Shown here: one piece after another, positions 1-64,000 of the stretch
How positions within the stretch are numbered: the stretch's first letter is position 1
How the letters are laid out: each line of letters opens with the position of its first letter
From: Candidatus Micropelagos thuwalensis
GTDB lineage: Bacteria; Pseudomonadota; Alphaproteobacteria; RS24
Assembly (NCBI RefSeq): GCF_000469155.1
Contig: NZ_AWXE01000003.1
Span: 62,001-126,000 of the forward strand
Reading direction: 5' to 3'
Length of the DNA: 64,000 nt
Program-made: the position numbers and the translations under genes
Notes under the pieces: model-generated
The model's input: only the letters and a program-made list of their open reading frames with translations
Database searches by the model: none
What the model was told of the DNA's origin: nothing

Positions 1-165
1 CAACACTGAGATTGATGATCCGATTTGATCGATTTTGGTCGGTATACCAGTTGCGGAAACGACAACTTCATCAACCGACTCCGCATACGCACCGGGTGAT
101 AAAAGCAAAACAAAAAAGCAGGGTAAAAAACAAATTAAAAACAAATAACAACGTGAGTGTATCAT
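1..165 (-). CDS. btuB: TonB-dependent vitamin B12 receptor, N-terminal fragment (runs off left edge)
   Basis: The first 55 codons of an outer-membrane TonB-dependent receptor are visible; the rest lies beyond the left edge. A hydrophobic signal peptide of about 28 residues ends in an AYA cleavage site. It is followed at once by a TonB-box-like stretch (DEVVVSATG), which contacts TonB during energised import. The cobalamin riboswitch directly upstream and the BtuC/BtuF-like genes next to it make cobalamin or a cobinamide the likely substrate. That assignment comes from context; the plug and barrel are not seen. The ATG at 163-165 follows a GGAG-type ribosome binding site. Confidence 0.8.
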   Translation of the reverse strand, partial: MIHSRCYLFLICFLPCFFVLLLSPGAYAESVDEVVVSATGIPTKIDQIGSSISVL

Positions 166-261
166 ATTAATCTCCATACAGCATTAGCCGGAAAATTCCG
201 GTGTTATTATTCGTCGTCTGTAACGGAAATACCGTCCTCCACAGTGCATCCCGCCTGTAGA

Positions 262-443
262 AAGTAACGACCATATATGGCAGGTTTCCTGGCTTGCGGA
301 TCAGCATGTTTTGCCGCCTTCCCCTTGCGGGTGGCATATGACAAACACTTCTCGCCTACAGTTGCGGGAGCAGCTACAGAGTTGGTAAACGACCTTACTG
401 TATTCCCTTTTACCCCCTTCACGGGGCACCAAATATGCACCTT
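262..443 (-). promoter_or_regulatory. Cobalamin (adenosylcobalamin) riboswitch
   Basis: Read on the minus strand, this leader has the hallmarks of a cobalamin riboswitch. The B12 box is complementary to positions 280-297 and reads GCCAGGAAACCTGCC. It is preceded by a conserved core containing CCCGCAACTGTAG and by a start resembling GGTGCATATTTGGTGCC. The element lies between the btuC-like gene upstream and the btuB start at 165, so it should repress btuB when cobalamin is plentiful. The stretch 170-260 is the probable expression platform. An open frame crossing this region is a shadow of the RNA. Confidence 0.92.
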
Positions 444-509
444 TCTAGTAACCTGATTGAAAATTTCAGTCAAGTTTATGGAAATTGTCCAAGCATTTAG
501 AGTGGTTCA

Positions 510-1529
510 TTAGGCTGATCTGGCGAGTCCATGCCCTCTTAAAAGCAAATAGATGAAAAATGGCACACCTAACAATGCCGTTACGACGCCAAGTTTTAAT
601 TCCGTCATTGTTGGTAAGAGACGGATAAGTAAATCGGCGGCAACCAGCAGAATTGACCCCAAAATGGCAGATGGCAAAAGCGCACGGGACGGCATGTAAC
701 CAAAAAACGGGCGTATAATATGCGGCGCAACCAGCCCAACAAATCCAACAACACCGGCAACAGCCACCGCACCCCCAATTGCTAGTGCCATGCCAAATGC
801 AAGTTGCACTCTGATCCGCATAATATTCGCACCAAGGCTGAAAGCAGTATCATCACCTAAAATAAGCGCATCAAGTTGTTTTCCGACTGAAAGCATCATA
901 CCGCACCCAATAAGGATTAAAGGCAGTACCAGACCTACATGACTCCATGAGCAATTTTCCAAAGATCCAAGCAGCCAATAGGTGATTTCAAGTGCAGCAA
1001 AATAATTGTCCGATAAGTTAAGAGTGAGAGAAATGCCTGACCCAGCAAAGGCACTAATTGCAAATCCTGCCAAAATTAGACGCAAAGTATCACCCCGCTT
1101 ACCCGCAAGAATGAAAAGCAGGACGACAGATATCAACGCTCCGGCGCTAGCCATAAGCGGCACCGCAAAAGAGAGCGTTCCCGTCAAACCAATATAAATA
1201 GCCAGTACTGCACCTAATGCAGCGCTGTTAGCGGCACCTAATATGGACGGTTCGGCAAGACCATTTTGTAAAAGTCCCTGTACTGCCGCGCCGCTCACCC
1301 CCAACGCAAACCCTATGAGCACAGCTAATACAAGGCGCGGAGCGCGTATCTCTGATAATATCAAAGCATTCAGGGTTTCATCAGCACTAACAGCACCATC
1401 TCGATAGATAAGCCAACGCATCATGTCCCCAAGAGGAATGTACTCGCCCCCAAACATTAAAGACGCAAATCCCACCAGCAATAATACGCCGATAAGAATA
1501 ATCATGTTAAAAGACTCTTTGCGTTGCAT
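510..1529 (-). CDS. btuC: FecCD-family ABC transporter permease, probably vitamin B12 (BtuC-like)
   Basis: A 339-residue polytopic inner-membrane protein of the FecCD/BtuC family, which forms the permease dimer of cobalamin, iron-siderophore and heme importers. About nine or ten hydrophobic segments span the whole length. The family motifs GAAVQGLLQNGLAEPSILG (after the second helix) and GFVGLVAPHIIRP (the region that touches the ATPase) are both present. Length is normal for the family. It lies upstream of the riboswitch and btuB on the same strand and divergent from a BtuF-like binding protein, so B12 is the likely cargo. The ATPase (BtuD) is not in the window and may follow btuB to the left. 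The start at 1529 has a weak AGGG site; a second Met eight codons in is possible. Confidence 0.85.
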   Translation of the reverse strand: MQRKESFNMIILIGVLLLVGFASLMFGGEYIPLGDMMRWLIYRDGAVSADETLNALILSEIRAPRLVLAVLIGFALGVSGAAVQGLLQNGLAEPSILGAANSAALGAVLAIYIGLTGTLSFAVPLMASAGALISVVLLFILAGKRGDTLRLILAGFAISAFAGSGISLTLNLSDNYFAALEITYWLLGSLENCSWSHVGLVLPLILIGCGMMLSVGKQLDALILGDDTAFSLGANIMRIRVQLAFGMALAIGGAVAVAGVVGFVGLVAPHIIRPFFGYMPSRALLPSAILGSILLVAADLLIRLLPTMTELKLGVVTALLGVPFFIYLLLRGHGLARSA

Positions 1530-1627
1530 GTCGTGACCCTAATCGTCTCTATTTTTCACTTCAAGTTTAAATGCGCTTTCGTGACTTCATGCTGGACAAT
1601 CGTTTCTGAAAATGCCAACAAAAAATC

Positions 1628-2542
1628 ATGGTAAACCGAAAACGTGAAACTCTTATTACTCTACTGGCTGTGATAATTATTTTTTTTCACACCACTGGCA
1701 TGGCTGATCAGTCAGAAAATTTGAGAAACAATAAAACACACCTACCGCGTGTAGTTAGCCTCAACCTTTGCGCTGATGCCTATTTAATGGCCTTTGCCAA
1801 GCCCGAGCAAATTTTAGGTCTTACACAACAATCCTCAGACCCAACACTATCAGCTTTTGTTGAAGAGGCTTCAAACTTCCCTGTTTCTGGCGATCGCATG
1901 TCAAATATCATTGAGCAACATCCGGATATCATTATCATTAATAATTATTCGCCACCGCCCAACAAGGCATTGATGGATAGGCTCGGTATAAAAATTGTTA
2001 AACTTGATGCCGCAAATAGCTATCAAACCGCCCGCACAGAAATTCTCCAACTGGGTAAGGCAATTCATCGACTTGAAACTGCTAAGGCTTATCTCGCACA
2101 ACTCGACAAGGAGTTGGAAGATGCTCGACATACAAAACTCACATATATGCCCAGCATTATAAATTATCAAAGACGTGGCATTGTCGTGGGTGAAACTCAC
2201 ATATTGGACGACATAATCCAGCTCGCCGGCGCACAGAATTTAGGGCGTGATTCCGGAAGAACTATTGGCCCAATGTCTTTGGAAAATCTGATACGTCTAC
2301 AACCGGATTATGTTTTGAGCATATCTGAAAACGATGAACAAACTCTCAAAGCTCAGGATCGCGGCTCTGAGATACTGAGTCATCCAGCTTTACAAAAAAT
2401 GTTTAGCGCTGAACGGCATATTTTTATCCCCCAGAATTTAACAGTTTGTGCAGGTGCAACAACGCCAAAAGCTGTGGCTCATCTCATTGAAACTTTACAA
2501 TCTTCTCAATTAAGTGCCGAGACCCGTCAAATTTCTGAGTAA
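1628..2542 (+). CDS. btuF: Periplasmic substrate-binding protein, BtuF-like
   Basis: A 304-residue class III periplasmic binding protein that would deliver cobalamin, or a related metal chelate, to the BtuC-type permease. An N-terminal signal anchor covers residues 9-26. The mature part starts with the family motif VVSLNLCADAYLMAF and continues with the first-lobe signature HPDIIIINNY. The second lobe begins near ILDDIIQLAGAQNLG and contains LENLIRLQPDYVL. It is divergent from the btuC-like gene with about 100 bp between starts, so the two could share a control region. Its last 33 bp overlap convergently with the next minus-strand gene. A siderophore or heme ligand cannot be excluded from sequence alone. 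Confidence 0.8.
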   Translation: MVNRKRETLITLLAVIIIFFHTTGMADQSENLRNNKTHLPRVVSLNLCADAYLMAFAKPEQILGLTQQSSDPTLSAFVEEASNFPVSGDRMSNIIEQHPDIIIINNYSPPPNKALMDRLGIKIVKLDAANSYQTARTEILQLGKAIHRLETAKAYLAQLDKELEDARHTKLTYMPSIINYQRRGIVVGETHILDDIIQLAGAQNLGRDSGRTIGPMSLENLIRLQPDYVLSISENDEQTLKAQDRGSEILSHPALQKMFSAERHIFIPQNLTVCAGATTPKAVAHLIETLQSSQLSAETRQISE

Positions 2543-3295
2543 TTGAATGATCGGCTGCAGAACATCAGGTGTTGGAACAATATCCATAACTGTTAACGCT
2601 GTGCCTGAAAGAAGTGTCGCAATCCCCAGTAGACTCAGCAACAAGGGTAAATTTGACGCTGTTTTATCATAAACACCGAGTTCAATGGCTTTCAGGCTAT
2701 AACCCGCCGCTTCGCCCAATTGCTGAAGCATAATTTTTATAGCTTCGCCCCAGGGCTGGCTTCGCATCAAAAGCACGCCACCCGCGCGACCTTTATCGGG
2801 GCTAGTTAAGGGGACATGCAACCCTTCAAGTGGAAATATATCTGGCCAAAGGTCAAAAATCTTTGCAGGTATTGTCTCCGTATTAAGTTCCCCTGCAGGC
2901 GCATTTGTCCTATCCATCCACTTAGCAAGTTTTTTTGCCCATTTTTCTAAATTTTTATCTTTTATTGTTTTGAGCTGACTTCCATCAAACCGTGACATTA
3001 TAATGTCGTTCGTTTTATTTTTCTTCACCCAAACAATCACCCCATCACAATGGGCAAAGCCGTCCAATCTAGAGGCCAATATATTTGCAATTTCCCTTGC
3101 GTAGCGCGTGCGGCGGAAGTCATGTTCCATCATTAAAAGATTTGCCAAAGCTCTTGCTCCGCTGGGAGCAGCGGCCTGTGCTGATTGAGAGGAAGTCGAA
3201 ATGTCTGATTTATTATCCAGATCATTGGCTGATTGAGGTACACCCTCATTTTGTAAAGTAGTATCAGCCATATCTTCAGTTTCAGTCGCAGACAT
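2510..3295 (-). CDS. Unknown protein with GAF-like region and C-terminal membrane segment
   Basis: A 261-residue protein I cannot name. The N-terminal 50 residues are acidic, Ser/Ala/Gln-rich and probably disordered. Residues 55-205 look like a small-molecule-binding, GAF-like fold, beginning LLMMEHDFRRTRYAREIANIL. A single strong hydrophobic helix (about 218-236) follows, and then a short tail. This order recalls the N-terminal GAF part plus membrane helix of some HlyD-type membrane-fusion proteins, but the HlyD barrel and lipoyl-like domains are missing. It could be a shortened relative or an unrelated tail-anchored protein. The 3' end overlaps the convergent btuF-like gene by 33 bp. Confidence 0.55.
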   Translation of the reverse strand: MSATETEDMADTTLQNEGVPQSANDLDNKSDISTSSQSAQAAAPSGARALANLLMMEHDFRRTRYAREIANILASRLDGFAHCDGVIVWVKKNKTNDIIMSRFDGSQLKTIKDKNLEKWAKKLAKWMDRTNAPAGELNTETIPAKIFDLWPDIFPLEGLHVPLTSPDKGRAGGVLLMRSQPWGEAIKIMLQQLGEAAGYSLKAIELGVYDKTASNLPLLLSLLGIATLLSGTALTVMDIVPTPDVLQPIIQLLRNLTGLGT

Positions 3296-3477
3296 TCAAG
3301 TCTCTTCCCTTTAATTTGTGTTCCAGCCTTTTAATTTTTTCATAAAATGCCACACTGAAAATAAATAACGCTTTAAGCTTATTTTTGACGAATCTCATCT
3401 ATTGTATAGTGTTAATATAGTTTTAATATCGATTCATCAGATATTTTGTAGAATTCGGTGTCAGTAACGGTTTTTAA

Positions 3478-4338
3478 ATGAGTCAATCAGAAGAAGAAGA
3501 GTTCCGGAAGATGGCAGAAATCGCTGATGCCATTAACGATATTCTTGAAAATAATAAACTTGACGATGGAAGTGATGCGTCCCCAGAGGATATTTCAGTT
3601 TCTGAGGATACAGAAAACCAAGACACAAATACACATGTTCTTTCGGAGGAAGTAACTTCTGATAATCTGGATGAGGGTCTGGAAGCCGCTCTGGCCGCCG
3701 AAATCGCTGCGGATTTAGCTGGTAATGCCCCCACTTATGAGTCCGATGACACTCAAAGTGATACCCCCCTTACAGAAACAGATGTTCCCTTTATATCTGG
3801 TGCTGCATTTGATGCACCACCTAATCTAGACAATCTGGCGGCCTTAGACTCTCAAAACGCGACTGATGAGAATGATGCAGAAAGCATGACAGACCCTCTC
3901 TCTGCAGCAGATAACCCTGAAATGGCTACTGACGAACCTTTTGACAAATTTCTAGATAATGACATGGCCTTTTTGTCATTACGTATGCGCGATACACTGG
4001 CTGAGCTCAAATCTGAACATGGAGATACTCTGGAAGCCACAGAAAACCTGATTGGAAAAATGGCTCTATCCGTGGATGGGCTAGTTGAAGAAATGCATTC
4101 TTCGTTGGGCGCATTAGAGAAAAAAATCACCTCACGAAAAGCTACCATTAATCAGGAAATTGACCGCATTTATCAGGAAATCGCCACGACAAGAAGTGAA
4201 CTAGAGCTATTGGTGTCCAAATTCCAAAATGACACAGCAGAAAACCACAAAACCTATAATGATATTTTTTCTGAAGAGCGAAGTCGGGTTGAAAGGTACA
4301 GAGAATTCCTTTCATTTATGATACGCGATAAGAAATAG
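3478..4338 (+). CDS. Acidic protein with C-terminal coiled coil, unknown function
   Basis: A 286-residue soluble protein of unknown function. The first 150 residues are extremely acidic, rich in Asp/Glu/Ser/Thr, low in complexity and probably disordered. The last 120 residues have the charge and heptad pattern of a long alpha-helical coiled coil (region LRMRDTLAELKSEHG to the end). There is no signal peptide or membrane helix. It is divergent from the GAF-like gene and lies 47 bp upstream of a GntR regulator on the same strand, so the two may be co-transcribed. A structural or scaffolding role is only a guess from the shape. Confidence 0.6.
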   Translation: MSQSEEEEFRKMAEIADAINDILENNKLDDGSDASPEDISVSEDTENQDTNTHVLSEEVTSDNLDEGLEAALAAEIAADLAGNAPTYESDDTQSDTPLTETDVPFISGAAFDAPPNLDNLAALDSQNATDENDAESMTDPLSAADNPEMATDEPFDKFLDNDMAFLSLRMRDTLAELKSEHGDTLEATENLIGKMALSVDGLVEEMHSSLGALEKKITSRKATINQEIDRIYQEIATTRSELELLVSKFQNDTAENHKTYNDIFSEERSRVERYREFLSFMIRDKK

Positions 4339-4385
4339 CTTAAATATTCTTGCATAAATTTATAAAGTAATATTTATTATTACTT

Positions 4386-5105
4386 ATGGATAAAAATACC
4401 GCAAAAAGGCGTACTGATATTGCTGCTGAGACCATCGGTAAGCAAATTATGAGAGGAAAACTCTCTGTTGGACAAGTTTTACCTAGTGATCAGGTCATGT
4501 GCGAGACACTCTGCATCTCGCGCACAATTTTACGCGAAGCATTACGCATTTTGGGCGCAAAGGGACTGGTCAAAGCTGTCCCGAAAGCAGGCACATTTGT
4601 TAATGATACAGATAAATGGGCCATGCTGGACGAAGATATTTTAAACTGGCTTACAAATACCGCCACAACCGGGCGTCTGGAACCCCTTTTGGCGGAAATG
4701 ATTGATATTCGTCTTGCTATTGAACCAGGGGCAGCCGCACTCACTGCTTCCCGCGCACTTGCCCCCGATCGTCAGAGAATATCCGAGTTATTTCAAGCAC
4801 TTAAATATGCTAACACCCCAGTTCTTAGCCATGAAGCAGAAGCCGCTTTTATCGACTGTATTTTAGCGAATTGCCATAATCGTTTTTTCAATAGCCACCG
4901 TATTTTAGCAAAAACCAGCCTAAAATTGCTTTTTGATCATACGGAGAGATACAAATACTTATCTCTTTCTGCTCATGAAGCCGCCGTTCGGGCCATAATA
5001 AACTATGAACCCCAAAATGCGCGGCGAAGCATGCAGGCCATTCTGCTTCAAGTATCTCCAATTATCCGAAACAAAAAAAACCCTGCTGATGAGTCAGCAG
5101 GGTAA
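4386..5105 (+). CDS. GntR-family (FadR/FCD subfamily) transcriptional regulator
   Basis: A 239-residue DNA-binding regulator. The N-terminal winged helix-turn-helix (about residues 10-80) contains the GntR signature: LPSDQ-type turn, LCISRTILREALRIL recognition helix, then GLVKAVPKAGTFV wing. The C-terminal FCD domain (about 90-230) carries the ligand/metal-binding region IDIRLAIEPGAAALTA and the late His cluster. FCD regulators usually respond to sugar acids or organic acids. No obvious catabolic target lies next to it, so the effector is unknown. The last codons coincide with a strong hairpin at 5081-5102 that looks like a terminator for the opposite strand. Confidence 0.85.
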   Translation: MDKNTAKRRTDIAAETIGKQIMRGKLSVGQVLPSDQVMCETLCISRTILREALRILGAKGLVKAVPKAGTFVNDTDKWAMLDEDILNWLTNTATTGRLEPLLAEMIDIRLAIEPGAAALTASRALAPDRQRISELFQALKYANTPVLSHEAEAAFIDCILANCHNRFFNSHRILAKTSLKLLFDHTERYKYLSLSAHEAAVRAIINYEPQNARRSMQAILLQVSPIIRNKKNPADESAG

Positions 5106-5158
5106 AGTTCAGGGATATGTGTGTGAGGGTTTAACACACAAACCGTCCAGAGGGACGG
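5073..5158 (-). ncRNA. Candidate antisense-side small RNA with intrinsic terminator
   Basis: On the minus strand a perfect TATAAT hexamer (complement of 5161-5166) is followed by a compact structured stretch. It has an inverted repeat CCGTCC/GGACGG (5143-5158), a second GTGTGT/ACACAC pairing (about 5118-5140), and then a 9-bp perfect stem CCCTGCTGA/TCAGCAGGG (5081-5102) followed by eight T residues. This is the layout of a short sRNA ending at an intrinsic terminator. No minus-strand protein gene could use that terminator. The -35 region is poor, and the real start may lie inside the first inverted repeat, which could then be an operator. The 3' part is antisense to the end of the GntR gene. 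Confidence 0.45.
5081..5102 (-). terminator. Intrinsic terminator (minus strand) inside the end of the GntR gene
   Basis: A 9-bp perfect stem with a 4-base loop, followed on the minus strand by a run of eight T (A-run at 5073-5080 on the plus strand). On the plus strand there is no T-run, so it acts, if at all, on transcription coming leftwards. Confidence 0.65.
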
Positions 5159-5210
5159 ATATTATATCTACGTTGCGTTTAATAAAATGGATTAACTAAA
5201 GGAGAAAAAA

Positions 5211-5549
5211 ATGTCTTTTAAGTTTGAAATTTTTACAAAGCGTTTGATTACCCTAATTGTTCTGGCTGTCATGTTTATAAGCTTCGGTAATTCAGCTTAT
5301 GCTACCCCAATGGGCCTTAGAAATATGGACACCAATAATGACGGTAAAATCACACGACATGAATTTACCGCCAAAATCAACCAACATTTTGCTAAAATAG
5401 ATCGAAATAATGACGGTGTGATACAGCATAAAGAGCTAAAAACATTTCACGCCACAAAATTTGAAAAAATGGATCGCGACAATAATGGTTATCTCGATAA
5501 AAAAGATAGACCCACCAGACATATGTATGAGAAGAAAGGTCACCACTAG
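5211..5549 (+). CDS. Secreted EF-hand calcium-binding protein
   Basis: A 112-residue exported protein. A signal peptide (about 1-30, ending NSAYA) precedes three canonical EF-hand loops: DTNNDGKITRHE, DRNNDGVIQHKE and DRDNNGYLDKKD. All have Asp at positions 1, 3 and 5 (Asn/Asp) and an acidic last residue or near equivalent, so Ca2+ binding in the periplasm is very likely. A clear AAAGGAG site precedes the ATG. It is the first gene of an operon with an ECF sigma factor, a putative anti-sigma factor and a CnrX/Spy-like protein, which points to envelope or metal/calcium sensing. Confidence 0.85.
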   Translation: MSFKFEIFTKRLITLIVLAVMFISFGNSAYATPMGLRNMDTNNDGKITRHEFTAKINQHFAKIDRNNDGVIQHKELKTFHATKFEKMDRDNNGYLDKKDRPTRHMYEKKGHH

Positions 5550-5566
5550 CACTAAGGAGGTTGGTC

Positions 5567-6118
5567 TTGTCTAAACCTAGCGACGAAGACTTAATGTCTG
5601 CGATTGCAAAAGGCGACCTGAAGGCCTTCAACCTGCTGACCTCGAGACATTTGAAGATGGTTTACGCGATAGCATTGCAGAGATTAAAGCACCCAAGTGA
5701 TGCTGAAGAGGTGACTCAGGATGTTTTTACCCGCCTCTGGCAAAATGCACCTAAATGGGAAGCCGAGGCCAAAATCAGTACATGGCTGTACCGTGTTTGC
5801 GTCAACCGTGCGATAGATATGTTACGACGCCGGAAGCCTATGACCGATATTAATGATGTTCCCGAGATACCAGATACTGCAGATAACGCACTTCAGACCT
5901 TGGAAATCAAAGACAGGAAAGCACAGCTAGAAAAAGCACTAGGCAACTTAACAAATGAACAGCGAGACGCAATCCAACTCGTCTATTTTTCCGAAATGAG
6001 GCAACAAGAAGCCGCTGACTCGCTGGGTTTAAACCTGGCAGCATTGGAGTCACTTCTGCGCCGCGCCAGAAAAAAACTACACACCGTACTAGATGGAAAC
6101 TATGAGGAATTATACTAA
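5567..6118 (+). CDS. ECF-type RNA polymerase sigma factor
   Basis: A sigma-70 family protein of the extracytoplasmic-function class with only regions 2 and 4. Region 2 runs from FNLLTSRHLKMVYAIA through DAEEVTQDVFTRLWQ and STWLYRVCVNRAIDMLRRR. Region 4 ends with the helix-turn-helix RQQEAADSLGLNLAALESLL. The best start is TTG at 5567, six bases after a perfect AAGGAGG at 5554-5560; an in-frame TTG at 5561 abuts the ribosome binding site and is less likely. It lies 17 bp after the EF-hand gene, and the next gene is a probable anti-sigma factor. Confidence 0.9.
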   Translation: MSKPSDEDLMSAIAKGDLKAFNLLTSRHLKMVYAIALQRLKHPSDAEEVTQDVFTRLWQNAPKWEAEAKISTWLYRVCVNRAIDMLRRRKPMTDINDVPEIPDTADNALQTLEIKDRKAQLEKALGNLTNEQRDAIQLVYFSEMRQQEAADSLGLNLAALESLLRRARKKLHTVLDGNYEELY

Positions 6119-6156
6119 GAGAATACTTTTCAGTAATTGGGGAGACATGAAAAGAA

Positions 6157-6627
6157 ATGACTAAAGATAAGACAAATACCATATCCTTGGATATGCATAG
6201 ATTTAAAGCGCTTATATCGGCCTATGGGAGTGATGTTGCAAAGTGGCCTGAAGATAGTCGAAGCTGGGCACAAACCTTCAGCCGTGACAATACCGAAGCA
6301 CAAAACTTACTCTCGTATGAAAAAGAGCTTGATGAGATTTTAACTGATGTTGAAAGCAAGACACTCAATCCAGAGGCTTTAACGCACCTACAATATAAAA
6401 TCGTTTCTTCCTCTACCCGTCTTCCCCAACAAAAAAACACGGACAATCAGCGCGCCTTAATGGGATCATCCATTCAATCTTTGACTGCCTGCTTTTTATT
6501 GTGTGGCTGTTTGGCAGCAGGCATGCTCAGCTTACCCTATCTACCCTTGGACACGATTGTCGTCGCCACCGAGAGTGAACAAAGTATCGCCTTTCTTGAA
6601 ATCAATCTTTTAAGTTCGTGGGATTAA
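6157..6627 (+). CDS. Putative anti-sigma factor, single-pass membrane protein
   Basis: A 156-residue protein with an N-terminal cytosolic part containing LISAYGSDVAKWPEDSR. This Y-G-x-D-x-x-x-W-P pattern recurs in small alphaproteobacterial proteins coded beside ECF sigma factors. One membrane helix lies at about 108-127 (FLLCGCLAAGMLSLPYL), and a short periplasmic tail follows. Position directly after the sigma gene supports a role in holding the sigma factor at the membrane; this is inference. A five-codon open frame (ATG at 6147, better spaced to the GGGGAG site) ends across this start codon and might couple or dampen translation. Confidence 0.6.
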   Translation: MTKDKTNTISLDMHRFKALISAYGSDVAKWPEDSRSWAQTFSRDNTEAQNLLSYEKELDEILTDVESKTLNPEALTHLQYKIVSSSTRLPQQKNTDNQRALMGSSIQSLTACFLLCGCLAAGMLSLPYLPLDTIVVATESEQSIAFLEINLLSSWD

Positions 6628-6640
6628 ATCGGAGTACGTC

Positions 6641-7186
6641 ATGAACGAAACGCCTATCCAAATCAGCAAACGGAAACGCAATATTTTTGTTATTGTATGT
6701 TTAATTTCTCTCGCAGCAAATTTCTTTGTTCTTGGTGCGGGTATTAGTTTCTATACGCAAGGTCATCCCCATAAAGTTACTGACAAAACAAAAAGCGTCG
6801 AAAGAATTGAAAAAAGGTTTCTTAAACGTATCAATATAGATGACAGGCCGGCTGTCCGCGAGGTTTTTAAACAAAACAGAGAACAAAGCAAATCGCTATT
6901 TGAAAGCTATTACAAGGAAAGAGAAAATTACATCGCCTATATTAAACGGGGTGAGATTAAAGAAATAGATCTCCAGATGATATCAAAGGACTTGTTGATA
7001 CAGGAACGAAACTTAAGCCGTCATCTTAATGCAGTTTTGCAGCAACTCATCCTTGTCTCAGGGCCAGAGACGAGAAAAAAGATTGCAGAAATGATTCGTG
7101 TTAGAAATGGTCATCATCGTACTAATCGCAGTTGGCTTCCAGCCAAAGAAAGATTGCAAAAGCAACCTGAAAAACGATACGAGTAA
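6641..7186 (+). CDS. Membrane-anchored periplasmic metal-resistance/CnrX-Spy-like protein
   Basis: A 181-residue protein with a short cytosolic start, a membrane helix at about residues 14-34, and a long charged helical periplasmic part. The helical region with repeated Arg/Glu/Gln (from RIEKRFLKRINIDDRPAVREVF onward) resembles the heavy-metal-resistance/CnrX and Spy-like sensor fold found with ECF systems. It follows the putative anti-sigma gene by 13 bp and is probably the sensory or buffering partner. The metal ligand is not predictable. The convergent SDR gene ends 17 bp further on. Confidence 0.6.
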   Translation: MNETPIQISKRKRNIFVIVCLISLAANFFVLGAGISFYTQGHPHKVTDKTKSVERIEKRFLKRINIDDRPAVREVFKQNREQSKSLFESYYKERENYIAYIKRGEIKEIDLQMISKDLLIQERNLSRHLNAVLQQLILVSGPETRKKIAEMIRVRNGHHRTNRSWLPAKERLQKQPEKRYE

Positions 7187-7203
7187 AACCGATGCCCTAA
7201 GGC

Positions 7204-7977
7204 CTAACGCGGCGTCATTCTTATACCACCATCCATGCGGATGCATTCACCATTTACATAATCATTTTCCACTAGATACTGCGCTGTTTTAGCAATCTCA
7301 TCGGGTTTACCGAGACGTTGAGGATTCAGCACTGAATTTTCTAGAGCTTGGAAAATATTTTCCGGCAGTGTATCAAACATCGGTGTATGAATAAGGCCTG
7401 GCACAATCGTGTTGCATCGAATACCTAGCTCAGCCAAATCCCGTGCAATAACGATTGTCATACCGATAACTCCACCCTTAGTCGCACTGTAAGCAACTTG
7501 ACCGATTTGGCCTTCATATCCTGCAACCGATGCCGTATTAATTATCACACCACGCTGACCATCGTCAGTAATCGGATCATTTTTCATCATCGACTCAGCG
7601 GCAAGACGTGCCACATTAAACGTGCCGATAAGATTTACATCTACAACACGTTTAAAATCTTCAAGAGGATGCGGCCCGTTCTTAGGATGATATGTCTTCG
7701 CAGCCCAGGCAATACCAGCATAATTACAACAGATATGCGCCGGTCCGAAAGCAACCTCAAGACTCTGAATTGCTTGACCAACAGAGGCTTCATCAGTGAC
7801 ATTTACCTGCTGGTAAATCACATTATCACCGAGTTCCTCAACAAGTGCCGCCCCGCGCTCTTCATTCATATCAAAAATCGCGCATTTCGCTCCATTAGCG
7901 ACAAATCTTCTAAGTGTCGCCTCGCCCAGACCGGATGCCCCGCCTGTGATGATTGCAATTTTATCTTTTAAATCCAT
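7204..7977 (-). CDS. Short-chain dehydrogenase/reductase (3-hydroxyacyl-CoA dehydrogenase type II-like)
   Basis: A 257-residue classical SDR. The N-terminal Rossmann motif TGGASGLGEAT binds NAD(P). The acidic residue in IFDMNEE after the second strand suggests NAD(H). The catalytic Ser lies in NTASVAGYEG, and the Tyr/Lys pair in AYSATKGG. The sequence resembles HSD17B10-type enzymes that oxidise short or branched 3-hydroxyacyl-CoA. It is the last gene of a minus-strand run with an acyl-CoA carboxylase and a crotonase, where a 3-hydroxyacyl-CoA oxidation step would fit. The exact substrate is inferred from context. Confidence 0.85.
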   Translation of the reverse strand: MDLKDKIAIITGGASGLGEATLRRFVANGAKCAIFDMNEERGAALVEELGDNVIYQQVNVTDEASVGQAIQSLEVAFGPAHICCNYAGIAWAAKTYHPKNGPHPLEDFKRVVDVNLIGTFNVARLAAESMMKNDPITDDGQRGVIINTASVAGYEGQIGQVAYSATKGGVIGMTIVIARDLAELGIRCNTIVPGLIHTPMFDTLPENIFQALENSVLNPQRLGKPDEIAKTAQYLVENDYVNGECIRMDGGIRMTPR

Positions 7978-8011
7978 TGTAAACTCCTACTAGTCCGATG
8001 CGAATAGCTGA

Positions 8012-8815
8012 TTAAGTTGTCGTTTTCGTAAAACGTGTATTTTCTGTCGGCGGGGTTTCAGGCGGGCCTGCAAAACATTGTGCATGGGTCATCCAAGCCT
8101 CAGCAACCTCACCCGTTAGGTTTAGATTGGTGTCTGAAATATTGCGGGTTTGCGTCACGACCTGACAAAATTCACTGGCAGTTCCCGTCACGGCAGAGAC
8201 ATCGCTTGGTTCACCAAATTTCCAGATCTCACCGGATGGTGCTGTCAATTCAATGTAAGGTATTGGCCCCGGAGGTGTCTGACCTTTGACCTGGAAACTC
8301 CAGTTAAATGTGTTAACGCCAAGAACCACTATGTTTTTAATCCGGTCAGAATCCTGACGGACAACGCCAAGCGCATCATAAATAGCCAGACCATGTGCCC
8401 ATGTTTCCATTAATCGAGCTGTAATACTTGAACGCACACTCATATCCGGGCCAACCCATTTAACACGGTGTTTTAGGTCAACTTCTGAAAATGCGTCGGC
8501 CATTGTGATATAATAATCGTGCCAGGTATTCAAAAGCGCCTGCCCAGCAAGCCCGTTAATATATGTCTGCTCAAATTTTTTGAGATTACCTGCCATGATA
8601 TCTGCCTTAACCTTGTCAACAAAAGCATCAAAGGCTGCCTCATCGGCGTAGCTTTCATAGGCCGCCACGTTCCAGATATGCAGATGCTCAAGAATATCGT
8701 TGAAAGTCCAATTTTTAAAACCTGTCGGAGTGGTAAATTCAGCATCTGGTAAATCAGTCATAATCTGGTAAAGGGCTTCGGACTCGTCACGCAAATCATA
8801 TGATAAGTGTTGCAT
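8012..8815 (-). CDS. TIGR03084-like, DinB/maleylpyruvate-isomerase-fold protein
   Basis: A 267-residue protein with the N-terminal four-helix, metal-binding fold shared by DinB and mycothiol-dependent maleylpyruvate isomerases. The early helix LSYDLRDESEALYQIMTDL, the segment WTFNDILEHLHIWN with its conserved His, and a late METWAHGLAI with a second metal-ligand His match this family. The biochemical role of TIGR03084 proteins is unknown. The start codon overlaps the stop of the carboxylase alpha subunit gene by one base (TGATG), so the two are translationally coupled, and it is probably needed in the same catabolic route. Confidence 0.7.
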   Translation of the reverse strand: MQHLSYDLRDESEALYQIMTDLPDAEFTTPTGFKNWTFNDILEHLHIWNVAAYESYADEAAFDAFVDKVKADIMAGNLKKFEQTYINGLAGQALLNTWHDYYITMADAFSEVDLKHRVKWVGPDMSVRSSITARLMETWAHGLAIYDALGVVRQDSDRIKNIVVLGVNTFNWSFQVKGQTPPGPIPYIELTAPSGEIWKFGEPSDVSAVTGTASEFCQVVTQTRNISDTNLNLTGEVAEAWMTHAQCFAGPPETPPTENTRFTKTTT

Positions 8816-10860
8816 CAGGCGTTTTCCTCATCACCAACATTTTCTTCGACAATCTCAATCATTAAATCATTAACACTGACTTGCTGGTCAGAAACAATCC
8901 TGACATCAACAACATTGCCCTCTACCTCAGAAAATATTTCATGCTGCATTTTCATAGCTTCGACAATTGCCAACTTCTGACCATCTGCGACTTTATCACC
9001 GACTTTAACAAACACATCAATCACGCGACCATGGAGGGGTGCGGTAACTAACCCACCGGCAGACCCGTCTCCACCGTCATCTGTTACAACCAATTGGTTG
9101 ATACTCGACAAAAATATAGCCGTATCTGCTGATTGCAGCGCATGATAAAGCACGTTTGAGTCAATAACGGCCAGACTCTTAATAATTTGATTATTCACAT
9201 TAAAGGATATTGATTCATCCGGACTCACCTGCTCAACATCATGCGTCTCAATAAGCACTTTATCTGCACCTTCTTCAACAGCAATATCAACACGATAAGA
9301 ACCAACTTTCGCGCTTGAAACGGTGAGGTCAAAAACCTCATCGCCGATAAGCAAGCTATAGGGTGTTTGCAAACTGCCTGAGGTCGAAAAGTTTTTTAGC
9401 GCATCTGGCACAGATATGGCACGACTGAGAGCTTGCTCTCTATCATGAATAAAATGAAGCACGCCCTGTAACGCAACCATCTCAGAGCTAAGAGGCTCAG
9501 CTGTGTAACCGGTTTCCCCAAAAATCTCACCAATAAATGCTGTCGTCGCCTCACCCTTAATAAAGGTTTCTTTTTCAAGACAGGTGACAAGAAAATCTCT
9601 GTTTGTTGCTGGCCCTAAAAGTGCCGTTTGGCGTAAGGCCTCAACAAGCCTTTTACGGGCGGTCTCGCGGTCATCTCCATAGGCAATAACTTTGGCAACC
9701 ATCGGGTCATAAAAAGGTGAAATGTTTTGCCCCTCAACGACACCGTCGTCAAAACGAACATTCTCCATAACCGCAGGGCGCCATGCCGCTATTTTACCCG
9801 TCGCAGGCATAAAATCATTATTCGGATCTTCAGCATAAAGCCGCACCTCGATAGCATGACCATCCAGAGAAACATCTTCCTGTTGCAAATCTAATGTATC
9901 GCCTTGCGCAACCTTGATTTGCAATTCTACCAAATCCAGACCTGTTACCATTTCCGTCACAGGATGCTCGACCTGCAAACGCGTATTCATTTCCAGAAAA
10001 TAATATGCCCCACTCTGGTCTAGAAGAAATTCAACTGTTCCCGCGCCAACATAATTAATATTTCGCGCCGCTTCGACAGCAGCTGCTCCCATATCGGCGC
10101 GCAATTCTGGTGTCATAACGGGACAAGGGGACTCCTCAATAACCTTTTGATGACGGCGTTGAACAGAACAGTCACGCTCGCCCAAATGGACAACATGACC
10201 ATAACGATCTGCAAAGACCTGAATTTCAACATGGCGTGGATAGATTATCGCCTTTTCCAAAATAAGCTCATCTGAACCAAAGGCATTCGCGGCCTCGGAT
10301 CTAGCCGTGACAAGCGCGCTTTTGAACTCATCCATATCTTGAACCAACCGCATACCTCGCCCACCACCACCGGCAGTGGCCTTGACCATAATAGGAAACT
10401 TAATCTCCTTGGCTGCTTGTATAAGGCGTTCGTCCGATTGATCAGCATCTTCATAACCCGGCACGCATGGCACACCGGCTTCAATCATTCTGCGCTTTGC
10501 AGCAGCTTTATTACCCATCAATGAAATCACCTCAGCATCTGGGCCAATAAAAATCAGCCCCGCCTTTTGTACTGCATCTGCAAAATCAGCATTTTCAGAT
10601 AAAAACCCGTATCCGGGATGAATGGCATCAGCATTGGTCTGGCGCGCAGCATCTAGAATATTGTCAATGACGAGATAACTCTCCCCCACAGGCCCTGGGC
10701 CGATAAGAATGGCTTCATCAGCAAGCGCTACATGCGGTGCCTCCACATCAGCATCCGAATAGACAGCAACTGTTGAAATACCAAGACGCCGTGCTGTCTG
10801 CATGACCCTGACGGCAATTTCTCCGCGGTTAGCAATAAGGATTTTTCTAATTGACGACAT
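8815..10860 (-). CDS. Biotin-dependent acyl-CoA carboxylase, alpha subunit (biotin carboxylase + BCCP)
   Basis: A 681-residue biotinylated subunit. The N-terminal half is a biotin carboxylase: IANRGEIAVRVMQTARRLG at the start, ATP-grasp loop KATAGGGGRGMR, and EMNTRLQVEHPVTEM at the catalytic site. The C-terminal biotin carrier has EAMKM with the biotinyl Lys near 637. It carboxylates an unsaturated branched acyl-CoA together with the beta subunit at 11726-13348. Size and order (beta, crotonase, alpha) match the geranyl-CoA (Atu) and 3-methylcrotonyl-CoA (Liu) clusters. The beta subunit details favour the first. No start problem; the upstream hydratase ends 6 bp away. Confidence 0.9.
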   Translation of the reverse strand: MSSIRKILIANRGEIAVRVMQTARRLGISTVAVYSDADVEAPHVALADEAILIGPGPVGESYLVIDNILDAARQTNADAIHPGYGFLSENADFADAVQKAGLIFIGPDAEVISLMGNKAAAKRRMIEAGVPCVPGYEDADQSDERLIQAAKEIKFPIMVKATAGGGGRGMRLVQDMDEFKSALVTARSEAANAFGSDELILEKAIIYPRHVEIQVFADRYGHVVHLGERDCSVQRRHQKVIEESPCPVMTPELRADMGAAAVEAARNINYVGAGTVEFLLDQSGAYYFLEMNTRLQVEHPVTEMVTGLDLVELQIKVAQGDTLDLQQEDVSLDGHAIEVRLYAEDPNNDFMPATGKIAAWRPAVMENVRFDDGVVEGQNISPFYDPMVAKVIAYGDDRETARKRLVEALRQTALLGPATNRDFLVTCLEKETFIKGEATTAFIGEIFGETGYTAEPLSSEMVALQGVLHFIHDREQALSRAISVPDALKNFSTSGSLQTPYSLLIGDEVFDLTVSSAKVGSYRVDIAVEEGADKVLIETHDVEQVSPDESISFNVNNQIIKSLAVIDSNVLYHALQSADTAIFLSSINQLVVTDDGGDGSAGGLVTAPLHGRVIDVFVKVGDKVADGQKLAIVEAMKMQHEIFSEVEGNVVDVRIVSDQQVSVNDLMIEIVEENVGDEENA

Positions 10861-10866
10861 AACTTT

Positions 10867-11679
10867 TTAATTCTCTTCTGCCCAGCGAGGTTTTCGCTTC
10901 TCAAGGAAAGAAGCAATACCTTCGCGCCCCTCCTCACCAATAATCGCCTCGGCAAAACCTTTCGCAGCAAAATCGATAATCTCTTTACCCAAAATCGTCT
11001 GACTGGCAAAGATAATTTCTTTACTCACCGCATTTGCATTTGGCGCACAGCGCATGACGGCTTTTCTAATTTCTGCTTCCTTGGCCTCCGCTTCCCTTGC
11101 ATCTTTTGTTACGAAATCAGCCAATCCGATTGATAACGCTTCTTGAGACCCTATACGTGCTGCAGTCATCACCATGCGCCGCGCAGCTGGCAGACCCAGA
11201 CGGTTGACAACATGGGGAATAATCTGCGCCGGAGGAATCCCGATAGCTGCTTCTGTCATTGCGAATTTTGCATCCTCGGTCACGATGACCACATCACATG
11301 CGCAGACAAGGCCAAAACCGCCCGCCATCGCATGGCCTTCAACCAGAGCAATAACTGGCATAGGCAGCGTTGATAAGGCATCAAACATTTCCCCCATATG
11401 CAAGCTATATTCAGCAACCTCATCCGGCGATTTATCAGCTTTCTGGAAATTTTCTTTAAACTCTTTTAAATCCCCACCTGCACAAAAAACACCATCTTTT
11501 CCACGCAGAGTCATGCCGCGTACAGTTCTATCATCGCGAATGAGAGCGAGCACGGCCTGAAGCTCATCCGTAAGCGCGCGAGACATGGCATTTTTCACAT
11601 CTGGACGGTTCAACCAGACCGTCAGCCAGCCTTTATCCAGTTCAGTCACAAGATATGTTGTATCCGGTAAATTTGTCAT
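10867..11679 (-). CDS. Enoyl-CoA hydratase/isomerase (crotonase) family protein
   Basis: A 270-residue crotonase. The oxyanion-hole segments are FCAGGDLKEF and GHAMAGGFGLVCACDVV. The glutamate equivalent to the second catalytic Glu is present in MTEAAIGIPP, whereas the first Glu position seems to be Gly. This distribution fits glutaconyl-type hydratases better than the general beta-oxidation enzyme, though that is a by-eye judgement. Encoded between the two carboxylase subunits, it probably hydrates the carboxylated product (isohexenylglutaconyl-CoA or methylglutaconyl-CoA). Confidence 0.85.
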   Translation of the reverse strand: MTNLPDTTYLVTELDKGWLTVWLNRPDVKNAMSRALTDELQAVLALIRDDRTVRGMTLRGKDGVFCAGGDLKEFKENFQKADKSPDEVAEYSLHMGEMFDALSTLPMPVIALVEGHAMAGGFGLVCACDVVIVTEDAKFAMTEAAIGIPPAQIIPHVVNRLGLPAARRMVMTAARIGSQEALSIGLADFVTKDAREAEAKEAEIRKAVMRCAPNANAVSKEIIFASQTILGKEIIDFAAKGFAEAIIGEEGREGIASFLEKRKPRWAEEN

Positions 11680-11725
11680 CCTCTGTCCTATTCGTCCAAT
11701 TTACAGTCGTCTCTTTGTCGGAGAG

Positions 11726-13348
11726 TTACATGCGTGAAATGCCGAAAGCATTTGGCTGTGTTTTCCTGTGTTCTCGTTCCCATAATGTTTGCAAGAGGAA
11801 ACCGCATATTTTGCGCGTATCACGCGGATCAATCATACCTTGATCCAGCATCCGACCGGAGCTGTAAAAAGCATCACACTGGCTGTCAAAATGCGAAATA
11901 ATTGCAGCGCTTTGTTTGGCAAGCGCATCAAGGTCTGGCTCTGTACCGCGCCTTTTTGCACCGGCATAAGCAACCGCTTCCATTGTTGCAGCAGCCTGTT
12001 CACCGCCCATAACACCGGATGACGCAGACGGCCATGTGAAAAGAAAATCCGGTTCATAGCCAAAACCTGACATGCCGTAATTCCCCGCACCATAACTAGC
12101 TCCAACATAAAAACTGAGCTTCGGCACTCGGATGTTGGACACAGCTTGAATCATTTTCGCACCATGCTTAATCATACCCGCTTGCTCATATTCCGTACCG
12201 ACCATATAGCCGGTGATATTATTCAGAAAAATAAGCGGAATATTCGCCTGATCGACAGTCTGGAAAAAATGCGCGCCTTTAGCAGCTTCATCAGGGCCCA
12301 TAGGACCATTATTTGCAACGAGAGCCACATCGTGACCAAAAATGCTCGCATGTACACAAACCAGATTTGTGCCAAAACGATTGCTGAATTCGATAAAATC
12401 TGACCCGTCTACCAGACGTGCAATCAGTTCTCTTGAGTCATATGGAACTTTATAATCAGTTGGAACGAGGCCTAGAATTTCTTCCGCATCATACAAGGGA
12501 TCTTGAAAGTCACTCTCTGGTTTCGGAGGGCAATGACTATTCCAACCCAGACGCCCAACAAGTTCACGCATTTTATGAATACCATCGGCATCATCTTCAG
12601 CCAGATGTTCCATCAAACCGGACACAGAGGCATGCATCTCCGTACCACCTAATTCACGCTCATCCGCAATCTCACCAGTTGCAGCTTGCACAAGCGCTGC
12701 GCCGCCAAGGGCCGCCATGCCATTATTCTTAACCCCGACATTGTAATCTGACATGCCGGGCATATACGCCCCGCCGGCAGTAGAAGGCCCATGCAAAATA
12801 GTGAATGTCGGTACACCGGCAGCACTTGCTTTAGCCAGACTATAAAAAACACGCCCCGCATAAGCCCATCCCTCGATTTTATAGGCCATCAAATTCGCAC
12901 CGGCACTTTCAACTAGATGAATAAAGGGCAGCTTATTTGCAATTGCAATTTGGATGCAAGCCGTCAACTTGTCAAAACCACGTTCGGTGGCAGCACCAGC
13001 ATTAATGCCGCTGTCATCTACACAAATCATGCTACGCACACCACTAACATATCCGATACCCGCCAAAATAGAGGCACCGGGCAAACTTGTTTCGCGATTA
13101 GGATCATCAACACAATAACTCGCTAGATTAAAAAATTCGACAAACGGCATGCCTACATCTAGCAATCTTGCCAATCTATCACGCGGCGTTAATTGTCCGC
13201 GCTCTTCAAATCTCGGGCGACGTTTTTCAGAAACCGCCTTGGCTCGCGCCTGAAGTTGATGAAGAAGCTCTATATTCTCCAACTGTTCTAAACGGTTTTT
13301 TTGATATGCGTCGCTATGAACATCCAATCTGGACACAAATGCCGGCAT
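11726..13348 (-). CDS. Acyl-CoA carboxylase, carboxyltransferase beta subunit (geranyl-CoA-carboxylase-like)
   Basis: A 540-residue carboxyltransferase subunit with two crotonase-like halves, which transfers CO2 from biotin to the acyl-CoA. Key stretches are GPSTAGGAYMPGMSDY (CoA site), ATGEIADERELGGTEMH, and in the second half NNITGYMVGTEYEQAG and GASYGAGNYGMSGFGYEP. Where methylcrotonyl-CoA carboxylases carry Phe in F-G-R-x-F-Y, this protein has Ala (AGRVFY); a small residue here is a described trait of geranyl-CoA carboxylases and makes room for a longer chain. The cluster may therefore degrade acyclic terpenoids rather than leucine, but substrate remains inferred. It is the first gene of the run. 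Confidence 0.88.
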   Translation of the reverse strand: MPAFVSRLDVHSDAYQKNRLEQLENIELLHQLQARAKAVSEKRRPRFEERGQLTPRDRLARLLDVGMPFVEFFNLASYCVDDPNRETSLPGASILAGIGYVSGVRSMICVDDSGINAGAATERGFDKLTACIQIAIANKLPFIHLVESAGANLMAYKIEGWAYAGRVFYSLAKASAAGVPTFTILHGPSTAGGAYMPGMSDYNVGVKNNGMAALGGAALVQAATGEIADERELGGTEMHASVSGLMEHLAEDDADGIHKMRELVGRLGWNSHCPPKPESDFQDPLYDAEEILGLVPTDYKVPYDSRELIARLVDGSDFIEFSNRFGTNLVCVHASIFGHDVALVANNGPMGPDEAAKGAHFFQTVDQANIPLIFLNNITGYMVGTEYEQAGMIKHGAKMIQAVSNIRVPKLSFYVGASYGAGNYGMSGFGYEPDFLFTWPSASSGVMGGEQAAATMEAVAYAGAKRRGTEPDLDALAKQSAAIISHFDSQCDAFYSSGRMLDQGMIDPRDTRKICGFLLQTLWEREHRKTQPNAFGISRM

Positions 13349-13440
13349 TTCTTTTCCTTCTAGTTCAAATATGGAATTCTAAGCATGTATAAAATTATGA
13401 GGCGAGATACGAAAAACTCACCTAATAGAAGAATAAAAAA

Positions 13441-13462
13441 AGAGGCGGGTCAACCCGCCTCT
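13441..13462 (-). terminator. Intrinsic terminator after the TonB-dependent receptor gene
   Basis: A 10-bp perfect G+C-rich stem, AGAGGCGGGT/ACCCGCCTCT, with a two-base centre, followed on the minus strand by a T-rich tract (A-run at 13434-13440). It separates the receptor gene from the carboxylase operon, so the latter needs its own promoter in 13349-13440. Confidence 0.8.
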
Positions 13463-13527
13463 TTTGATATGTAGTTGCTCATAAAACCTTTCAGAATTGT
13501 TCATATGAACAAGTCAAATCACCGTAC

Positions 13528-15813
13528 TTACCAGCTCATTGAAGCTGTCAGACCATAAGTAACCGGTTCTCCGAAATAGCCAAGGGTAATACCACCAAAA
13601 CCTGGACCAAAATCGATGTAGTTGTTGATATACTCTTCATCCCCGATATTTTTACCCCAGAGTGTCAGTTTCATACTGTCATTACCGAATGGCAAATCAG
13701 ACCAGATAAGTTGTGCATCAACTGTCCCATATGAGTCGACCAGTGTGTTATATGCGTTAGTACCGCCCGCATCAACTCCAACAAGCGCATATGGATATGT
13801 GAAGTAGTCATCAACATATGAATAATCAACATTCAGTTTAAGCGAACCGTTTGCACCGTTCATCAAGTCAGCATCAAAACCGATACCAAGTGTATTTTCC
13901 GGTGTATGCGGCAGGGCTCTATTATTGGCAACATCTGCGCCAAGCTCAAGAAACTCATCATATTCGGCATCAAGATAACCATAGCTGAGTCTCATCATCA
14001 GGCGTTCATTCGCCATAAACAGCGCCTCAATTTCAAGACCACTTATCGTTGCCTGACCAGCATTTCTCACATTAGAGGCTGCAGCCCCTTGCGCGGTAAA
14101 GATAGACAACTGCATATCTTCATGCTCATTGGTGAACAAGGCCGTGTTCAGTTGAAGGCGATCCTCCATCAGGCGCATTTTCGCACCAATCTCGAAAGAA
14201 TTAACCTCTTCCGCATCATAAGGCGTTATCGTCTCAGCAAATGTAGCTGCCTCACCGTTGAAACCGCCAGACTTAAAGCCCTTGGCAAAACGCGCATAGA
14301 GATTTATGTCGTCATTATAGGCATATTCAAAAGCTAGCTCTGGTGACACATCGTCAAACTCTGTTGATGCCGTTGTCCCGGCAGGAATAAATGTACATGG
14401 GAAGGTATTTAAACATGCCGCGGCTGTTGCCGGATCGCTTGATGCAAGTGCAATACTTGTTCGGACAATATTTTTTTCCTCATCAGTATAACGCAGACCA
14501 CCTTTGATAGTCAGCTGATCTGTAATTGGATAATCAAGCTGGGCGTAAACCGCATAGGCTTCAGTTTCACTACCATATTGAGAGTCAAATGAGTTACCGC
14601 CACCAAAATATTGTTGGGGGTTATTTGTATAGGCATCATCAGAGTAGTAGTAAGCGCCCAAAACATAATTAATATCGCCACGTGAGCCTAAAAGCTGGAA
14701 TTCCTGACTTTTTGACTCAAAATCAGTGTAACGCGCTGTATGAGCAATGAAGAGAGGTGAGCCATCAAGATCAAGAACATCAGACCACTCCATATCACGA
14801 ATACCTGTGATAGATTTGAATACTGCGTTATCGAGCTCGGCCTCAATAGTCAATGAGTGACCTTTAATTTTGGATTTCTCATGAACATTATTATCTAGTT
14901 GGACATTCTCTTGCCTATCAGAAAAAACATACTGATCAAGGGGGAAGAAAGCGCCACCAATTGCATAGAGAGGTGAGGTAGGATCAAAAATGTTTCCGGC
15001 ACTCACGCGTACAGTCTGAGAATATGGCGGGTTTTGCGTGATGTTGCTGTAATCATAAGTATAGTCAATCACAACATTGTCTGTGATGTCGTAACTGAAT
15101 GCAGCCAGCGCAGACACTTGATCTTTGTCCTCTAGATCACCATCTGGCCCGGTCGACTCAACAACACCGTCACGATCCAGCATATAGGCTGAAATTTTCG
15201 TGCGCAATTTACCTGTTTGTCCAATATCCAAATTCAGCTTGGTATGCTTACGATTATAATTACCGATACCGATTTCAGCGGATATACCAGACTCGTCTGA
15301 TGGTTTTTTGGTGACAACATTAATAGCGCCGGCAAGTGTGTTACGTCCATAAAGCGTACCTTGTGGGCCGCGTAATACTTCCATTCTTTCCACATCAGCA
15401 ACATCAAAAATACCGCCTTGTGTTTTACCGATGTAAACACCGTTCAAATACATACCAACGGTTGTTTCCCAAGTAATCGCAGGATTGATTGTGACACCAC
15501 CACGGATGGCAACCTGAGCAGCTGTCCCGTTATTAGGTGCATTCGTGATGCGGAGGTTTGGGGTATATTTTTCAAGACCCGAAATGGAAGATATCTGGCG
15601 TTCTTCTAAAAAGTCACTACTATATGCAGAAACCGCTGCCGCAACTTCTTGCAGGCTTTCTTCACGTTTCTGTGCTGTGACAACAATTTCATCAAGAGCT
15701 TGAGCTGAGGCAGAAGAGACGTTCATGCCCCACCAAACAGCGGCTGCAAGACCGAATATAAAAGTTTTTTTAAAAAAATTGTCTGTTGACAATACATTCG
15801 CTTTTTTAAGCAT
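13528..15813 (-). CDS. TonB-dependent outer-membrane receptor
   Basis: A 761-residue outer-membrane receptor. An unusually long signal peptide (about 38 residues, ending SSASAQA) precedes the TonB box DEIVVTAQKR. The plug domain covers roughly 45-165 with the motif VLRGPQGTLYGRNTLAGAINVVTKKP. The rest forms the beta-barrel, ending in an aromatic terminal residue (SMSW), as expected for Bam-dependent insertion. The type is the one often found beside catabolic genes in marine alphaproteobacteria and sphingomonads. Its place upstream of the carboxylase cluster suggests import of a lipid- or terpene-like substrate, but nothing in the sequence fixes the ligand. Confidence 0.92.
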   Translation of the reverse strand: MLKKANVLSTDNFFKKTFIFGLAAAVWWGMNVSSASAQALDEIVVTAQKREESLQEVAAAVSAYSSDFLEERQISSISGLEKYTPNLRITNAPNNGTAAQVAIRGGVTINPAITWETTVGMYLNGVYIGKTQGGIFDVADVERMEVLRGPQGTLYGRNTLAGAINVVTKKPSDESGISAEIGIGNYNRKHTKLNLDIGQTGKLRTKISAYMLDRDGVVESTGPDGDLEDKDQVSALAAFSYDITDNVVIDYTYDYSNITQNPPYSQTVRVSAGNIFDPTSPLYAIGGAFFPLDQYVFSDRQENVQLDNNVHEKSKIKGHSLTIEAELDNAVFKSITGIRDMEWSDVLDLDGSPLFIAHTARYTDFESKSQEFQLLGSRGDINYVLGAYYYSDDAYTNNPQQYFGGGNSFDSQYGSETEAYAVYAQLDYPITDQLTIKGGLRYTDEEKNIVRTSIALASSDPATAAACLNTFPCTFIPAGTTASTEFDDVSPELAFEYAYNDDINLYARFAKGFKSGGFNGEAATFAETITPYDAEEVNSFEIGAKMRLMEDRLQLNTALFTNEHEDMQLSIFTAQGAAASNVRNAGQATISGLEIEALFMANERLMMRLSYGYLDAEYDEFLELGADVANNRALPHTPENTLGIGFDADLMNGANGSLKLNVDYSYVDDYFTYPYALVGVDAGGTNAYNTLVDSYGTVDAQLIWSDLPFGNDSMKLTLWGKNIGDEEYINNYIDFGPGFGGITLGYFGEPVTYGLTASMSW

Positions 15814-15977
15814 CAGTTAACTCTCCATTAAAAAATTTGTAGATATTAAAGTGGCAAATTTACAAGAACTAATAAATGAACATAATTCGGAAAATAATGA
15901 TAAAATCTAAACTGTTGCATATATGCACCGCAATATTCGGTTTCAAAATTTTAGGAATTGGGAGGTTGTTGCCTAAT

Positions 15978-16054
15978 TGGTCGGAGTGGCGGGATTTGAA
16001 CCCACGACCCCTTGTCCCCCAGACAAGTGCGCTACCGGGCTGCGCTACACTCCG
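15978..16054 (-). tRNA. tRNA-Pro (GGG anticodon)
   Basis: Reading the minus strand gives a complete 77-nt cloverleaf with encoded CCA. The acceptor stem is CGGAGTG/CACTCCG, the D arm contains AGCGCAGCCCGGTAGCGC, and the anticodon loop is CTGGGGG (anticodon GGG). The T arm is GTGGGTTCAAATCCCGC. It follows the merR-like gene at the end of the plsX-ihfA block, a common alphaproteobacterial position. Confidence 0.96.
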
Positions 16055-16121
16055 TCCAATTAAAAGCAATGGACTATTATCTAGGAGCTTTTGAGAGAAG
16101 ACGCAACAGAGTTTATTACGC

Positions 16122-16520
16122 CTAAGTTTCATCCGTCTTGAGAAGTAATTTAGCTTTTTCGAGAGTCTCGCGAATATTCTGAAGAGCTATTTTTGTTTTA
16201 GGGTCAGGGCCTGTATTTTCTTCGTCAGAAACAATGACCGTATCCAAACCGGAGGCATCAGAACGTAAAAGCATGCTGGCATCTTTTTCCTTTAGAAGTT
16301 TTTGGACGCCTTTAATAGTCATGCCTTTATCATGAAGCAGGTGCTTAATACCCTCAATTAAGGCAATATCTTCTGGTCTGTAGAGCCGCCGCCCACTCGC
16401 ATTTTTAATGGGCTGAACCTGCTTAAACTTGCCCTCCCAAAACCGGAGAACATGAGTATCGACCTGCAGAATTTCTGCTACTTCACTGATGGATTTAAAA
16501 GCTTCTGGTGACTTTGTCAC
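16122..16520 (-). CDS. MerR-family transcriptional regulator
   Basis: A 132-residue MerR-type regulator. The N-terminal winged helix has [25 protein letters not shown], followed by [24 protein letters not shown] dimerisation coiled coil is formed by the C-terminal part, and there are no metal-binding cysteines. Its start overlaps the ihfA stop by 4 nt (ATGA), so it is translated with ihfA. This small MerR protein downstream of ihfA is conserved in alphaproteobacteria; its target is not evident from the sequence. Confidence 0.85.
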
Positions 16521-16831
16521 TTGGATGTAAATTTCTTGAAGGCTTCGTTTATACGGCCCTTCATCACATGACTTGCACGAAATGAGAGAACCCTACGTGG
16601 GGTAATTGGAACTTCTTCACCTGTTTTAGGGTTACGGCCAATACGACCGTTTTTCTGGCGAACGGAAAAAGTTCCAAAAGAAGAAAGCTTGACCTCTTCA
16701 CCTGCAACGAGTGCCATGGAAACTTCGTCAAGCACAGCTTCAACAATGTCAGACGACTCAACGCGGGAAAGACCGATTTCATTATAGACGGCTTCACTCA
16801 AATCAGCACGTGTTAGTGTTTTGTTTGACAT
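16517..16831 (-). CDS. ihfA: Integration host factor alpha subunit
   Basis: A 104-residue DNA-bending histone-like protein of the HU/IHF family. The start chosen is the ATG at 16831 ([15 protein letters not shown]), which follows a GGAGGTT site; an upstream in-frame ATG would add 11 residues not found in the family. The beta-arm region [20 protein letters not shown] with the intercalating Pro is present. The neighbours are plsX upstream and merR downstream. In most relatives fabH lies between plsX and ihfA, but here only 150 bp separate them. Confidence 0.93.
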
Positions 16832-16982
16832 GTAACCTCCGAAATAACCCTTGAATATAAGCACAATGAATAGGCTGGAAACAACTGATTTTTATAGCAA
16901 ATAAATACTTTATTTATAATTTCGGGGAGGGAATTGTGTATCTGTGGACATTTCAATAAAAAATATTGCGGAATAGCTGTGA

Positions 16983-18014
16983 CTATTCCTGAATTGCAAG
17001 CAGCTCTTCTTCCATTTTATCCATCTCGTCAGCAATTTTTTCTGACATTTTATTAGCGGCCACTTCAATCGCTAGCTCTACCGCCGCTGCAATACCTTTA
17101 GGTGACGCACCACCATGGCTTTTAACCACGATACCATTCAGGCCAAGAAAAGTCCCGCCATTGACATTGTCCGGATCAAGCCTCTCCTTCAATGCCCCGA
17201 ATGCCCCCCGCGCAAATATGTATCCGATACGAGCAAAAATTGAACTAACCATTACCTGCTTTAAATAGCCACTGATGAGCTGTGCGATACCCTCGGCGGT
17301 TTTAAGTGCCACATTACCGGTGAAACCATCGGTAACAACGACATCAACATCACCTTGAGAGATACCGTTACCTTCAACATAGCCGCAAAAATTAAGGGAT
17401 GAGGATGTCAGCAAATCTGATGCCTGCTTCACACTATCCGTACCCTTCATTTCTTCAACGCCAATATTGAGAAGACTAATTCTCGGACTCTCCAGACCGA
17501 AAATAATACGGGCATAGGCGTCTCCCATAACCGCAAACTGAAAATATTGTTCTGCCGAGCCTCCAATAGTCGCACCCATATCCAGAACAATCGTCTCTCC
17601 TTTCATCGTAGGCCATATAGCTGCAATGGCTGGTCGTTCAATACCATTCAGAGTTTTCAAAATCACTTTTGACATCGCCATCAATGCACCGGTGTTTCCG
17701 GCTGAGACCACACCATCCGCAATGCCGGTATTCACCGCATCAATCGCCTGCCACATGCTACTTGTTTTGCGCCCCTGCCTTAAAGCCTGGCTGGGCTTCA
17801 TATCCATATCAATAGACACATCACAATGATGCACTTTACTTGCAGCTTTTAGGGTTGGGAATTTATCAAGAAGCGGCTCTATCAGCTTTGCGTCACCAAA
17901 CAGCAGAAACTCAGTTTCCGGTCTATGCTCTAAAGCAAGTGTGACACCTGTAAGAACTGTTTCCACATCCCGGTCACCGCCCATCACATCAATTGATATT
18001 CTTGTCTGAGACAT
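16983..18014 (-). CDS. plsX: Phosphate acyltransferase PlsX
   Basis: A 343-residue acyl-ACP:phosphate acyltransferase that makes acyl-phosphate for phospholipid synthesis. The N-terminal ISIDVMGGD motif, KPSQALRQGRKTSSMWQAI and VSAGNTGALMA in the middle, and NIGVEEMKGTD and DGFTGNVALKT in the second half are characteristic. It follows yceD as usual. The fabH gene expected immediately downstream is absent from the 120-150 bp before ihfA. Confidence 0.94.
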   Translation of the reverse strand: MSQTRISIDVMGGDRDVETVLTGVTLALEHRPETEFLLFGDAKLIEPLLDKFPTLKAASKVHHCDVSIDMDMKPSQALRQGRKTSSMWQAIDAVNTGIADGVVSAGNTGALMAMSKVILKTLNGIERPAIAAIWPTMKGETIVLDMGATIGGSAEQYFQFAVMGDAYARIIFGLESPRISLLNIGVEEMKGTDSVKQASDLLTSSSLNFCGYVEGNGISQGDVDVVVTDGFTGNVALKTAEGIAQLISGYLKQVMVSSIFARIGYIFARGAFGALKERLDPDNVNGGTFLGLNGIVVKSHGGASPKGIAAAVELAIEVAANKMSEKIADEMDKMEEELLAIQE

Positions 18015-18081
18015 GAATTACCCGTCAAAATTAATATAATCGCGGTAATCTAACCTAATTTGGGGTTATAGCAACGCCTAA

Positions 18082-18603
18082 TCAATCTGCCTTAGGGGTG
18101 CTTAGTCTTTCCAAAACGGCAAAGGGATTGTCTTGTTTCTGGTCTTCGTCAACTTCTTCAGACTCAAGATAACTCAACGATACACCATTCTTTCTCGGAT
18201 AGGGGCTAATGCCGAGAGATAAGTTCTGAATAGCGATTTCACCAATATCTGCTCGCCCATTTTGCAGTATTTCGGGTAAATCCTCATCTTCGTCATCTGC
18301 CATTCCCTTGGCTAGATGTTCGGGTAGCAGAAAAAACGCCAAGGGCTCCTCAATATGCTGAACAATCGTCTCAAGGCTTACCCCGCAAATTTGTTCAATA
18401 TCTGCCTCAACAACCCCCTCAACGCGTAACCCTTGCTTACGCCAAGGGGTAATATCAACATCCATGCGCAAATTCATGAATCCCTCTACCCCAAGTCTGT
18501 TTTTTAATGCGTGGCACTCATCGTCTGACCCGATTGTCTGGAGTTTTGTGCCGGATGGCTTAATTTTGACAATATCAATAACGCGACTGAACTCATTATT
18601 CAT
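18082..18603 (-). CDS. yceD: YceD/DUF177 family protein
   Basis: A 173-residue DUF177 protein. This family is tied to 23S rRNA accumulation and is encoded near rpmF or plsX. The conserved stretch VEGVVEADIEQICGVSLETI carries the single Cys of the family, where classic members have C-x-x-C. An acidic loop MADDEDEDLPEIL follows, and the region near DIGEIAIQNLSLGISPYPRK is also conserved. rpmF is not adjacent; plsX follows 67 bp downstream. Confidence 0.82.
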   Translation of the reverse strand: MNNEFSRVIDIVKIKPSGTKLQTIGSDDECHALKNRLGVEGFMNLRMDVDITPWRKQGLRVEGVVEADIEQICGVSLETIVQHIEEPLAFFLLPEHLAKGMADDEDEDLPEILQNGRADIGEIAIQNLSLGISPYPRKNGVSLSYLESEEVDEDQKQDNPFAVLERLSTPKAD

Positions 18604-18632
18604 AACAGCACCCTCTGACTTAAAAACGTGTC

Positions 18633-19205
18633 TTAGCGTGGTTCATTATCAAACAAAAAAATGTCACGTGACAAGAGCTGGTTCAAGGGTAGCTGACTTA
18701 AGGATATATCCATGTCGGTCATATATGTTGCCAACGCCCCGGCTCTGACCAGATTGTCATCACCTTCAGCCTCAGCAAACAGGTTCCTATGAATAACAGA
18801 TGTCAGTTTATCTCTCCCGTCATCCATCACCTCGTCATAGGCAGCAACGCGCCCATAAAACGCCTCAGCCATTTTCTTAATTTTCTTGCTGACACTCAAA
18901 TCCCCGACGCCCATTTCCCGCATCGCCTGATCCATATCCCTAAAAAATAGATCAAAAATAACCTGACCTGCACCATGCCGTCCCTGACCGTCGGCTTTCA
19001 GACGGCGCAACACAAGATAGATATGCATGACAAGAATTTCGAACCTGCCGTCAAAATCATCATTAGCACCTTTAGGCCCATAGAGGGCGGGCTTTCTGGC
19101 TTGCTTCATAATTGCCGTATAAACCGGCAGGTATAAATCCATCTCTTTATTCATACCGAGTAAAGATTTGAAAAAATTAACCAGAAATAAAAATAAATGT
19201 CGCAT
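18633..19205 (-). CDS. Ubiquinol-cytochrome c chaperone (CBP3/UQCC family)
   Basis: A 190-residue homologue of mitochondrial CBP3/UQCC1, which helps assemble cytochrome b of the bc1 complex. The conserved core is FDGRFEILVMHIYLVLRRLK followed by QVIFDLFFRDMDQAMREMGVGD and KIKKMAEAFYGRVAAY. It lies directly upstream of yceD-plsX, a standard alphaproteobacterial order, and is divergent from bamE. Confidence 0.88.
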   Translation of the reverse strand: MRHLFLFLVNFFKSLLGMNKEMDLYLPVYTAIMKQARKPALYGPKGANDDFDGRFEILVMHIYLVLRRLKADGQGRHGAGQVIFDLFFRDMDQAMREMGVGDLSVSKKIKKMAEAFYGRVAAYDEVMDDGRDKLTSVIHRNLFAEAEGDDNLVRAGALATYMTDMDISLSQLPLNQLLSRDIFLFDNEPR

Positions 19206-19341
19206 GCTACACCTTGAGCCAAAATGACTGTTGCGAAAATAGCCCTCTTGCGTAAAAGGTCAAGATAGCTGTATCACTAGGAAACTTTTAATTAAGAGTT
19301 TATAAGTTTCAAAGACGTATTTGCATTATGAAAGCTGACCA

Positions 19342-19854
19342 ATGACCGGAATAATCACGGATAAAAAAAGTACCCTGACAACATATCTAAGTAAATCTTT
19401 ACGCTTGGGGGCTGTGGCCATTACCGCCTCTTTAGTCTTCGGTCAAATTTCATGCGCACCAATTGTTTCCAATGTTGGCTATGTATTCGATGAGGAAACC
19501 CTTAATCAGGTCACCGTCGGATCTTCCAACAAGGAAATGGTTCGCAGCATAATGGGGTCGCCCTCAACCATCGCTCCTGTAGATGGCGCAGCCTACTATT
19601 ATATTGCGAGCCGCATTGAAACCAACGCATACAAAAAGCCTGAAATAACTGATCGAAAGATTGTTGTTATCTATTTTGACGATAATGATATTGTCAATGA
19701 TATTGGCGGTTACGGACTTGAGGATGGCAACATTGTCGCCTTTGTAGAACGTGTAACCGCAACCAGAGGTAAGGAGTTGAGCCTTCTTGCCCAACTGTTT
19801 GGCAACCTCGGACGCTTTAATTCTGGCAACCCAAACGCACTTCCCAGTAATTAA
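19342..19854 (+). CDS. bamE: Outer-membrane assembly lipoprotein BamE
   Basis: A 170-residue lipoprotein of the SmpA/OmlA (BamE) family, part of the beta-barrel assembly machine. A signal peptide ends in a lipobox-like FGQISC, with Cys38 as the acylation site. The BamE fold follows: Q-V-x-x-G-S-S-x-x-E-V-type start (QVTVGSSNKEMVRSIMGSP), then AYYYIASR and KIVVIYFDDND. It is divergent from the cytochrome c chaperone gene and ends at a strong terminator. Confidence 0.88.
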   Translation: MTGIITDKKSTLTTYLSKSLRLGAVAITASLVFGQISCAPIVSNVGYVFDEETLNQVTVGSSNKEMVRSIMGSPSTIAPVDGAAYYYIASRIETNAYKKPEITDRKIVVIYFDDNDIVNDIGGYGLEDGNIVAFVERVTATRGKELSLLAQLFGNLGRFNSGNPNALPSN

Positions 19855-19875
19855 TAAAATAATCTATTCATAAAA

Positions 19876-19904
19876 AACCCCGACATCTTTAAGATGCCGG
19901 GGTT
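19876..19904. terminator. Bidirectional intrinsic terminator between bamE and hppA
   Basis: The near-perfect inverted repeat AACCCCG..ATCTT/AAGAT..CGGGGTT has an A-run on the left and a T-rich run on the right. It can therefore end both bamE (plus) and the convergent hppA (minus). Confidence 0.85.
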
Positions 19905-19925
19905 AATTTTTGTTACTTTCAAACT

Positions 19926-22022
19926 CTAGTGAGCCAGAACAGCCAGCAGCAAGAGTGCCACAATATTGGTAATCTTAATCATCGGGTTAACCGCGGGGCC
20001 AGCAGTATCCTTATAAGGATCACCAACAGTATCACCGGTCACAGCCGCCTTATGAGCTTCAGAACCCTTACCGCCGTGATTACCGTCCTCAATATACTTT
20101 TTGGCGTTATCCCATGCACCGCCACCGGCAGTCATAGAAAGAGCCACAAAGAGACCTGTAACAATCACGCCAAGTAGCATCGCACCCAGCGCAGAGAATG
20201 CCGCACCACGGTCAGCAATTTGCTCAACGACAAAGTAAACCACGATTGGCGAAAGAACCGGCAGCAATGAAGGTACAATCATTTCCTTAATCGCTGAACG
20301 TGTCAGCAAGTCAACCGCAGATGTATAATCCGGCTTTTCTTCACCGGTCATAATGCCAGGCTTTTCACGGAACTGGCGGCGAACTTCTTCAACAATTGCA
20401 CCCCCGGCACGGCCAACGGCCATCATGCCCATTGCGCCAAACAAATATGGCAACAGACCACCAATAAAGAGTCCGGCAACCACATAGGGGTTTGAAAGTG
20501 AGAAGTCGACTGTCACATCAGCGAAGTAAGAGAACCTCTCAGGGTTAGCAGAGAAGTACTTTAAATCTTCTGTATATGCCGCGAACAGCACCAATGCACC
20601 CAAACCAGCAGAGCCAATAGCGTAACCTTTTGTAACAGCTTTGGTGGTGTTACCGACAGCATCGAGGGCATCTGTTGTAGTGCGCACGTCTTCAGGCAGT
20701 TCGGCCATTTCTGCAATACCACCGGCATTGTCAGTGACAGGGCCAAATGCGTCGAGCGCAACAACCATTCCGGCAAGTGCCAGCATTGTTGAAACGGCAA
20801 TCGCAATACCAAACAAACCGGCAAGGCTGTAAGTCGCAATGATACCTGCAACAATAACCAATGCAGGTAAAGCCGTTGCTTCCATAGAAACAGCCAGACC
20901 CTGAATGACATTTGTACCGTGTCCGGTGACTGAAGCCGCCGCAACTGATTTAACCGGACGATAATTAACACCGGTATAATATTCAGTAATCCAGATAATC
21001 AGACCTGTAATCACAAGACCAAGAACACCACAAATATAGAGATCCATGCCTGAGAAGCCTGAGTCTTCAATTTCACCAAGCCCAATATAATTGTCGGTGA
21101 CAAAATACAGCGCAACCAAAGAGAGAACCGCTGACGCGATAAAGCCTTTATACAAAGCACCCATGATAGAGTTATTGCTACCAAGGCGGACAAAGAATGT
21201 GCCGATAATGGAGGTAACAATGCATGTCGCCCCAATTGCAAGCGGGTAAACCATCAGCGCTAACTCATTAAAGAAAATAGAAGCCAGAACCATCGTTGCC
21301 ACAATCGTAACAGCATAGGTTTCAAACAAGTCAGCAGCCATACCCGCACAGTCACCAACATTGTCACCGACATTATCAGCGATAGTTGCCGGGTTTCTGG
21401 GGTCATCCTCCGGGATACCCGCTTCTACCTTACCAACCAGATCGCCACCAACATCAGCACCCTTGGTGAAAATACCACCACCCAATCTGGCAAAGATTGA
21501 GATAAGCGAAGCACCAAATCCAAGCGCAACCAGCGCATCAATGACCTGACGGTCAGAAGGGTCAAGACCCATGAATTGTGTCAGCACAACAAAGTAAACA
21601 GCAACAGACAACAGCGCCAGACCCGCAACCAGCATACCTGTAACAGCACCTGACTGGAAAGCAATCGACAGACCAGCGCCTAAGCTTTCGCTGGCAGCCT
21701 GGGTGGTCCGCACATTGGCACGCACGGATACAAGCATGCCGATATAGCCAGCAACACCTGAGAGGGCTGCCCCGACAACAAAGCCAATAGCGACTTTAGG
21801 GCCGAGCAACCAGCCCACCAGAACTGCGATAATAATGCCAACAATGGCAATAGTTGTGTATTGACGGTTCAGGTAAGCAGCAGCACCCTGCTGAATGGCG
21901 AATGCGATTTCTTGCATTCTTTCATTACCGGCATCTGCGGCCATAATGCTTCTAATCGCATATACGCCGTAAAGTATTGCCAGAACCCCTGCTCCAATAA
22001 TAAGCATCATATCTGTGCTCAT
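19926..22022 (-). CDS. hppA: Membrane-bound proton-pumping pyrophosphatase (K+-independent type)
   Basis: A 15- to 16-helix membrane protein of about 698 residues that couples PPi hydrolysis to H+ transport. The substrate motifs [22 protein letters not shown] and [13 protein letters not shown], and the late [15 protein letters not shown], are intact. The sequence GNTTKAV carries Lys at the position that separates K+-independent (Lys) from K+-dependent (Ala) enzymes, so a K+-independent H+ pump is expected. The start is taken at the Met preceded by GAGG (22022) rather than 15 bases earlier. Confidence 0.95.
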
Positions 22023-22133
22023 GGGTATCATCCTCATTTCATTTATTTGTGGGAATTAAAATATCCCGTTAAAGTTTCAGGAAAATCGCAAATTCCGTTG
22101 CAAAAGGCAACAGGCTAAAGGAAAAAGGTGTTG

Positions 22134-23105
22134 TTATTTTTTTATGCCAAAATGGGAAAAACCTGATTTTAACACTGAGGATGTCTCGGTAGGTAAAATT
22201 TTAAGTGTTGCGCCATTTGAATCCTGCAAAACCAATTCACTTCTATTAATAATGTGTCCAATTTTAGTCAGTTGGATGCTCTGGTCTGCCGCGAATTGTT
22301 TCAATTTGCCATGATTTTCAGATGGCGCAGTAAAAGCTAACTGATAATCATCCCCACCATTAAGTTGCGTCATTAAATCCTCATAAGCAGGGTCAGCAAA
22401 GGGTATTGCCGTCATATCAATCTGCATACCGCAAACAGATGCATCACAAACATGCCACAAATCGGCAAGGAGGCCATCAGAAACATCCACAGCCGCAGAC
22501 ATATAGGGTGCTGCAGCCAAGGCAAAATCTAAAGGTGGTTGCGGGTGTTCAAATAAGTCTCTGCAGGGAGATAATCGTCCGGCTTTAGCATCTTCAAGGC
22601 CAATAAATCCATGACCAATCGTTCCCGTGACAAAAATATCATCCCCTATTTTAGCACCAGCACGTTGTATCATGCCCCCTGTCGCAACCTCACCCATGAG
22701 TGTGAGACTGAACATGGCCTTATCAGGCGCCGCAACTGTATCACCGCCCAGCAATTGAATATGATAAGTGCTTAATGCCACCTCGACTTGTTGAGCGAAA
22801 GCCGCAATCCAATCTTCAGAAACATTTTTATGCGGTGCAAAATTCAGCAAACAAGCTTTTGGTGTCGCGCCTTTTGCAGCCAAATCCGAAATATTTACGC
22901 CGAAAAGCTTGGCAGCAATTTTGTCCGGTTGTGTATCGGGGAGATAATGAACACCTTCAATTATAGTGTCAGTGGTCAGCACCAGTTCATGTCCAACTGT
23001 CGGTGAATAAAGTGCGGCATCATCCTGCAAGCCCAACGCGCCACTGTCTTTGGCGAGGGGAGCAAAGTAATCTCGTATCAGATCAAACTCGTTTTTCTGA
23101 GACAT
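22134..23105 (-). CDS. thiL: Thiamine-monophosphate kinase
   Basis: A 323-residue ThiL, which phosphorylates thiamine monophosphate to the active cofactor TPP. The N-terminal FDLIRDYFAPLAK is followed by metal/ATP-binding GLQDDAALY, TTDTIIEGVHYL, LGGDT and VDVSDGLLADLWH. It is last in the riboflavin-nusB run, 6 bp after nusB, which is a common alphaproteobacterial arrangement. Confidence 0.95.
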   Translation of the reverse strand: MSQKNEFDLIRDYFAPLAKDSGALGLQDDAALYSPTVGHELVLTTDTIIEGVHYLPDTQPDKIAAKLFGVNISDLAAKGATPKACLLNFAPHKNVSEDWIAAFAQQVEVALSTYHIQLLGGDTVAAPDKAMFSLTLMGEVATGGMIQRAGAKIGDDIFVTGTIGHGFIGLEDAKAGRLSPCRDLFEHPQPPLDFALAAAPYMSAAVDVSDGLLADLWHVCDASVCGMQIDMTAIPFADPAYEDLMTQLNGGDDYQLAFTAPSENHGKLKQFAADQSIQLTKIGHIINRSELVLQDSNGATLKILPTETSSVLKSGFSHFGIKK

Positions 23106-23111
23106 AATTTT

Positions 23112-23579
23112 TCAAGATCTGGAAGTATTTGCAATTTTTTCAAAAATCGCATTTGCCATCCCCGCTTCAGGCGCATTGAAATAAGCATTCGCCATGGAGG
23201 TATATTCGGCAATACAGACTTTTACCGGAATATCTTTGCAAAACATTAACTCAAAAGTTCCTGCACGCATAATTGCACGCAAAGTAATATCTAAACGCTT
23301 AAGCACCCAACCTTCACGCAATAAATCATTAATGGCTTTATCAATATGACGTTGTTCATCAATCACACCCCGCAAAAGAGCTTCGAAATGGTCGCGATCT
23401 GCGTCCGGAAAGGTAACATTCCCCTCTTCGGTCTCAATCGGGAAGGCAAGTCGATAGGTATTGAACTCCTCAATAACTTTTTCAAGCGGTGCTTCGGCAA
23501 TATCCATTTGATATAAGGCTTGTACAGCCATAAGCCGCGCGGCTTCTCTTCCGCTATAAGCAGTTGAGGTGACGCTCAT
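23112..23579 (-). CDS. nusB: Transcription antitermination factor NusB
   Basis: A 155-residue all-helical NusB, which binds BoxA RNA with NusE in rRNA antitermination. The conserved regions are [41 protein letters not shown] and [14 protein letters not shown]. The start overlaps the ribH stop by 4 nt, indicating translational coupling. Confidence 0.94.
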
Positions 23580-24013
23580 TTGTCACCTTTCAAATCTTCG
23601 CGAATGGTCAAAAGGGTGAGCGCAGCCAACGCAGCTCCACCGCCTTTATTTTTGTCATTCTTATCACAACGCGCCCAAGCTTGCGCCTCATTTTCAACAG
23701 TTTGAATTCCATTACCGATAGCCAGGCTGTGTTGAATGCCAATATCCATCAACCCTCTGGCACTTTCGGCACAGACTGTATCATAATGCGTTGTTTCACC
23801 CCTAATGACGACACCAAGCGCGACAAAAGCATCATATTGACCGGTATCCATCGCAAATCTAATAGCTGGAGGAATTTCGAGAACACCTGGCACAGCTATG
23901 CGCTCATAGGTGTGTCCGGCGGCGTCAATCTCCGCAACGGCCCCGTCAACAAGAGCATCAGTAAGTGCCTCATAAAATCGCGCTTCAACAATAAGGATTT
24001 TCTTTTTGGTCAA
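23576..24013 (-). CDS. ribH: 6,7-dimethyl-8-ribityllumazine synthase
   Basis: A 145-residue lumazine synthase, the penultimate step of riboflavin synthesis. [17 protein letters not shown] binds the pyrimidine, [12 protein letters not shown] lies near the phosphate, and [17 protein letters not shown] contains the catalytic His. It sits between ribB and nusB. Confidence 0.95.
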
Positions 24014-24015
24014 AA

Positions 24016-25140
24016 TTAGTCCTTTTCCCCAAATACTGGGCGCTGTCCGACAACTTCAATATCATACCCCTCAAGTCCCACGATCATGCGAGGCGTATCG
24101 GACAATAACTCAATTTCCTTCAAATTTAAATTGAGTAGAATTTGCGCGCCAATACCATACTCCCTCAGGCGAAGCGGCTCTTTTGAATTTTCTGGCGGGT
24201 GCATGGCGTCTGAGAAAGGAGTTGGCGATGTGTTTCTAATCAGCACAACAACGCCTCTTTCTTCTTCGGCAATCAACTCAAGCGAGCGCTGCAAAATTCG
24301 TCCTCTATTTGCTGCGTTTCCAACTTTCTGACCAAATAAATCGAGCAGGATATTTTCTGCATGCATTCGAACCAGAACGGGCGCGTCTGTTGAAATATCG
24401 CCTTTAATCAACGCAATATGCTCTTCATTTTCGATAATATTTTTGAAAACAACCGCTTTAAAATCAATATCACCCAGCAATTTGACGTCTTCTTCAAAAA
24501 TACGTTCAACCAGCGTGTCATGGCGGCGGCGATAGGCAATCAAATCCGAGATTGTGCCAAGCTTGAGGCCGTGGAGTTGGGCAAACTGTACCAAATCCGG
24601 CAAGCGCGCCATGCTACCGTCATCATTCATAATTTCACAAATCACCCCAGCCGGATAAAGCCCAGCGAGGCGCGCAATATCAACTGCCGCTTCAGTATGT
24701 CCGGCACGCACAAGCACACCACCTGGTTTCGAAACGAGAGGAAACACATGCCCCGGCGATACAATGTCGGTGGCATTTTTCGTTGGGTCAATGGCAACCG
24801 ATACTGTATGGGCGCGGTCATGCGCTGAAATACCTGTCGAGATACCCTCGCGCGCTTCGATTGAAACGGTAAAGGCAGTCTGATGACGTGACTGGTTTTG
24901 CGACGACATAAGCGACAATTCAAGTTGCTGTGAACGTTCTTCTGTTAAGGCTAGGCAAATTAGCCCGCGACCATACTTTGCCATAAAATTAATTGTCTCA
25001 GGTGTTACCATTTGCGCTGGCACAACAAGGTCTCCCTCATTCTCGCGGTCTTCCGCATCGACGAGAACAATCATCTTGCCGTTACGCACATCCTCAATGA
25101 TTTCTTCAGTTGTGGAGAGATATTGTCCAAATTCTGACAT
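24016..25140 (-). CDS. ribB: 3,4-dihydroxy-2-butanone-4-phosphate synthase with degenerate RibA-like domain
   Basis: A RibBA-type fusion of about 374 residues. The N-terminal RibB domain (about 1-205) is complete: [34 protein letters not shown]-like region (here [10 protein letters not shown]) and [14 protein letters not shown]. The C-terminal RibA-like domain (about 215-374) lacks the C-x-x-D-x-F and C-x-C zinc ligands of active GTP cyclohydrolase II. It is therefore probably inactive in that step, like described RibBX proteins. A separate ribA should exist elsewhere. The start at 25140 has an AAGGAAAG site; an earlier in-frame ATG adds 12 atypical residues. Confidence 0.92.
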
Positions 25141-25187
25141 ATCGCTTTCCTTTTTCTCTTCTGGGTGATCATACACCCATTCGCAGA

Positions 25188-25787
25188 TTAATCGTTTACT
25201 TCTTTTAATCTGGCAACATATCTAGCCAGCACATCGATCTCTATATTAATTAAATCGCCGGATTTCGATTGTCCCCATGTTGTTACCGCTTGGGTATGAG
25301 GAATCATATTGACCCCGAAATTATTTCCGCGCACTTCGTTTACTGTTAAAGATGTCCCGTCCAGAGTAACAGAACCTTTAGAAGCGATAAACATGGCAAG
25401 CGCTTCCGGTGCAGCAAAAACAAATCGCAAACTGTCACCATCAGGCTCAATCGATTTAATTTCTGCAATACCATCAACATGACCAGACACAATATGCCCG
25501 CCAAGCTCGTCACCCATTTTTAACGCTCGTTCAAGATTGAGCTTCGTTCCCACCGCCCAGTTCTTGGCTGTTGTAACATTCAGTGTCTCTGCCGACGCTT
25601 CCACTGCAAATCGTGGTGACGGGTTTTGCATTTTCTCAATCACAGTCAGACAAACACCTGAACAAGCAATCGAGGCGCCGATATCAATGCTTTGGGTATC
25701 ATAGGAAGTTTCTATGACATATCGTGTATCCCCCATATGAGTGACCTCGATTATTGTGCCGACATCTGAGATTATTCCGGTAAACAT
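25188..25787 (-). CDS. ribE: Riboflavin synthase, alpha subunit
   Basis: A 199-residue trimeric riboflavin synthase with the usual internal duplication of two lumazine-binding barrels. The first starts MFTGIISDVGTI with IACSGVCLTV; the second starts GGHIVSGHVDGIAEI with VTLDGTSLTVNEV. It lies between ribD and ribB in the riboflavin run. Confidence 0.95.
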   Translation of the reverse strand: MFTGIISDVGTIIEVTHMGDTRYVIETSYDTQSIDIGASIACSGVCLTVIEKMQNPSPRFAVEASAETLNVTTAKNWAVGTKLNLERALKMGDELGGHIVSGHVDGIAEIKSIEPDGDSLRFVFAAPEALAMFIASKGSVTLDGTSLTVNEVRGNNFGVNMIPHTQAVTTWGQSKSGDLINIEIDVLARYVARLKEVND

Positions 25788-25829
25788 GAATGCCCTTCCA
25801 ATTCGATACTCTACTTAAACCACTTTTAC

Positions 25830-26933
25830 TCAATATTGCGGTTTTACCCTACGGTAGAAAAACACACTATCTTGTGTATCTTTAGCCTCTACATCATTAG
25901 TTATATCGGTCGGCCAAATTTCAACCCGCACTTGTGAATACTTCGTTTGTGCAGACATATTTTCAATACCCATTAATTGCAAATCACTTTGCTCAGGCGG
26001 CCATGACGTATCTTCCAACCCAGAAGGGGTCTGGAAATGAACAATCTCATCTACGCAGTCTTCCGCCAAAAATGCCCGAGCAAGTCGCGGCCCACCTTCC
26101 AGCAAAACACGAGTAACCCCCCTTTCGCCAAGCGCCTTCAGCATATTCAGAGGAGAGTTATCATTCAGGAGTATCAAATCTTTATGGCCTGACAATATAT
26201 AATCACCTTGCAGGGTTTTTTGGCTGGTCGCTACAGCCGGCGACGGACTTTGCGACACCAAACCCGGCAAACGACAACTCAGTGATGGGTTATCAGCCTC
26301 CAGCGTGCCACGGCCCACCAGAATCACATCATGTTCTGCTCGCATGAGATGCATTCGCCGCAGGGCTAATGTGCCGGTTAGCTGGCTGGCATGACCGGGA
26401 GGAGTTCGCATCATACCATTTTGGTCGGTAGCAATTTTTAGCGTCACCATTGGGCGTTTGAGATTTTGTAAGGTCAAAAACCCCGTATTTAACTCTGCTG
26501 CGAGAGTGGTTATTTCATCCTCATAAAGCATGACGACAATGCCCGCTGATTCAAGCATTTCAATACCACGACCTGCTACACGTGCATCCGTATCTTTTAA
26601 TGCAATATGCACCTCAATGACCCCTGCCTGAATGAGAGCCTCTGCGCACGGACCAGTCTGCCCCTGATGCGCACATGGCTCAAGCGTTACATAAACCTTA
26701 GCGCCTCTGGCTTCAGTACCGGCCTGCAATAAAGCTTCAGTTTCAGCATGGGGTCTGCCGCCAGGTTGCGTCCAACCTCTGCCAATAATTTTTCCTTGCT
26801 TGGCAATCACACAGCCGACAGCTGGATTAGGCGCAACGCGACCTAAGCCCCTTCGCCCAAGATGCAGGGCGAGTAACATAAAGTCTCTATCTGTTTTTGT
26901 AAGTGAATGCGAGAGCGGGGGCTTATCAGTCAT
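25830..26933 (-). CDS. ribD: Bifunctional riboflavin deaminase/reductase RibD
   Basis: A 367-residue protein. The N-terminal deaminase has the zinc site HAETEALLQAG and YVTLEPCAHQGQTGPCAEAL (His and two Cys with catalytic Glu). The C-terminal reductase begins PMVTLKIATDQNGMM and contains EHDVILVGRGTLEADNPSL and VLLEGGPRLARAFL. Steps two and three of flavin synthesis are thus covered by one chain. It is 40 bp from nrdR and probably in the same operon. Confidence 0.95.
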   Translation of the reverse strand: MTDKPPLSHSLTKTDRDFMLLALHLGRRGLGRVAPNPAVGCVIAKQGKIIGRGWTQPGGRPHAETEALLQAGTEARGAKVYVTLEPCAHQGQTGPCAEALIQAGVIEVHIALKDTDARVAGRGIEMLESAGIVVMLYEDEITTLAAELNTGFLTLQNLKRPMVTLKIATDQNGMMRTPPGHASQLTGTLALRRMHLMRAEHDVILVGRGTLEADNPSLSCRLPGLVSQSPSPAVATSQKTLQGDYILSGHKDLILLNDNSPLNMLKALGERGVTRVLLEGGPRLARAFLAEDCVDEIVHFQTPSGLEDTSWPPEQSDLQLMGIENMSAQTKYSQVRVEIWPTDITNDVEAKDTQDSVFFYRRVKPQY

Positions 26934-26972
26934 TAGCTCACCCTGTTTGGTAGCTGCCTTTGATGGGCAGAA

Positions 26973-27440
26973 CTATTCTTCGAACCCTTCAACAACAGGC
27001 ATATCACCGAGAAACTCCTCAAAGTCTTTAGCTTCTCTGAAGTCACGGTAAACAGATGCAAATCTGACAAAAGCAACCTGATCAAGAACAGAAAGACCTT
27101 CCATAACCATTTCTCCGATTGTATTGGCAGGAATCTCTCCCTCGCCAAGGTTTTCCAATCGGCGCACAATGCCACTTACCATACGCTCGACGCGCTCCTG
27201 CTCAACAGGCCTTTTACGCAGAGCGATTTGCACTGAGCGCATAAGCTTATCCCTGTCAAAAGGAACTTTACGACCTGTGTTTTTGACAATCGTTAGCTCC
27301 CGGAGTTGGATACGTTCAAAAGTTGTGAAACGCCCGCCACAATCTGCGCAATGGCGGCGACGGCGGATGACTGCATTGTCTTCCGTGGGGCGGCTATCCT
27401 TAACCTGTGTCTCATTATTATTGCAATAAGGACAACGCAT
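26973..27440 (-). CDS. nrdR: Transcriptional repressor NrdR
   Basis: A 155-residue repressor of ribonucleotide reductase genes. The N-terminal zinc ribbon [30 protein letters not shown] has all four Cys. The ATP-cone domain follows ([21 protein letters not shown]). It sits between glyA and ribD as in most alphaproteobacteria. Confidence 0.96.
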
Positions 27441-27457
27441 TTGCCTGCTTCTCGAAC

Positions 27458-28768
27458 TTAATAGATTGGAAAATTACCACAGAGTTCGGTGACTTGGGCC
27501 CTGACCTTAGCCTCGGCTTCCGGGGCTTCATCCGCACCTGACTGCGCAACGGCATCAAGCACCTCAGCAATCAAATCACCAACTTGCCGGAATTCATTAA
27601 TCCCAAAACCGCGCGTCGTTGCTGCTGGTGTGCCGAGACGGATGCCAGATGTAATCATTGGCTTTTCAGGATCAAACGGCACCCCGTTCTTGTTACAAGT
27701 AATCGAAGCCCGCTCAAGCGCTATTTCGGCGACTTTGCCGGTTAGCCCTTTTGGACGCAAATCAACCAGCACAAGGTGATTGTCTGTTCCACCAGAAACA
27801 ATATCAAAACCATGTCCTTTAAGCGTATCTGCCAATGCGCGCGCATTATTGACGACCTGTTGGATATAGAGTTTGAAATCTGGTTGTAAAGCTTCTCCAA
27901 AAGCAACGGCTTTGGCGGCAATTACATGCATCAACGGACCGCCCTGAATACCGGGGAAAATAGCGGAGTTAAACTTTTTACCCAAATCCGGATCATTTGA
28001 CAGGATGAGGCCGCCTCTTGGCCCACGCAAGGTTTTGTGCGTTGTTGTCGTAACAGCATGCGCGTGTGGGATAGGGCTAGGATGTGCACCTCCTGCAACC
28101 AAACCGGAGATATGCGCCATATCAACCAAAAGATAAGCACCATGCTTTTCGGCAATTTCTCGGAAACGGGCAAAATCAATCACACGCGGATACGCAGAGC
28201 CACCAGCAATAATCAATTGCGGCTTATGTTCGGCAGCCAATGCCTCAACTTCATCATAATCAATCAAATGATCGTCGCGCTTCACACCATATTGCACAGC
28301 ATTGAACCATTTGCCGGACTGGTTTGGGGCAGCGCCATGTGTCAAGTGACCACCGGCCGCCAGGCTCATTCCCAAAATGGTGTCACCTGGCTTAATAAGT
28401 GCCTGCATGACTGCCTGATTGGCCTGAGAGCCGGAATTTGGCTGAACATTGGCGTAGGCGCAGTCGTAAAGTTTACACACCCGTTCAATTGCCAAATCTT
28501 CGGCAATATCGACAAACTCGCAACCACCATAATAACGCCGACCAGAATACCCTTCGGCATATTTATTTGTCATAATTGAGCCTTGGGCCTCTAGAACTGC
28601 CTTAGAAACAATGTTTTCAGAAGCAATGAGTTCAATCTGATTCTTCTGGCGAGACATCTCTTCATCGATTGACTTTGCAAGTGCAGGATCAGCCTCGCTA
28701 AGAGAACGGTTGAAAAAATCATTATTTTCAAATGTTTGAATGGTGTTTTCTGATGCAGACATGGGCAT
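27458..28768 (-). CDS. glyA: Serine hydroxymethyltransferase
   Basis: A PLP enzyme of about 436 residues that interconverts serine and glycine with tetrahydrofolate. The PLP-binding lysine lies in [15 protein letters not shown]. Substrate motifs [18 protein letters not shown] and [15 protein letters not shown] are complete. The track upstream start is TTG; ATG at 28768 (or two codons on, 28762) is preferred. It heads the glyA-nrdR-rib run. Confidence 0.96.
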
Positions 28769-28919
28769 TTTTCTCAAAACTATTTATAATTAATTCGTCA
28801 AGACTATGTAGCACATTAACCAGTGAATTTAAACAAGTGGCTAACACAAGCGCGATTGTAAACCAAATATTTGATATAAATTATTACAAGTGACCGACTT
28901 GCAAGTATATATATAGTTC

Positions 28920-29693
28920 ATGGTAGATTTTGACAGTTTGAAAATTGCCGCAGGTGTGATTTTTATCATGATGAGCGGTGTCTGGATTGCTTCCCTGTTT
29001 CTCAAAGATGTCAGTATTGTTGACAGTTTTTGGGGATTTGGCTTTGGCGCAATTGCCTTGACCTTATTTTTGGCAAATCCTGGCGGTCAGGCACAGACAA
29101 TTTTAACTTTCTTGGTCGGTCTGTGGTCACTCCGTCTGGGGCTACACCTATTTATCAGATGGTCCGCTGAAGCTGAGGAAGACCACCGTTATCAGAAAAT
29201 GCGGCGCAATAATCCTGGTTTCTGGTGGCGCAGTCTTTACATTGTTTTTGGCCTTCAGGGTGTGCTGATGTGGGTTATAGCGCTTCCAGTTCAAATTGCA
29301 CTGAGTGTGCCAGCTGTTTCTGCAAACCTCTGGATATATCCTGCGGCGCTGATTTCTGTCTCTGGCTTACTTATTGAAACATTTGCCGACCTACAATTAA
29401 CGGCTTTTAGAAAAAACTCTGACAATAAAGGGAAAGTTCTCAACACCGGACTTTGGTCTCTCTCGCGGCATCCGAATTATTTTGGTGACGCTTTGTTCTG
29501 GTGGGGAATATGGTGCGTCTGTCTCACAATCACTTTAAAGACGCTTTTTGTAATTTTCGCTCCCGCTCTCATGACTTTTTTAATAGTAAAAATATCGGGT
29601 GCAGATCTACTCGAAAAAAGCCTTGTAAAAAACCGTCCCGAATATAAGGACTATATGGCGCAGACAAATCGTTTTATCCCAAAGCTGTTTTAG
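28920..29693 (+). CDS. DUF1295 (steroid 5-alpha-reductase-like) membrane protein
   Basis: A 257-residue polytopic membrane protein with six or seven hydrophobic segments. It belongs to the DUF1295 group, related to the catalytic domain of steroid 5-alpha-reductases and isoprenylcysteine methyltransferases. The C-terminal signature NTGLWSLSRHPNYFGDALFWWG with R-H-P-N-Y binds NADPH or SAM in relatives. Substrate unknown. It stands alone between glyA and the acyl-CoA dehydrogenase gene. Confidence 0.85.
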   Translation: MVDFDSLKIAAGVIFIMMSGVWIASLFLKDVSIVDSFWGFGFGAIALTLFLANPGGQAQTILTFLVGLWSLRLGLHLFIRWSAEAEEDHRYQKMRRNNPGFWWRSLYIVFGLQGVLMWVIALPVQIALSVPAVSANLWIYPAALISVSGLLIETFADLQLTAFRKNSDNKGKVLNTGLWSLSRHPNYFGDALFWWGIWCVCLTITLKTLFVIFAPALMTFLIVKISGADLLEKSLVKNRPEYKDYMAQTNRFIPKLF

Positions 29694-29728
29694 ACCATAG
29701 TGGCATTAAATTAGAGTTTATACGCACT

Positions 29729-29759
29729 TTGAAATAATAACTTTTTATGGTGATATAAT
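29729..29759 (+). promoter_or_regulatory. Possible sigma-70 promoter of the acyl-CoA dehydrogenase-hemB pair
   Basis: TTGAAA (29729-29734) and a perfect TATAAT (29754-29759) are 19 bp apart, slightly longer than ideal, and 21 bp upstream of the start codon, with a GGGGG-rich Shine-Dalgarno between. Confidence 0.4.
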
Positions 29760-29780
29760 ATCTCAAAACGGGGGAAAATA

Positions 29781-30953
29781 ATGCTTAAAAACACTTATCC
29801 AACACTTCAGTTTGATCTTGGGGAAGAAGTGGAAATGATGCGCACATCAGTTCGCAATTTTGTCGATGACAAAGTTGCACCGCGCGCTTCTGAAATTGAC
29901 AGCACAGATATTTTCCCAAGGGATTTATGGCCGTTAATGGGTGAATTGGGCTTATTTGGTGTCACCGTATCTGAAGATCATGGCGGATCGAATTTGGGCT
30001 ATATGGCTCAAGCAATCATTGTGGAAGAGCTTTGTCGTGGGTCAGCCTCTGTTGGCCTATCTTATGGCTCACATGCAAATTTATGCGTCAACCAAATCAA
30101 CCGTTGGGCAAGTGAGGAACAGAAAGAAAAATATCTGCCAAAATTATTGAGCGGTGAACATCTCGGCGCACTGGCGATGAGTGAAGCCGGGTCAGGTTCC
30201 GACGTTGTATCCATGAAACTGAAAGCTGAGAAAAAAGGCGACAAATATATTCTAAATGGCACAAAATTTTGGATTACAAATGGCCCAACAGCAGATGTAC
30301 TTGTTGTTTATGCCAAAACTGAGCCGGATGCAGGTTCACACGGAATCACAACTTTCCTAATTGAAAAAGATTTCCCTGGCTTTTCTTGCGCACAAAAACT
30401 CGACAAGCTTGGTCATCGTGGGTCTGACACTGGTGAACTTGTGTTCGAAGATTGCGAAGTGCCTGAAGAAAACGTCATGGGCCCCCTAAATGGCGGTGTC
30501 GGCGTTCTGATGAGTGGTCTCGATTACGAACGCGCTGTTCTTGCCGCTTGGCCACTAGGAATAATGCAGGCCTGTATCGACACGGTCATACCCTATGTGC
30601 ATCAAAGAGAGCAATTTGGCAAACCCATTGGTACTTTTCAGTTGGTGCAAGCCAAACTCGCCGATATGTACACAAAAATAAGTGCGACACGCGCATATAT
30701 ATACGCCGTCAATCAAGCCTGTGACCGCGATGAAACAACCCGTAAAGACGCTGCTGCCGCTATTTTATTCGCTGCTGAAAACGCAACACAATGTGCCCTT
30801 GATGCGATTCAACTCATGGGAGGCAATGGCTATATTAATGACAACCCTGTCGGACGTTTTTTACGCGATGCTAAACTGGCTGAGATAGGTGCAGGCACCT
30901 CTGAAATCCGGCGGATGCTTATTGGACGTGAGTTGTTCAGTGAAACAGCTTAA
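29781..30953 (+). CDS. ivd: Acyl-CoA dehydrogenase, isovaleryl-CoA dehydrogenase-like
   Basis: A 390-residue FAD flavoenzyme of the acyl-CoA dehydrogenase family. The FAD/substrate signatures [19 protein letters not shown] and [18 protein letters not shown] are intact. The end has [22 protein letters not shown] and the arrangement typical of isovaleryl-CoA dehydrogenase ([18 protein letters not shown] with the Glu region specific to IVD). It would oxidise isovaleryl-CoA in leucine degradation. The partner carboxylase genes are not next to it; the cluster at 8.8-13.3 kb might serve or might act on terpenoids. hemB follows 20 bp later. Confidence 0.85.
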
Positions 30954-30972
30954 TTGCATTAGAGCCCATTGA

Positions 30973-32158
<1,186 letters not shown>

Positions 32159-32202
32159 CTAATATCAACAAATTTATATGACTTAAATTTTTGGTAATGA
32201 TT

Positions 32203-33078
32203 TTATTTTTTGGAATTTGTTCTGACGACTTCAATTAAACTTGACGTATCCCAGCGTTCACCGCCAAGAGCTTGAACTTCTTTATAAAATCCGTCCACAA
32301 GACGCGTAACTGGCAATGCCGCACCATTTCTGTCTGCCTCCTCAAAACAGATAGTGAGGTCTTTTCGCATCCAATTAACAGCAAATCCAAAATCAAACTC
32401 CCCTGCAATCATGGTCTTGTATCTATTCTCCATTTGCCAGGATTGCGCTGCCCCTTTTGAGATAACCTCAATGACGTCTTCAGCATTTAATCCGGCATGC
32501 TGAGCAAAATTGATAGCTTCAGATAAACCTTGAACAAGACCTGCAATAGCAATCTGATTGACCATTTTAGTCTTCTGCCCCGCACCGCTGGGTCCCATCA
32601 ATTTGTGCATTTTCGCATAGCAATCAATCACAGGGGCGATTGTGTTATAGGCTTCTAACGCACCACCAATCATGATTGTGAGAACGCCATTAATGGCGCC
32701 TGCTTCTCCACCAGAGACCGGCGCATCCAAAAAATAAATATCTTTGGTTTCCGCCTTGGTCGCACATTGGACCGCAAGTTCCGCAGAGGTTGTGGTGTGA
32801 TCGACAAATATAGACCCAGCTTTCATGGTCGAGAATGCACCCTCATCACCTATAGTAACCGCCTGTACATCTTCATCATTACCTACACAGGCAAATACAA
32901 TATCTGCTTCAGACGCAGCAATGGCAGGCGTCTCACAAACAGTTCCACCATTGTTGGCGACATGCTGCTCGGCCTTCTTAAGCGTACGATTGTAAACATT
33001 GACCTCATAGCCGGCCTTTGATAAGTGGCTTGCCATGGGTCCACCCATAACACCAAGTCCAATAAAAGCTGTTTTCAT
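32203..33078 (-). CDS. NAD(P)-dependent beta-hydroxyacid dehydrogenase (3-hydroxyisobutyrate/tartronate-semialdehyde type)
   Basis: A 291-residue enzyme of the 3-hydroxyisobutyrate dehydrogenase family. The N-terminal Rossmann motif is FIGLGVMGGPMASHLSKAG. FLDAPVSGGEAGAINGVLTIMIGG is the substrate loop, and GAGQKTKMVNQ carries the catalytic Lys. Length matches GarR/MmsB. Which hydroxyacid it uses (3-hydroxyisobutyrate from valine, or tartronate semialdehyde) cannot be told. Monocistronic, divergent from the SLC13 permease. Confidence 0.85.
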   Translation of the reverse strand: MKTAFIGLGVMGGPMASHLSKAGYEVNVYNRTLKKAEQHVANNGGTVCETPAIAASEADIVFACVGNDEDVQAVTIGDEGAFSTMKAGSIFVDHTTTSAELAVQCATKAETKDIYFLDAPVSGGEAGAINGVLTIMIGGALEAYNTIAPVIDCYAKMHKLMGPSGAGQKTKMVNQIAIAGLVQGLSEAINFAQHAGLNAEDVIEVISKGAAQSWQMENRYKTMIAGEFDFGFAVNWMRKDLTICFEEADRNGAALPVTRLVDGFYKEVQALGGERWDTSSLIEVVRTNSKK

Positions 33079-33166
33079 GGCGCACTCCCTTAAATAAGAT
33101 AGCTGTATGGGAAAATTGACGAGATTTCAATTCGCTAGTGGGCAAATATCGAGAGAGAAATAATAA

Positions 33167-35047
33167 ATGTCAGAAATTGCCTCAGTGCATGATGCAGCAG
33201 AAACCGGCATATATATGTGGTTGACCTTTGGTGTCATTATATTTGCCATGATTTCCTATGCCATGGAACGGATTTCTCTCGAAATAACTTCTTTGCTTAT
33301 ATTGATTGTTCTGCTGGTTATTTTTCAACTGCCGCATTTATGGCAATTACTTGGCGGGCCGGAAGCAAATATTTTACTCACGCCGACAGAATTACTTGCG
33401 GGTTTCGGAAATCCTGCACTTATTTCAGTAATGGCACTTCTCGTCATGGGACAAGGGTTATTCCAGTCAGGTGCGCTAGAGGGAATTACAGAGAAATTAA
33501 GCAATCTCGCAAATAAATCTCCTCTTCTTGCGGTAGGGTTAATTCTGATACTGGCTATGATAACCAGTGCATTTTTGAACAACACACCTGTTGTTCTCAT
33601 GACTATTCCAATATTGGCAACGATTGCAACCAAAGCAGGTATCACAGCACCTCGGCTTATGATGTCTCTGAGTTTCATCTGTATTTTAGGTGGTATGACA
33701 ACGCTCATCGGGTCATCAACCAACCTGTTGGTGGCAGGTGTCATAGAGGATACCGGCGTCCTCCATATCGACTTTTTCTCTATCACAGTGCCCGGGGCTG
33801 TGCTGGCAGGAGTCGGTGCACTTTACGTCATTTTTGTCATGCCTTATCTGCTCAAATCCGTTGCTGGTAATAATGACGAGGAAAGAGAAGAGCAAACCTC
33901 TGGCAAACAATACATATTGGAAATGCGGTTGAAGGCAGGGGACAAGCTGGTTGGCGCCCAGCCGGTGGCAGGCTTTTTCCCTGAACTCACGGGCCTCACA
34001 TTACGCATGGTAGAGAGATATGGCGAAACGTTCCTCCCCCCCTTTGAAGACTTTACGCTCAATGTCGGCGATACCCTCGTCATGGCCGCCACAAGACCCG
34101 AATTGACAGATGCGCTTTCCGACCAGGGACACCCGCTCTCCTCTTTAGCAGAAGAACATGCTGAGGGCGTGAAGCCTGGCAACATCAACCAACCGACATT
34201 GGCAGAAGTTGTTGTCGCACCAGGTTCGCGGATGAATGGACGAAGTATTTACCAGACAGGATTTCATTTTGAAACTGGATGTAAGGTGCTTGGTATTCAA
34301 CGGCGCAGTCGGATGTTGAGGCAAAACCTCAGGGACATCCGTCTTGAAGCCGGTGACGTTCTTCTTGTTTTAGGCTCATCAAAGCAAATTCAAGGTCTGC
34401 GCTCCAATCGTGATGTTTTACTCCTCGAATGGTCAGCTTCTAACCTACCCAATTTTGCTTACGCAAAACGCTCTCTAACGATATTTGGTCTTACCGTGTT
34501 GCTTGCTGCGCTGAATATTCTACCAATTGTTGTTGCTGCTATTTTCGGCTCTATTTGTATGATTCTTGGCGGCGCACTGAATATTAGACAAGCCTCTCGT
34601 AGTATTGATCTTAGAATTTTTTTAATCATCGGCGCTTCGTTAGCCATGTCTCGTGCTATGGAAACTACTGGTGGTGTCGCGTTTCTTTCCAGTAATTTCA
34701 TTGAGGTGTTTGACGGGGCCCAGCCTGCTGTCATGATTTCAGCATTTTTCCTGCTCTGCGCCATCACAACAAATATCTTAAGCAATAATGCCACAGCAGT
34801 TTTATTTGCACCCATAGCTTTGGGGCTGGCATCAAGTCTATCTATGGCGCCTGAACCATTTATATTTGCCGTTATTTTCGCTGCGAATTGTTCCTTTGCC
34901 ACACCAATATCATATCAGACGAATTTGCTGGTTATGACGCCAGGGGGCTATCAGTTCAAAGATTTTATGCGCGCCGGTATTCCGTTAATTTTCATAATCT
35001 GGATTACCTACTCGCTGTTTGCACCATGGTATTTTGGTTTATATTAA
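33167..35047 (+). CDS. SLC13/DASS-type anion permease with two TrkA-C (RCK_C) domains
   Basis: A 626-residue inner-membrane transporter. Each membrane half contains a helical hairpin with the S-N-x-x-T-type ion motif: SAFLNNTPVVLMTIPI and GSSTNLLV in the first half, ILSNNATAVLFAPIA and SYQTNLLVMTPGGYQFKDF in the second. Between them (about 225-410) lie two soluble TrkA-C domains, recognisable from LRMVERYGETFLPP and GDTLVMAA, then QTGFHFETGCKVLGIQR and GDVLLVLG. Related proteins move sulfate, di- or tricarboxylates with Na+. Substrate not predictable. Confidence 0.88.
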   Translation: MSEIASVHDAAETGIYMWLTFGVIIFAMISYAMERISLEITSLLILIVLLVIFQLPHLWQLLGGPEANILLTPTELLAGFGNPALISVMALLVMGQGLFQSGALEGITEKLSNLANKSPLLAVGLILILAMITSAFLNNTPVVLMTIPILATIATKAGITAPRLMMSLSFICILGGMTTLIGSSTNLLVAGVIEDTGVLHIDFFSITVPGAVLAGVGALYVIFVMPYLLKSVAGNNDEEREEQTSGKQYILEMRLKAGDKLVGAQPVAGFFPELTGLTLRMVERYGETFLPPFEDFTLNVGDTLVMAATRPELTDALSDQGHPLSSLAEEHAEGVKPGNINQPTLAEVVVAPGSRMNGRSIYQTGFHFETGCKVLGIQRRSRMLRQNLRDIRLEAGDVLLVLGSSKQIQGLRSNRDVLLLEWSASNLPNFAYAKRSLTIFGLTVLLAALNILPIVVAAIFGSICMILGGALNIRQASRSIDLRIFLIIGASLAMSRAMETTGGVAFLSSNFIEVFDGAQPAVMISAFFLLCAITTNILSNNATAVLFAPIALGLASSLSMAPEPFIFAVIFAANCSFATPISYQTNLLVMTPGGYQFKDFMRAGIPLIFIIWITYSLFAPWYFGLY

Positions 35048-35105
35048 TAATTGATCAACAGTGAATAACCATAATGTGTAACTCTATAGACGTGAATGTT
35101 TTGAC

Positions 35106-35834
35106 ATGAATGATTTAAGCGGGCCAAGGTTACCTACCTTCTATCTGACTGCACCTTCGCCATGCCCTTATTTGCCCGGCAAGCTGGAAAGAAAGATGTT
35201 CACATATCTTTCCGGTCTGGCAGCCGAGGATTTAAATGATGCCCTCACGCATGCAGGTTTTAGACGAAGTCAGAACATTGCCTATCGTCCAGCTTGTGAG
35301 GATTGTAACGCCTGTATTTCTGTGCGGGTCGCTGTTAATGATTTTAACCTCTCCAAATCATTCAAACGGGTTTTAAAGATTAATTCGGATTTAAGTGCCG
35401 CACGTCATGCGCCAGAATCTCGACGGACACAATTCGATCTACTCCGGAAATATCTGGATGAGCGTCACAATGATGGTGGAATGGCAAACATGAATAGCCT
35501 TGAATTTATATCCATGATTGAAGAAACCCCAGTAGACAGCCATGTTGTTGAATATCAAGAAGATGAAAAACTGATTGCTTGTGTGCTTATGGATCGGCTT
35601 TCGGACGGCTATTCCATGGTCTATTCATTTTATGAACCTGACCAAAAAAACCGCAGCCTCGGCACGTTCATGATTTTGGACCAAATCCAACGTACCAAAG
35701 AGGCGGGACTTGATTATCTCTATCTGGGTTACTGGATTTCCGGGTGCCGAAAAATGTTATATAAAGAACGCTTCCAACCTCTTGAGCAGTTGACAAAAGA
35801 TGGCTGGCAACCTTTTATCGGTTCAACTTTTTAA
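35106..35834 (+). CDS. bpt: Aspartate/glutamate leucyltransferase (N-end rule, Bpt)
   Basis: A 242-residue aminoacyl-tRNA-protein transferase. The N-terminal half has CPYLPGKLERKMFTYL and YRPACEDCNACISVRV, with the Cys cluster of the family, and the C-terminal half has a GNAT-like fold with YLYLGYWISGCRKMLYK. Bpt enzymes add Leu to N-terminal Asp or Glu to mark proteins for ClpAP. The assignment to Bpt over eukaryote-type Ate1 rests on length and bacterial setting. Confidence 0.9.
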   Translation: MNDLSGPRLPTFYLTAPSPCPYLPGKLERKMFTYLSGLAAEDLNDALTHAGFRRSQNIAYRPACEDCNACISVRVAVNDFNLSKSFKRVLKINSDLSAARHAPESRRTQFDLLRKYLDERHNDGGMANMNSLEFISMIEETPVDSHVVEYQEDEKLIACVLMDRLSDGYSMVYSFYEPDQKNRSLGTFMILDQIQRTKEAGLDYLYLGYWISGCRKMLYKERFQPLEQLTKDGWQPFIGSTF

Positions 35835-35877
35835 GCTGGGTGATTAAAACCCTTACTAATCCGTCAAGGAGAAAATT

Positions 35878-36966
35878 ATGAGTGAAAAAGTCAATCGTCG
35901 TAAATTGCTTGTTGGTGCAGGTTCAGCTGGTCTTGTTGCGTCCTCTGGTGTTGCCCCTGCTTATGCTCAGGGCAAACGTCGCCTCAAAATGGTGACCACT
36001 TGGCCTAAAAACTTTCCTGGTGTCGGCACAGCGGCAGAAAGTATCGCCAAGCGTGTCGAGATTATGTCCGAAGGAGAACTTAAAATTAAGGTTTTCGCGG
36101 CCGGTGAAATTGTTGGTGCTTTTGAAGCGCTAGATGCTGTCTCTACCGGATCAGCTGATTTATATCACGGGGCTGACTATTACTGGCAAGGCAAAGACCC
36201 TGCTTATAATTTCTTCACAACATGGCCTATGGGCATGACAGCGACTGAATTTTACTCATGGATAGACTTTGGTGGCGGTCAAGCTTTTTGGGATGAACTC
36301 GCAACAAAGTTTAAAGTTAAGCCTTTTATATGCGGCGATACCGGCACACAATCGGGGGGGTGGTTTACTAAAAAAATTGAAACGCTTGATGACCTAAAAG
36401 GTCTGCGCATGCGTATGCCAGGCCTTGGTGGTGAAGTTATCAGGCGGCTAGGCGCCTTACCTGTCGTTCTGTCAGGTGGAGAAATTTTCCAAAGTCTGCA
36501 ATCAGGTGCGATTGACGCCACAGAATGGATTGGCCCTTGGAATGATCAGGCATTCGGCTTTTACCAAATTGCAAAATATTTTTACGCCCCCGGCTTTCAT
36601 GAACCAAATGCAGCACTCACCCTCGGCATTAATCTTGATGTATGGGAAAGTTTAAAACCTACTCATCAGGAGCATATTCGCGTTGCCTGTCAGGCTGAAA
36701 CCCAGCGCGTGAGAACCCAATATTTCTATAATAATGCAGTGGCATTTGAGACACTCATAAAAAAACACGGGGTAGAGGTAAATAACTTTTCTCCAGAAAT
36801 TATGGAAGCTGTCAAAAAAATATCTGTCGAGGTCTTAAACGAATTGTCACAAACGAGCGCACTCGCCGGACGCATTTACAAAAGCGTGCAGGAGCACAGC
36901 GCATTGTTCAACAAGTGGTCATTGCATGCCGATGAAGGCTATATGCAGATGCGAAGAGACGGATAA
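35878..36966 (+). CDS. TRAP transporter periplasmic solute-binding protein (DctP type, Tat-exported)
   Basis: A 362-residue binding protein of a TRAP uptake system. A twin-arginine signal (NRRKLLVGAGSAGLVA) ends in AYAQ, so export is through Tat. The mature part starts RLKMVTTWPKNFPGV and includes the family core GLRMRMPGLGGEVIRRLGA with the carboxylate-binding Arg, and GAIDATEWIGPWND. Overall it is closest to the TakP-like subgroup that binds 2-oxo acids or related carboxylates; the exact ligand is unknown. Operon with DctQ and DctM. Confidence 0.9.
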   Translation: MSEKVNRRKLLVGAGSAGLVASSGVAPAYAQGKRRLKMVTTWPKNFPGVGTAAESIAKRVEIMSEGELKIKVFAAGEIVGAFEALDAVSTGSADLYHGADYYWQGKDPAYNFFTTWPMGMTATEFYSWIDFGGGQAFWDELATKFKVKPFICGDTGTQSGGWFTKKIETLDDLKGLRMRMPGLGGEVIRRLGALPVVLSGGEIFQSLQSGAIDATEWIGPWNDQAFGFYQIAKYFYAPGFHEPNAALTLGINLDVWESLKPTHQEHIRVACQAETQRVRTQYFYNNAVAFETLIKKHGVEVNNFSPEIMEAVKKISVEVLNELSQTSALAGRIYKSVQEHSALFNKWSLHADEGYMQMRRDG

Positions 36967-36968
36967 GC

Positions 36969-37505
36969 ATGGGTTTCTTGCGCCGTTTATCTGGTTTTAT
37001 TGATGGGTTAAATAGGCAAATTTTATCTATCGTATCATGGTTATGTTTGTTCATGGTGCTTGTACAGTTTTTTGTCGTCGTCATGCGCTACGTTTTTGGC
37101 ACAGGCTCCATTCAATTTCAGGAAATCATCCTTTATATGCACGGCATACTATTCTTGGTCGCTGCAGGGGGGACATTGCTCGCAGACGACCATGTGCGTG
37201 TGGACATTATCTATAACAACCTCAGCCCCCGCAAACAGGCGATGATTGAATTTATTGGGTGTCTTTTATTTCTCCTGCCCTTTTGTGGGCTAATACTTTA
37301 CACCTCCTGGAATTATGTCGGGCAATCTTGGCAAATTATGGAAGGCTCCCGCGAACCAGGTGGCCTGCAAGGAGTCTATTTACTGAAAAGCTTTATTCCT
37401 CTTTTTGCTTTCTTACTTGGTCTACAAGGCATATCCCAATCCATTAAAGCCTTAGTTTTTTTAAACAATATTTCTGAAAATAAGGAGGCCCCCGAATGGA
37501 AGTGA
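36969..37505 (+). CDS. TRAP transporter small permease (DctQ)
   Basis: A 178-residue four-helix membrane protein, the small subunit of a TRAP transporter. The family segment GSIQFQEIILYMHGILFLVAAG followed by DDHVRVDI is present. It begins 2 bp after the binding protein gene and its 3' end overlaps the start of the large permease by 10 bp. Confidence 0.9.
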   Translation: MGFLRRLSGFIDGLNRQILSIVSWLCLFMVLVQFFVVVMRYVFGTGSIQFQEIILYMHGILFLVAAGGTLLADDHVRVDIIYNNLSPRKQAMIEFIGCLLFLLPFCGLILYTSWNYVGQSWQIMEGSREPGGLQGVYLLKSFIPLFAFLLGLQGISQSIKALVFLNNISENKEAPEWK

Positions 37506-39052
37506 TGGCTCTCAGCATGTTCGCGGCTTCTTGCCTAATGCTGCTCACCGGCTATCCGGTTGCCTTTACGCTGGGTGGGGTTTCCTTTCTTTTTGGTTTA
37601 TTGGGTCTGTTTACTGGTCATTTTGACTTTGCCTTTTTAATTGCATTACCTCAGCGCATTTTTGGCGTCATGACGAATGAAGTTCTGGTCGCCGTGCCGC
37701 TTTTTATATTCATGGGCACAATGCTTGAACGCTCTAAAATCGCCGAGGAACTATTAGAAAATATGGGCCGTCTGTTTGGCACAATGCGCGGCGGTTTAGG
37801 TATTTCCGTGGTTATTGTCGGGGCGTTATTGGCTGCGTCCACCGGCATTGTAGGGGCAACTGTCGTCACGATGGGCATGTTATCTCTTCCAACAATGTTG
37901 AAGCGTGGTTATAACCCCGAGCTTGCCGCCGGGACGATAAGCGCCGCTGGCACTCTTGGTCAGATTATCCCCCCTTCCATTGTTCTTATTCTGCTCGGTG
38001 ATGTTGTCGCCAATGCCTATCAAAAGGCGCAGGTCGAAATGGGGATATTCGCCCCCGAAACGGTTTCCGTGGGCGAGCTTTTTGCAGGTGCGCTTATTCC
38101 AGGTCTTATGCTGGTCGGTCTTTATATCCTCTATCAAATCTTCTGGGCTATTTTTAAACCCGAAAGCTCCCCTGCTGTGTTGGACGATGATGAAGCAGTC
38201 AGCCTAGGACAAATTATAAAATCTCTTCTGCCGCCAATAGTGCTAATCTTCGCTGTATTAGGCTCAATATTAGTTGGTGTTGCCACCCCAACCGAAGCCG
38301 CTGCTGTGGGCGCAATCGGCACGATTTTGCTTGCAGGCGAACAAATTATGAAGGGTTCTAAACGCGCACGGTTGGCGGCTTTGGCAATTTTTTCTTTGTT
38401 CGTGATGGCGCAAAATTTTGACCTGCGAACCGGCGTCGACGTCATCACCTTCACAAACATGTTGGCAATAAGCGTATCCTTTATCTTTTGCGGCGTGATC
38501 ATTCTTGGGCTTGGCACAAGCCTTCAGCATTGCTGGCGACAAGGCATTTTAAGTGAAGTCATGCAGACGACAACACGCGTTACGTCGATGGTTTTTGTCA
38601 TCCTAATCGGCGCAGCTTTGTTTAGCCTCGTTTTTCGCGGTCTTGAAGGAGATGAGATGGTGCATGAGTTTCTCATCAATCTGCCGGGCGGTGAAATGGC
38701 AGTTTTGGCGAGTGTAATGCTCATTATGTTTCTACTTGGCTTTTTCCTCGACTTCATCGAAATCACTTTTGTAGTCGTACCAATTGTGGCGCCAGTTTTG
38801 CTGGTGATGGGTTTTGATCCTGTTTGGTTAGGCGTAATGATGGCCATCAACCTTCAGACATCATTCCTGACGCCGCCTTTCGGCTTTGCTTTGTTTTATC
38901 TGCGCGGGGTCGCACCGGATAGCTTAAAAACGTCACAGATTTACCGTGGTGTTATTCCGTTTGTGATTATTCAGATTTTGATGCTGTTTGTATTGGTCCT
39001 GTATCCAGAAATCTCGACATGGCTGCCTGACAAGCTATTTAACAAATATTAA
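37496..39052 (+). CDS. TRAP transporter large permease (DctM)
   Basis: A 518-residue polytopic membrane protein with at least 12 hydrophobic segments, the ion-coupled transport subunit. Signature segments are VPLFIFMGTMLERSKIAEEL, GIVGATVVTMGMLSLPTML, AAGTLGQIIPPSIVLILLGD and ATPTEAAAVGAIG. It is about 90 residues longer than classic DctM, owing to extra helices after TPTEAAAVG (about 275-360), as seen in the TakM-like subgroup. A good AAGGAGG precedes the ATG. Confidence 0.92.
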   Translation: MEVMALSMFAASCLMLLTGYPVAFTLGGVSFLFGLLGLFTGHFDFAFLIALPQRIFGVMTNEVLVAVPLFIFMGTMLERSKIAEELLENMGRLFGTMRGGLGISVVIVGALLAASTGIVGATVVTMGMLSLPTMLKRGYNPELAAGTISAAGTLGQIIPPSIVLILLGDVVANAYQKAQVEMGIFAPETVSVGELFAGALIPGLMLVGLYILYQIFWAIFKPESSPAVLDDDEAVSLGQIIKSLLPPIVLIFAVLGSILVGVATPTEAAAVGAIGTILLAGEQIMKGSKRARLAALAIFSLFVMAQNFDLRTGVDVITFTNMLAISVSFIFCGVIILGLGTSLQHCWRQGILSEVMQTTTRVTSMVFVILIGAALFSLVFRGLEGDEMVHEFLINLPGGEMAVLASVMLIMFLLGFFLDFIEITFVVVPIVAPVLLVMGFDPVWLGVMMAINLQTSFLTPPFGFALFYLRGVAPDSLKTSQIYRGVIPFVIIQILMLFVLVLYPEISTWLPDKLFNKY

Positions 39053-39055
39053 TTT

Positions 39056-41308
39056 TTAAAGTTTATTTTTGAAAGCAGGCCCCATCAGTCCATCTGAAGG
39101 AAACCCTTTAGGGCGGATGCGCCCAGCTTGCGCACGTGTTCCTTGCCAATCTGCCAAATCTTCAAATACGCGGCTACGACCGGCTCTGTCTGACACAATC
39201 AGTCCTTCATCAGCCTTAAAACTGCGCACATCTGCCAAACCACCTACATTGTATTTTTGCAATCTAACGCCTTTGCCGCGCCCCATTTCTGGCAAGTCAG
39301 CAAGCGGGAAAATGAGCAATTTTCTGTTTTCTCCTAATACCGCAATACTGTCGCCAGTTGCTGGGACACAACAGATTGCTTCATCCTCAACGCTAACATT
39401 TAAAATTTGCTTTCCAGCACGACGGGTGCTGTATAATTCACTTTCAGCAACAACAAACCCATTACCTGTGCGCGATGCCACCAAAAGCTTACGGGCTTCA
39501 TCATAGACAAATATCTCAACAACCTCATTGCCCGCTTCCAAATCAATCATCAGGCTTAACGGTTCGCCATTCCCGCGCCCACCCGGCAATTTGCTGACCT
39601 GAAGCACATAGGCGCGACCATTAGTGGCGAATAATACCAGCTTGTCTGTTGTTTGCGCATGAAGGACAAACTTTCCCTGATCGCCGGTTTTGTATTTTAT
39701 ATCTTTACCGTTTTCGGCATGCCCCTTCATGGATCTGATCCAGCCTTTTTGTGACAGAATAATCGTGACCGGCTCTTTTTCGACTAGGATTTCCGGCAAG
39801 ACATCCATCTCGGGCATCGCCTCGCCAAATGTACTTCTACGCTTTCCTAAATCTGTTTTTGGCCCATATTTTTTCTTCAATTCGCGAATGTCTGTCGCAA
39901 TCGACTTCCACTGCATGTCGTCAGATTTCAATAAAGCCTTCAACCCTTTGCGCTCGGCTACCAATTCTTTGTGTTCGGTGCGGATGGTTTGCTCTTCAAG
40001 TTTGCGTAACGCCCGCAGTCGCATATTCAAAATCGCTTCAGCTTGTACATCTGAGAGGTCAAAAGTTTTCATCAGATGCGTTTTCGGCTCATCTTCTTCG
40101 CGAATAATACGGATGACCTCATCAAGATTGAGATAGGCAATCAGATAACCGTCCAGAATTTCAAGCCGTGCTTCGATTTTATCAAGGCGAAAACGGCTTT
40201 TTCGCACCAAAACTTCTTTCCTGTGATCAAGCCATTCAAGTAGCAAATCGCGTAAGCCCATGACACAAGGAACACCCTTGGCATTCAATACATTCAAATT
40301 CATAGCAAAACGAATTTCCAAATCACTTTGTTTGAACAACACGCCCATAAGCTGATCAGGATTAATATTTTTAGAGCGCGGCACGAGTACCAGCCGGACA
40401 TCTTCAGCACTTTCGTCACGAATATCATCCAGCAAGGTGAGACTTCTATCTTGAATTTGCTCAGCAATTTTTTCTATCAGCCTGGCTTTTTGTACCTGAT
40501 AGGGAATTTCTGTGACTACAATCTGCCACATACCCCGGCCGAGAGTTTCAACTTGATAACGCGCTTGCAGTCTGACCGAACCACGGCCCGTGGCATAAAT
40601 TTCTTTCAGATTTTCCGGTGGTTCAACAATCACCCCACCGGTTGGAAAATCCGGCCCTTTTACACAATCCATTAAGGTATCAATACGCGCATTTCTCGCT
40701 TTCACTAAATGTAATGCGGCATCACATAATTCACCAATATTATGCGGTGGAATATTTGTCGCCATGCCAACCGCAATCCCTGATGAGCCATTTGCCAGCA
40801 AATTAGGGAAGGCAGCGGGGAGTACAATAGGTTCCTCCTCCTCTCCATCATAAGTGTCGCGGAAATCAACCGTATCATTATTAAGATCTTGCAGGAGAAG
40901 CTCGGCAATTTCTGTCATTCGCGCTTCAGTATACCGCATCGCGGCGGCACTATCGCCGTCGATGTTACCGAAATTACCCTGCCCGTCTACCAGCGGATAG
41001 CGGACTGCAAAGTCCTGCGCCTGCCGTACCAGAGCATCATAAACAGCCTGATCGCCATGCGGGTGATAACGACCAATCACATCGCCGACCACACGCGCGC
41101 ATTTTTTGAAACCCGATGCAGGGTCGAGTTTAAGCTGGCGCATCGCAAATAAAAGTCGCCTATGAACAGGTTTCAGACCGTCACGTGCATCCGGTAAGGC
41201 GCGATTTGTAATGGTGGAAAGAGCATAGGCAAGATAGCGGCTTTCCAAAGCATCTTGCAGTTTGACAGATTGCAACGGATCCTGGCCTGGCGTATCAAGT
41301 TTCGTCAT
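39056..41308 (-). CDS. parC: DNA topoisomerase IV subunit A
   Basis: A 750-residue type IIA topoisomerase subunit. The breakage-reunion domain shows [40 protein letters not shown] and the catalytic Tyr in [11 protein letters not shown] coiled coil and shortened C-terminal beta-propeller follow, without a GyrA box, so ParC is preferred to GyrA. It is at the end of the lepB-rnc-era-recO run, 35 bp from recO. Confidence 0.93.
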
Positions 41309-41343
41309 GCTTTTCCTATAGCAAGATTCGCCTGGCTCTTATC

Positions 41344-42072
41344 TTAGAAATCCGTAAAATCATCCAACATGTGAAGCAATCGTTCCCGACTTTCAGGCAT
41401 GTTTTCTTCTAGTTGATGCAACAGCCGCACGGTTAAAAAATGACCGGTTATTGACAGACCATTTTTGACATCTTCCAAGCTGACAGCAGCAGTGGAATCT
41501 CGGAAGAATTGTGGCATGGGAAATAGCTTATCCAGATAAGGCTCCGCCGCTTCTGCCGAAACAGCACGCCCCGAACGCGGTGAAATATGTGTCAAATTAA
41601 TGTTTGATCCATTCGCTGCACAACTCTCCAAATCAAGCCCAAAGCCCGTTTCCTCTAATAAGGCAAGTTCAAACCTTACCAGCAAGGGCAGCCAGACATC
41701 TAAATCCTCCAGATTATCCAGCAAAGTGCAAGTCGTGTCGTATAAACGGGGATAGCCGTTACGCTCCGGCAAAAAACGCAAAAGAGCGCAAACAGATGTC
41801 AGAGCAGCAAGAGTTTCGGGATGCGCCATTGCCCCAGCAACACGCGCTGTCGTTGCCTCAACAGTGAAAACACCCAAATGCTCAGAAAGTCGAGCTTTCC
41901 ATTCTGCCTGCACACTATTGCCGGGTTGAAGAACTGGACAAAGTCGTCGCCCAGTGCCACCGCGTACAAGCCCCGCGCAGCGACCAAATTCTCTTGTAAA
42001 CACCTCGATAATAACCGAGGTTTCGCCATGTCGGCGCGAAGATAAAACAACTCCCTCAGCGTTCCATTGCAT
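41344..42072 (-). CDS. recO: DNA repair protein RecO
   Basis: A RecO of about 242 residues, which loads RecA with RecR and anneals strands. The N-terminal OB-fold begins MQWNAEGVVLSSRRHGE; the start at 42072 is preferred because family members begin just there, while an upstream ATG adds five residues. The middle has GLVRGG and the C-terminal helical part GLSITGHFLTVRLL. The start lies inside the end of era. Confidence 0.92.
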   Translation of the reverse strand: MQWNAEGVVLSSRRHGETSVIIEVFTREFGRCAGLVRGGTGRRLCPVLQPGNSVQAEWKARLSEHLGVFTVEATTARVAGAMAHPETLAALTSVCALLRFLPERNGYPRLYDTTCTLLDNLEDLDVWLPLLVRFELALLEETGFGLDLESCAANGSNINLTHISPRSGRAVSAEAAEPYLDKLFPMPQFFRDSTAAVSLEDVKNGLSITGHFLTVRLLHQLEENMPESRERLLHMLDDFTDF

Positions 42073-42973
42073 TGACGGCTCCTGCATAATCTATGCCCAT
42101 CATCCTGTAACGCTCTGGATCATCTATCCAGTTGTCCCGCACTTTCACAAACAGAAACAGATGAACCTTGTGGCCAAATATATCTTCCATTTCAAGTCGC
42201 GCCTGAGACCCGATTTCACGGATGGATTGACCTCGCTTACCCAGCACAATCGCCTTCTGACTGTCGCGACGGACGAAAATCACCTGCTCAAGCCTTACAC
42301 TGCCGTCTTTTTGCCGCTTCCAGCTCTCTGTCTCTACAGTCAGCGCATAAGGAAGTTCCTGATGGAGTCGCAAAAATAATTTCTCTCGCGTTACTTCAGC
42401 TGCCAAGAATAAAGACGGTACATCGGCAGCCATGTCTTCAGAATAATGCCAAGGCCCTTCTGGCACCAACTGAGCGAGATAGCTCTTTAACTCTTCAAGA
42501 CCTGTCTCTTTCAGCGCAGAAACCATGAATGTATCAGCAAAGTTTGCAGCCTCATTAAGCTGTTGAGTTAATTCCAAAAGCTTTTCACGCTTCACCGCAT
42601 CAACCTTGTTCAAAACTAAAATGACCGGTTTGGATGTATTCTTGACACCCGCCAGAACAAGCTCAGTTTCAGCAGGTAAAGCACAACTGGCATCAAGAAC
42701 GACAAGAACCGCATCCGCTTCTTCCGCGCCACTCCATGCTTCTTGAACCATGGCTTTATCAAGTTTTTTTACGCCTGAAAATATTCCAGGCGTATCGACC
42801 AGAACCACTTGAGACTGTTCATGCATCATAACTGCACGCAATCGCGCCCGTGTGGTCTGGGCTTTATGGGTAACGATGGCAACTTTCTGACCGACTAGCG
42901 CGTTTGACAGTGTCGACTTGCCAGCATTGGGGGGGCCAATTACGGCGATAAACCCAAAGCGATTTTCTGTCAT
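42056..42973 (-). CDS. era: GTPase Era
   Basis: A 305-residue 16S rRNA-binding GTPase. The G motifs are GPPNAGKSTLSNALVG (G1), VDTPGIFSG (G3) and VLNKVDAV (G4). The C-terminal KH domain holds QKAIVLGKRGQSIREIGSQAR. It overlaps rnc by 4 nt (ATGA) on the 5' side and recO on the 3' side. Confidence 0.96.
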   Translation of the reverse strand: MTENRFGFIAVIGPPNAGKSTLSNALVGQKVAIVTHKAQTTRARLRAVMMHEQSQVVLVDTPGIFSGVKKLDKAMVQEAWSGAEEADAVLVVLDASCALPAETELVLAGVKNTSKPVILVLNKVDAVKREKLLELTQQLNEAANFADTFMVSALKETGLEELKSYLAQLVPEGPWHYSEDMAADVPSLFLAAEVTREKLFLRLHQELPYALTVETESWKRQKDGSVRLEQVIFVRRDSQKAIVLGKRGQSIREIGSQARLEMEDIFGHKVHLFLFVKVRDNWIDDPERYRMMGIDYAGAVNAMER

Positions 42974-43668
42974 GATGTCTCCACAATGCCCGTCAATAAT
43001 TTTTCTAGAAGACTTCGCGCCGCTTCTATTTCAGCTTTCTTTTTGGATCCTGCCTTAGCCGATAGCCGTAAGCCATTATCAAGGCTAACCTCAACCGTAA
43101 TAATCGGCGCATGGTCAGGCCCTGTCTTGTCAATCAACTTATAACTTGGCGCACCTAAACCCTCACGGCTGGCATATTCTTGCAAGTCAGACTTCGGATT
43201 TGTCGGCACATTCGTCATATCATCTAGCATGGGTGTCCACGCTTTAAGAATAAATGAGGAAGCAACCTCTAATCCACCATCCAGATAAAGCGCAGCAATA
43301 ATGGCTTCACACAGATTCGCCATTACATTATCGCTCAGCATAATATTCTCATTATGTTCATCGCGGATAAGCGGCGCGGCCATATTATATTGTTGTGCAA
43401 TTTGAGAACAGCTATGACGACTAACCAATACCCCTAGTCTTTTTGCAAGCTCGCCTTCATCCGCTTCAGGATATTTAGTCATCAATGCTTCGGAGATCAC
43501 CAGCCCCAGCACCCGATCACCCAGAAACTCAAGGCGTTCATTACTACGACCTGCCATGCTGGAATGGTGCAGGGCTTCATCAAGCAAGGTTGGATTAAGG
43601 AAATCATGCGCAAGTTTTTTTATGAGCGCGTCTTTGGCTTTATTATGTCCGACGTTTTCAGGTGTCAC
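42970..43668 (-). CDS. rnc: Ribonuclease III
   Basis: A 232-residue double-strand RNase. The catalytic signature NERLEFLGDRVLGLVI with Glu and Asp is complete, and a second acidic site lies in NLCEAIIAALYLDGG. A dsRNA-binding domain ends the protein (DLQEYASREGLGAPSYKLI). It is coupled by 4-nt overlaps to lepB and era. In type II CRISPR systems RNase III also matures crRNA:tracrRNA duplexes, which is relevant for the cas9 at the right edge. Confidence 0.96.
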   Translation of the reverse strand: MTPENVGHNKAKDALIKKLAHDFLNPTLLDEALHHSSMAGRSNERLEFLGDRVLGLVISEALMTKYPEADEGELAKRLGVLVSRHSCSQIAQQYNMAAPLIRDEHNENIMLSDNVMANLCEAIIAALYLDGGLEVASSFILKAWTPMLDDMTNVPTNPKSDLQEYASREGLGAPSYKLIDKTGPDHAPIITVEVSLDNGLRLSAKAGSKKKAEIEAARSLLEKLLTGIVETS

Positions 43669-44441
43669 TCAACGGCCTCAAAAATGCGGACCCATCGAAT
43701 ATTGACCGGCCATTCCCAGACCCTCCAAAAAACCCCTAGATGATTGACTGAGAAAAATTTCACCTCGGCACGACCAACAATATTCTCATACGGCACAAAT
43801 CCAACGGCACGCGAAAAGCGACTATCCATAGAATTGTCCCGATTATCACCCATCACAAAATAATAACCTTGCGGAACATTAAAAATTGCCGTGTTGTCGC
43901 CGCGACCATTTTCCACCAAATCAAGCGTCCGGTAACGAACACCATTGGGAAGGGTTTCAACATATTGTGTAATCTTCAGATCTTCCCCGTCGGCTTGGGG
44001 GGACACAAAATCCTCAATCTTCTCGCGCGCAACGGCACTCCCATTGAGATAAAGCTGTCCATTCTGTACTTGTATTGTATCCCCGGGCAGGCCAACGACG
44101 CGCTTGATATAATCGGTACGGTTGTCACGCGGTAGTTTAAAAACAATGACATCACCTCGCGTTACATCTTGACCCATTATGCGATCAGAAAAAAGGGGCG
44201 GGGAAAAAGGCAAACTATGTTTTGAGTAGCCATAGCTATATTTTGAAACAAATAAGTAATCACCAATTAACAGTGTCGGCAACATTGACCCGGAAGGGAT
44301 GCTAAAAGGTTGAAACAAAAGCGAACGGAACAATATCGCGATAATCAGCGCCTGAAGCGCAATCCAGATATTGTCAGAAAAATTTTGCTTAAAATCTTCC
44401 TTATCTTTGGCGGGGTTTAGATTATCTTCAGACATATTCAT
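43665..44441 (-). CDS. lepB: Signal peptidase I
   Basis: A 258-residue leader peptidase. One N-terminal membrane helix (about 28-45) leads to the catalytic Ser in FSIPSGSMLPTLLIGD and the catalytic Lys in DYIKRVVGLPGDTI. The box GYYFVMGDNRDNSMDSR is also present. It would process the many signal peptides coded at the right end of the window. Adjacent to acpS and rnc. Confidence 0.95.
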   Translation of the reverse strand: MNMSEDNLNPAKDKEDFKQNFSDNIWIALQALIIAILFRSLLFQPFSIPSGSMLPTLLIGDYLFVSKYSYGYSKHSLPFSPPLFSDRIMGQDVTRGDVIVFKLPRDNRTDYIKRVVGLPGDTIQVQNGQLYLNGSAVAREKIEDFVSPQADGEDLKITQYVETLPNGVRYRTLDLVENGRGDNTAIFNVPQGYYFVMGDNRDNSMDSRFSRAVGFVPYENIVGRAEVKFFSVNHLGVFWRVWEWPVNIRWVRIFEAVE

Positions 44442-44452
44442 CTTACCCCGAA

Positions 44453-44926
44453 TTAATGTGATGCCTGTGCGGCAGAAAGAATAACAAACGCCATCGCATA
44501 ATCACCCTCATCAGATAGACTGATATGAACTTCTGGTGTCATGCCTGCCGGGGTCATCTCATGAAGTCTTGCTTCAGCTTCACCTGAAAGTTTCAATATT
44601 GGCCGCCCGTTTAATTCATTCTCCACAAGGATATCCTTAAAACCTACAGCCCGAGGGTTATTCTCTGCAGACGCATTTTCTTCTTTTTCGACGTTCTGCA
44701 TGTTTTTGAGACCACTCAAGCCCCGTATCCCAACACCTAAAGCCTTGGCGCAAGCTTCCTTCGCAGCGAATCTTTTAGCATAAGCGGCCGCAGGCGATTG
44801 CTGCGCCCGCGCGCGGGTTTGTTCAATCTCTGCAAAAACACGGTTCTCAAAGCGATCCTCGTATTTTTCCAAGGATTGCGTGATACGTCGAATATCTGTC
44901 AAATCACTACCAATACCCAAAATCAT
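44453..44926 (-). CDS. acpS: Holo-[acyl-carrier-protein] synthase
   Basis: A 157-residue phosphopantetheinyl transferase that activates ACP. ILGIGSDLTDIRRI carries the Mg-binding Asp, and AAYAKRFAAKEACAKALGVGI the second catalytic region. An insertion of about 25 residues (around 75-100) makes it longer than the usual 125-135. It starts 2 bp after pdxJ. Confidence 0.93.
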   Translation of the reverse strand: MILGIGSDLTDIRRITQSLEKYEDRFENRVFAEIEQTRARAQQSPAAAYAKRFAAKEACAKALGVGIRGLSGLKNMQNVEKEENASAENNPRAVGFKDILVENELNGRPILKLSGEAEARLHEMTPAGMTPEVHISLSDEGDYAMAFVILSAAQASH

Positions 44927-44928
44927 GC

Positions 44929-45735
44929 TTACAACTCCACTGATTTGAGTTCAGGAGAGACTAGAGGCGACCTATCCGCCGCATCAATCAAGCAACGCAT
45001 TTTACGGATAACATTTTCAAGCCCTTCAAAAATAGCCTCACCAATCATGAAATGCCCGATATTTAATTCACGCATACCTTCGATTGCCGCTACCGGCTGA
45101 ACCGTTTCAAAACACAAACCATGACCGGCATGAACTTCAAGACCAGCCTGATGCGCCATAGCCGCTGAAGCGATCAAACGTTCAAGCTCAGATACTTTTT
45201 TTGTCTCATGACCTGCAGTATGTGCTTCGCAATAAGACCCTGTGTGTAACTCGACAACAGCTGCACCCAATGCCTTTGACACCGCTACCTGCACAGGATC
45301 AGGGTCAATGAATAACGATACGCGACACCCGGCATTTGCAAGTTTGTCTACAATGGGCGCAAGCACCTTATGCTCCGCCGCAACATCCAGCCCACCTTCA
45401 GTGGTCACTTCCTGGCGTTTTTCCGGCACAATACAAACTGCATGTGGTTTGTGACGCAGGGCAATATTCAGCATTTCTTCCGTAGCCGCCATTTCCAAAT
45501 TAAGCGGTAAATTAATTTCAGTGGATAGCCGTTCAATATCTGCATCAGAGATATGACGCCTGTCTTCTCTTAGATGTGCAGTGATACCATCCGCTCCGGC
45601 TTCCGCAGCAAGCACGGCAGCTCTTACTGGATCAGGATGCTCACCACCACGCGCATTGCGAATGGTCGCAACGTGATCAATATTCACGCCTAATCTTACA
45701 TTAAATTTCGCATTATCTGTCATTTGACTGCTCAT
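44929..45735 (-). CDS. pdxJ: Pyridoxine 5'-phosphate synthase
   Basis: A 268-residue TIM-barrel enzyme, the last step of the DXP-dependent vitamin B6 route. RLGVNIDHVATIRNARG, GADGITAHLREDRRHI, CRVSLFIDPDP and LEVHAGHGLC are diagnostic. It lies between the DUF2062 gene and acpS. Confidence 0.96.
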   Translation of the reverse strand: MSSQMTDNAKFNVRLGVNIDHVATIRNARGGEHPDPVRAAVLAAEAGADGITAHLREDRRHISDADIERLSTEINLPLNLEMAATEEMLNIALRHKPHAVCIVPEKRQEVTTEGGLDVAAEHKVLAPIVDKLANAGCRVSLFIDPDPVQVAVSKALGAAVVELHTGSYCEAHTAGHETKKVSELERLIASAAMAHQAGLEVHAGHGLCFETVQPVAAIEGMRELNIGHFMIGEAIFEGLENVIRKMRCLIDAADRSPLVSPELKSVEL

Positions 45736-45822
45736 GACTATTCATCGTGGTTCGGTTTAATTCCAAGGGCGTTTCATAATACAACAGACTCCCTAAAGTC
45801 TCATAGCATGTCTCTTATCACT

Positions 45823-46380
45823 TCAGAGACTGGAATTAACGTTTTTTTTCTTAACTGCACGTTCTGCCTTTTTCGTTTTGTATAAATTTATCAAAATATT
45901 AGAGGGTATATAGGTCAAAACAGTGATTAAAACACCCACAGGGAAGGCTCCAATAGTCATTGGGACAATAATTGGACCGAATATCTCAAGCGGCGACATA
46001 AATATATTCTCCAGCGAAATCTCCGGAAACGCATTATCGTCAAATCCCCGCCCCAGCAAAAAATTGCCCGTATTAAATGTAGATAACCAGATAAAAGGAA
46101 AAGTGAACGGATTGCCAACCCATGTGCCGATAGCCGAAGCAAGAATATTACCCCCGAAAAACCACGCGAGTAATGCCGCCGTCGCAAAATGAGTTCCCAT
46201 AAATGGAGAGGCCGATACACCCGCGCCAATAGCAAGCCCAAGAGCGATACTGTGAACATCTCCTTTTAAACGCAACAATCTATGCAAAACATATTGTGAC
46301 GCTCGATACCACCCTGCCCGAGGCCAAATCCACTCACGAAACTGACTTAAACTGTCTAGCGGCCGCCGTCTCTTGAACAT
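45823..46380 (-). CDS. DUF2062 membrane protein
   Basis: A 185-residue membrane protein of the DUF2062 family. Three hydrophobic segments follow a basic N-terminus; the motif PHSIALGLAIGAGVSASPFMG-like region (here VHSIALGLAIGAG) and GNPFTFPFIW are conserved. Function unknown. It overlaps the pyrE stop by one base and is co-transcribed with it. Confidence 0.85.
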   Translation of the reverse strand: MFKRRRPLDSLSQFREWIWPRAGWYRASQYVLHRLLRLKGDVHSIALGLAIGAGVSASPFMGTHFATAALLAWFFGGNILASAIGTWVGNPFTFPFIWLSTFNTGNFLLGRGFDDNAFPEISLENIFMSPLEIFGPIIVPMTIGAFPVGVLITVLTYIPSNILINLYKTKKAERAVKKKNVNSSL

Positions 46381-46979
46381 TATTTCCCCAATGACCGACT
46401 GCCGGGCTTAATGGCTTTTACGGATTTTAAATCTGCAGGCACGTTTTTGGGCTGAAAAGTTTCAATTTCCAAATCGGCAAGTGAAAGGAGTTTAACGCCG
46501 ATTTTTGCCTTACCACCTGAACGGTTGATAAGGCATGTCGCACCAACAACCGAACCGCCATGCTCCCTAATCGCTGATATGGCCTCCTTAGATGAAAGCC
46601 CGGTGGTAACGATGTCTTCCACCATCAAAACTCTGGGCTTTCGCCCTTGAATTGTCTCAAGCTCAAAACCACGACGAAAAGTGAATTTGCCATTTTCGCG
46701 CTCAAGGAACATTGCTGGCACACCTAATTGCCGTCCCATTTCATAGCCGACAATCACGCCACCCATAGCGGGAGAAACTACATAATCAATCTCTTTATTA
46801 ATTTCTTGTTTAACTTTACCTGCCAGTGCTTTGCATAGCCGTGCTGCGCGCTTTGCGTCCATTAACACGCGGGCACATTGAAGATAATTCCGGCTATGTA
46901 GGCCTGAAGAAAGAATGAAATGCCCATCAAGCAGCGCGCCCCAGTCTCGAAACAGTTTTAATACAGCTTCAGATTTCAT
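46380..46979 (-). CDS. pyrE: Orotate phosphoribosyltransferase
   Basis: A 199-residue PRTase that makes OMP. The PRPP-binding loop is RVLMVEDIVTTGLSSKEAI. FILSSGLHSRNYLQCARVL and VSPAMGGVIVGYEMGRQL complete the active site. It sits between relA/spoT and DUF2062, a standard alphaproteobacterial place. Confidence 0.95.
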   Translation of the reverse strand: MKSEAVLKLFRDWGALLDGHFILSSGLHSRNYLQCARVLMDAKRAARLCKALAGKVKQEINKEIDYVVSPAMGGVIVGYEMGRQLGVPAMFLERENGKFTFRRGFELETIQGRKPRVLMVEDIVTTGLSSKEAISAIREHGGSVVGATCLINRSGGKAKIGVKLLSLADLEIETFQPKNVPADLKSVKAIKPGSRSLGK

Positions 46980-47015
46980 TTAACGCTCTCTCATCGGTGT
47001 AATGGGGTTACTTGA

Positions 47016-49172
47016 CTAAGCTACAACTCTTTTAACGCGATTCACGAGGCGGCTTCCCCTTAATGCAGAAATTATTTCTTTAACATGATTTAAATCGCGT
47101 ACCTCCAAATCCATTTCAAGCAAGCAGAAATCTTCATCACGTTGGTTCATGGATAAGTTAGAAATATTCGCACCAAATTCACCAATTGTTCGGGAAATAA
47201 TCGCAAGTGCGCCAATCTTATTTGCTACGGTTAGCGAGAGGCGCGTATCATACATGCGACCATGACTGGCTTCATCATCCCACTTCAACGGCAACCATCT
47301 ATCCAGTTCAGCCTCATAATCTTGGAGCAGGGGTGAAGATATTGGATATACCATCACCCCTTCACCGGGAGTCATAATACCGACAATACGATCACCAGGC
47401 AGGGGGAAGGTTTCAGGCGCAAATTTTATTGCTGAGAATGAGTCACCACCAATAACAGGGGCATTTTTATTGCCGTCACTGCCCACTTTCGACGTAATGG
47501 CATTTAGCGCAGTCACAAGCATTCCAGGTGATTTCTGGTCAGGATATACTTTCCTGAAAACCTCGGTACCTGACACCTGCCCTGCGCCGACCATAGCGTA
47601 AAGATCATCCAGAGTTTCACATTCAAACGGCACTAGTGCGCGTTCAAGGTGATTATCGTCATTACTTTTCTTTTCCGCCTGAAACACACTCGCGATGATT
47701 TCCCGCCCAGTCTTGATATGTGCCAGATGCTCATTCTCGCGTAGATGATGACGAATAGCTGCACGCGCTTTACCAGTCACCACAATGCTTTCCCAATTTG
47801 CCGAAGGCAATTGCCCTTCAGCACGGATAATCTCAACTTCATCACCATTACGCAGAACAGTTCTAATGGGCGTGATATTCCCATTCACTCGTGCGCCCGC
47901 ACAGCTATTACCAACTTCGGTGTGAACCGCATAAGCAAAGTCAAGCGGTGTCGCGCCTTTCGGCAGGGCGATAATTCTCCCTTTAGGGGTAAAACAAAAA
48001 ACCTGATCATGGAAAAGTTCCATTTTGGTATCTTCGAGAAATTCCTCTGCGGTGTTAGCAATTTTCAGCTGGTCGACAAGTTCCTGAAGCCATTTAAACG
48101 GCTTGATATCTTCAAAAACTTTTCTTCGATCGTCATCGCTGTCCTTGTAAAGCCAGTGGGCGGCGACACCATTTTGAGCAATTGTGTGCATTTCAGACGT
48201 ACGAATTTGAATTTCAACGCGCTGCCGGTTTGGGCCGATAATCGTGGTATGAAGTGATCGATAATTATTTGTCTTAGGCACTGAAATATAATCTTTAAAG
48301 CGCCCCGGAACAAATTGCCATTTCCTGTGAACGGCGCCGAGTGCTCGGTAACAGTCAGCCTCCGTATCGACAATAACGCGGAAACCAAAAATATCTGAGA
48401 GTTGCTCAAGAGAGATAGATTTATTTTCCATTTTTCGCCAAATTGAAAATGGGCTCTTTTCACGGCCTTCCACAGCGGCGTCAACATCTTCCTCAGTGAG
48501 CAGATTTTTTAAATCATAAGCGATACTGTCCAACATGTCGCTGCGCTCGGCTTTAAGCGCTGCCAGTTTCTCGGAAATCAAGTTATAGCCTTGCGGCTTT
48601 AACATTTTAAAGGAGAGGTCCTCCAGTTCCTCACGAAAGGATTGAATGCCCATTCGCCCTGCCAGCGGCGCGTATATCTCTAATGTCTCCTGCGCGATGC
48701 GCTGTTTGCGCGAAGGGTCCTGAATATAATGCAATGTCCGCATATTGTGCAGACGGTCAGCCAGCTTAACAATCAGGACACGAATATCATTCGCAGTCGA
48801 CACCAATAATTTACGGAAATTTTCTGCTTGTTTATTTTGATCGGCAGTAAGCTCAAGCTTAGAAAGTTTGGTAACGCCATCAACTAATTGCGCGACTTCC
48901 TCACCAAAAAGCTTTTGCAACTCCTCATAAGTTGCATCCGTATCCTCAAGCGTATCATGAAGGAGACCCGTGACAATGGTTGGCTCGTCTAACTTTAATT
49001 CTGTTAATATACCGGCCACTTCGACAGGGTGTGAAAAATAGGGATCACCAGACGCGCGCTTCTGGTCACCATGTTTCTTAACGGTAAACACATAGGCCTG
49101 ATTAAGAAGGGTTTCATCAAGATTGCTGAGATAACCTGAGACTTTGTCAACAAGCTCAAATTGACGCATCAT
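47016..49172 (-). CDS. spoT: Bifunctional (p)ppGpp synthetase/hydrolase
   Basis: A 718-residue RelA/SpoT homologue (Rsh). The hydrolase HD domain is intact (SHPVEVAGIL, GLLHDTLEDTDAT). The synthetase follows with GFRVIVDTEADCYRALGAVH and DYISVPKTNNYRSLHTT. A TGS domain (KGATPLDFAYAVHTEVG) and a C-terminal ACT domain complete it. Both activities should therefore be present, as in the single Rsh of most alphaproteobacteria. Confidence 0.95.
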   Translation of the reverse strand: MMRQFELVDKVSGYLSNLDETLLNQAYVFTVKKHGDQKRASGDPYFSHPVEVAGILTELKLDEPTIVTGLLHDTLEDTDATYEELQKLFGEEVAQLVDGVTKLSKLELTADQNKQAENFRKLLVSTANDIRVLIVKLADRLHNMRTLHYIQDPSRKQRIAQETLEIYAPLAGRMGIQSFREELEDLSFKMLKPQGYNLISEKLAALKAERSDMLDSIAYDLKNLLTEEDVDAAVEGREKSPFSIWRKMENKSISLEQLSDIFGFRVIVDTEADCYRALGAVHRKWQFVPGRFKDYISVPKTNNYRSLHTTIIGPNRQRVEIQIRTSEMHTIAQNGVAAHWLYKDSDDDRRKVFEDIKPFKWLQELVDQLKIANTAEEFLEDTKMELFHDQVFCFTPKGRIIALPKGATPLDFAYAVHTEVGNSCAGARVNGNITPIRTVLRNGDEVEIIRAEGQLPSANWESIVVTGKARAAIRHHLRENEHLAHIKTGREIIASVFQAEKKSNDDNHLERALVPFECETLDDLYAMVGAGQVSGTEVFRKVYPDQKSPGMLVTALNAITSKVGSDGNKNAPVIGGDSFSAIKFAPETFPLPGDRIVGIMTPGEGVMVYPISSPLLQDYEAELDRWLPLKWDDEASHGRMYDTRLSLTVANKIGALAIISRTIGEFGANISNLSMNQRDEDFCLLEMDLEVRDLNHVKEIISALRGSRLVNRVKRVVA

Positions 49173-49205
49173 TGTGGCACCCTCCTAAAATAGCGTTTAG
49201 GAGTC

Positions 49206-49652
49206 TCAGTAATCGTTACCCTTGTCATGATTGGAACTACTGCTGGATCCTTTAGAGGCCGTTTGCTCCATTTCTTGGAGGGCAGCAAGAATGTCTTCTT
49301 CAGCCATTGGAGGGGCAGAGACCTCTTGTAAGGCTTCTTCACCCGCCTCAACATCTGTCTCAACTGTTTCAGCTGGAGCGAGTTGAGGAGCCATAACTTG
49401 CATGTCAGCTTCCGGCTCATCAACATCCACCTGACGTTGCATGGATGAAACCAATTGCTCGCGCAAATCATCTGGTTCAAGTTTTTCGTCGGCTATTTCA
49501 CGAAGGGCGACGACTGGGTTTTTATCATTATCACGCTCTACAAGAATTTCTGAGCCAGCAGACATGCCCCGGGCGCGGTGAGCAGAAAACAGAACCAATT
49601 CAAAACGATTGGGAATTTTGTCAACACAGTCTTCAACGGTAACACGTGCCAT
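49206..49652 (-). CDS. rpoZ: RNA polymerase omega subunit
   Basis: A 148-residue omega subunit. The N-terminal 65 residues are the conserved part: [20 protein letters not shown] and [15 protein letters not shown]. The rest is an acidic Glu/Ala/Ser-rich tail, longer than usual and probably disordered. It is just upstream of relA/spoT. Confidence 0.95.
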
Positions 49653-49792
49653 ACTTAAACTCCTGAAATAATTAGCTTGTATTGATTAATCATATAAAAC
49701 AGATTTCAACTAATGAAACATGATTTTTGATAATTAACAAATCGATTGCAGTGTAGTTACTTCTATTTTGGTCATTTCGCAAGAAAAAACAC

Positions 49793-50293
49793 CTATAACT
49801 TCACTATTTTAAGCCGTTCTGTGATACCAAGGCTATTCCAAAGAACACCAATTGACTTGCCAGTTTTAGGGTCGCGCCATTCAGGTGCAACATCCATAAG
49901 TGGCCTCAGCACAAACCCACGCTTAGTTAGCTCAGGATGAGGAAGATTTAAACGACCCTGCATTTGATGCCCGTGCCAATCCAGCATATCTAGATCAAGC
50001 GTACGCGCGCCCCACTTAACACTTCTTTGTCGCCCGAATTGACTTTCAATAAGCTGAAGTCTATCCAAAAGACCGTGAGGCATCAGAACACTGCTAACCC
50101 GCACGACTAAGTTTACATAATCACCCTGGCCAGGCGGGCCGACAGGAGGTGTATTATAAAATTCTGAACAGGCAAGAATGTTCATCCCATTTGCTTGCAA
50201 GACAGTCAGGCTTTCCTTAACGGTTTCAATCGGCGTGCCCATCCTGCCTGATAGATTGGAACCAATGCCCACAAGTATCATCTGACTTTCCAA
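49793..50293 (-). CDS. folK: 2-amino-4-hydroxy-6-hydroxymethyldihydropteridine pyrophosphokinase
   Basis: A 166-residue HPPK of folate synthesis. VGIGSNLSGRMGTPIETV opens the fold, YNTPPVGPPGQGDYVNLV binds pterin, and KWGARTLDLDMLDWHG with PHPELTKRGFVLRPL are the ATP/Mg sites. It lies between rpoZ and a divergent uracil-DNA glycosylase gene. Confidence 0.93.
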   Translation of the reverse strand: MESQMILVGIGSNLSGRMGTPIETVKESLTVLQANGMNILACSEFYNTPPVGPPGQGDYVNLVVRVSSVLMPHGLLDRLQLIESQFGRQRSVKWGARTLDLDMLDWHGHQMQGRLNLPHPELTKRGFVLRPLMDVAPEWRDPKTGKSIGVLWNSLGITERLKIVKL

Positions 50294-50413
50294 ATTTGCT
50301 GACCGTTTATGGCCTGATAAACAAATATCGCTTACATCTTATCAAGCACAAAGACAAATCATAAAGCGGTAGAGCGCTGTTTCAAAACCTCCACCAGCCT
50401 GCTAAAAAGCTTT

Positions 50414-51082
50414 ATGAATAATTCATCCGACTCAAATGCAGAGGCAAAAAAAAATTGCCAGCTATGCCCTCGCCTTGTGGACTATCGACACGCTAATCGA
50501 ACAGAGCATCCCGACTGGTTTAATGGCGCTGTTCCCTCTTTCGGGCAAGAGAATGCCGAAGTTCTAATCGTCGGCCTCGCCCCTGGTGTGACCGGCGCCA
50601 ACCGCACAGGGCGCCCTTTCACCGGCGATTGGGCTGGTGATTTACTCTACGCCACTCTTGCGAAATTCAATCTTTCCAAAGGTCAATATGATCGGCGTAC
50701 GGATGATGGCCTGAGACTCAAAAAAGTGATGATTACAAACGCTGTCCGTTGTGTACCACCACAAAACAAACCGACACCTGCAGAGATAAAAACATGCCGT
50801 CCTTTTCTTACCGCCAGACTAAATACCCTGCCACATTTAAAGGTCATTCTAGCATTGGGTAAAATCGCGCATGACAGCACCATTGCAGCATTAGGTTTGC
50901 GTTTAAAGGATTACCCTTTCGGGCATGCAAATAGGCATGATATCCCGGTTGATGAGACCATGACCCGCCCACCCGTCATATTCGATAGCTATCACTGCTC
51001 ACGTTATAACACGAATACCCGCAGGCTAACGCCTGAGATGTTTGAGAATGTGTTCGAAAAAATCTGCGCAGAACTGAACTAA
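50414..51082 (+). CDS. Uracil-DNA glycosylase, family 5 (UDGb) type
   Basis: A 222-residue uracil-DNA glycosylase with Fe-S cluster cysteines (CQLCPRLVDYRHANR and later Cys in NAVRCVPP and IKTCRPFL). The uracil pocket motif is VLIVGLAPGVTGANRTGRPF with G-L-A-P-G, and the late motif is DSYHCSRYNTN. The A rather than E in the first motif points to family 5, which acts on uracil and other deaminated bases. Convergent with the ELM1-like gene. Confidence 0.88.
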   Translation: MNNSSDSNAEAKKNCQLCPRLVDYRHANRTEHPDWFNGAVPSFGQENAEVLIVGLAPGVTGANRTGRPFTGDWAGDLLYATLAKFNLSKGQYDRRTDDGLRLKKVMITNAVRCVPPQNKPTPAEIKTCRPFLTARLNTLPHLKVILALGKIAHDSTIAALGLRLKDYPFGHANRHDIPVDETMTRPPVIFDSYHCSRYNTNTRRLTPEMFENVFEKICAELN

Positions 51083-51094
51083 CCGAAGAAGACC

Positions 51095-52051
51095 TTATTT
51101 GATCTGATGCTCATGATAAGCATCAAGAATTTTGGCCACGATGTCATCGGTAGCATTACGCGGTTCATAATCCCAGCTTTCAAGTTTTCCTTCAAAGGGC
51201 TTAACATAATCCCGCGCCAGCAAATGCTCATAAAAACGGTTAAAGCGCCGCGAGTGACCGCGCAAAAAGTAAACCTGAACCGGCACACCCGGGAAGCACG
51301 CCTCGCCAATCATGTTCACACTATCACCTGTAACAATAAGATGGTCAGCAATACCTAAGATCGCTTTATAGGGGTTGTCTCCCTTGCCATGCCATAAATA
51401 GTAATCATGGTCAGCAAGTGTCTTTCTCAGAATATTCACATAATCTTCGCGGGATCTGCTGGACAAACTGATAATTAATCGATGCCCCTGTTGAGCCAAC
51501 ATCAAAAGATTGGATGCTAAATTTTGCATTTCTAGTTTATCAAAATCGTAATACTTGTTTGGCCCACCAATCAAAATTCCAACTATTTTGCCATCAACTA
51601 TTGAAGGACTAAGCCTCTTCTGCCAGCTTGCGACTTCACTTTTTAAACTCTCATGAGTTAACCCATGCGGCCCCAAAATTGTTGTCATGACATTATCGCC
51701 TGTAACTTCGTCATGTGCAGGTGCCCAGACAAAATCAAACACTTTTGGATTAATAATTGGGTTTTGCAAAAAGACCGTAAAACATTTCCCCGCAGAACGA
51801 CGCTTTAGATAGCGTGCAGCTGGAACAGCACGACGACCACACGCAATAACCATATCCGGGAATGGTGGTTTAAATCTTTTATCTCCAACAAAACCTAATT
51901 CTGCTATTTTATAGGGCGCAACAGCGCTCCATGGAAAAGACAGATTGGCGTGGAAATAAGACACGTCTTGGCTTAAGGCTCTGGATATTGCCTCAAGTTG
52001 AATGTCACTACCTTTACTCCCGTTAGAAATACCCCAAATTTTCATATTCAT
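51095..52051 (-). CDS. ELM1/GtrOC1-family glycosyltransferase-like protein
   Basis: A 318-residue protein of the mitochondrial-fission-ELM1 family (DUF1022), which has a GT-B glycosyltransferase-like fold. The segments PDMVIACGRRAVPAARYL, GGPNKYYDF and DHLIVTGDSVNMIGEACFPGVPV are characteristic. The bacterial role is not settled; a sugar-nucleotide enzyme of the cell envelope is plausible. It lies between smpB and folK/UDG. Confidence 0.85.
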   Translation of the reverse strand: MNMKIWGISNGSKGSDIQLEAISRALSQDVSYFHANLSFPWSAVAPYKIAELGFVGDKRFKPPFPDMVIACGRRAVPAARYLKRRSAGKCFTVFLQNPIINPKVFDFVWAPAHDEVTGDNVMTTILGPHGLTHESLKSEVASWQKRLSPSIVDGKIVGILIGGPNKYYDFDKLEMQNLASNLLMLAQQGHRLIISLSSRSREDYVNILRKTLADHDYYLWHGKGDNPYKAILGIADHLIVTGDSVNMIGEACFPGVPVQVYFLRGHSRRFNRFYEHLLARDYVKPFEGKLESWDYEPRNATDDIVAKILDAYHEHQIK

Positions 52052-52067
52052 TCTACCATTTGAAATA

Positions 52068-52565
52068 TTAGCCTCTTTCGCGCATCAATCTTGCTTTATC
52101 GCGTTGCCAGTCTCGGCGTTTTTCATTGTCGCGTTTATCGGCTTTTTTTCGCCCTGTTCCCAATCCAATCAAAAGCTTGGCAATGCCATAATCATTGAAA
52201 TAAAGTTTTAAAGGTACAACTGTTGCACCAGCACGTTGCACAGCTGCCGCTAATTTGCTGATTTCGCGGCGATGCAAGAGAAGTTTTCTAGGCTGAGTAG
52301 CCTTATGATTAAACCTATTACCTGCGTGATATTCAGGTATGTCAGCATTAATCAGATGCGCTTCGGCCTGATCGAGTTGAACATAGGCATGGGCAAGATT
52401 TGCTTTGCCTAGACGCAGACTTTTGACCTCGGTGCCTCGTAGAACAAGACCTGCCTCAAATGTATCCTCAATCTGATAATCATATCGCGCACGCCTGTTT
52501 TCAGAAATAACACCTGAAATGCCGTCAGCCTTTTTCTTGCGTCCGCCATTTTTTGCAGACATCAC
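52068..52565 (-). CDS. smpB: SsrA-binding protein SmpB
   Basis: A 165-residue tmRNA partner that rescues stalled ribosomes. [22 protein letters not shown] and [17 protein letters not shown] form the barrel; the C-terminal helix is basic ([20 protein letters not shown]). No tmRNA gene is seen in the window. It follows dapA by 8 bp. Confidence 0.96.
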
Positions 52566-52573
52566 AGCCCCCG

Positions 52574-53500
52574 TTATGCCAATCCAGCATGAATAAGAGC
52601 CTGCCGAACCGCTTTTTTTGTCGGCTCGGTCACAGGCACAAGAGGTAAACGCAATTCCTCAGAACATAAACCGAGCTCTGCGGCTGCAAATTTTACAGGC
52701 GCAGGGCTAGCCTCCAGAAACAACGCATGGTGGAGAGGAATTAGACGATCCTGAATCTCAAGTGCTTTTGGCATATCACCAGCAAGACACGCGGACTGAA
52801 ATTCAGCGCATAGGGCTGGGGCCACATTGGCGGTCACAGAAATACACCCAACACCGCCGTGAGCATTAAACCCAAGTGCCGTGCCATCTTCCCCAGAAAG
52901 CTGGATAAATTCCTCACCACAAGCCTGTCTTTGCAAGCTGACCCTATTCAGGTCACCGGTTGCATCTTTTACACCGGCAATATTTTGTAACTTTGACAAG
53001 CTTGCCATGGTCTCAACACTCATATCGATAACCGACCGACCAGGAATATTGTAGATAAAAATGGGAAGGCTGTCGACAGCATCATTTATTGCTGAGAAAT
53101 GAGCAGTTAGTCCGGCCTGTGTCGGCTTATTATAATAAGGTGTGACAACCAGTGCAGCATCAGCGCCAGCTTTTTCAGCATGGCAAGTGAAAGCCAGTGC
53201 CTCAGCAGTCGAGTTCGAGCCTGTACCAGCTATTATAGGCACGCGCCCAGCAGCCGTTTCAATCACAATCTCAATAACTTGCAGATGTTCCTCATGACTT
53301 AAAGTTGGCGACTCTCCAGTGGTACCGCAAGGCACTAAACCATGCGTGCCGGAAGAAATTTGATGTTCCACCAGCTTAACAAGTGTCTCAACGTCAATTT
53401 TGCCATCTTGGAACGGCGTAATCAAAGCGACGTTGGAACCATTAAATTTAGCGACCTTAGGGTCTGAACTCATCATGTCTGACATTATATTGTGACTCAT
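52574..53500 (-). CDS. dapA: 4-hydroxy-tetrahydrodipicolinate synthase
   Basis: A 308-residue TIM-barrel lyase that condenses pyruvate and aspartate semialdehyde in lysine/DAP synthesis. The pyruvate-binding GTTGESPTL, the Schiff-base Lys in [11 protein letters not shown] and the Tyr in [11 protein letters not shown] are all present. A few codons at the N-terminus may be surplus; other ATG codons lie 5 and 8 codons in. It is the last clearly core gene before the accessory region. Confidence 0.95.
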
Positions 53501-53806
53501 TAAGGCTATATATTACCGAGTATTTGTTGACGCGCACCCTAAGTCAAATTGCTTTTTTCTTCAAGCATACCGGTATGAAAGACTAATTACCAAACGATTG
53601 TCTGTTACTTCCTGCTCAGTTATTAGTCCAACTGCTATGTAGTTTAAGGAGTCCTGCGAAGAAGTTCGCCGAGTAACTGAATGCACTCTCCTAATAAAGG
53701 GTTATGAATTATTAGCAAAGCGAATGTAAACATCCCGAAGTCACCCGCCGGAACTTGCAAAAGTAAAACAAATGCATGCAGCATGTATTTTTTAAAAATA
53801 ATGGCA
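53501..53806. other. Gene-free stretch holding the first tRNA-Ser-derived repeat
   Basis: These 306 bp between dapA and the reductase gene contain the dapA promoter region (53501-53640) and the decayed repeat at 53645-53769. No convincing open reading frame is present; a 71-codon frame overlapping the repeat has no coding features. Confidence 0.6.
53645..53769 (+). pseudogene. Strongly decayed tRNA-Ser-like repeat, copy 1
   Basis: This stretch aligns over about 125 bp with 57643-57770. Recognisable tRNA-Ser features are GCCGAGT at the D arm, a broken anticodon arm (CTCTCCTAATAAAGGG) and a damaged variable arm. The last 45 bp (GTAAACATCCCGAAGTCACC and on to CTTGCAAAAGTA) are almost identical to copy 2. 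The same orientation as copy 2 and a 4-kb spacing suggest flanking repeats of an inserted segment, or an old duplication. Confidence 0.65.
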
Positions 53807-55006
53807 TCAAGTTTCTTTTGGATCATCGAACTCGATACCGACCCTCTTGAGACGCTCAACTAATGGCATACCTAAACCAGTTGCACTGGTTAGAACACCA
53901 CCATAGTTTTTGCCACCGGGTAGTTCGTTAGCATTTTGAATAAGACACATTGCGCTTTCAGCTAAAAGTTTTGAAGTAACTTTATAACCCGGGTCACCTT
54001 CTCCGCGTATTGAAGAGACAAGCCTTTTTCCTGTAGCAGTTTTCAAAATAAACTTACAATCAAACCAACCCTTATCTCTAATGTCTTTAGAAGGTCCATC
54101 ACCGGGCTGCCTGAACATTGGGCGTAACAACTTACGCAGAGGAGAAAAAAGTATCCCTCCTATCATGGCCATGCCAAACATACCTTTTATTGCTTGCCAC
54201 CATGAAGAGTGATAAGAATATTCATTATAAACAAAATTAGCTCCATAAGGCTCCTGCACAAGCTCTGATAAAGCGGCAGAGCGACGAACTACACGCGTGT
54301 TTACGCCAGCCATGATGAATGGGCTACCATAACCTTTAATTTCTGGCCTAGAAATTATACTGTATTTATCTTTACTATTTTTTTTCATTTCGGGTGTAAA
54401 TGTACCGACTGGATTGAGCAAAAAAGGGTTCGTCATATCATCGATTTGAGCCACATCTGGCATAGAAAACATAGTCTCCAGCGTCCCGCCCGAAGCCTCA
54501 CCTTTATAAGAATGGAAAGCCTCTATTTGGCTAATCTGAACTCCTGCTTTTTTAATGGCATAGAAACTTCCTAAGTCAGATGGAATTGAGTCAAAACCGC
54601 AAGATGGGATGATTCTAACACCCTTTTTACTTGCCGCCTCATGGTGTTTCTCAATGAGGCCTTTAATCCAAAAGTTCTCCCCAGTTATATCTACATAATG
54701 AGTGGAATTCTTCACACAAGCAGCTACTAAGTTTGAACCATATCGATGAAACGGGCCAGCAGTTGAAAGTACGACATATGACCTCGCGGTAAAAGCCTCT
54801 AAACCATCAACATCATCAGAATCTGCAACGATGACTTCAACATCAACACCAATTGATCTGACAAGTTTTTCAAGTTTTGAATAATTACGACCTGCTACAG
54901 CCCACTTAATTTGCCCAGAGCTTTTTGCCAGATATTCAGCACAAAGGGTGCCTGTAAATCCAGTAGCGCCATATAAAACAATATCTAAGTCTTTAGAGAT
55001 GGTCAC
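53807..55006 (-). CDS. Saccharopine-dehydrogenase-like NAD(P)-binding reductase (trans-acting enoyl reductase type)
   Basis: A 399-residue protein. The N-terminal Rossmann domain begins DIVLYGATGFTGTLCAEYLA and continues KWAVAGRNYSKLEKL. GPFHRYGSNLVAACVKNSTHYVDITGE and PSCGFDSIPSDLGSF match the saccharopine dehydrogenase/trans-acting enoyl reductase family known from lipid synthesis in mycobacteria and from many marine bacteria. A hydrophobic stretch at about 275-290 may touch the membrane. Its start overlaps the stop of the repeat protein gene upstream by 4 nt, so both are made together. More AT-rich than the dapA block. Confidence 0.82.
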   Translation of the reverse strand: MTISKDLDIVLYGATGFTGTLCAEYLAKSSGQIKWAVAGRNYSKLEKLVRSIGVDVEVIVADSDDVDGLEAFTARSYVVLSTAGPFHRYGSNLVAACVKNSTHYVDITGENFWIKGLIEKHHEAASKKGVRIIPSCGFDSIPSDLGSFYAIKKAGVQISQIEAFHSYKGEASGGTLETMFSMPDVAQIDDMTNPFLLNPVGTFTPEMKKNSKDKYSIISRPEIKGYGSPFIMAGVNTRVVRRSAALSELVQEPYGANFVYNEYSYHSSWWQAIKGMFGMAMIGGILFSPLRKLLRPMFRQPGDGPSKDIRDKGWFDCKFILKTATGKRLVSSIRGEGDPGYKVTSKLLAESAMCLIQNANELPGGKNYGGVLTSATGLGMPLVERLKRVGIEFDDPKET

Positions 55007-56037
55007 TTACCTTTTGCTGGGGGAATAAAGAGAGAAGATTTTTTATCAAAACTCCCTTTAATCCATCGATGAGTAAGGTTTGACCAGTAACTCATCCCTC
55101 CCTCATCTTCTGGTAATAGTTCAATTAGATTATTTTTACCTTTTTTGGGACGAGTACGATTTTTAGTAATCTCATAAAGTTCAAAAATTTTTTCATTTTC
55201 TAAATCGGGATGGTCTTCATCAATATCTTCAAAAAACTTCCGCATAGCCCCCAGCGCCATTAATGCTCTTTTTTGTGGAACGTTTTCAATTTTATCAACG
55301 ACACCACCTGGCCACCAAAGAAAAACGTCAAAATGAGAAATAGAAGTTTTATAAGTCTGCTGCAGGTTTTTCGGGTTTGATTTTTTTACAGTATATTCCT
55401 TCCGATAACTTGGCACTTCAATTTGATTTAAGAATTCTATAGAAAAAATTACCTCTTCTAGCGCAATGGTAAGATCTTTTTTAAATACATTATGTTTTAA
55501 TCCAGGATTTTCGCCGCGCACACCGGCAAATGGATCGAGGTGTTTATTGCGATCATATGTTAAGTCGGAACCTGGTATAAAAGGTTCAAAGTTATAGTTT
55601 TGAGCCGTTTCATTAAAACATTTGATAATATCTGGGTGAGTTAAATCAGGATCTAGAGGATTAATTTTTTTATAAAACGATTGCATTCCTACTAACGCGA
55701 CACGCACCTCACGCTTAGGGACTTTGTATATTGAGGCTATTTTTTTTCCAGACCATTTAAAGTGGACATCAGCAAAGGATTTATCGTTTAGTTTTATATA
55801 ACTCCAGTTAGGTGGCTCTTTACCAAGAAGTTTTGTCTTTGCTCTGAAACGTTCAAGTAATGAAGCACGTTCAATCTCAGGAGGCATTTTTCCATCCCAT
55901 AAATCAATAGAAGACTGAATGTCTGCTAGTGCCTGTTGCTTATCAACTTCCATTGGAGAAAGTTTTTTTGCACTTTCTTCAGTAAATTTTTTATCACCCT
56001 TAATTCCACCAAATGGATCTAAATTTTTAGAGGACAT
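55003..56037 (-). CDS. Unknown protein made of two internal repeats
   Basis: A 344-residue soluble, lysine-rich protein that I cannot assign. It consists of two related halves, about 6-142 and 167-290. Each opens with L-D-P-F-(G/A)-G-(I/V)-(K/R)-G and ends with a matching block: FADVHFKWSGKK..VPKREVRVALVGMQSFYKKI in the first, HFDVFLWWPGG..VPQKRALMALGAMRKFFEDI in the second, then D-P-D-L or H-P-D-L. There is no signal peptide or membrane helix. Its stop overlaps the start of the reductase gene downstream (ATGA), so a working link with that enzyme is likely. Confidence 0.65.
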   Translation of the reverse strand: MSSKNLDPFGGIKGDKKFTEESAKKLSPMEVDKQQALADIQSSIDLWDGKMPPEIERASLLERFRAKTKLLGKEPPNWSYIKLNDKSFADVHFKWSGKKIASIYKVPKREVRVALVGMQSFYKKINPLDPDLTHPDIIKCFNETAQNYNFEPFIPGSDLTYDRNKHLDPFAGVRGENPGLKHNVFKKDLTIALEEVIFSIEFLNQIEVPSYRKEYTVKKSNPKNLQQTYKTSISHFDVFLWWPGGVVDKIENVPQKRALMALGAMRKFFEDIDEDHPDLENEKIFELYEITKNRTRPKKGKNNLIELLPEDEGGMSYWSNLTHRWIKGSFDKKSSLFIPPAKGK

Positions 56038-56163
56038 AACCCAGCCTATAAAATTTATCTCTTAATTTATTGTTATTGGAGTATAACCAATCTCTGAAGT
56101 GAAACAACTTTAACCTTTATAATGATTTTCTATGGGGGGATTCCATTTATGGGATGATAATTT

Positions 56164-57585
56164 ATGGCCGGTGATGAATTTCTCAAATCAATTGAAACCA
56201 ATTTTAGCAATGCTGTTGCAGCATTAAATACAACTGATAACGAAGAAAGAATTAGTAGTGACCTAGCTAATCAAATTATGCTCGCAAATTCTACATATGT
56301 GGTTCGCTTTGGAGTAAGACTTCGAGATACGCTTACAACTTTTACTGGTTTCAGATCAGTTCACTCTGAGCATTTTGAACCAGTAAAAGGGGGAATCCGT
56401 TACGCGCCTGATGTTAATCAGCAAGAAGTAGAGGCTCTTGCAGCACTAATGAGTTATAAATGTGCCCTTGTAGAAGTGCCTTTTGGTGGATCTAAAGGGG
56501 GGCTAATAATTGATCCAAGAGACTGGACGTCGGCCGAATTAGAAAGAATCACTCGTCGTTTTACCCAAGAGCTTGCTAAACGAGACCTTATTCATCCATC
56601 ACAAAATGTTCCAGCGCCAGATGTTGGAACTGGTGAACGTGAAATGGCTTGGATGGCAGACGAATACAAGCGGCTTAATCCCGCGGAGATTAATGCATGG
56701 GCTTGCGTTACTGGCAAGCCAGTTGCGAAAGGGGGTATTTCAGGAAGAGCAGAGGCCACAGGAAGAGGGGTGGTTTATGCTCTCCGTTCTTTCTTCGATT
56801 GTCCAGGGGATGTAACAAAGTCTGGACTGAAGCCAGGGCTAAAGGGAAAAAGAATAATAGTTCAGGGACTAGGCAATGTTGGGTATCATGCGGCAAAAAT
56901 TCTTTCTGAAGAAGATGATGCACTAATCACTCATGTCATGGAGCGTGATGGAGCAGTAGTAGACGAAAGTGGAATAAATATTGAGACCCTGAGGTCTCAT
57001 ATATCTTCAACTGGAAGTGTTTTGGGTTACTCAGGTTACGTTGAAAGCGGTTTAGAGATGTTGGAGTCAGATGCTGACATTATTATTCCAGCTGCAATGG
57101 AACTTGTTATCACGGAGGAAAATGCAAAGAATATCAAGGCGCCACTTATAATTGAGGCAGCAAACGGACCAGTCTCAGCAAAAGCCGACACAATTCTTCG
57201 AGATCGAGGGGTAATAATTATTCCTGACCTTTATGCCAATGCTGGTGGTGTTACCGTAAGTTATTTTGAATGGATTAAAAACCTAAGTCGTATTCGCTTC
57301 GGCCGTATGCAGCGTCGAGCTGATGAAAGCAGATATGGCGCATTAATTGAAGGCATCGAGGGCATTACAGGTAAGTCGTTTCCTGATGAGCTTGCAAGTC
57401 GTGCAATTAACGGAGGTGCAGAGATTGATCTTGTTCGTTCTGGTCTAGAAGACACTATGAGAAGCACTTATGATGTAATAAGCGAAGTTTGGAATAGGGA
57501 AAAGTCTGCAATTGACCTCCGAACTGCAGCGATGATGGTTGCAGTTCAACGCATAGCCCAGGGCTATCAGTCAATTGGTATATAG
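56164..57585 (+). CDS. gdhA: Glu/Leu/Phe/Val dehydrogenase (NAD(P)-glutamate dehydrogenase)
   Basis: A 473-residue amino-acid dehydrogenase, most like catabolic glutamate dehydrogenases. The substrate site is VKGGIRYAPDVNQQEVEALA with the catalytic Lys in MSYKCALVEVPFGGSKGG. The dinucleotide fold has IIVQGLGNVGYHAAKIL. The segment ANAGGVTVSYFEWIKNLSRIRFGRM is typical of the larger bacterial and mitochondrial enzymes. It is divergent from the repeat protein and ends 58 bp before the second tRNA-Ser-like repeat. Codon use and AT content match the flanking accessory genes. Confidence 0.9.
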   Translation: MAGDEFLKSIETNFSNAVAALNTTDNEERISSDLANQIMLANSTYVVRFGVRLRDTLTTFTGFRSVHSEHFEPVKGGIRYAPDVNQQEVEALAALMSYKCALVEVPFGGSKGGLIIDPRDWTSAELERITRRFTQELAKRDLIHPSQNVPAPDVGTGEREMAWMADEYKRLNPAEINAWACVTGKPVAKGGISGRAEATGRGVVYALRSFFDCPGDVTKSGLKPGLKGKRIIVQGLGNVGYHAAKILSEEDDALITHVMERDGAVVDESGINIETLRSHISSTGSVLGYSGYVESGLEMLESDADIIIPAAMELVITEENAKNIKAPLIIEAANGPVSAKADTILRDRGVIIIPDLYANAGGVTVSYFEWIKNLSRIRFGRMQRRADESRYGALIEGIEGITGKSFPDELASRAINGGAEIDLVRSGLEDTMRSTYDVISEVWNREKSAIDLRTAAMMVAVQRIAQGYQSIGI

Positions 57586-57642
57586 GTAACCTCATCGCTA
57601 CTTTCAGCTTAGTAATTGACCAAACCTCCCTGCTGTTCTATT

Positions 57643-57770
57643 TAGGAGTTCTGCGTAGAGAGGTGGCCGAGTGGCTGAAGGCGCTCCCCTGCTAAGGGAG
57701 TATGCGTTAATAGCGCATCGAGGGTAAACATCCCGAAGTCACCTGCCGAAACTTGCAAAAGTAGAATAAA
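57643..57770 (+). pseudogene. tRNA-Ser(GCU)-like sequence with replaced 3' end, copy 2
   Basis: From about 57657 the sequence follows a tRNA-Ser closely. It has an AGAGAGG acceptor strand, GGCCGAGTGGCTGAAGGC D arm, CTCCCCTGCTAAGGGAG anticodon arm with anticodon GCT, and ATGCG..CGCAT long variable arm. In the T arm it departs: the loop reads TAAACAT instead of TTCGAAT, and what follows cannot pair with the acceptor 5' strand. It is therefore probably a tRNA fragment fused to foreign sequence, as left by an integrase crossing over in the T loop. The same foreign 3' part occurs in copy 1. Confidence 0.7.
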
Positions 57771-57983
57771 GTCAGTTTCTTCTAAGTATGTTCAGCCTAA
57801 TAAAGTTGTTGCCAAAAGGCTATCCCCAAAATGTTGCAGATCTTGATTATGTCTGTTTATCGATCTAACTGGACCCATATTGGACCCGAATATATTTAGC
57901 TAGCAGGGGGCACACATGGGCCACCCGGGGTAGCCCGTATATGTGCATATAAAGTCCAGAGTGATTTGTTATTTTTGTGGTTA

Positions 57984-58062
57984 ATCGTCCCAAGTAGCTA
58001 ACGGTTACGAGTACGCAGAGGACCAGTGGAGCGGATCCCAAGATCCGCGGAGGTGGGACGAT
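57984..58062. other. Palindromic structured element, possible ncRNA or mobile palindromic unit
   Basis: A perfect 9-bp outer stem ATCGTCCCA (57984-57992)/TGGGACGAT (58054-58062) encloses two further hairpins. One is GTAGC..GTTAC (about 57994-58008, one G-U pair); the other is a perfect GCGGATC CCAA GATCCGC (58031-58048). The block is markedly richer in G+C than the AT-rich DNA around it. The form is a closed multi-branch fold of 79 nt. It has no T-run on either side, so it is not a simple terminator. Confidence 0.5.
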
Positions 58063-58270
58063 GTTTCTATTAGTCATTAAACTTAAAACCATAATGTTTC
58101 AGAAGAACATTTCTTTTAGTACACTTCTCAAGATTATTTGCCTATATCTTTGAACAAAAATATAAAACTTTTAAAGAAGCAAAAACGTTAAACTAAAACT
58201 TATGAGAGTGTACAAATTTGAATCTTAACATTTAAAAATAACGTATTAAGAAAACTTTTTGTGCGGGGTG

Positions 58271-58717
58271 TTAATTATTTACAGCTTCTACGATTATTTG
58301 AAAAACTTCCCAACAAACCATTAAATCTTCTCGAAATGCTTCAGGTGAAGAAACCAGTAATCTGTTGTAGATAGCTTCGTTTGATCTGATTTCATAGTCT
58401 GAGACAACGCTACCTTCTTTTCTTGCCAGTAACAAAAAACCTGAACCCATCGATTGTGATAATTTATATAAAGGTTCTGATAATTTGTTCTCTGGCGCTA
58501 GTAACACCATATCAGATACTACTTTATTCAAAGCAGCACATCTTCCGTTAATAATTGTAAGAAGGGCACTATCATCAGTAGTTCTATCTTCAAGGCGTGA
58601 AAATATATTTCTGAGAGATCCTTCTGGGAAAGTGGTATAAGTTTTTTTGTTTTCTGTAGTAGAACATGCAACCAGAAATATAAGACCAATACTGAATATG
58701 AAAAATTTCTTTATCAT
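58271..58717 (-). CDS. Putative lipoprotein, unknown function
   Basis: A 148-residue exported protein. The signal peptide ends in the lipobox LVAC (Cys18), so it should be lipid-anchored. The mature part is helical and has two further Cys residues (RCAALNKVV, VCWEVFQII). No family recognised. It is the last gene of the minus-strand array of small exported proteins. Confidence 0.6.
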   Translation of the reverse strand: MIKKFFIFSIGLIFLVACSTTENKKTYTTFPEGSLRNIFSRLEDRTTDDSALLTIINGRCAALNKVVSDMVLLAPENKLSEPLYKLSQSMGSGFLLLARKEGSVVSDYEIRSNEAIYNRLLVSSPEAFREDLMVCWEVFQIIVEAVNN

Positions 58718-58800
58718 TTTAATCCAACAAAAGAACTCACTGATTTGTATTCGAGATGACCAAATTTAAAAAAATGTAAATAACTCGAATACCTTAACCG

Positions 58801-59100
58801 CTAATTAGCTTTTTTTAAACAAATTAAATTATAAATCTGAGCCTTGTTAGCAGCGCCAGATATTAATCCTCTCTCAGCTTCTAACCGCTCTTTATGCAAA
58901 TCTGATTGAACGTAAACTTGACCGCCTTCAGTTAAGCCATCTTCCATCAATCTTCTATATCGCTGTGCAGCTACTTGGAACTGCTTAATTTCTTTCATTA
59001 GAAGTTCGCAATCTACCTCCTCTGCAGTTGCAGGCAGTGAAAATAGAAATATCAATATTACAACTGAAAACTTAGAGAAGTTCTTTACAAGGATAAACAT
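58801..59100 (-). CDS. Small exported protein, unknown
   Basis: A 99-residue protein with a signal peptide (about 1-26, ending PATA) and a charged helical mature part. Two Cys (VDCELL near the start, NLICLKK near the end) could form a disulfide. Its start lies 29 nt inside the gene upstream (59072-59437), so the pair is translationally linked. No homologue recognised. Confidence 0.55.
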   Translation of the reverse strand: MFILVKNFSKFSVVILIFLFSLPATAEEVDCELLMKEIKQFQVAAQRYRRLMEDGLTEGGQVYVQSDLHKERLEAERGLISGAANKAQIYNLICLKKAN

Positions 59101-59437
59101 CTGCTAACTCATATAAAATAGCTAAGGTTGCGTTTTCTTTTCTATTACTTGGGTCTCTATTAACCGCTCTTTCCATCATTTCAATTGCTAGGTAATAGTC
59201 GTAAGCTGTCTCCTCAGGGGTGCAGATTTTTTTCCTATATTCCTTATCTTGAAAGTAAACCTCTGAGAATAAGATGCCATGCATCGTACCAATTATCCGA
59301 TAAAATACATCACTCTTGTCTTTGTTTTCCAGCATGTAACCAACGGTTAATTCTTCAGCGAATTCCTCATCATTTTCTGCGTAACTATCAGATACAATCG
59401 AGAAAAGCAGGGCGATAGTTAGAAGAAGTGGTTTCAT
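59072..59437 (-). CDS. Exported protein with Rap1a/Tai-like domain
   Basis: A 121-residue exported protein. The signal peptide MKPLLLTIALLFSIVSDSYA is the cassette also used by neighbours. The mature part, with LTVGYMLENK, MHGILF, then ICTPEETAYDYYLA and ending LAILYELADVYPC, fits the G-Y..G..C-x-P..F-P-C pattern of the Rap1a/Tai family, small periplasmic proteins first described as immunity partners of type VI amidase effectors. No effector gene is seen nearby, so an immunity role is open. Its ATG overlaps the stop of a residual reading frame that continues the upstream gene (see 59471-59842). Confidence 0.6.
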   Translation of the reverse strand: MKPLLLTIALLFSIVSDSYAENDEEFAEELTVGYMLENKDKSDVFYRIIGTMHGILFSEVYFQDKEYRKKICTPEETAYDYYLAIEMMERAVNRDPSNRKENATLAILYELADVYPCKELL

Positions 59438-59480
59438 TCCTTTATATTCTCTCTTTTTTTATAAAATTTATCACATACTT
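59427..59480. repeat. 54-bp direct repeat, copy 1
   Basis: Identical over 54 bp to 60127-60180. It spans the junction between the end of one paralogous gene and the ATG plus first codons of the next, marking the tandem duplication of a gene-plus-next-start unit. Confidence 0.85.
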
Positions 59481-59842
59481 TTTTGGAGAATTATTGCTTC
59501 TATTGTGTTAGGAGTCGGGCGGAATGCGTAACTTTCATATACCGTTACGTATACTATTTCTCCATTTATCTTATGGCGACTTAAGGGTGTAGCACCCGCT
59601 GCTCGAGTCATAAATAAACCGCAACGACCATAATAATATTCTACATCTGAAAAACTTTTAGAACCCGAATCTTTATCGATAAATTCGTGTAGGACATAAT
59701 AAAGAATGTATCTATCTTCTATTAAAGTTGGCTCAAAACCAACACGGAAAGTGTCTCCTTCTTTTCCCTCCACCATTATTTCCCACTCTGCCCAAGCAGG
59801 CGTCGAGAAAAGCAATGCGATAATGAGGAGAAGTGGTTTCAT
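59471..59842 (-). CDS. Small exported protein, tandem paralogue A (C-terminus truncated by frameshift)
   Basis: A 123-residue exported protein (signal peptide MKPLLLIIALLFSTPAWA). The mature part is about 60 percent like the product of 60134-60553 over its full length (EWEI..EGKEG, YYVL.EFIDKD, HKINGEI). At the end a run of six A in CTCCAAAAAAG, where paralogue B has CTTAGAGAAG, is one base longer. This shifts the frame, so it stops 13 codons early. The lost codons for DKFYKKRENIKE are still present in another frame down to 59434. Function unknown. Confidence 0.65.
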   Translation of the reverse strand: MKPLLLIIALLFSTPAWAEWEIMVEGKEGDTFRVGFEPTLIEDRYILYYVLHEFIDKDSGSKSFSDVEYYYGRCGLFMTRAAGATPLSRHKINGEIVYVTVYESYAFRPTPNTIEAIILQKSM

Positions 59843-59869
59843 TTATTTACCTTTGAGTCTTTGGAAGGG

Positions 59870-60052
59870 TTAATAATTGACTTCTTCCGCCTCTTCATCA
59901 GCAGCATAATCATGACCGCAATTTGGACAGCATCTAGAAAAGTCCATATCCTTTGGAGGCGGAGCAATTGTACTGAAGCTGTTCATTACATTTATGAAAA
60001 ATAAGTGCGAACATTTTGAACAAATAATATCTTGGATAACGATAGTAGTCAT
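59870..60052 (-). CDS. Small zinc-ribbon-like protein
   Basis: A 60-residue cytosolic protein with two C-x-x-C knuckles (ICSKCSH and CCPNCGHDY) about 30 residues apart, so it should bind one zinc. The tail is acidic. Unlike its neighbours it has no signal peptide. It starts 4 bp after the stop of the micro-gene at 60057-60137. Role unknown. Confidence 0.55.
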   Translation of the reverse strand: MTTIVIQDIICSKCSHLFFINVMNSFSTIAPPPKDMDFSRCCPNCGHDYAADEEAEEVNY

Positions 60053-60056
60053 AAGC

Positions 60057-60137
60057 TTATTCGTATAGACCTCGCTCGTTACATGACACTAAGGGAAATA
60101 TTGAAATAAATGCGATGGTGAGGAGTAGTGGTTTCAT
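60057..60137 (-). CDS. 26-codon micro-gene: signal peptide with lipobox only
   Basis: The reading frame begins MKPLLLTIAFIS, is followed by the lipobox PLVSC, and stops seven residues later. Its ATG overlaps the stop of paralogue B (ATGA). It is either a true lipopeptide or the start of a gene whose body was lost after the tandem duplication; in copy A the same start is joined to the Rap1a-like protein. Too short for normal gene finders. Confidence 0.5.
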   Translation of the reverse strand: MKPLLLTIAFISIFPLVSCNERGLYE

Positions 60138-60180
60138 TCCTTTATATTCTCTCTTTTTTTATAAAATTTATCACATACTT
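60127..60180. repeat. 54-bp direct repeat, copy 2
   Basis: Second copy of the 54-bp repeat at 59427-59480; similarity, at lower level, continues through the whole of the paralogous genes to about 60553. Confidence 0.85.
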
Positions 60181-60553
60181 CTCTAAGAATGATTGCTTCT
60201 AATGATTTAGGTTTTGGGCGGAATAAGAGACTTTCATATATAGTAAGGTATCTTATCTCTCCATTTATCTTATGGTGACTTAAGGGTGTAGACCCTACTG
60301 CTTGAGTCGCAAATGAATGACAGTGACCTTTGTAATATAATACTTCTGAAAAACTTTTAGAACCTGTGTCTTTATCGATAAATTCGTATAAGACATAATA
60401 GAGTATGTTTCCGTTTTCATTTAAAGTTGGCTCATAACCAACATGGATAGTTTCTCCTTCTTTTCCCTCCAGCGTTATTTCCCACTCTGCCCAAGCAGGC
60501 GTCGAGAAAAGCAGTGCGATGGTAACGACGAGAGTTTTGAGGGTGTGTTTCAT
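60134..60553 (-). CDS. Small exported protein, tandem paralogue B (full length)
   Basis: A 139-residue exported protein with signal peptide ending STPAWA. The mature part is the intact form of paralogue A (59471-59842) and ends with the basic tail CDKFYKKRENIKE. No family recognised. Its start overlaps the stop of the gene at 60550-60894 by 4 nt and its stop overlaps the micro-gene start by 4 nt, giving a chain of ATGA couplings. Confidence 0.65.
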   Translation of the reverse strand: MKHTLKTLVVTIALLFSTPAWAEWEITLEGKEGETIHVGYEPTLNENGNILYYVLYEFIDKDTGSKSFSEVLYYKGHCHSFATQAVGSTPLSHHKINGEIRYLTIYESLLFRPKPKSLEAIILREVCDKFYKKRENIKE

Positions 60554-60894
60554 AATTTTAGATTAAGCACTTCACAATTAAAATTTTCAACTGAGGACTT
60601 TATGTCCTTTTTTTGAGACGCAACAGTGTATCTTAAGGTCAGAGCTGTTCTATTAATAAATAATGAAACTTTGAAACCATCAGTATTTGAACTGCGTAAG
60701 CACTCGTAGAAAAATGGCTCTATAGTTCTGCATCGAAATTCTTCGCCATTGAACGTTGCAGTCTTTGCAACATCATTTTCATAATCTAACTTCAGATTTT
60801 GTTTGATTGTTCCACTTTTGCAAATAAGTGCTTTAGTATTTGCCCAAATTGGTGTCGAGAATAGAAGTGCGATGATTATAAAAATTTTTAACAA
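60550..60894 (-). CDS. Small exported protein, unknown
   Basis: A 114-residue exported protein. The signal peptide IIIALLFSTPIWA is a variant of the shared cassette. The mature part has four Cys (LICKS, EFRCRT, FYECLRS, FNCEVL), consistent with two disulfides in the periplasm, and looks beta-rich. No family recognised. Coupled by ATGA overlap to paralogue B. Confidence 0.6.
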   Translation of the reverse strand: MLKIFIIIALLFSTPIWANTKALICKSGTIKQNLKLDYENDVAKTATFNGEEFRCRTIEPFFYECLRSSNTDGFKVSLFINRTALTLRYTVASQKKDIKSSVENFNCEVLNLKL

Positions 60895-60922
60895 ATTTTA
60901 TGCTCTATGCGATTATTAAATT

Positions 60923-61486
60923 TTAATTTCCGTATCGTATTTTATCCCAAAAAGTTGGTGCTTTTGAAATTTTACGACATTTTCTAAAGGCAGATGCTTT
61001 ATAATCTTTATCAACCAGTTTATTAGGCATCAGAGAAACGACGCAATTATCAAAAATTGCCTCTTTCTCCTCAATATCAAGAACCTCTTTTTCTGAATAA
61101 AAATCCAAGCAATTTGTCTTGGATTCAGACTGGTAAAATAGAGTTAAATCATCATCATCGTCGGGGGGATATCTGCCATCAAAGCCTTCTTTAAATGAGG
61201 ATGCAGGAGGTATATCGACGTTGACGGTATGAATATTCCCCCCTCTATCCTGCCAAGACAATTTTTTAATTGTAGTATTGAGTGGGTTAAAGAAACTTAT
61301 CTGAATCCCAAGTCCATTTCCTGACCGGAATACACCAGTAGTATAGTATGATAGCTTATATTCTTTCCAAACGGGCTCGGCCCAAGTCTTACATAGCTTT
61401 TTATCGTTTTTTTCGTAACTGTCAGATGCTGTCAGTAAAAGCAGGGCTAAGGTGAGGAAAAGAGGTTTTAAATAAGAGTTATTCAA
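60923..61486 (-). CDS. Exported protein, unknown
   Basis: About 187 residues. No ATG lies where the signal peptide begins; the best start is TTG at 61484-61486, just before the stop of the upstream gene, giving NNSYLKPLFLTLALLLLTASDSYEKND. This copies the MKPLLL..SDSYAEND signal of the Rap1a-like protein. The mature part is probably beta-rich with an aspartate cluster PPDDDDDLTLFY. The longest frame would start at 61537 inside the upstream gene and gives no proper signal. Function unknown. Confidence 0.55.
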   Translation of the reverse strand: MNNSYLKPLFLTLALLLLTASDSYEKNDKKLCKTWAEPVWKEYKLSYYTTGVFRSGNGLGIQISFFNPLNTTIKKLSWQDRGGNIHTVNVDIPPASSFKEGFDGRYPPDDDDDLTLFYQSESKTNCLDFYSEKEVLDIEEKEAIFDNCVVSLMPNKLVDKDYKASAFRKCRKISKAPTFWDKIRYGN

Positions 61487-61964
61487 TATCAACTTCGCAA
61501 TCAGCCCAGTAATATGCAGTAACAATATGCCTACCACCTAGAGCGGTTTCAGGATTGCCAGTAGAACGGACAGCATAAAGTTTTTTTTCTGAGACATCTA
61601 AGTTAGTAATCCACCACTGAAACCCATACTGACCAAAAGATCTTATCAACCCCTTATCGGCAGCCATGACAAATTCCTCATCCCATTTTGTGCCAGCCAA
61701 CTGCGCAACTTCTTTAGCACTAATACCATCGGATTGTGTGCTTTGTGCATACACTTTTAATTTATCTGGGGTGTCTGTATCAAAGATGTAATGCCATGAT
61801 GCTCCCGTGTATGCATCAGGGTTATCTTTGTTTATCTGTCCAAATGAGTATGAACTACTTTTGCCTTTTGGTTCAAAACAAGTTGCATAAACAGTTGCAG
61901 CAGAAGCATTTCTAGCTAATGCAGTAATAAAAATAACTAAAATTAAAAATATCAGATTTTTCAT
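61479..61964 (-). CDS. Exported protein, unknown
   Basis: A 161-residue exported protein from the ATG at 61964, which has AAGGAG seven bases upstream; an ATG six codons earlier lacks this. A signal peptide of about 22 residues ends NASA. The mature part holds Trp-rich segments (GASWHYIFD, YGFQWWITNLD, AYYWADCEVD) and two Cys. It is the first complete gene of the array; its ATG overlaps the TGA of the beheaded fragment upstream. Confidence 0.6.
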   Translation of the reverse strand: MKNLIFLILVIFITALARNASAATVYATCFEPKGKSSSYSFGQINKDNPDAYTGASWHYIFDTDTPDKLKVYAQSTQSDGISAKEVAQLAGTKWDEEFVMAADKGLIRSFGQYGFQWWITNLDVSEKKLYAVRSTGNPETALGGRHIVTAYYWADCEVDIE

Positions 61965-62062
61965 TTTTGACTCCTTAAACAATCCTTTTTTCCATCAATA
62001 TAACCATCATTGAAACCTTTAGCGTAGTCAGGATTATCAAAATAACCATATTTCTGTTCACA
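61961..62062 (-). pseudogene. Beheaded coding fragment at the CRISPR locus boundary
   Basis: One minus-strand frame reads CEQKYGYFDNPDYAKGFNDG, then YIDGKKDC and a short basic end, then TGA overlapping the next ATG (ATGA), just like the other couplings in the array. The composition is clearly protein-like. Upstream the frame runs into the T-run and hairpin of the candidate tracrRNA terminator (62065-62092), and no start codon exists. It looks like the 3' end of an array gene whose beginning was replaced by the CRISPR locus. Confidence 0.5.
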
Positions 62063-62064
62063 CC

Positions 62065-62092
62065 AAAAGAAAAAGGCGTCCCGTAGGACGCC
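62065..62092 (-). terminator. Intrinsic terminator of the candidate tracrRNA
   Basis: A perfect 7-bp G+C-rich stem (62075-62081 with 62086-62092) and 4-base loop, followed on the minus strand by TTTTTCTTTT. No minus-strand protein gene lies upstream that could use it. Confidence 0.85.
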
Positions 62093-62160
62093 CTATCAAT
62101 GGTGTAAATTCTTACTTGTTAACCCTAGCAATAATTTACCTATTCCCAAGTAGTTCTATT
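62070..62160 (-). ncRNA. Candidate tracrRNA of the type II CRISPR-Cas system
   Basis: The minus strand between the cas9 start and the exported-protein array carries a short transcription unit without a reading frame. From 5' to 3' it has an about 40-nt unpaired or anti-repeat-like part (62116-62160), a small nexus-type hairpin GTAA..TTAC (62104-62115), a linker, and a terminator stem GGCGTCC/GGACGCC with a T-run (62070-62092). This order is that of type II tracrRNAs, which commonly lie beside cas9. The repeat itself is outside the window, so the anti-repeat cannot be proved here. Confidence 0.62.
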
Positions 62161-62165
62161 TTGAT

Positions 62166-62194
62166 AATCTACTCTCATCTTTTTGAATAATCAA
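62166..62194 (-). promoter_or_regulatory. Candidate promoter of the tracrRNA
   Basis: On the minus strand TTGATT (complement of 62189-62194) and TAGATT (complement of 62166-62171) are separated by exactly 17 bp; each matches four of six consensus bases. Transcription would start near 62160. The -35 box overlaps the cas9 ribosome-binding region, so the two genes diverge from a very short shared region. Confidence 0.5.
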
Positions 62195-62206
62195 GGTGGT
62201 GTTGGG

Positions 62207-64000
62207 ATGTCCGAAAAATATCGACTAGGGCTCGATGTGGGAACAAATTCACTTGGATGGGCTGTTATTGGGCTGAAAGAAGATGTGCCATCCAGCGTTT
62301 TAGCAACCGGTGTAAGAATATTCTCTGAGGGTCGTGATGCAAAGACCAAGTCAACATTAAAAGCCAGTAGAACCGAGAAAAGATCAGCTCGCCGTCGTCG
62401 AGACAGGTTCCTTCAAAGACAAACTTTCCTCATATCAGAAATGGTAAAGTCTGGTTTATTTCCAAAGGATATAGTTGAACAAAAGAACTTAGAACTTCTA
62501 GACCCATACGAAATTCGTTTTAAAGCCCTCACAGAGCAAGTACCTCTCCACCATCTAGGCCGTGCTTTATTTCATATTAACCAAAGGAGAGGTTTTAAAT
62601 CTTCCAGAAAAGACAAAAGTGAGGAGACAACCTCTGGGGTTGTGTCGAAGTCAGTTCGTGCACTTTATGAAGAGATGCAGCTCATTAATCCTGCTCCTGT
62701 TATCGATGATCCTAAAGCCCTTTCTAAGGAAGAGCGGAGAGAAATCAGAGTTCAAGAAGCGTCTAGTCGAGAAGAGGCTTTAGTGACGCTTGCTGAACAA
62801 AAAGGAGTTACTTTCGGGGCTTTTCTATACCGAAGGCTGCAATCAGGTAAATCTGTTCGAGCGAGGAAAGACGCAGATAGTCAATTATATGATGTGTATC
62901 CAACCCGAGAACTTCTTAAGGACGAGTATTCGAAACTGATGCAACATCAGGCTCAATACTATCCAAATGTTATCAATGAGGCTCTGATATCAAGACTTCA
63001 TGATGTCATTTTCTTCCAAAGAAAACTGAAAGAACAGGAAAGAGGGTTTTGTACCTATTATCCTTCTGAAAGACGGACTTTTAGGTGCATGCCGAGTTTT
63101 CAACAATACAGAATGGTTCAAGAGCTAAATGCGCTTGAGTGGGTTGACGCGGCAGGTAAACATTGCCTTCGAGATTATCCAGAATCTAGAGACCTCATAC
63201 TTAGTGAATTGGAGAATATTTCTACAAAGGCCGGAGAATTCACCTTTGGGAACATGAAGAAAATTCTAAAAAAAATGGGAGTTATTGACGGAGAAGTTTC
63301 CTTCAATTTCGAAGGTCCAAAAAGAAAAGGTTTTCAAGGCAATGTTACATCTCGCGAAATGCGACACGAGGATTGTTTTGGAACTCGTTGGGATGAATTA
63401 TCGTTAGATGAGAAAGATGACATCATAGATAAAATTAATGATGACCATCTAGATGATGAAGACATGGAGCGTTATCTCATAGATACCTATGGTCTGTCTT
63501 CTTTCTCAGTGGGTAATGCCATAAATGCCCGCCTACTAGAGGGGACTGCTAATGTCTCCCGAAAGGCTGCGCGCACTCTTTATGAAACCATGCTATCTGC
63601 AAATTGTCTTCAATCAGATGCCGTGATCGCAGTTTCTGAGCAAGATGACACCTTTGTAAATCCTTACAGCAGGACAGGTCGTGGTGAGTTGCTTTCTGAG
63701 CTTCCTTATTATGGAGAAGCCTTTCAGGATGGTCGACACATCATTCCGGGTAAACGAGAACCAAAAGTCTCGCATGATCAGTTAAAATTTTACGGGGGGG
63801 TATCTAATCCAACTGTTCATATTGCTCTCAATCAAATTCGGTTGGTCGTTAACGAAATTATTAAAAGATATGGGTTGCCGTCTTCTATTAGCATCGAACT
63901 CGCAAGGAACTTGCCTGAGGGACAAGATGGGCGTCGCAAAATTGAGAAAATGCAATCGGAAAACCAGAAAAATAACGAACGATATGACCAGATACTTACA
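62207..64000 (+). CDS. cas9: CRISPR-associated endonuclease Cas9, type II-C-like, N-terminal 598 codons
   Basis: An RNA-guided DNA nuclease, open to the right edge. RuvC-I is YRLGLDVGTNSLGWAVIG with catalytic Asp10. The arginine-rich bridge helix is KASRTEKRSARRRRDRFLQR (about 53-75). HINQRRGFKSSRK begins the REC lobe. RuvC-II follows the conserved NPTVHIALNQIRLVVNEI and is SISIELARNLP with catalytic Glu near 564. The short REC lobe (RuvC-II at about 564) fits type II-C rather than II-A. HNH, RuvC-III and the PAM-interacting domain lie outside. The ATG has an AAGGTGG site 7 bases upstream. Nothing in the visible part is broken. Confidence 0.95.
   Translation, partial: MSEKYRLGLDVGTNSLGWAVIGLKEDVPSSVLATGVRIFSEGRDAKTKSTLKASRTEKRSARRRRDRFLQRQTFLISEMVKSGLFPKDIVEQKNLELLDPYEIRFKALTEQVPLHHLGRALFHINQRRGFKSSRKDKSEETTSGVVSKSVRALYEEMQLINPAPVIDDPKALSKEERREIRVQEASSREEALVTLAEQKGVTFGAFLYRRLQSGKSVRARKDADSQLYDVYPTRELLKDEYSKLMQHQAQYYPNVINEALISRLHDVIFFQRKLKEQERGFCTYYPSERRTFRCMPSFQQYRMVQELNALEWVDAAGKHCLRDYPESRDLILSELENISTKAGEFTFGNMKKILKKMGVIDGEVSFNFEGPKRKGFQGNVTSREMRHEDCFGTRWDELSLDEKDDIIDKINDDHLDDEDMERYLIDTYGLSSFSVGNAINARLLEGTANVSRKAARTLYETMLSANCLQSDAVIAVSEQDDTFVNPYSRTGRGELLSELPYYGEAFQDGRHIIPGKREPKVSHDQLKFYGGVSNPTVHIALNQIRLVVNEIIKRYGLPSSISIELARNLPEGQDGRRKIEKMQSENQKNNERYDQILT

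What the first reader, a model, noticed from the sequence alone, without database searches (positions are those of the whole stretch)
62207..64000. Type II-C-like Cas9 at the right edge with intact RuvC-I, bridge helix and RuvC-II
The visible 598 codons contain Asp10, the Arg-rich bridge helix and the RuvC-II Glu in the right order, with a compact REC lobe. Cas9 is unusual in free-living marine-type alphaproteobacteria with streamlined gene sets, so this may be a new branch with its own PAM and guide RNA.
Basis: partly seen in the sequence, partly recalled or inferred. Interest (0 to 1): 0.75.

Follow-up and report, generated by a model that had tools for sequence, protein, structure and literature searches.

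The report
Cas9 immunity on a mobile island
The cut-off gene at the window's edge is a complete Cas9 with its guide-RNA partner and a 12-spacer memory bank, carried without the genes for making new memories on a small (11.6 kb) island inserted at a tRNA gene, and four of the spacers match tailed phages next to a shared sequence signal, so it looks like a ready-loaded, probably read-only anti-phage weapon on a mobile element.

Summary
The ORF continues past the edge to an intact 1110-aa Cas9 (window frame 62207-65539) with all RuvC and HNH residues. A 13-repeat/12-spacer array starts at its stop codon, and a tracrRNA whose anti-repeat pairs with the repeat lies upstream on the minus strand. cas1 and cas2 are absent from the whole genome (99.4% complete); every other relative in the Cas9 clade with enough downstream sequence carries cas1, whole or in pieces.

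The locus lies inside an 11.6-kb island bounded by identical 140-bp direct repeats covering the 5' part of tRNA-Ser(GCU). The island has a tyrosine integrase, a phage-type mini polymerase (family-A/single-subunit-RNAP palm) and small secreted proteins. A congener has no island at this site; another has a sister island with different cargo.

Each of four spacers scanned with 16-nt seeds matched an IMG/VR contig at 0-2 mismatches (tailed-phage portal, tail chaperone, tail fibre and helicase-primase genes); a fifth matches at 4. All four close matches have 3' flank TGC(A/C)A. This predicts a PAM and shows the array is a real anti-phage memory. Element movement and Cas9 activity are inferred. Closest precedent: CampyICE1, a large ICE with Cas9 but no cas1/cas2. 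New variant of a known kind.

The parts
57586..57725 (+). attL: left copy of a 140-bp direct repeat (71 bp upstream sequence plus the first 69 bases of tRNA-Ser). The right copy, attR, lies beyond the window at 69163-69302, inside and upstream of the intact tRNA-Ser(GCU) 69234-69324 (L002:9163-9324)
   Evidence: 100% identical copies; tRNA by ARAGORN
57996..58063 (+). 68-nt internal repeat, copy A, at the left edge of the cargo block (possible replication or recombination site, function inferred). Copy B lies beyond the window at 66440-66507 (L002:6440-6507)
   Evidence: 97% identical; a third, 93%-identical copy lies about 250 bp past tRNA-Ser(GCU) in a family relative
58271..61982 (-). Run of nine short ORFs (58271, 58801, 59072, 59471, 59870, 60134, 60550, 60923, 61479), most with signal peptides or lipoprotein leaders; accessory cargo of unknown function
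   Evidence: no significant Pfam/PADLOC match; two are 84% identical duplicates
62073..62155 (-). tracrRNA: anti-repeat 62117-62155, intrinsic-terminator-like hairpin 62073-62094
   Evidence: best duplex with the repeat in the 20-kb locus outside the array, -41.1 kcal/mol; terminator scan
62207..64000 (+). cas9, in-window part (598 of 1110 codons); the gene ends at 65539 beyond the window (L002:2207-5539). Also beyond the window: CRISPR array 65540-66368 (L002:5540-6368, 13 repeats, 12 spacers, crRNA on minus strand), mini polymerase gene 66619-68025 (L002:6619-8025, +), tyrosine integrase 68100-69080 (L002:8100-9080, -)
   Evidence: cas9; array; polymerase; integrase:

Best explanation
An 11.6-kb integrative mobile element at tRNA-Ser(GCU) carries a type II-C-like interference module (Cas9, tracrRNA, 12-spacer array) that has lost cas1-cas2. 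Mechanism: the array is transcribed on the minus strand and processed with the tracrRNA (presumably by host RNase III, or with short crRNAs as in other II-C systems). Cas9 then cuts tailed-phage DNA whose protospacer is followed by TGCMA. The module is probably a read-only memory that travels with the island, protecting the host and so the element. Shown: intact Cas9, co-varying repeat/anti-repeat, array, missing adaptation genes, exact attL/attR, sister islands, PAM-consistent protospacers in phage genes. Inferred: expression, cleavage, current mobility, no spacer acquisition in trans.
For: Complete Cas9 with all catalytic residues. Array begins at the cas9 stop codon. tracrRNA pairs at -41 kcal/mol; each of three family members pairs well with its own partner, while G013 pairs poorly with the other two. 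No cas1 or cas2 match in the genome, with working controls; relatives with whole contigs have both, and G013 keeps only a cas1 fragment. 100% identical 140-bp repeats at the island ends. G005 has dapA directly beside tRNA-Ser, and G004 has a 5.1-kb island with the same ends and other cargo. Int+polymerase pairs recur at tRNA-Gly and tRNA-Leu in a congener. Protospacers: spacer 2 (0 mismatches), 3 (1), 12 (1), 4 (2), 10 (4), all in phage genes; 3' flanks TGCCA, TGCCA, TGCAA, TGCAA, AGCAA. 2400 shuffled spacers gave no match at 6 or fewer mismatches in these contigs. A syntenic phage contig sits in a same-family genome.
Against: No experiment. The PAM rests on four close flanks and was read off after the fact. 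0-2 mismatches to sampled phages imply recent acquisition, which fits poorly with a long-lost adaptation module; the loss may be recent, or acquisition may happen in trans. The assembly could have dropped or mis-joined cas1-cas2 at the repeats, although the rest of the genome has none. No promoter was recognised for array or tracrRNA by the sigma-70 scan. Excision was not tested.
Confidence: 0.78

Rival explanations
1. Ordinary chromosomal type II-C system in decay: cas1-cas2 were lost by deletion, the array is a fossil, and the island boundaries matter little to it.
For: The sibling G015 has cas9-cas1-cas2-array beside the same tRNA-Ser, on its 3' side, with no integrase recognised in the ORFs examined nearby; G013 has a cas1 stump; the array abuts the cas9 stop, like a deletion scar, with the terminal repeat truncated.
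Against: The whole module lies between identical att repeats with an integrase. Cas9 and the tracrRNA are intact, and spacers match sampled phages at 0-2 mismatches with a shared PAM, so decay has at most just begun.
Confidence: 0.15
2. Complete system whose cas1-cas2 are missing only through assembly error, or which borrows Cas1-Cas2 from other elements.
For: Array repeats are a typical mis-assembly point; near-perfect phage matches suggest recent acquisition; trans use of host Cas1-Cas2 is known for type IV plasmid systems (PMC11656645).
Against: No cas1 or cas2 in the whole genome at 99.4% completeness, while the control genomes ring; no cas1 in the five same-genus genomes either.
Confidence: 0.12
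3. Phage satellite: the element is packaged by helper phages, and Cas9 is its tool against helper or competing phages.
For: Size, att repeats, integrase, a polymerase-like gene and no structural genes fit the working definition of a satellite (PMC13376191); the targets include head and tail genes of siphophage-like contigs.
Against: No packaging, capsid-remodelling or phage-responsive gene recognised; no relative of Cas9 or the polymerase found in the IMG/VR scans. A satellite that cuts its own helper would block its own transfer unless it used a different one.
Confidence: 0.2

Closest known systems
CampyICE1 degenerate type II-C CRISPR-Cas9 (PMC8743540)
   Same: Type II-C Cas9 with tracrRNA and spacers but no cas1/cas2, on an integrated mobile element; short arrays
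   Different: CampyICE1 is a 70-129 kb conjugative element with three scattered arrays mostly targeting plasmids; here a compact 11.6-kb island with integrase and mini polymerase, no conjugation genes recognised, one array adjoining cas9, matched targets all tailed phages
Complete type II-C locus of Rhodobiaceae SI074_bin84 (JABJKE010000034, G015)
   Same: Cas9 62% identical, similar repeat and tracrRNA, same tRNA-Ser neighbourhood
   Different: Has cas1 and cas2, only two repeats, lies on the 3' side of the tRNA, no integrase recognised nearby
Phage satellites (PICI/SaPI, StCI; PMC13376191)
   Same: 7-20 kb, attL/attR repeats, integrase, replication-type gene, no structural genes
   Different: No regulator, terminase-small or capsid-interference gene recognised; cargo is a CRISPR effector; mobilisation untested
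Tycheposons (described in PMC10872708)
   Same: tRNA-associated cargo islands with a tyrosine recombinase in streamlined aquatic bacteria
   Different: Homology of recombinase and termini not tested; Cas9 cargo not mentioned in the passages read

Membership tests
Cas9 (TIGR01865) | Full-length match above the curated cut-off | tested here: met
   599 bits against a cut-off of 100, profile 1-1070/1070
Cas9 (TIGR01865) | RuvC-I D, bridge helix, RuvC-II E, HNH H/N, RuvC-III H/D | tested here: met
   D10, E564, H648, N671, H795, D798; aligned to 9ar4_A
Type II CRISPR-Cas | CRISPR array next to cas9 | tested here: met
   13 repeats, 12 spacers
Type II CRISPR-Cas | tracrRNA with anti-repeat | tested here: met
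   62073-62155 minus strand, -41.1 kcal/mol; co-variation across three genomes. Expression untested
Type II CRISPR-Cas | cas1 and cas2 (adaptation module) | tested here: not met
   None in the genome; the relatives have them
Subtype II-C | No csn2 or cas4 | tested here: met
   No such gene recognised among the island ORFs; the subtype definition also expects cas1-cas2, so this is a degenerate II-C-like locus
Integrative mobile element | attL/attR at a tRNA gene plus integrase | tested here: met
Integrative mobile element | Empty site in relatives | tested here: met
   G005 and other congeners lack the island; dapA directly adjoins tRNA-Ser in G005. Congeners, not the same species
Integrative mobile element | Excision and transfer | not testable with these tools
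   needs PCR or reads
Phage satellite | Helper-dependent induction and packaging | not testable with these tools
   no recognisable packaging gene
Tycheposon | Homologous recombinase and conserved termini | not tested
   no tycheposon sequence was compared
Family-A/single-subunit polymerase (element gene) | Palm fold with catalytic Asp pair | tested here: met
   VIA Z 13.2, rmsd 4.6-4.8, about 250-260 residues aligned; D273, D293, H396 and D397 invariant; activity untested

The most novel reading that the evidence does not exclude
A Cas9-armed phage satellite: a small, helper-mobilised island of marine bacteria that keeps only the cutting half of a type II CRISPR system as a fixed, pre-loaded set of guides against competing tailed phages, swapping this cargo with others between shared element ends.
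Probability: 0.22. Interest if true: 0.82.

Novelty: new variant of a known kind. Interest (0 to 1): 0.6.

Why it matters
It shows how an immune memory can be stripped to its effector half and carried on an 11.6-kb island, with direct evidence (protospacers plus a shared flank) of what it targets in streamlined marine-type bacteria, where CRISPR is uncommon. It gives a concrete test of whether mobile elements carry read-only CRISPR immunity, and it supplies a new Cas9 with matched tracrRNA and a predicted TGCMA PAM. The link between this bacterial family and the targeted phage contigs is a usable host prediction.

Tried and rejected
Lone Cas9/IscB-like relic: rejected, since array and tracrRNA are present. 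Array against INPHARED phages: no match. Array against PLSDB plasmids: only 24-nt chance hits at E=10. Array against 192 relative genomes: apart from its own array and the G015 repeats, only weak chance-like hits; the cluster on spacer 10 turned out to be 6-7-mismatch matches. Long exact seeds (23 and 20 nt) for spacers 1 and 5 in IMG/VR: none; 16-nt seeds then worked for spacers 2, 3, 4 and 12. Cas9 relatives in IMG/VR: none confirmed. Close relatives of the polymerase there: none. Spacers aimed at sister islands: none at 6 or fewer mismatches in the loci held. Sigma-70 promoters for array and tracrRNA: none. Rfam: only tRNAs credible. A Glu in place of Asp before the HNH His looked special but occurs in 22 of 29 Cas9s with a readable motif. 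Single-strand DNA fold of the 68-nt repeat: not better than shuffles (z -1.16).

Full report
Coordinates above 64000 continue the window frame into the contig (locus L002: L002 x = window 60000 + x).

OBSERVATION. The window is G000:C3:62001-126000 of a 1.96-Mb genome in five contigs, 99.4% complete. The frame starting at 62207 runs off the window and continues in the contig to 65539, giving an unbroken 1110-aa protein. It matches TIGR01865 Cas9 at 599 bits over the whole profile, and the HNH and RuvC-III Pfam domains above their cut-offs. D10, E564, H648, N671, H795 and D798 are present and invariant in the close family, and the regions align with a solved Cas9.

GUIDE RNAs. Directly after the cas9 stop codon lies an array of 13 repeats (36 nt, consensus AGCTTACCACTTGGGAATAGGTAGGGCTAGAGCAAC on the + strand) and 12 spacers of 30-31 nt; spacers 1 and 7 are identical and share a repeat variant, so a segment was duplicated. 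The best partner of the repeat in 20 kb of flanking DNA, outside the array itself, is on the minus strand just upstream of cas9: an anti-repeat at 62117-62155 (-41.1 kcal/mol) followed by a hairpin and T-rich tail at 62094-62073. In two other members of the family (G015, G013) the same arrangement is found; G013 pairs at -37 with its own partner and at only -25 to -28 with the others', so repeat and anti-repeat have changed together. The pairing places crRNAs on the minus strand.

NO ADAPTATION GENES. Neither cas1 (PF01867) nor cas2 (PF09827) is found in the genome by searches whose control genomes ring. Of 30 related loci from named genomes, those with enough sequence downstream of cas9 carry cas1 (split in L067; a short weak match in the fragmentary L084) and nearly all carry cas2; the exceptions are contigs ending within or just after cas9, and G013/L058, which keeps only a cas1 stump. 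In the 144-genome relative set, Cas9 carriers almost always have cas1. In the sibling G015, cas1 and cas2 occupy the 1.3 kb between cas9 and the repeats; here that stretch is gone and a truncated terminal repeat abuts the stop codon, which reads as a deletion scar.

THE ISLAND. A 140-bp sequence at 57586-57725 recurs with 100% identity at 69163-69302. The right copy is the upstream region and first 69 bases of an intact tRNA-Ser(GCU); the left copy is the same fragment without the rest of the tRNA. Between them are 11.6 kb holding the integrase (68100-69080), a 468-aa phage-type protein (66619-68025), the Cas9 module and a run of short ORFs with signal peptides. The G+C content is 40% against 45% in flanking DNA. 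In congener G005 dapA lies directly beside the tRNA-Ser. G001 and G002 have ORF344 there but no Cas9 island. G004 has a 5.1-kb island between two att copies whose left end matches ours at 86% over 377 bp but whose cargo is a 1512-aa subtilase-autotransporter. A decayed third att copy (53644-53772, 78%) next to dapA marks an older insertion. A 68-nt repeat flanks the cargo block (57996-58063 and 66440-66507) and recurs about 250 bp past tRNA-Ser in G010. The site is thus a recurrent hotspot for elements with shared ends and changing cargo.

THE POLYMERASE-LIKE GENE. It matches PHROG 4756 (unknown function, E 1.9e-48), and has distant homologues in Vibrio, Rheinheimera, Aeromonas and ICP1 phages. 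An AlphaFold model from ten homologues (mean pLDDT 73) matches family-A DNA polymerases and mitochondrial RNA polymerases over residues about 140-433 (Z about 13, about 250-260 residues, rmsd 4.2-5.3 A). Invariant D273 and H396-D397 sit where motifs A and C should be. Integrase plus this gene recurs at tRNA-Gly and tRNA-Leu in G001, each with a secreted or lipoprotein cargo gene, so the pair is likely the element backbone. That it replicates the element is inference.

TARGETS. Scans of IMG/VR with 16-nt PAM-proximal seeds of four spacers each returned background matches (6-13 mismatches in the other 14 bases) and one clear outlier: spacer 2 (0 mismatches, L138, tail assembly chaperone), spacer 3 (1, L114, portal), spacer 12 (1, L110, tail fibre J-like) and spacer 4 (2, L124, helicase-primase). 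Spacer 10 matches L110 with 4 mismatches in the major head/protease gene. The bases 3' of the protospacer in crRNA orientation are TGCCA, TGCCA, TGCAA, TGCAA and, for spacer 10, AGCAA: GCMA in all five, TGCMA in the four close ones. None of 2400 shuffled spacers came within 6 mismatches of any of these contigs. The contigs are tailed phages by gene content. L110 and L138 are syntenic with a phage contig in a same-family genome, G012 (portal 65%), which links these targets to this bacterial family, subject to binning error.

MECHANISM. Shown by sequence: the effector, its guide RNAs, the memory, the absence of adaptation genes, the island boundaries and PAM-consistent phage targets. Inferred: transcription, crRNA maturation, cleavage, and that the island still moves. 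The simplest account is a mobile island carrying a fixed set of anti-phage guides. The near-perfect matches mean acquisition was active recently, so either cas1-cas2 were lost recently or spacers were added in trans.

COMPARISON. The closest precedent is CampyICE1, a 70-129 kb conjugative element with a II-C Cas9, no cas1/cas2 and mostly anti-plasmid spacers, described by its authors as to their knowledge the first such case (PMC8743540). A 2024 review of CRISPR in mobile elements (PMC11656645) never uses the word satellite, and in the Cas9 passages found it mentions only a phage Cas9 with dead RuvC. The element fits the size and anatomy used to define phage satellites (PMC13376191) and resembles tycheposons in siting (PMC10872708), but mobilisation was not tested, so it is not filed as either. 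In the Cas9 tree it pairs with G015 (100) inside a clade of gammaproteobacterial, Nitrospirota and Rhodobiaceae MAGs; best identity outside the family is about 50-53%, and no solved Cas9 is close.

VERDICT. Real, intact and more interesting than a Cas9 at the window edge: an adaptation-less, phage-targeting Cas9 module as cargo of a small tRNA-integrated island. New variant of a known kind.

Noticed in passing
53644-53772 and 53807-57585: A decayed third att copy beside dapA, with SDR, ORF344 and glutamate-dehydrogenase-like genes between it and attL, suggests an older, stacked insertion at the same tRNA-Ser.
   Followed up: partly
59412-59821 and 60112-60520: An 84% identical 410-bp duplication of a small signal-peptide gene inside the island; the same leader style recurs in cargo of other Int+polymerase islands. 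One neighbour (59072-59437) weakly resembles Rap1a immunity proteins (E 0.024).
   Followed up: partly
L054:6490-13203 and L053:1310-5440: Two more integrase+PHROG 4756 islands in a congener, at tRNA-Gly and tRNA-Leu: a possible undescribed element family with a mini family-A-like polymerase.
   Followed up: partly
L051:10764-15302: Sister island at the same tRNA-Ser carries a 1512-aa subtilase-autotransporter and no integrase or polymerase, so it may be mobilised in trans.
   Followed up: no
L006:1-4602: Another Cas9 with a truncated cas1 and a short array lies next to a tRNA-Pro-like sequence in G013 (Ww409), with tRNA 3'-end-like sequences on the far side; possibly a second tRNA-associated Cas9 insertion.
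   Followed up: no
G000:C3:31031-31993 and G000:C5:107444-108409: Two further homologues of the island integrase (45% and 35%) elsewhere in the same genome, outside the window.
   Followed up: no
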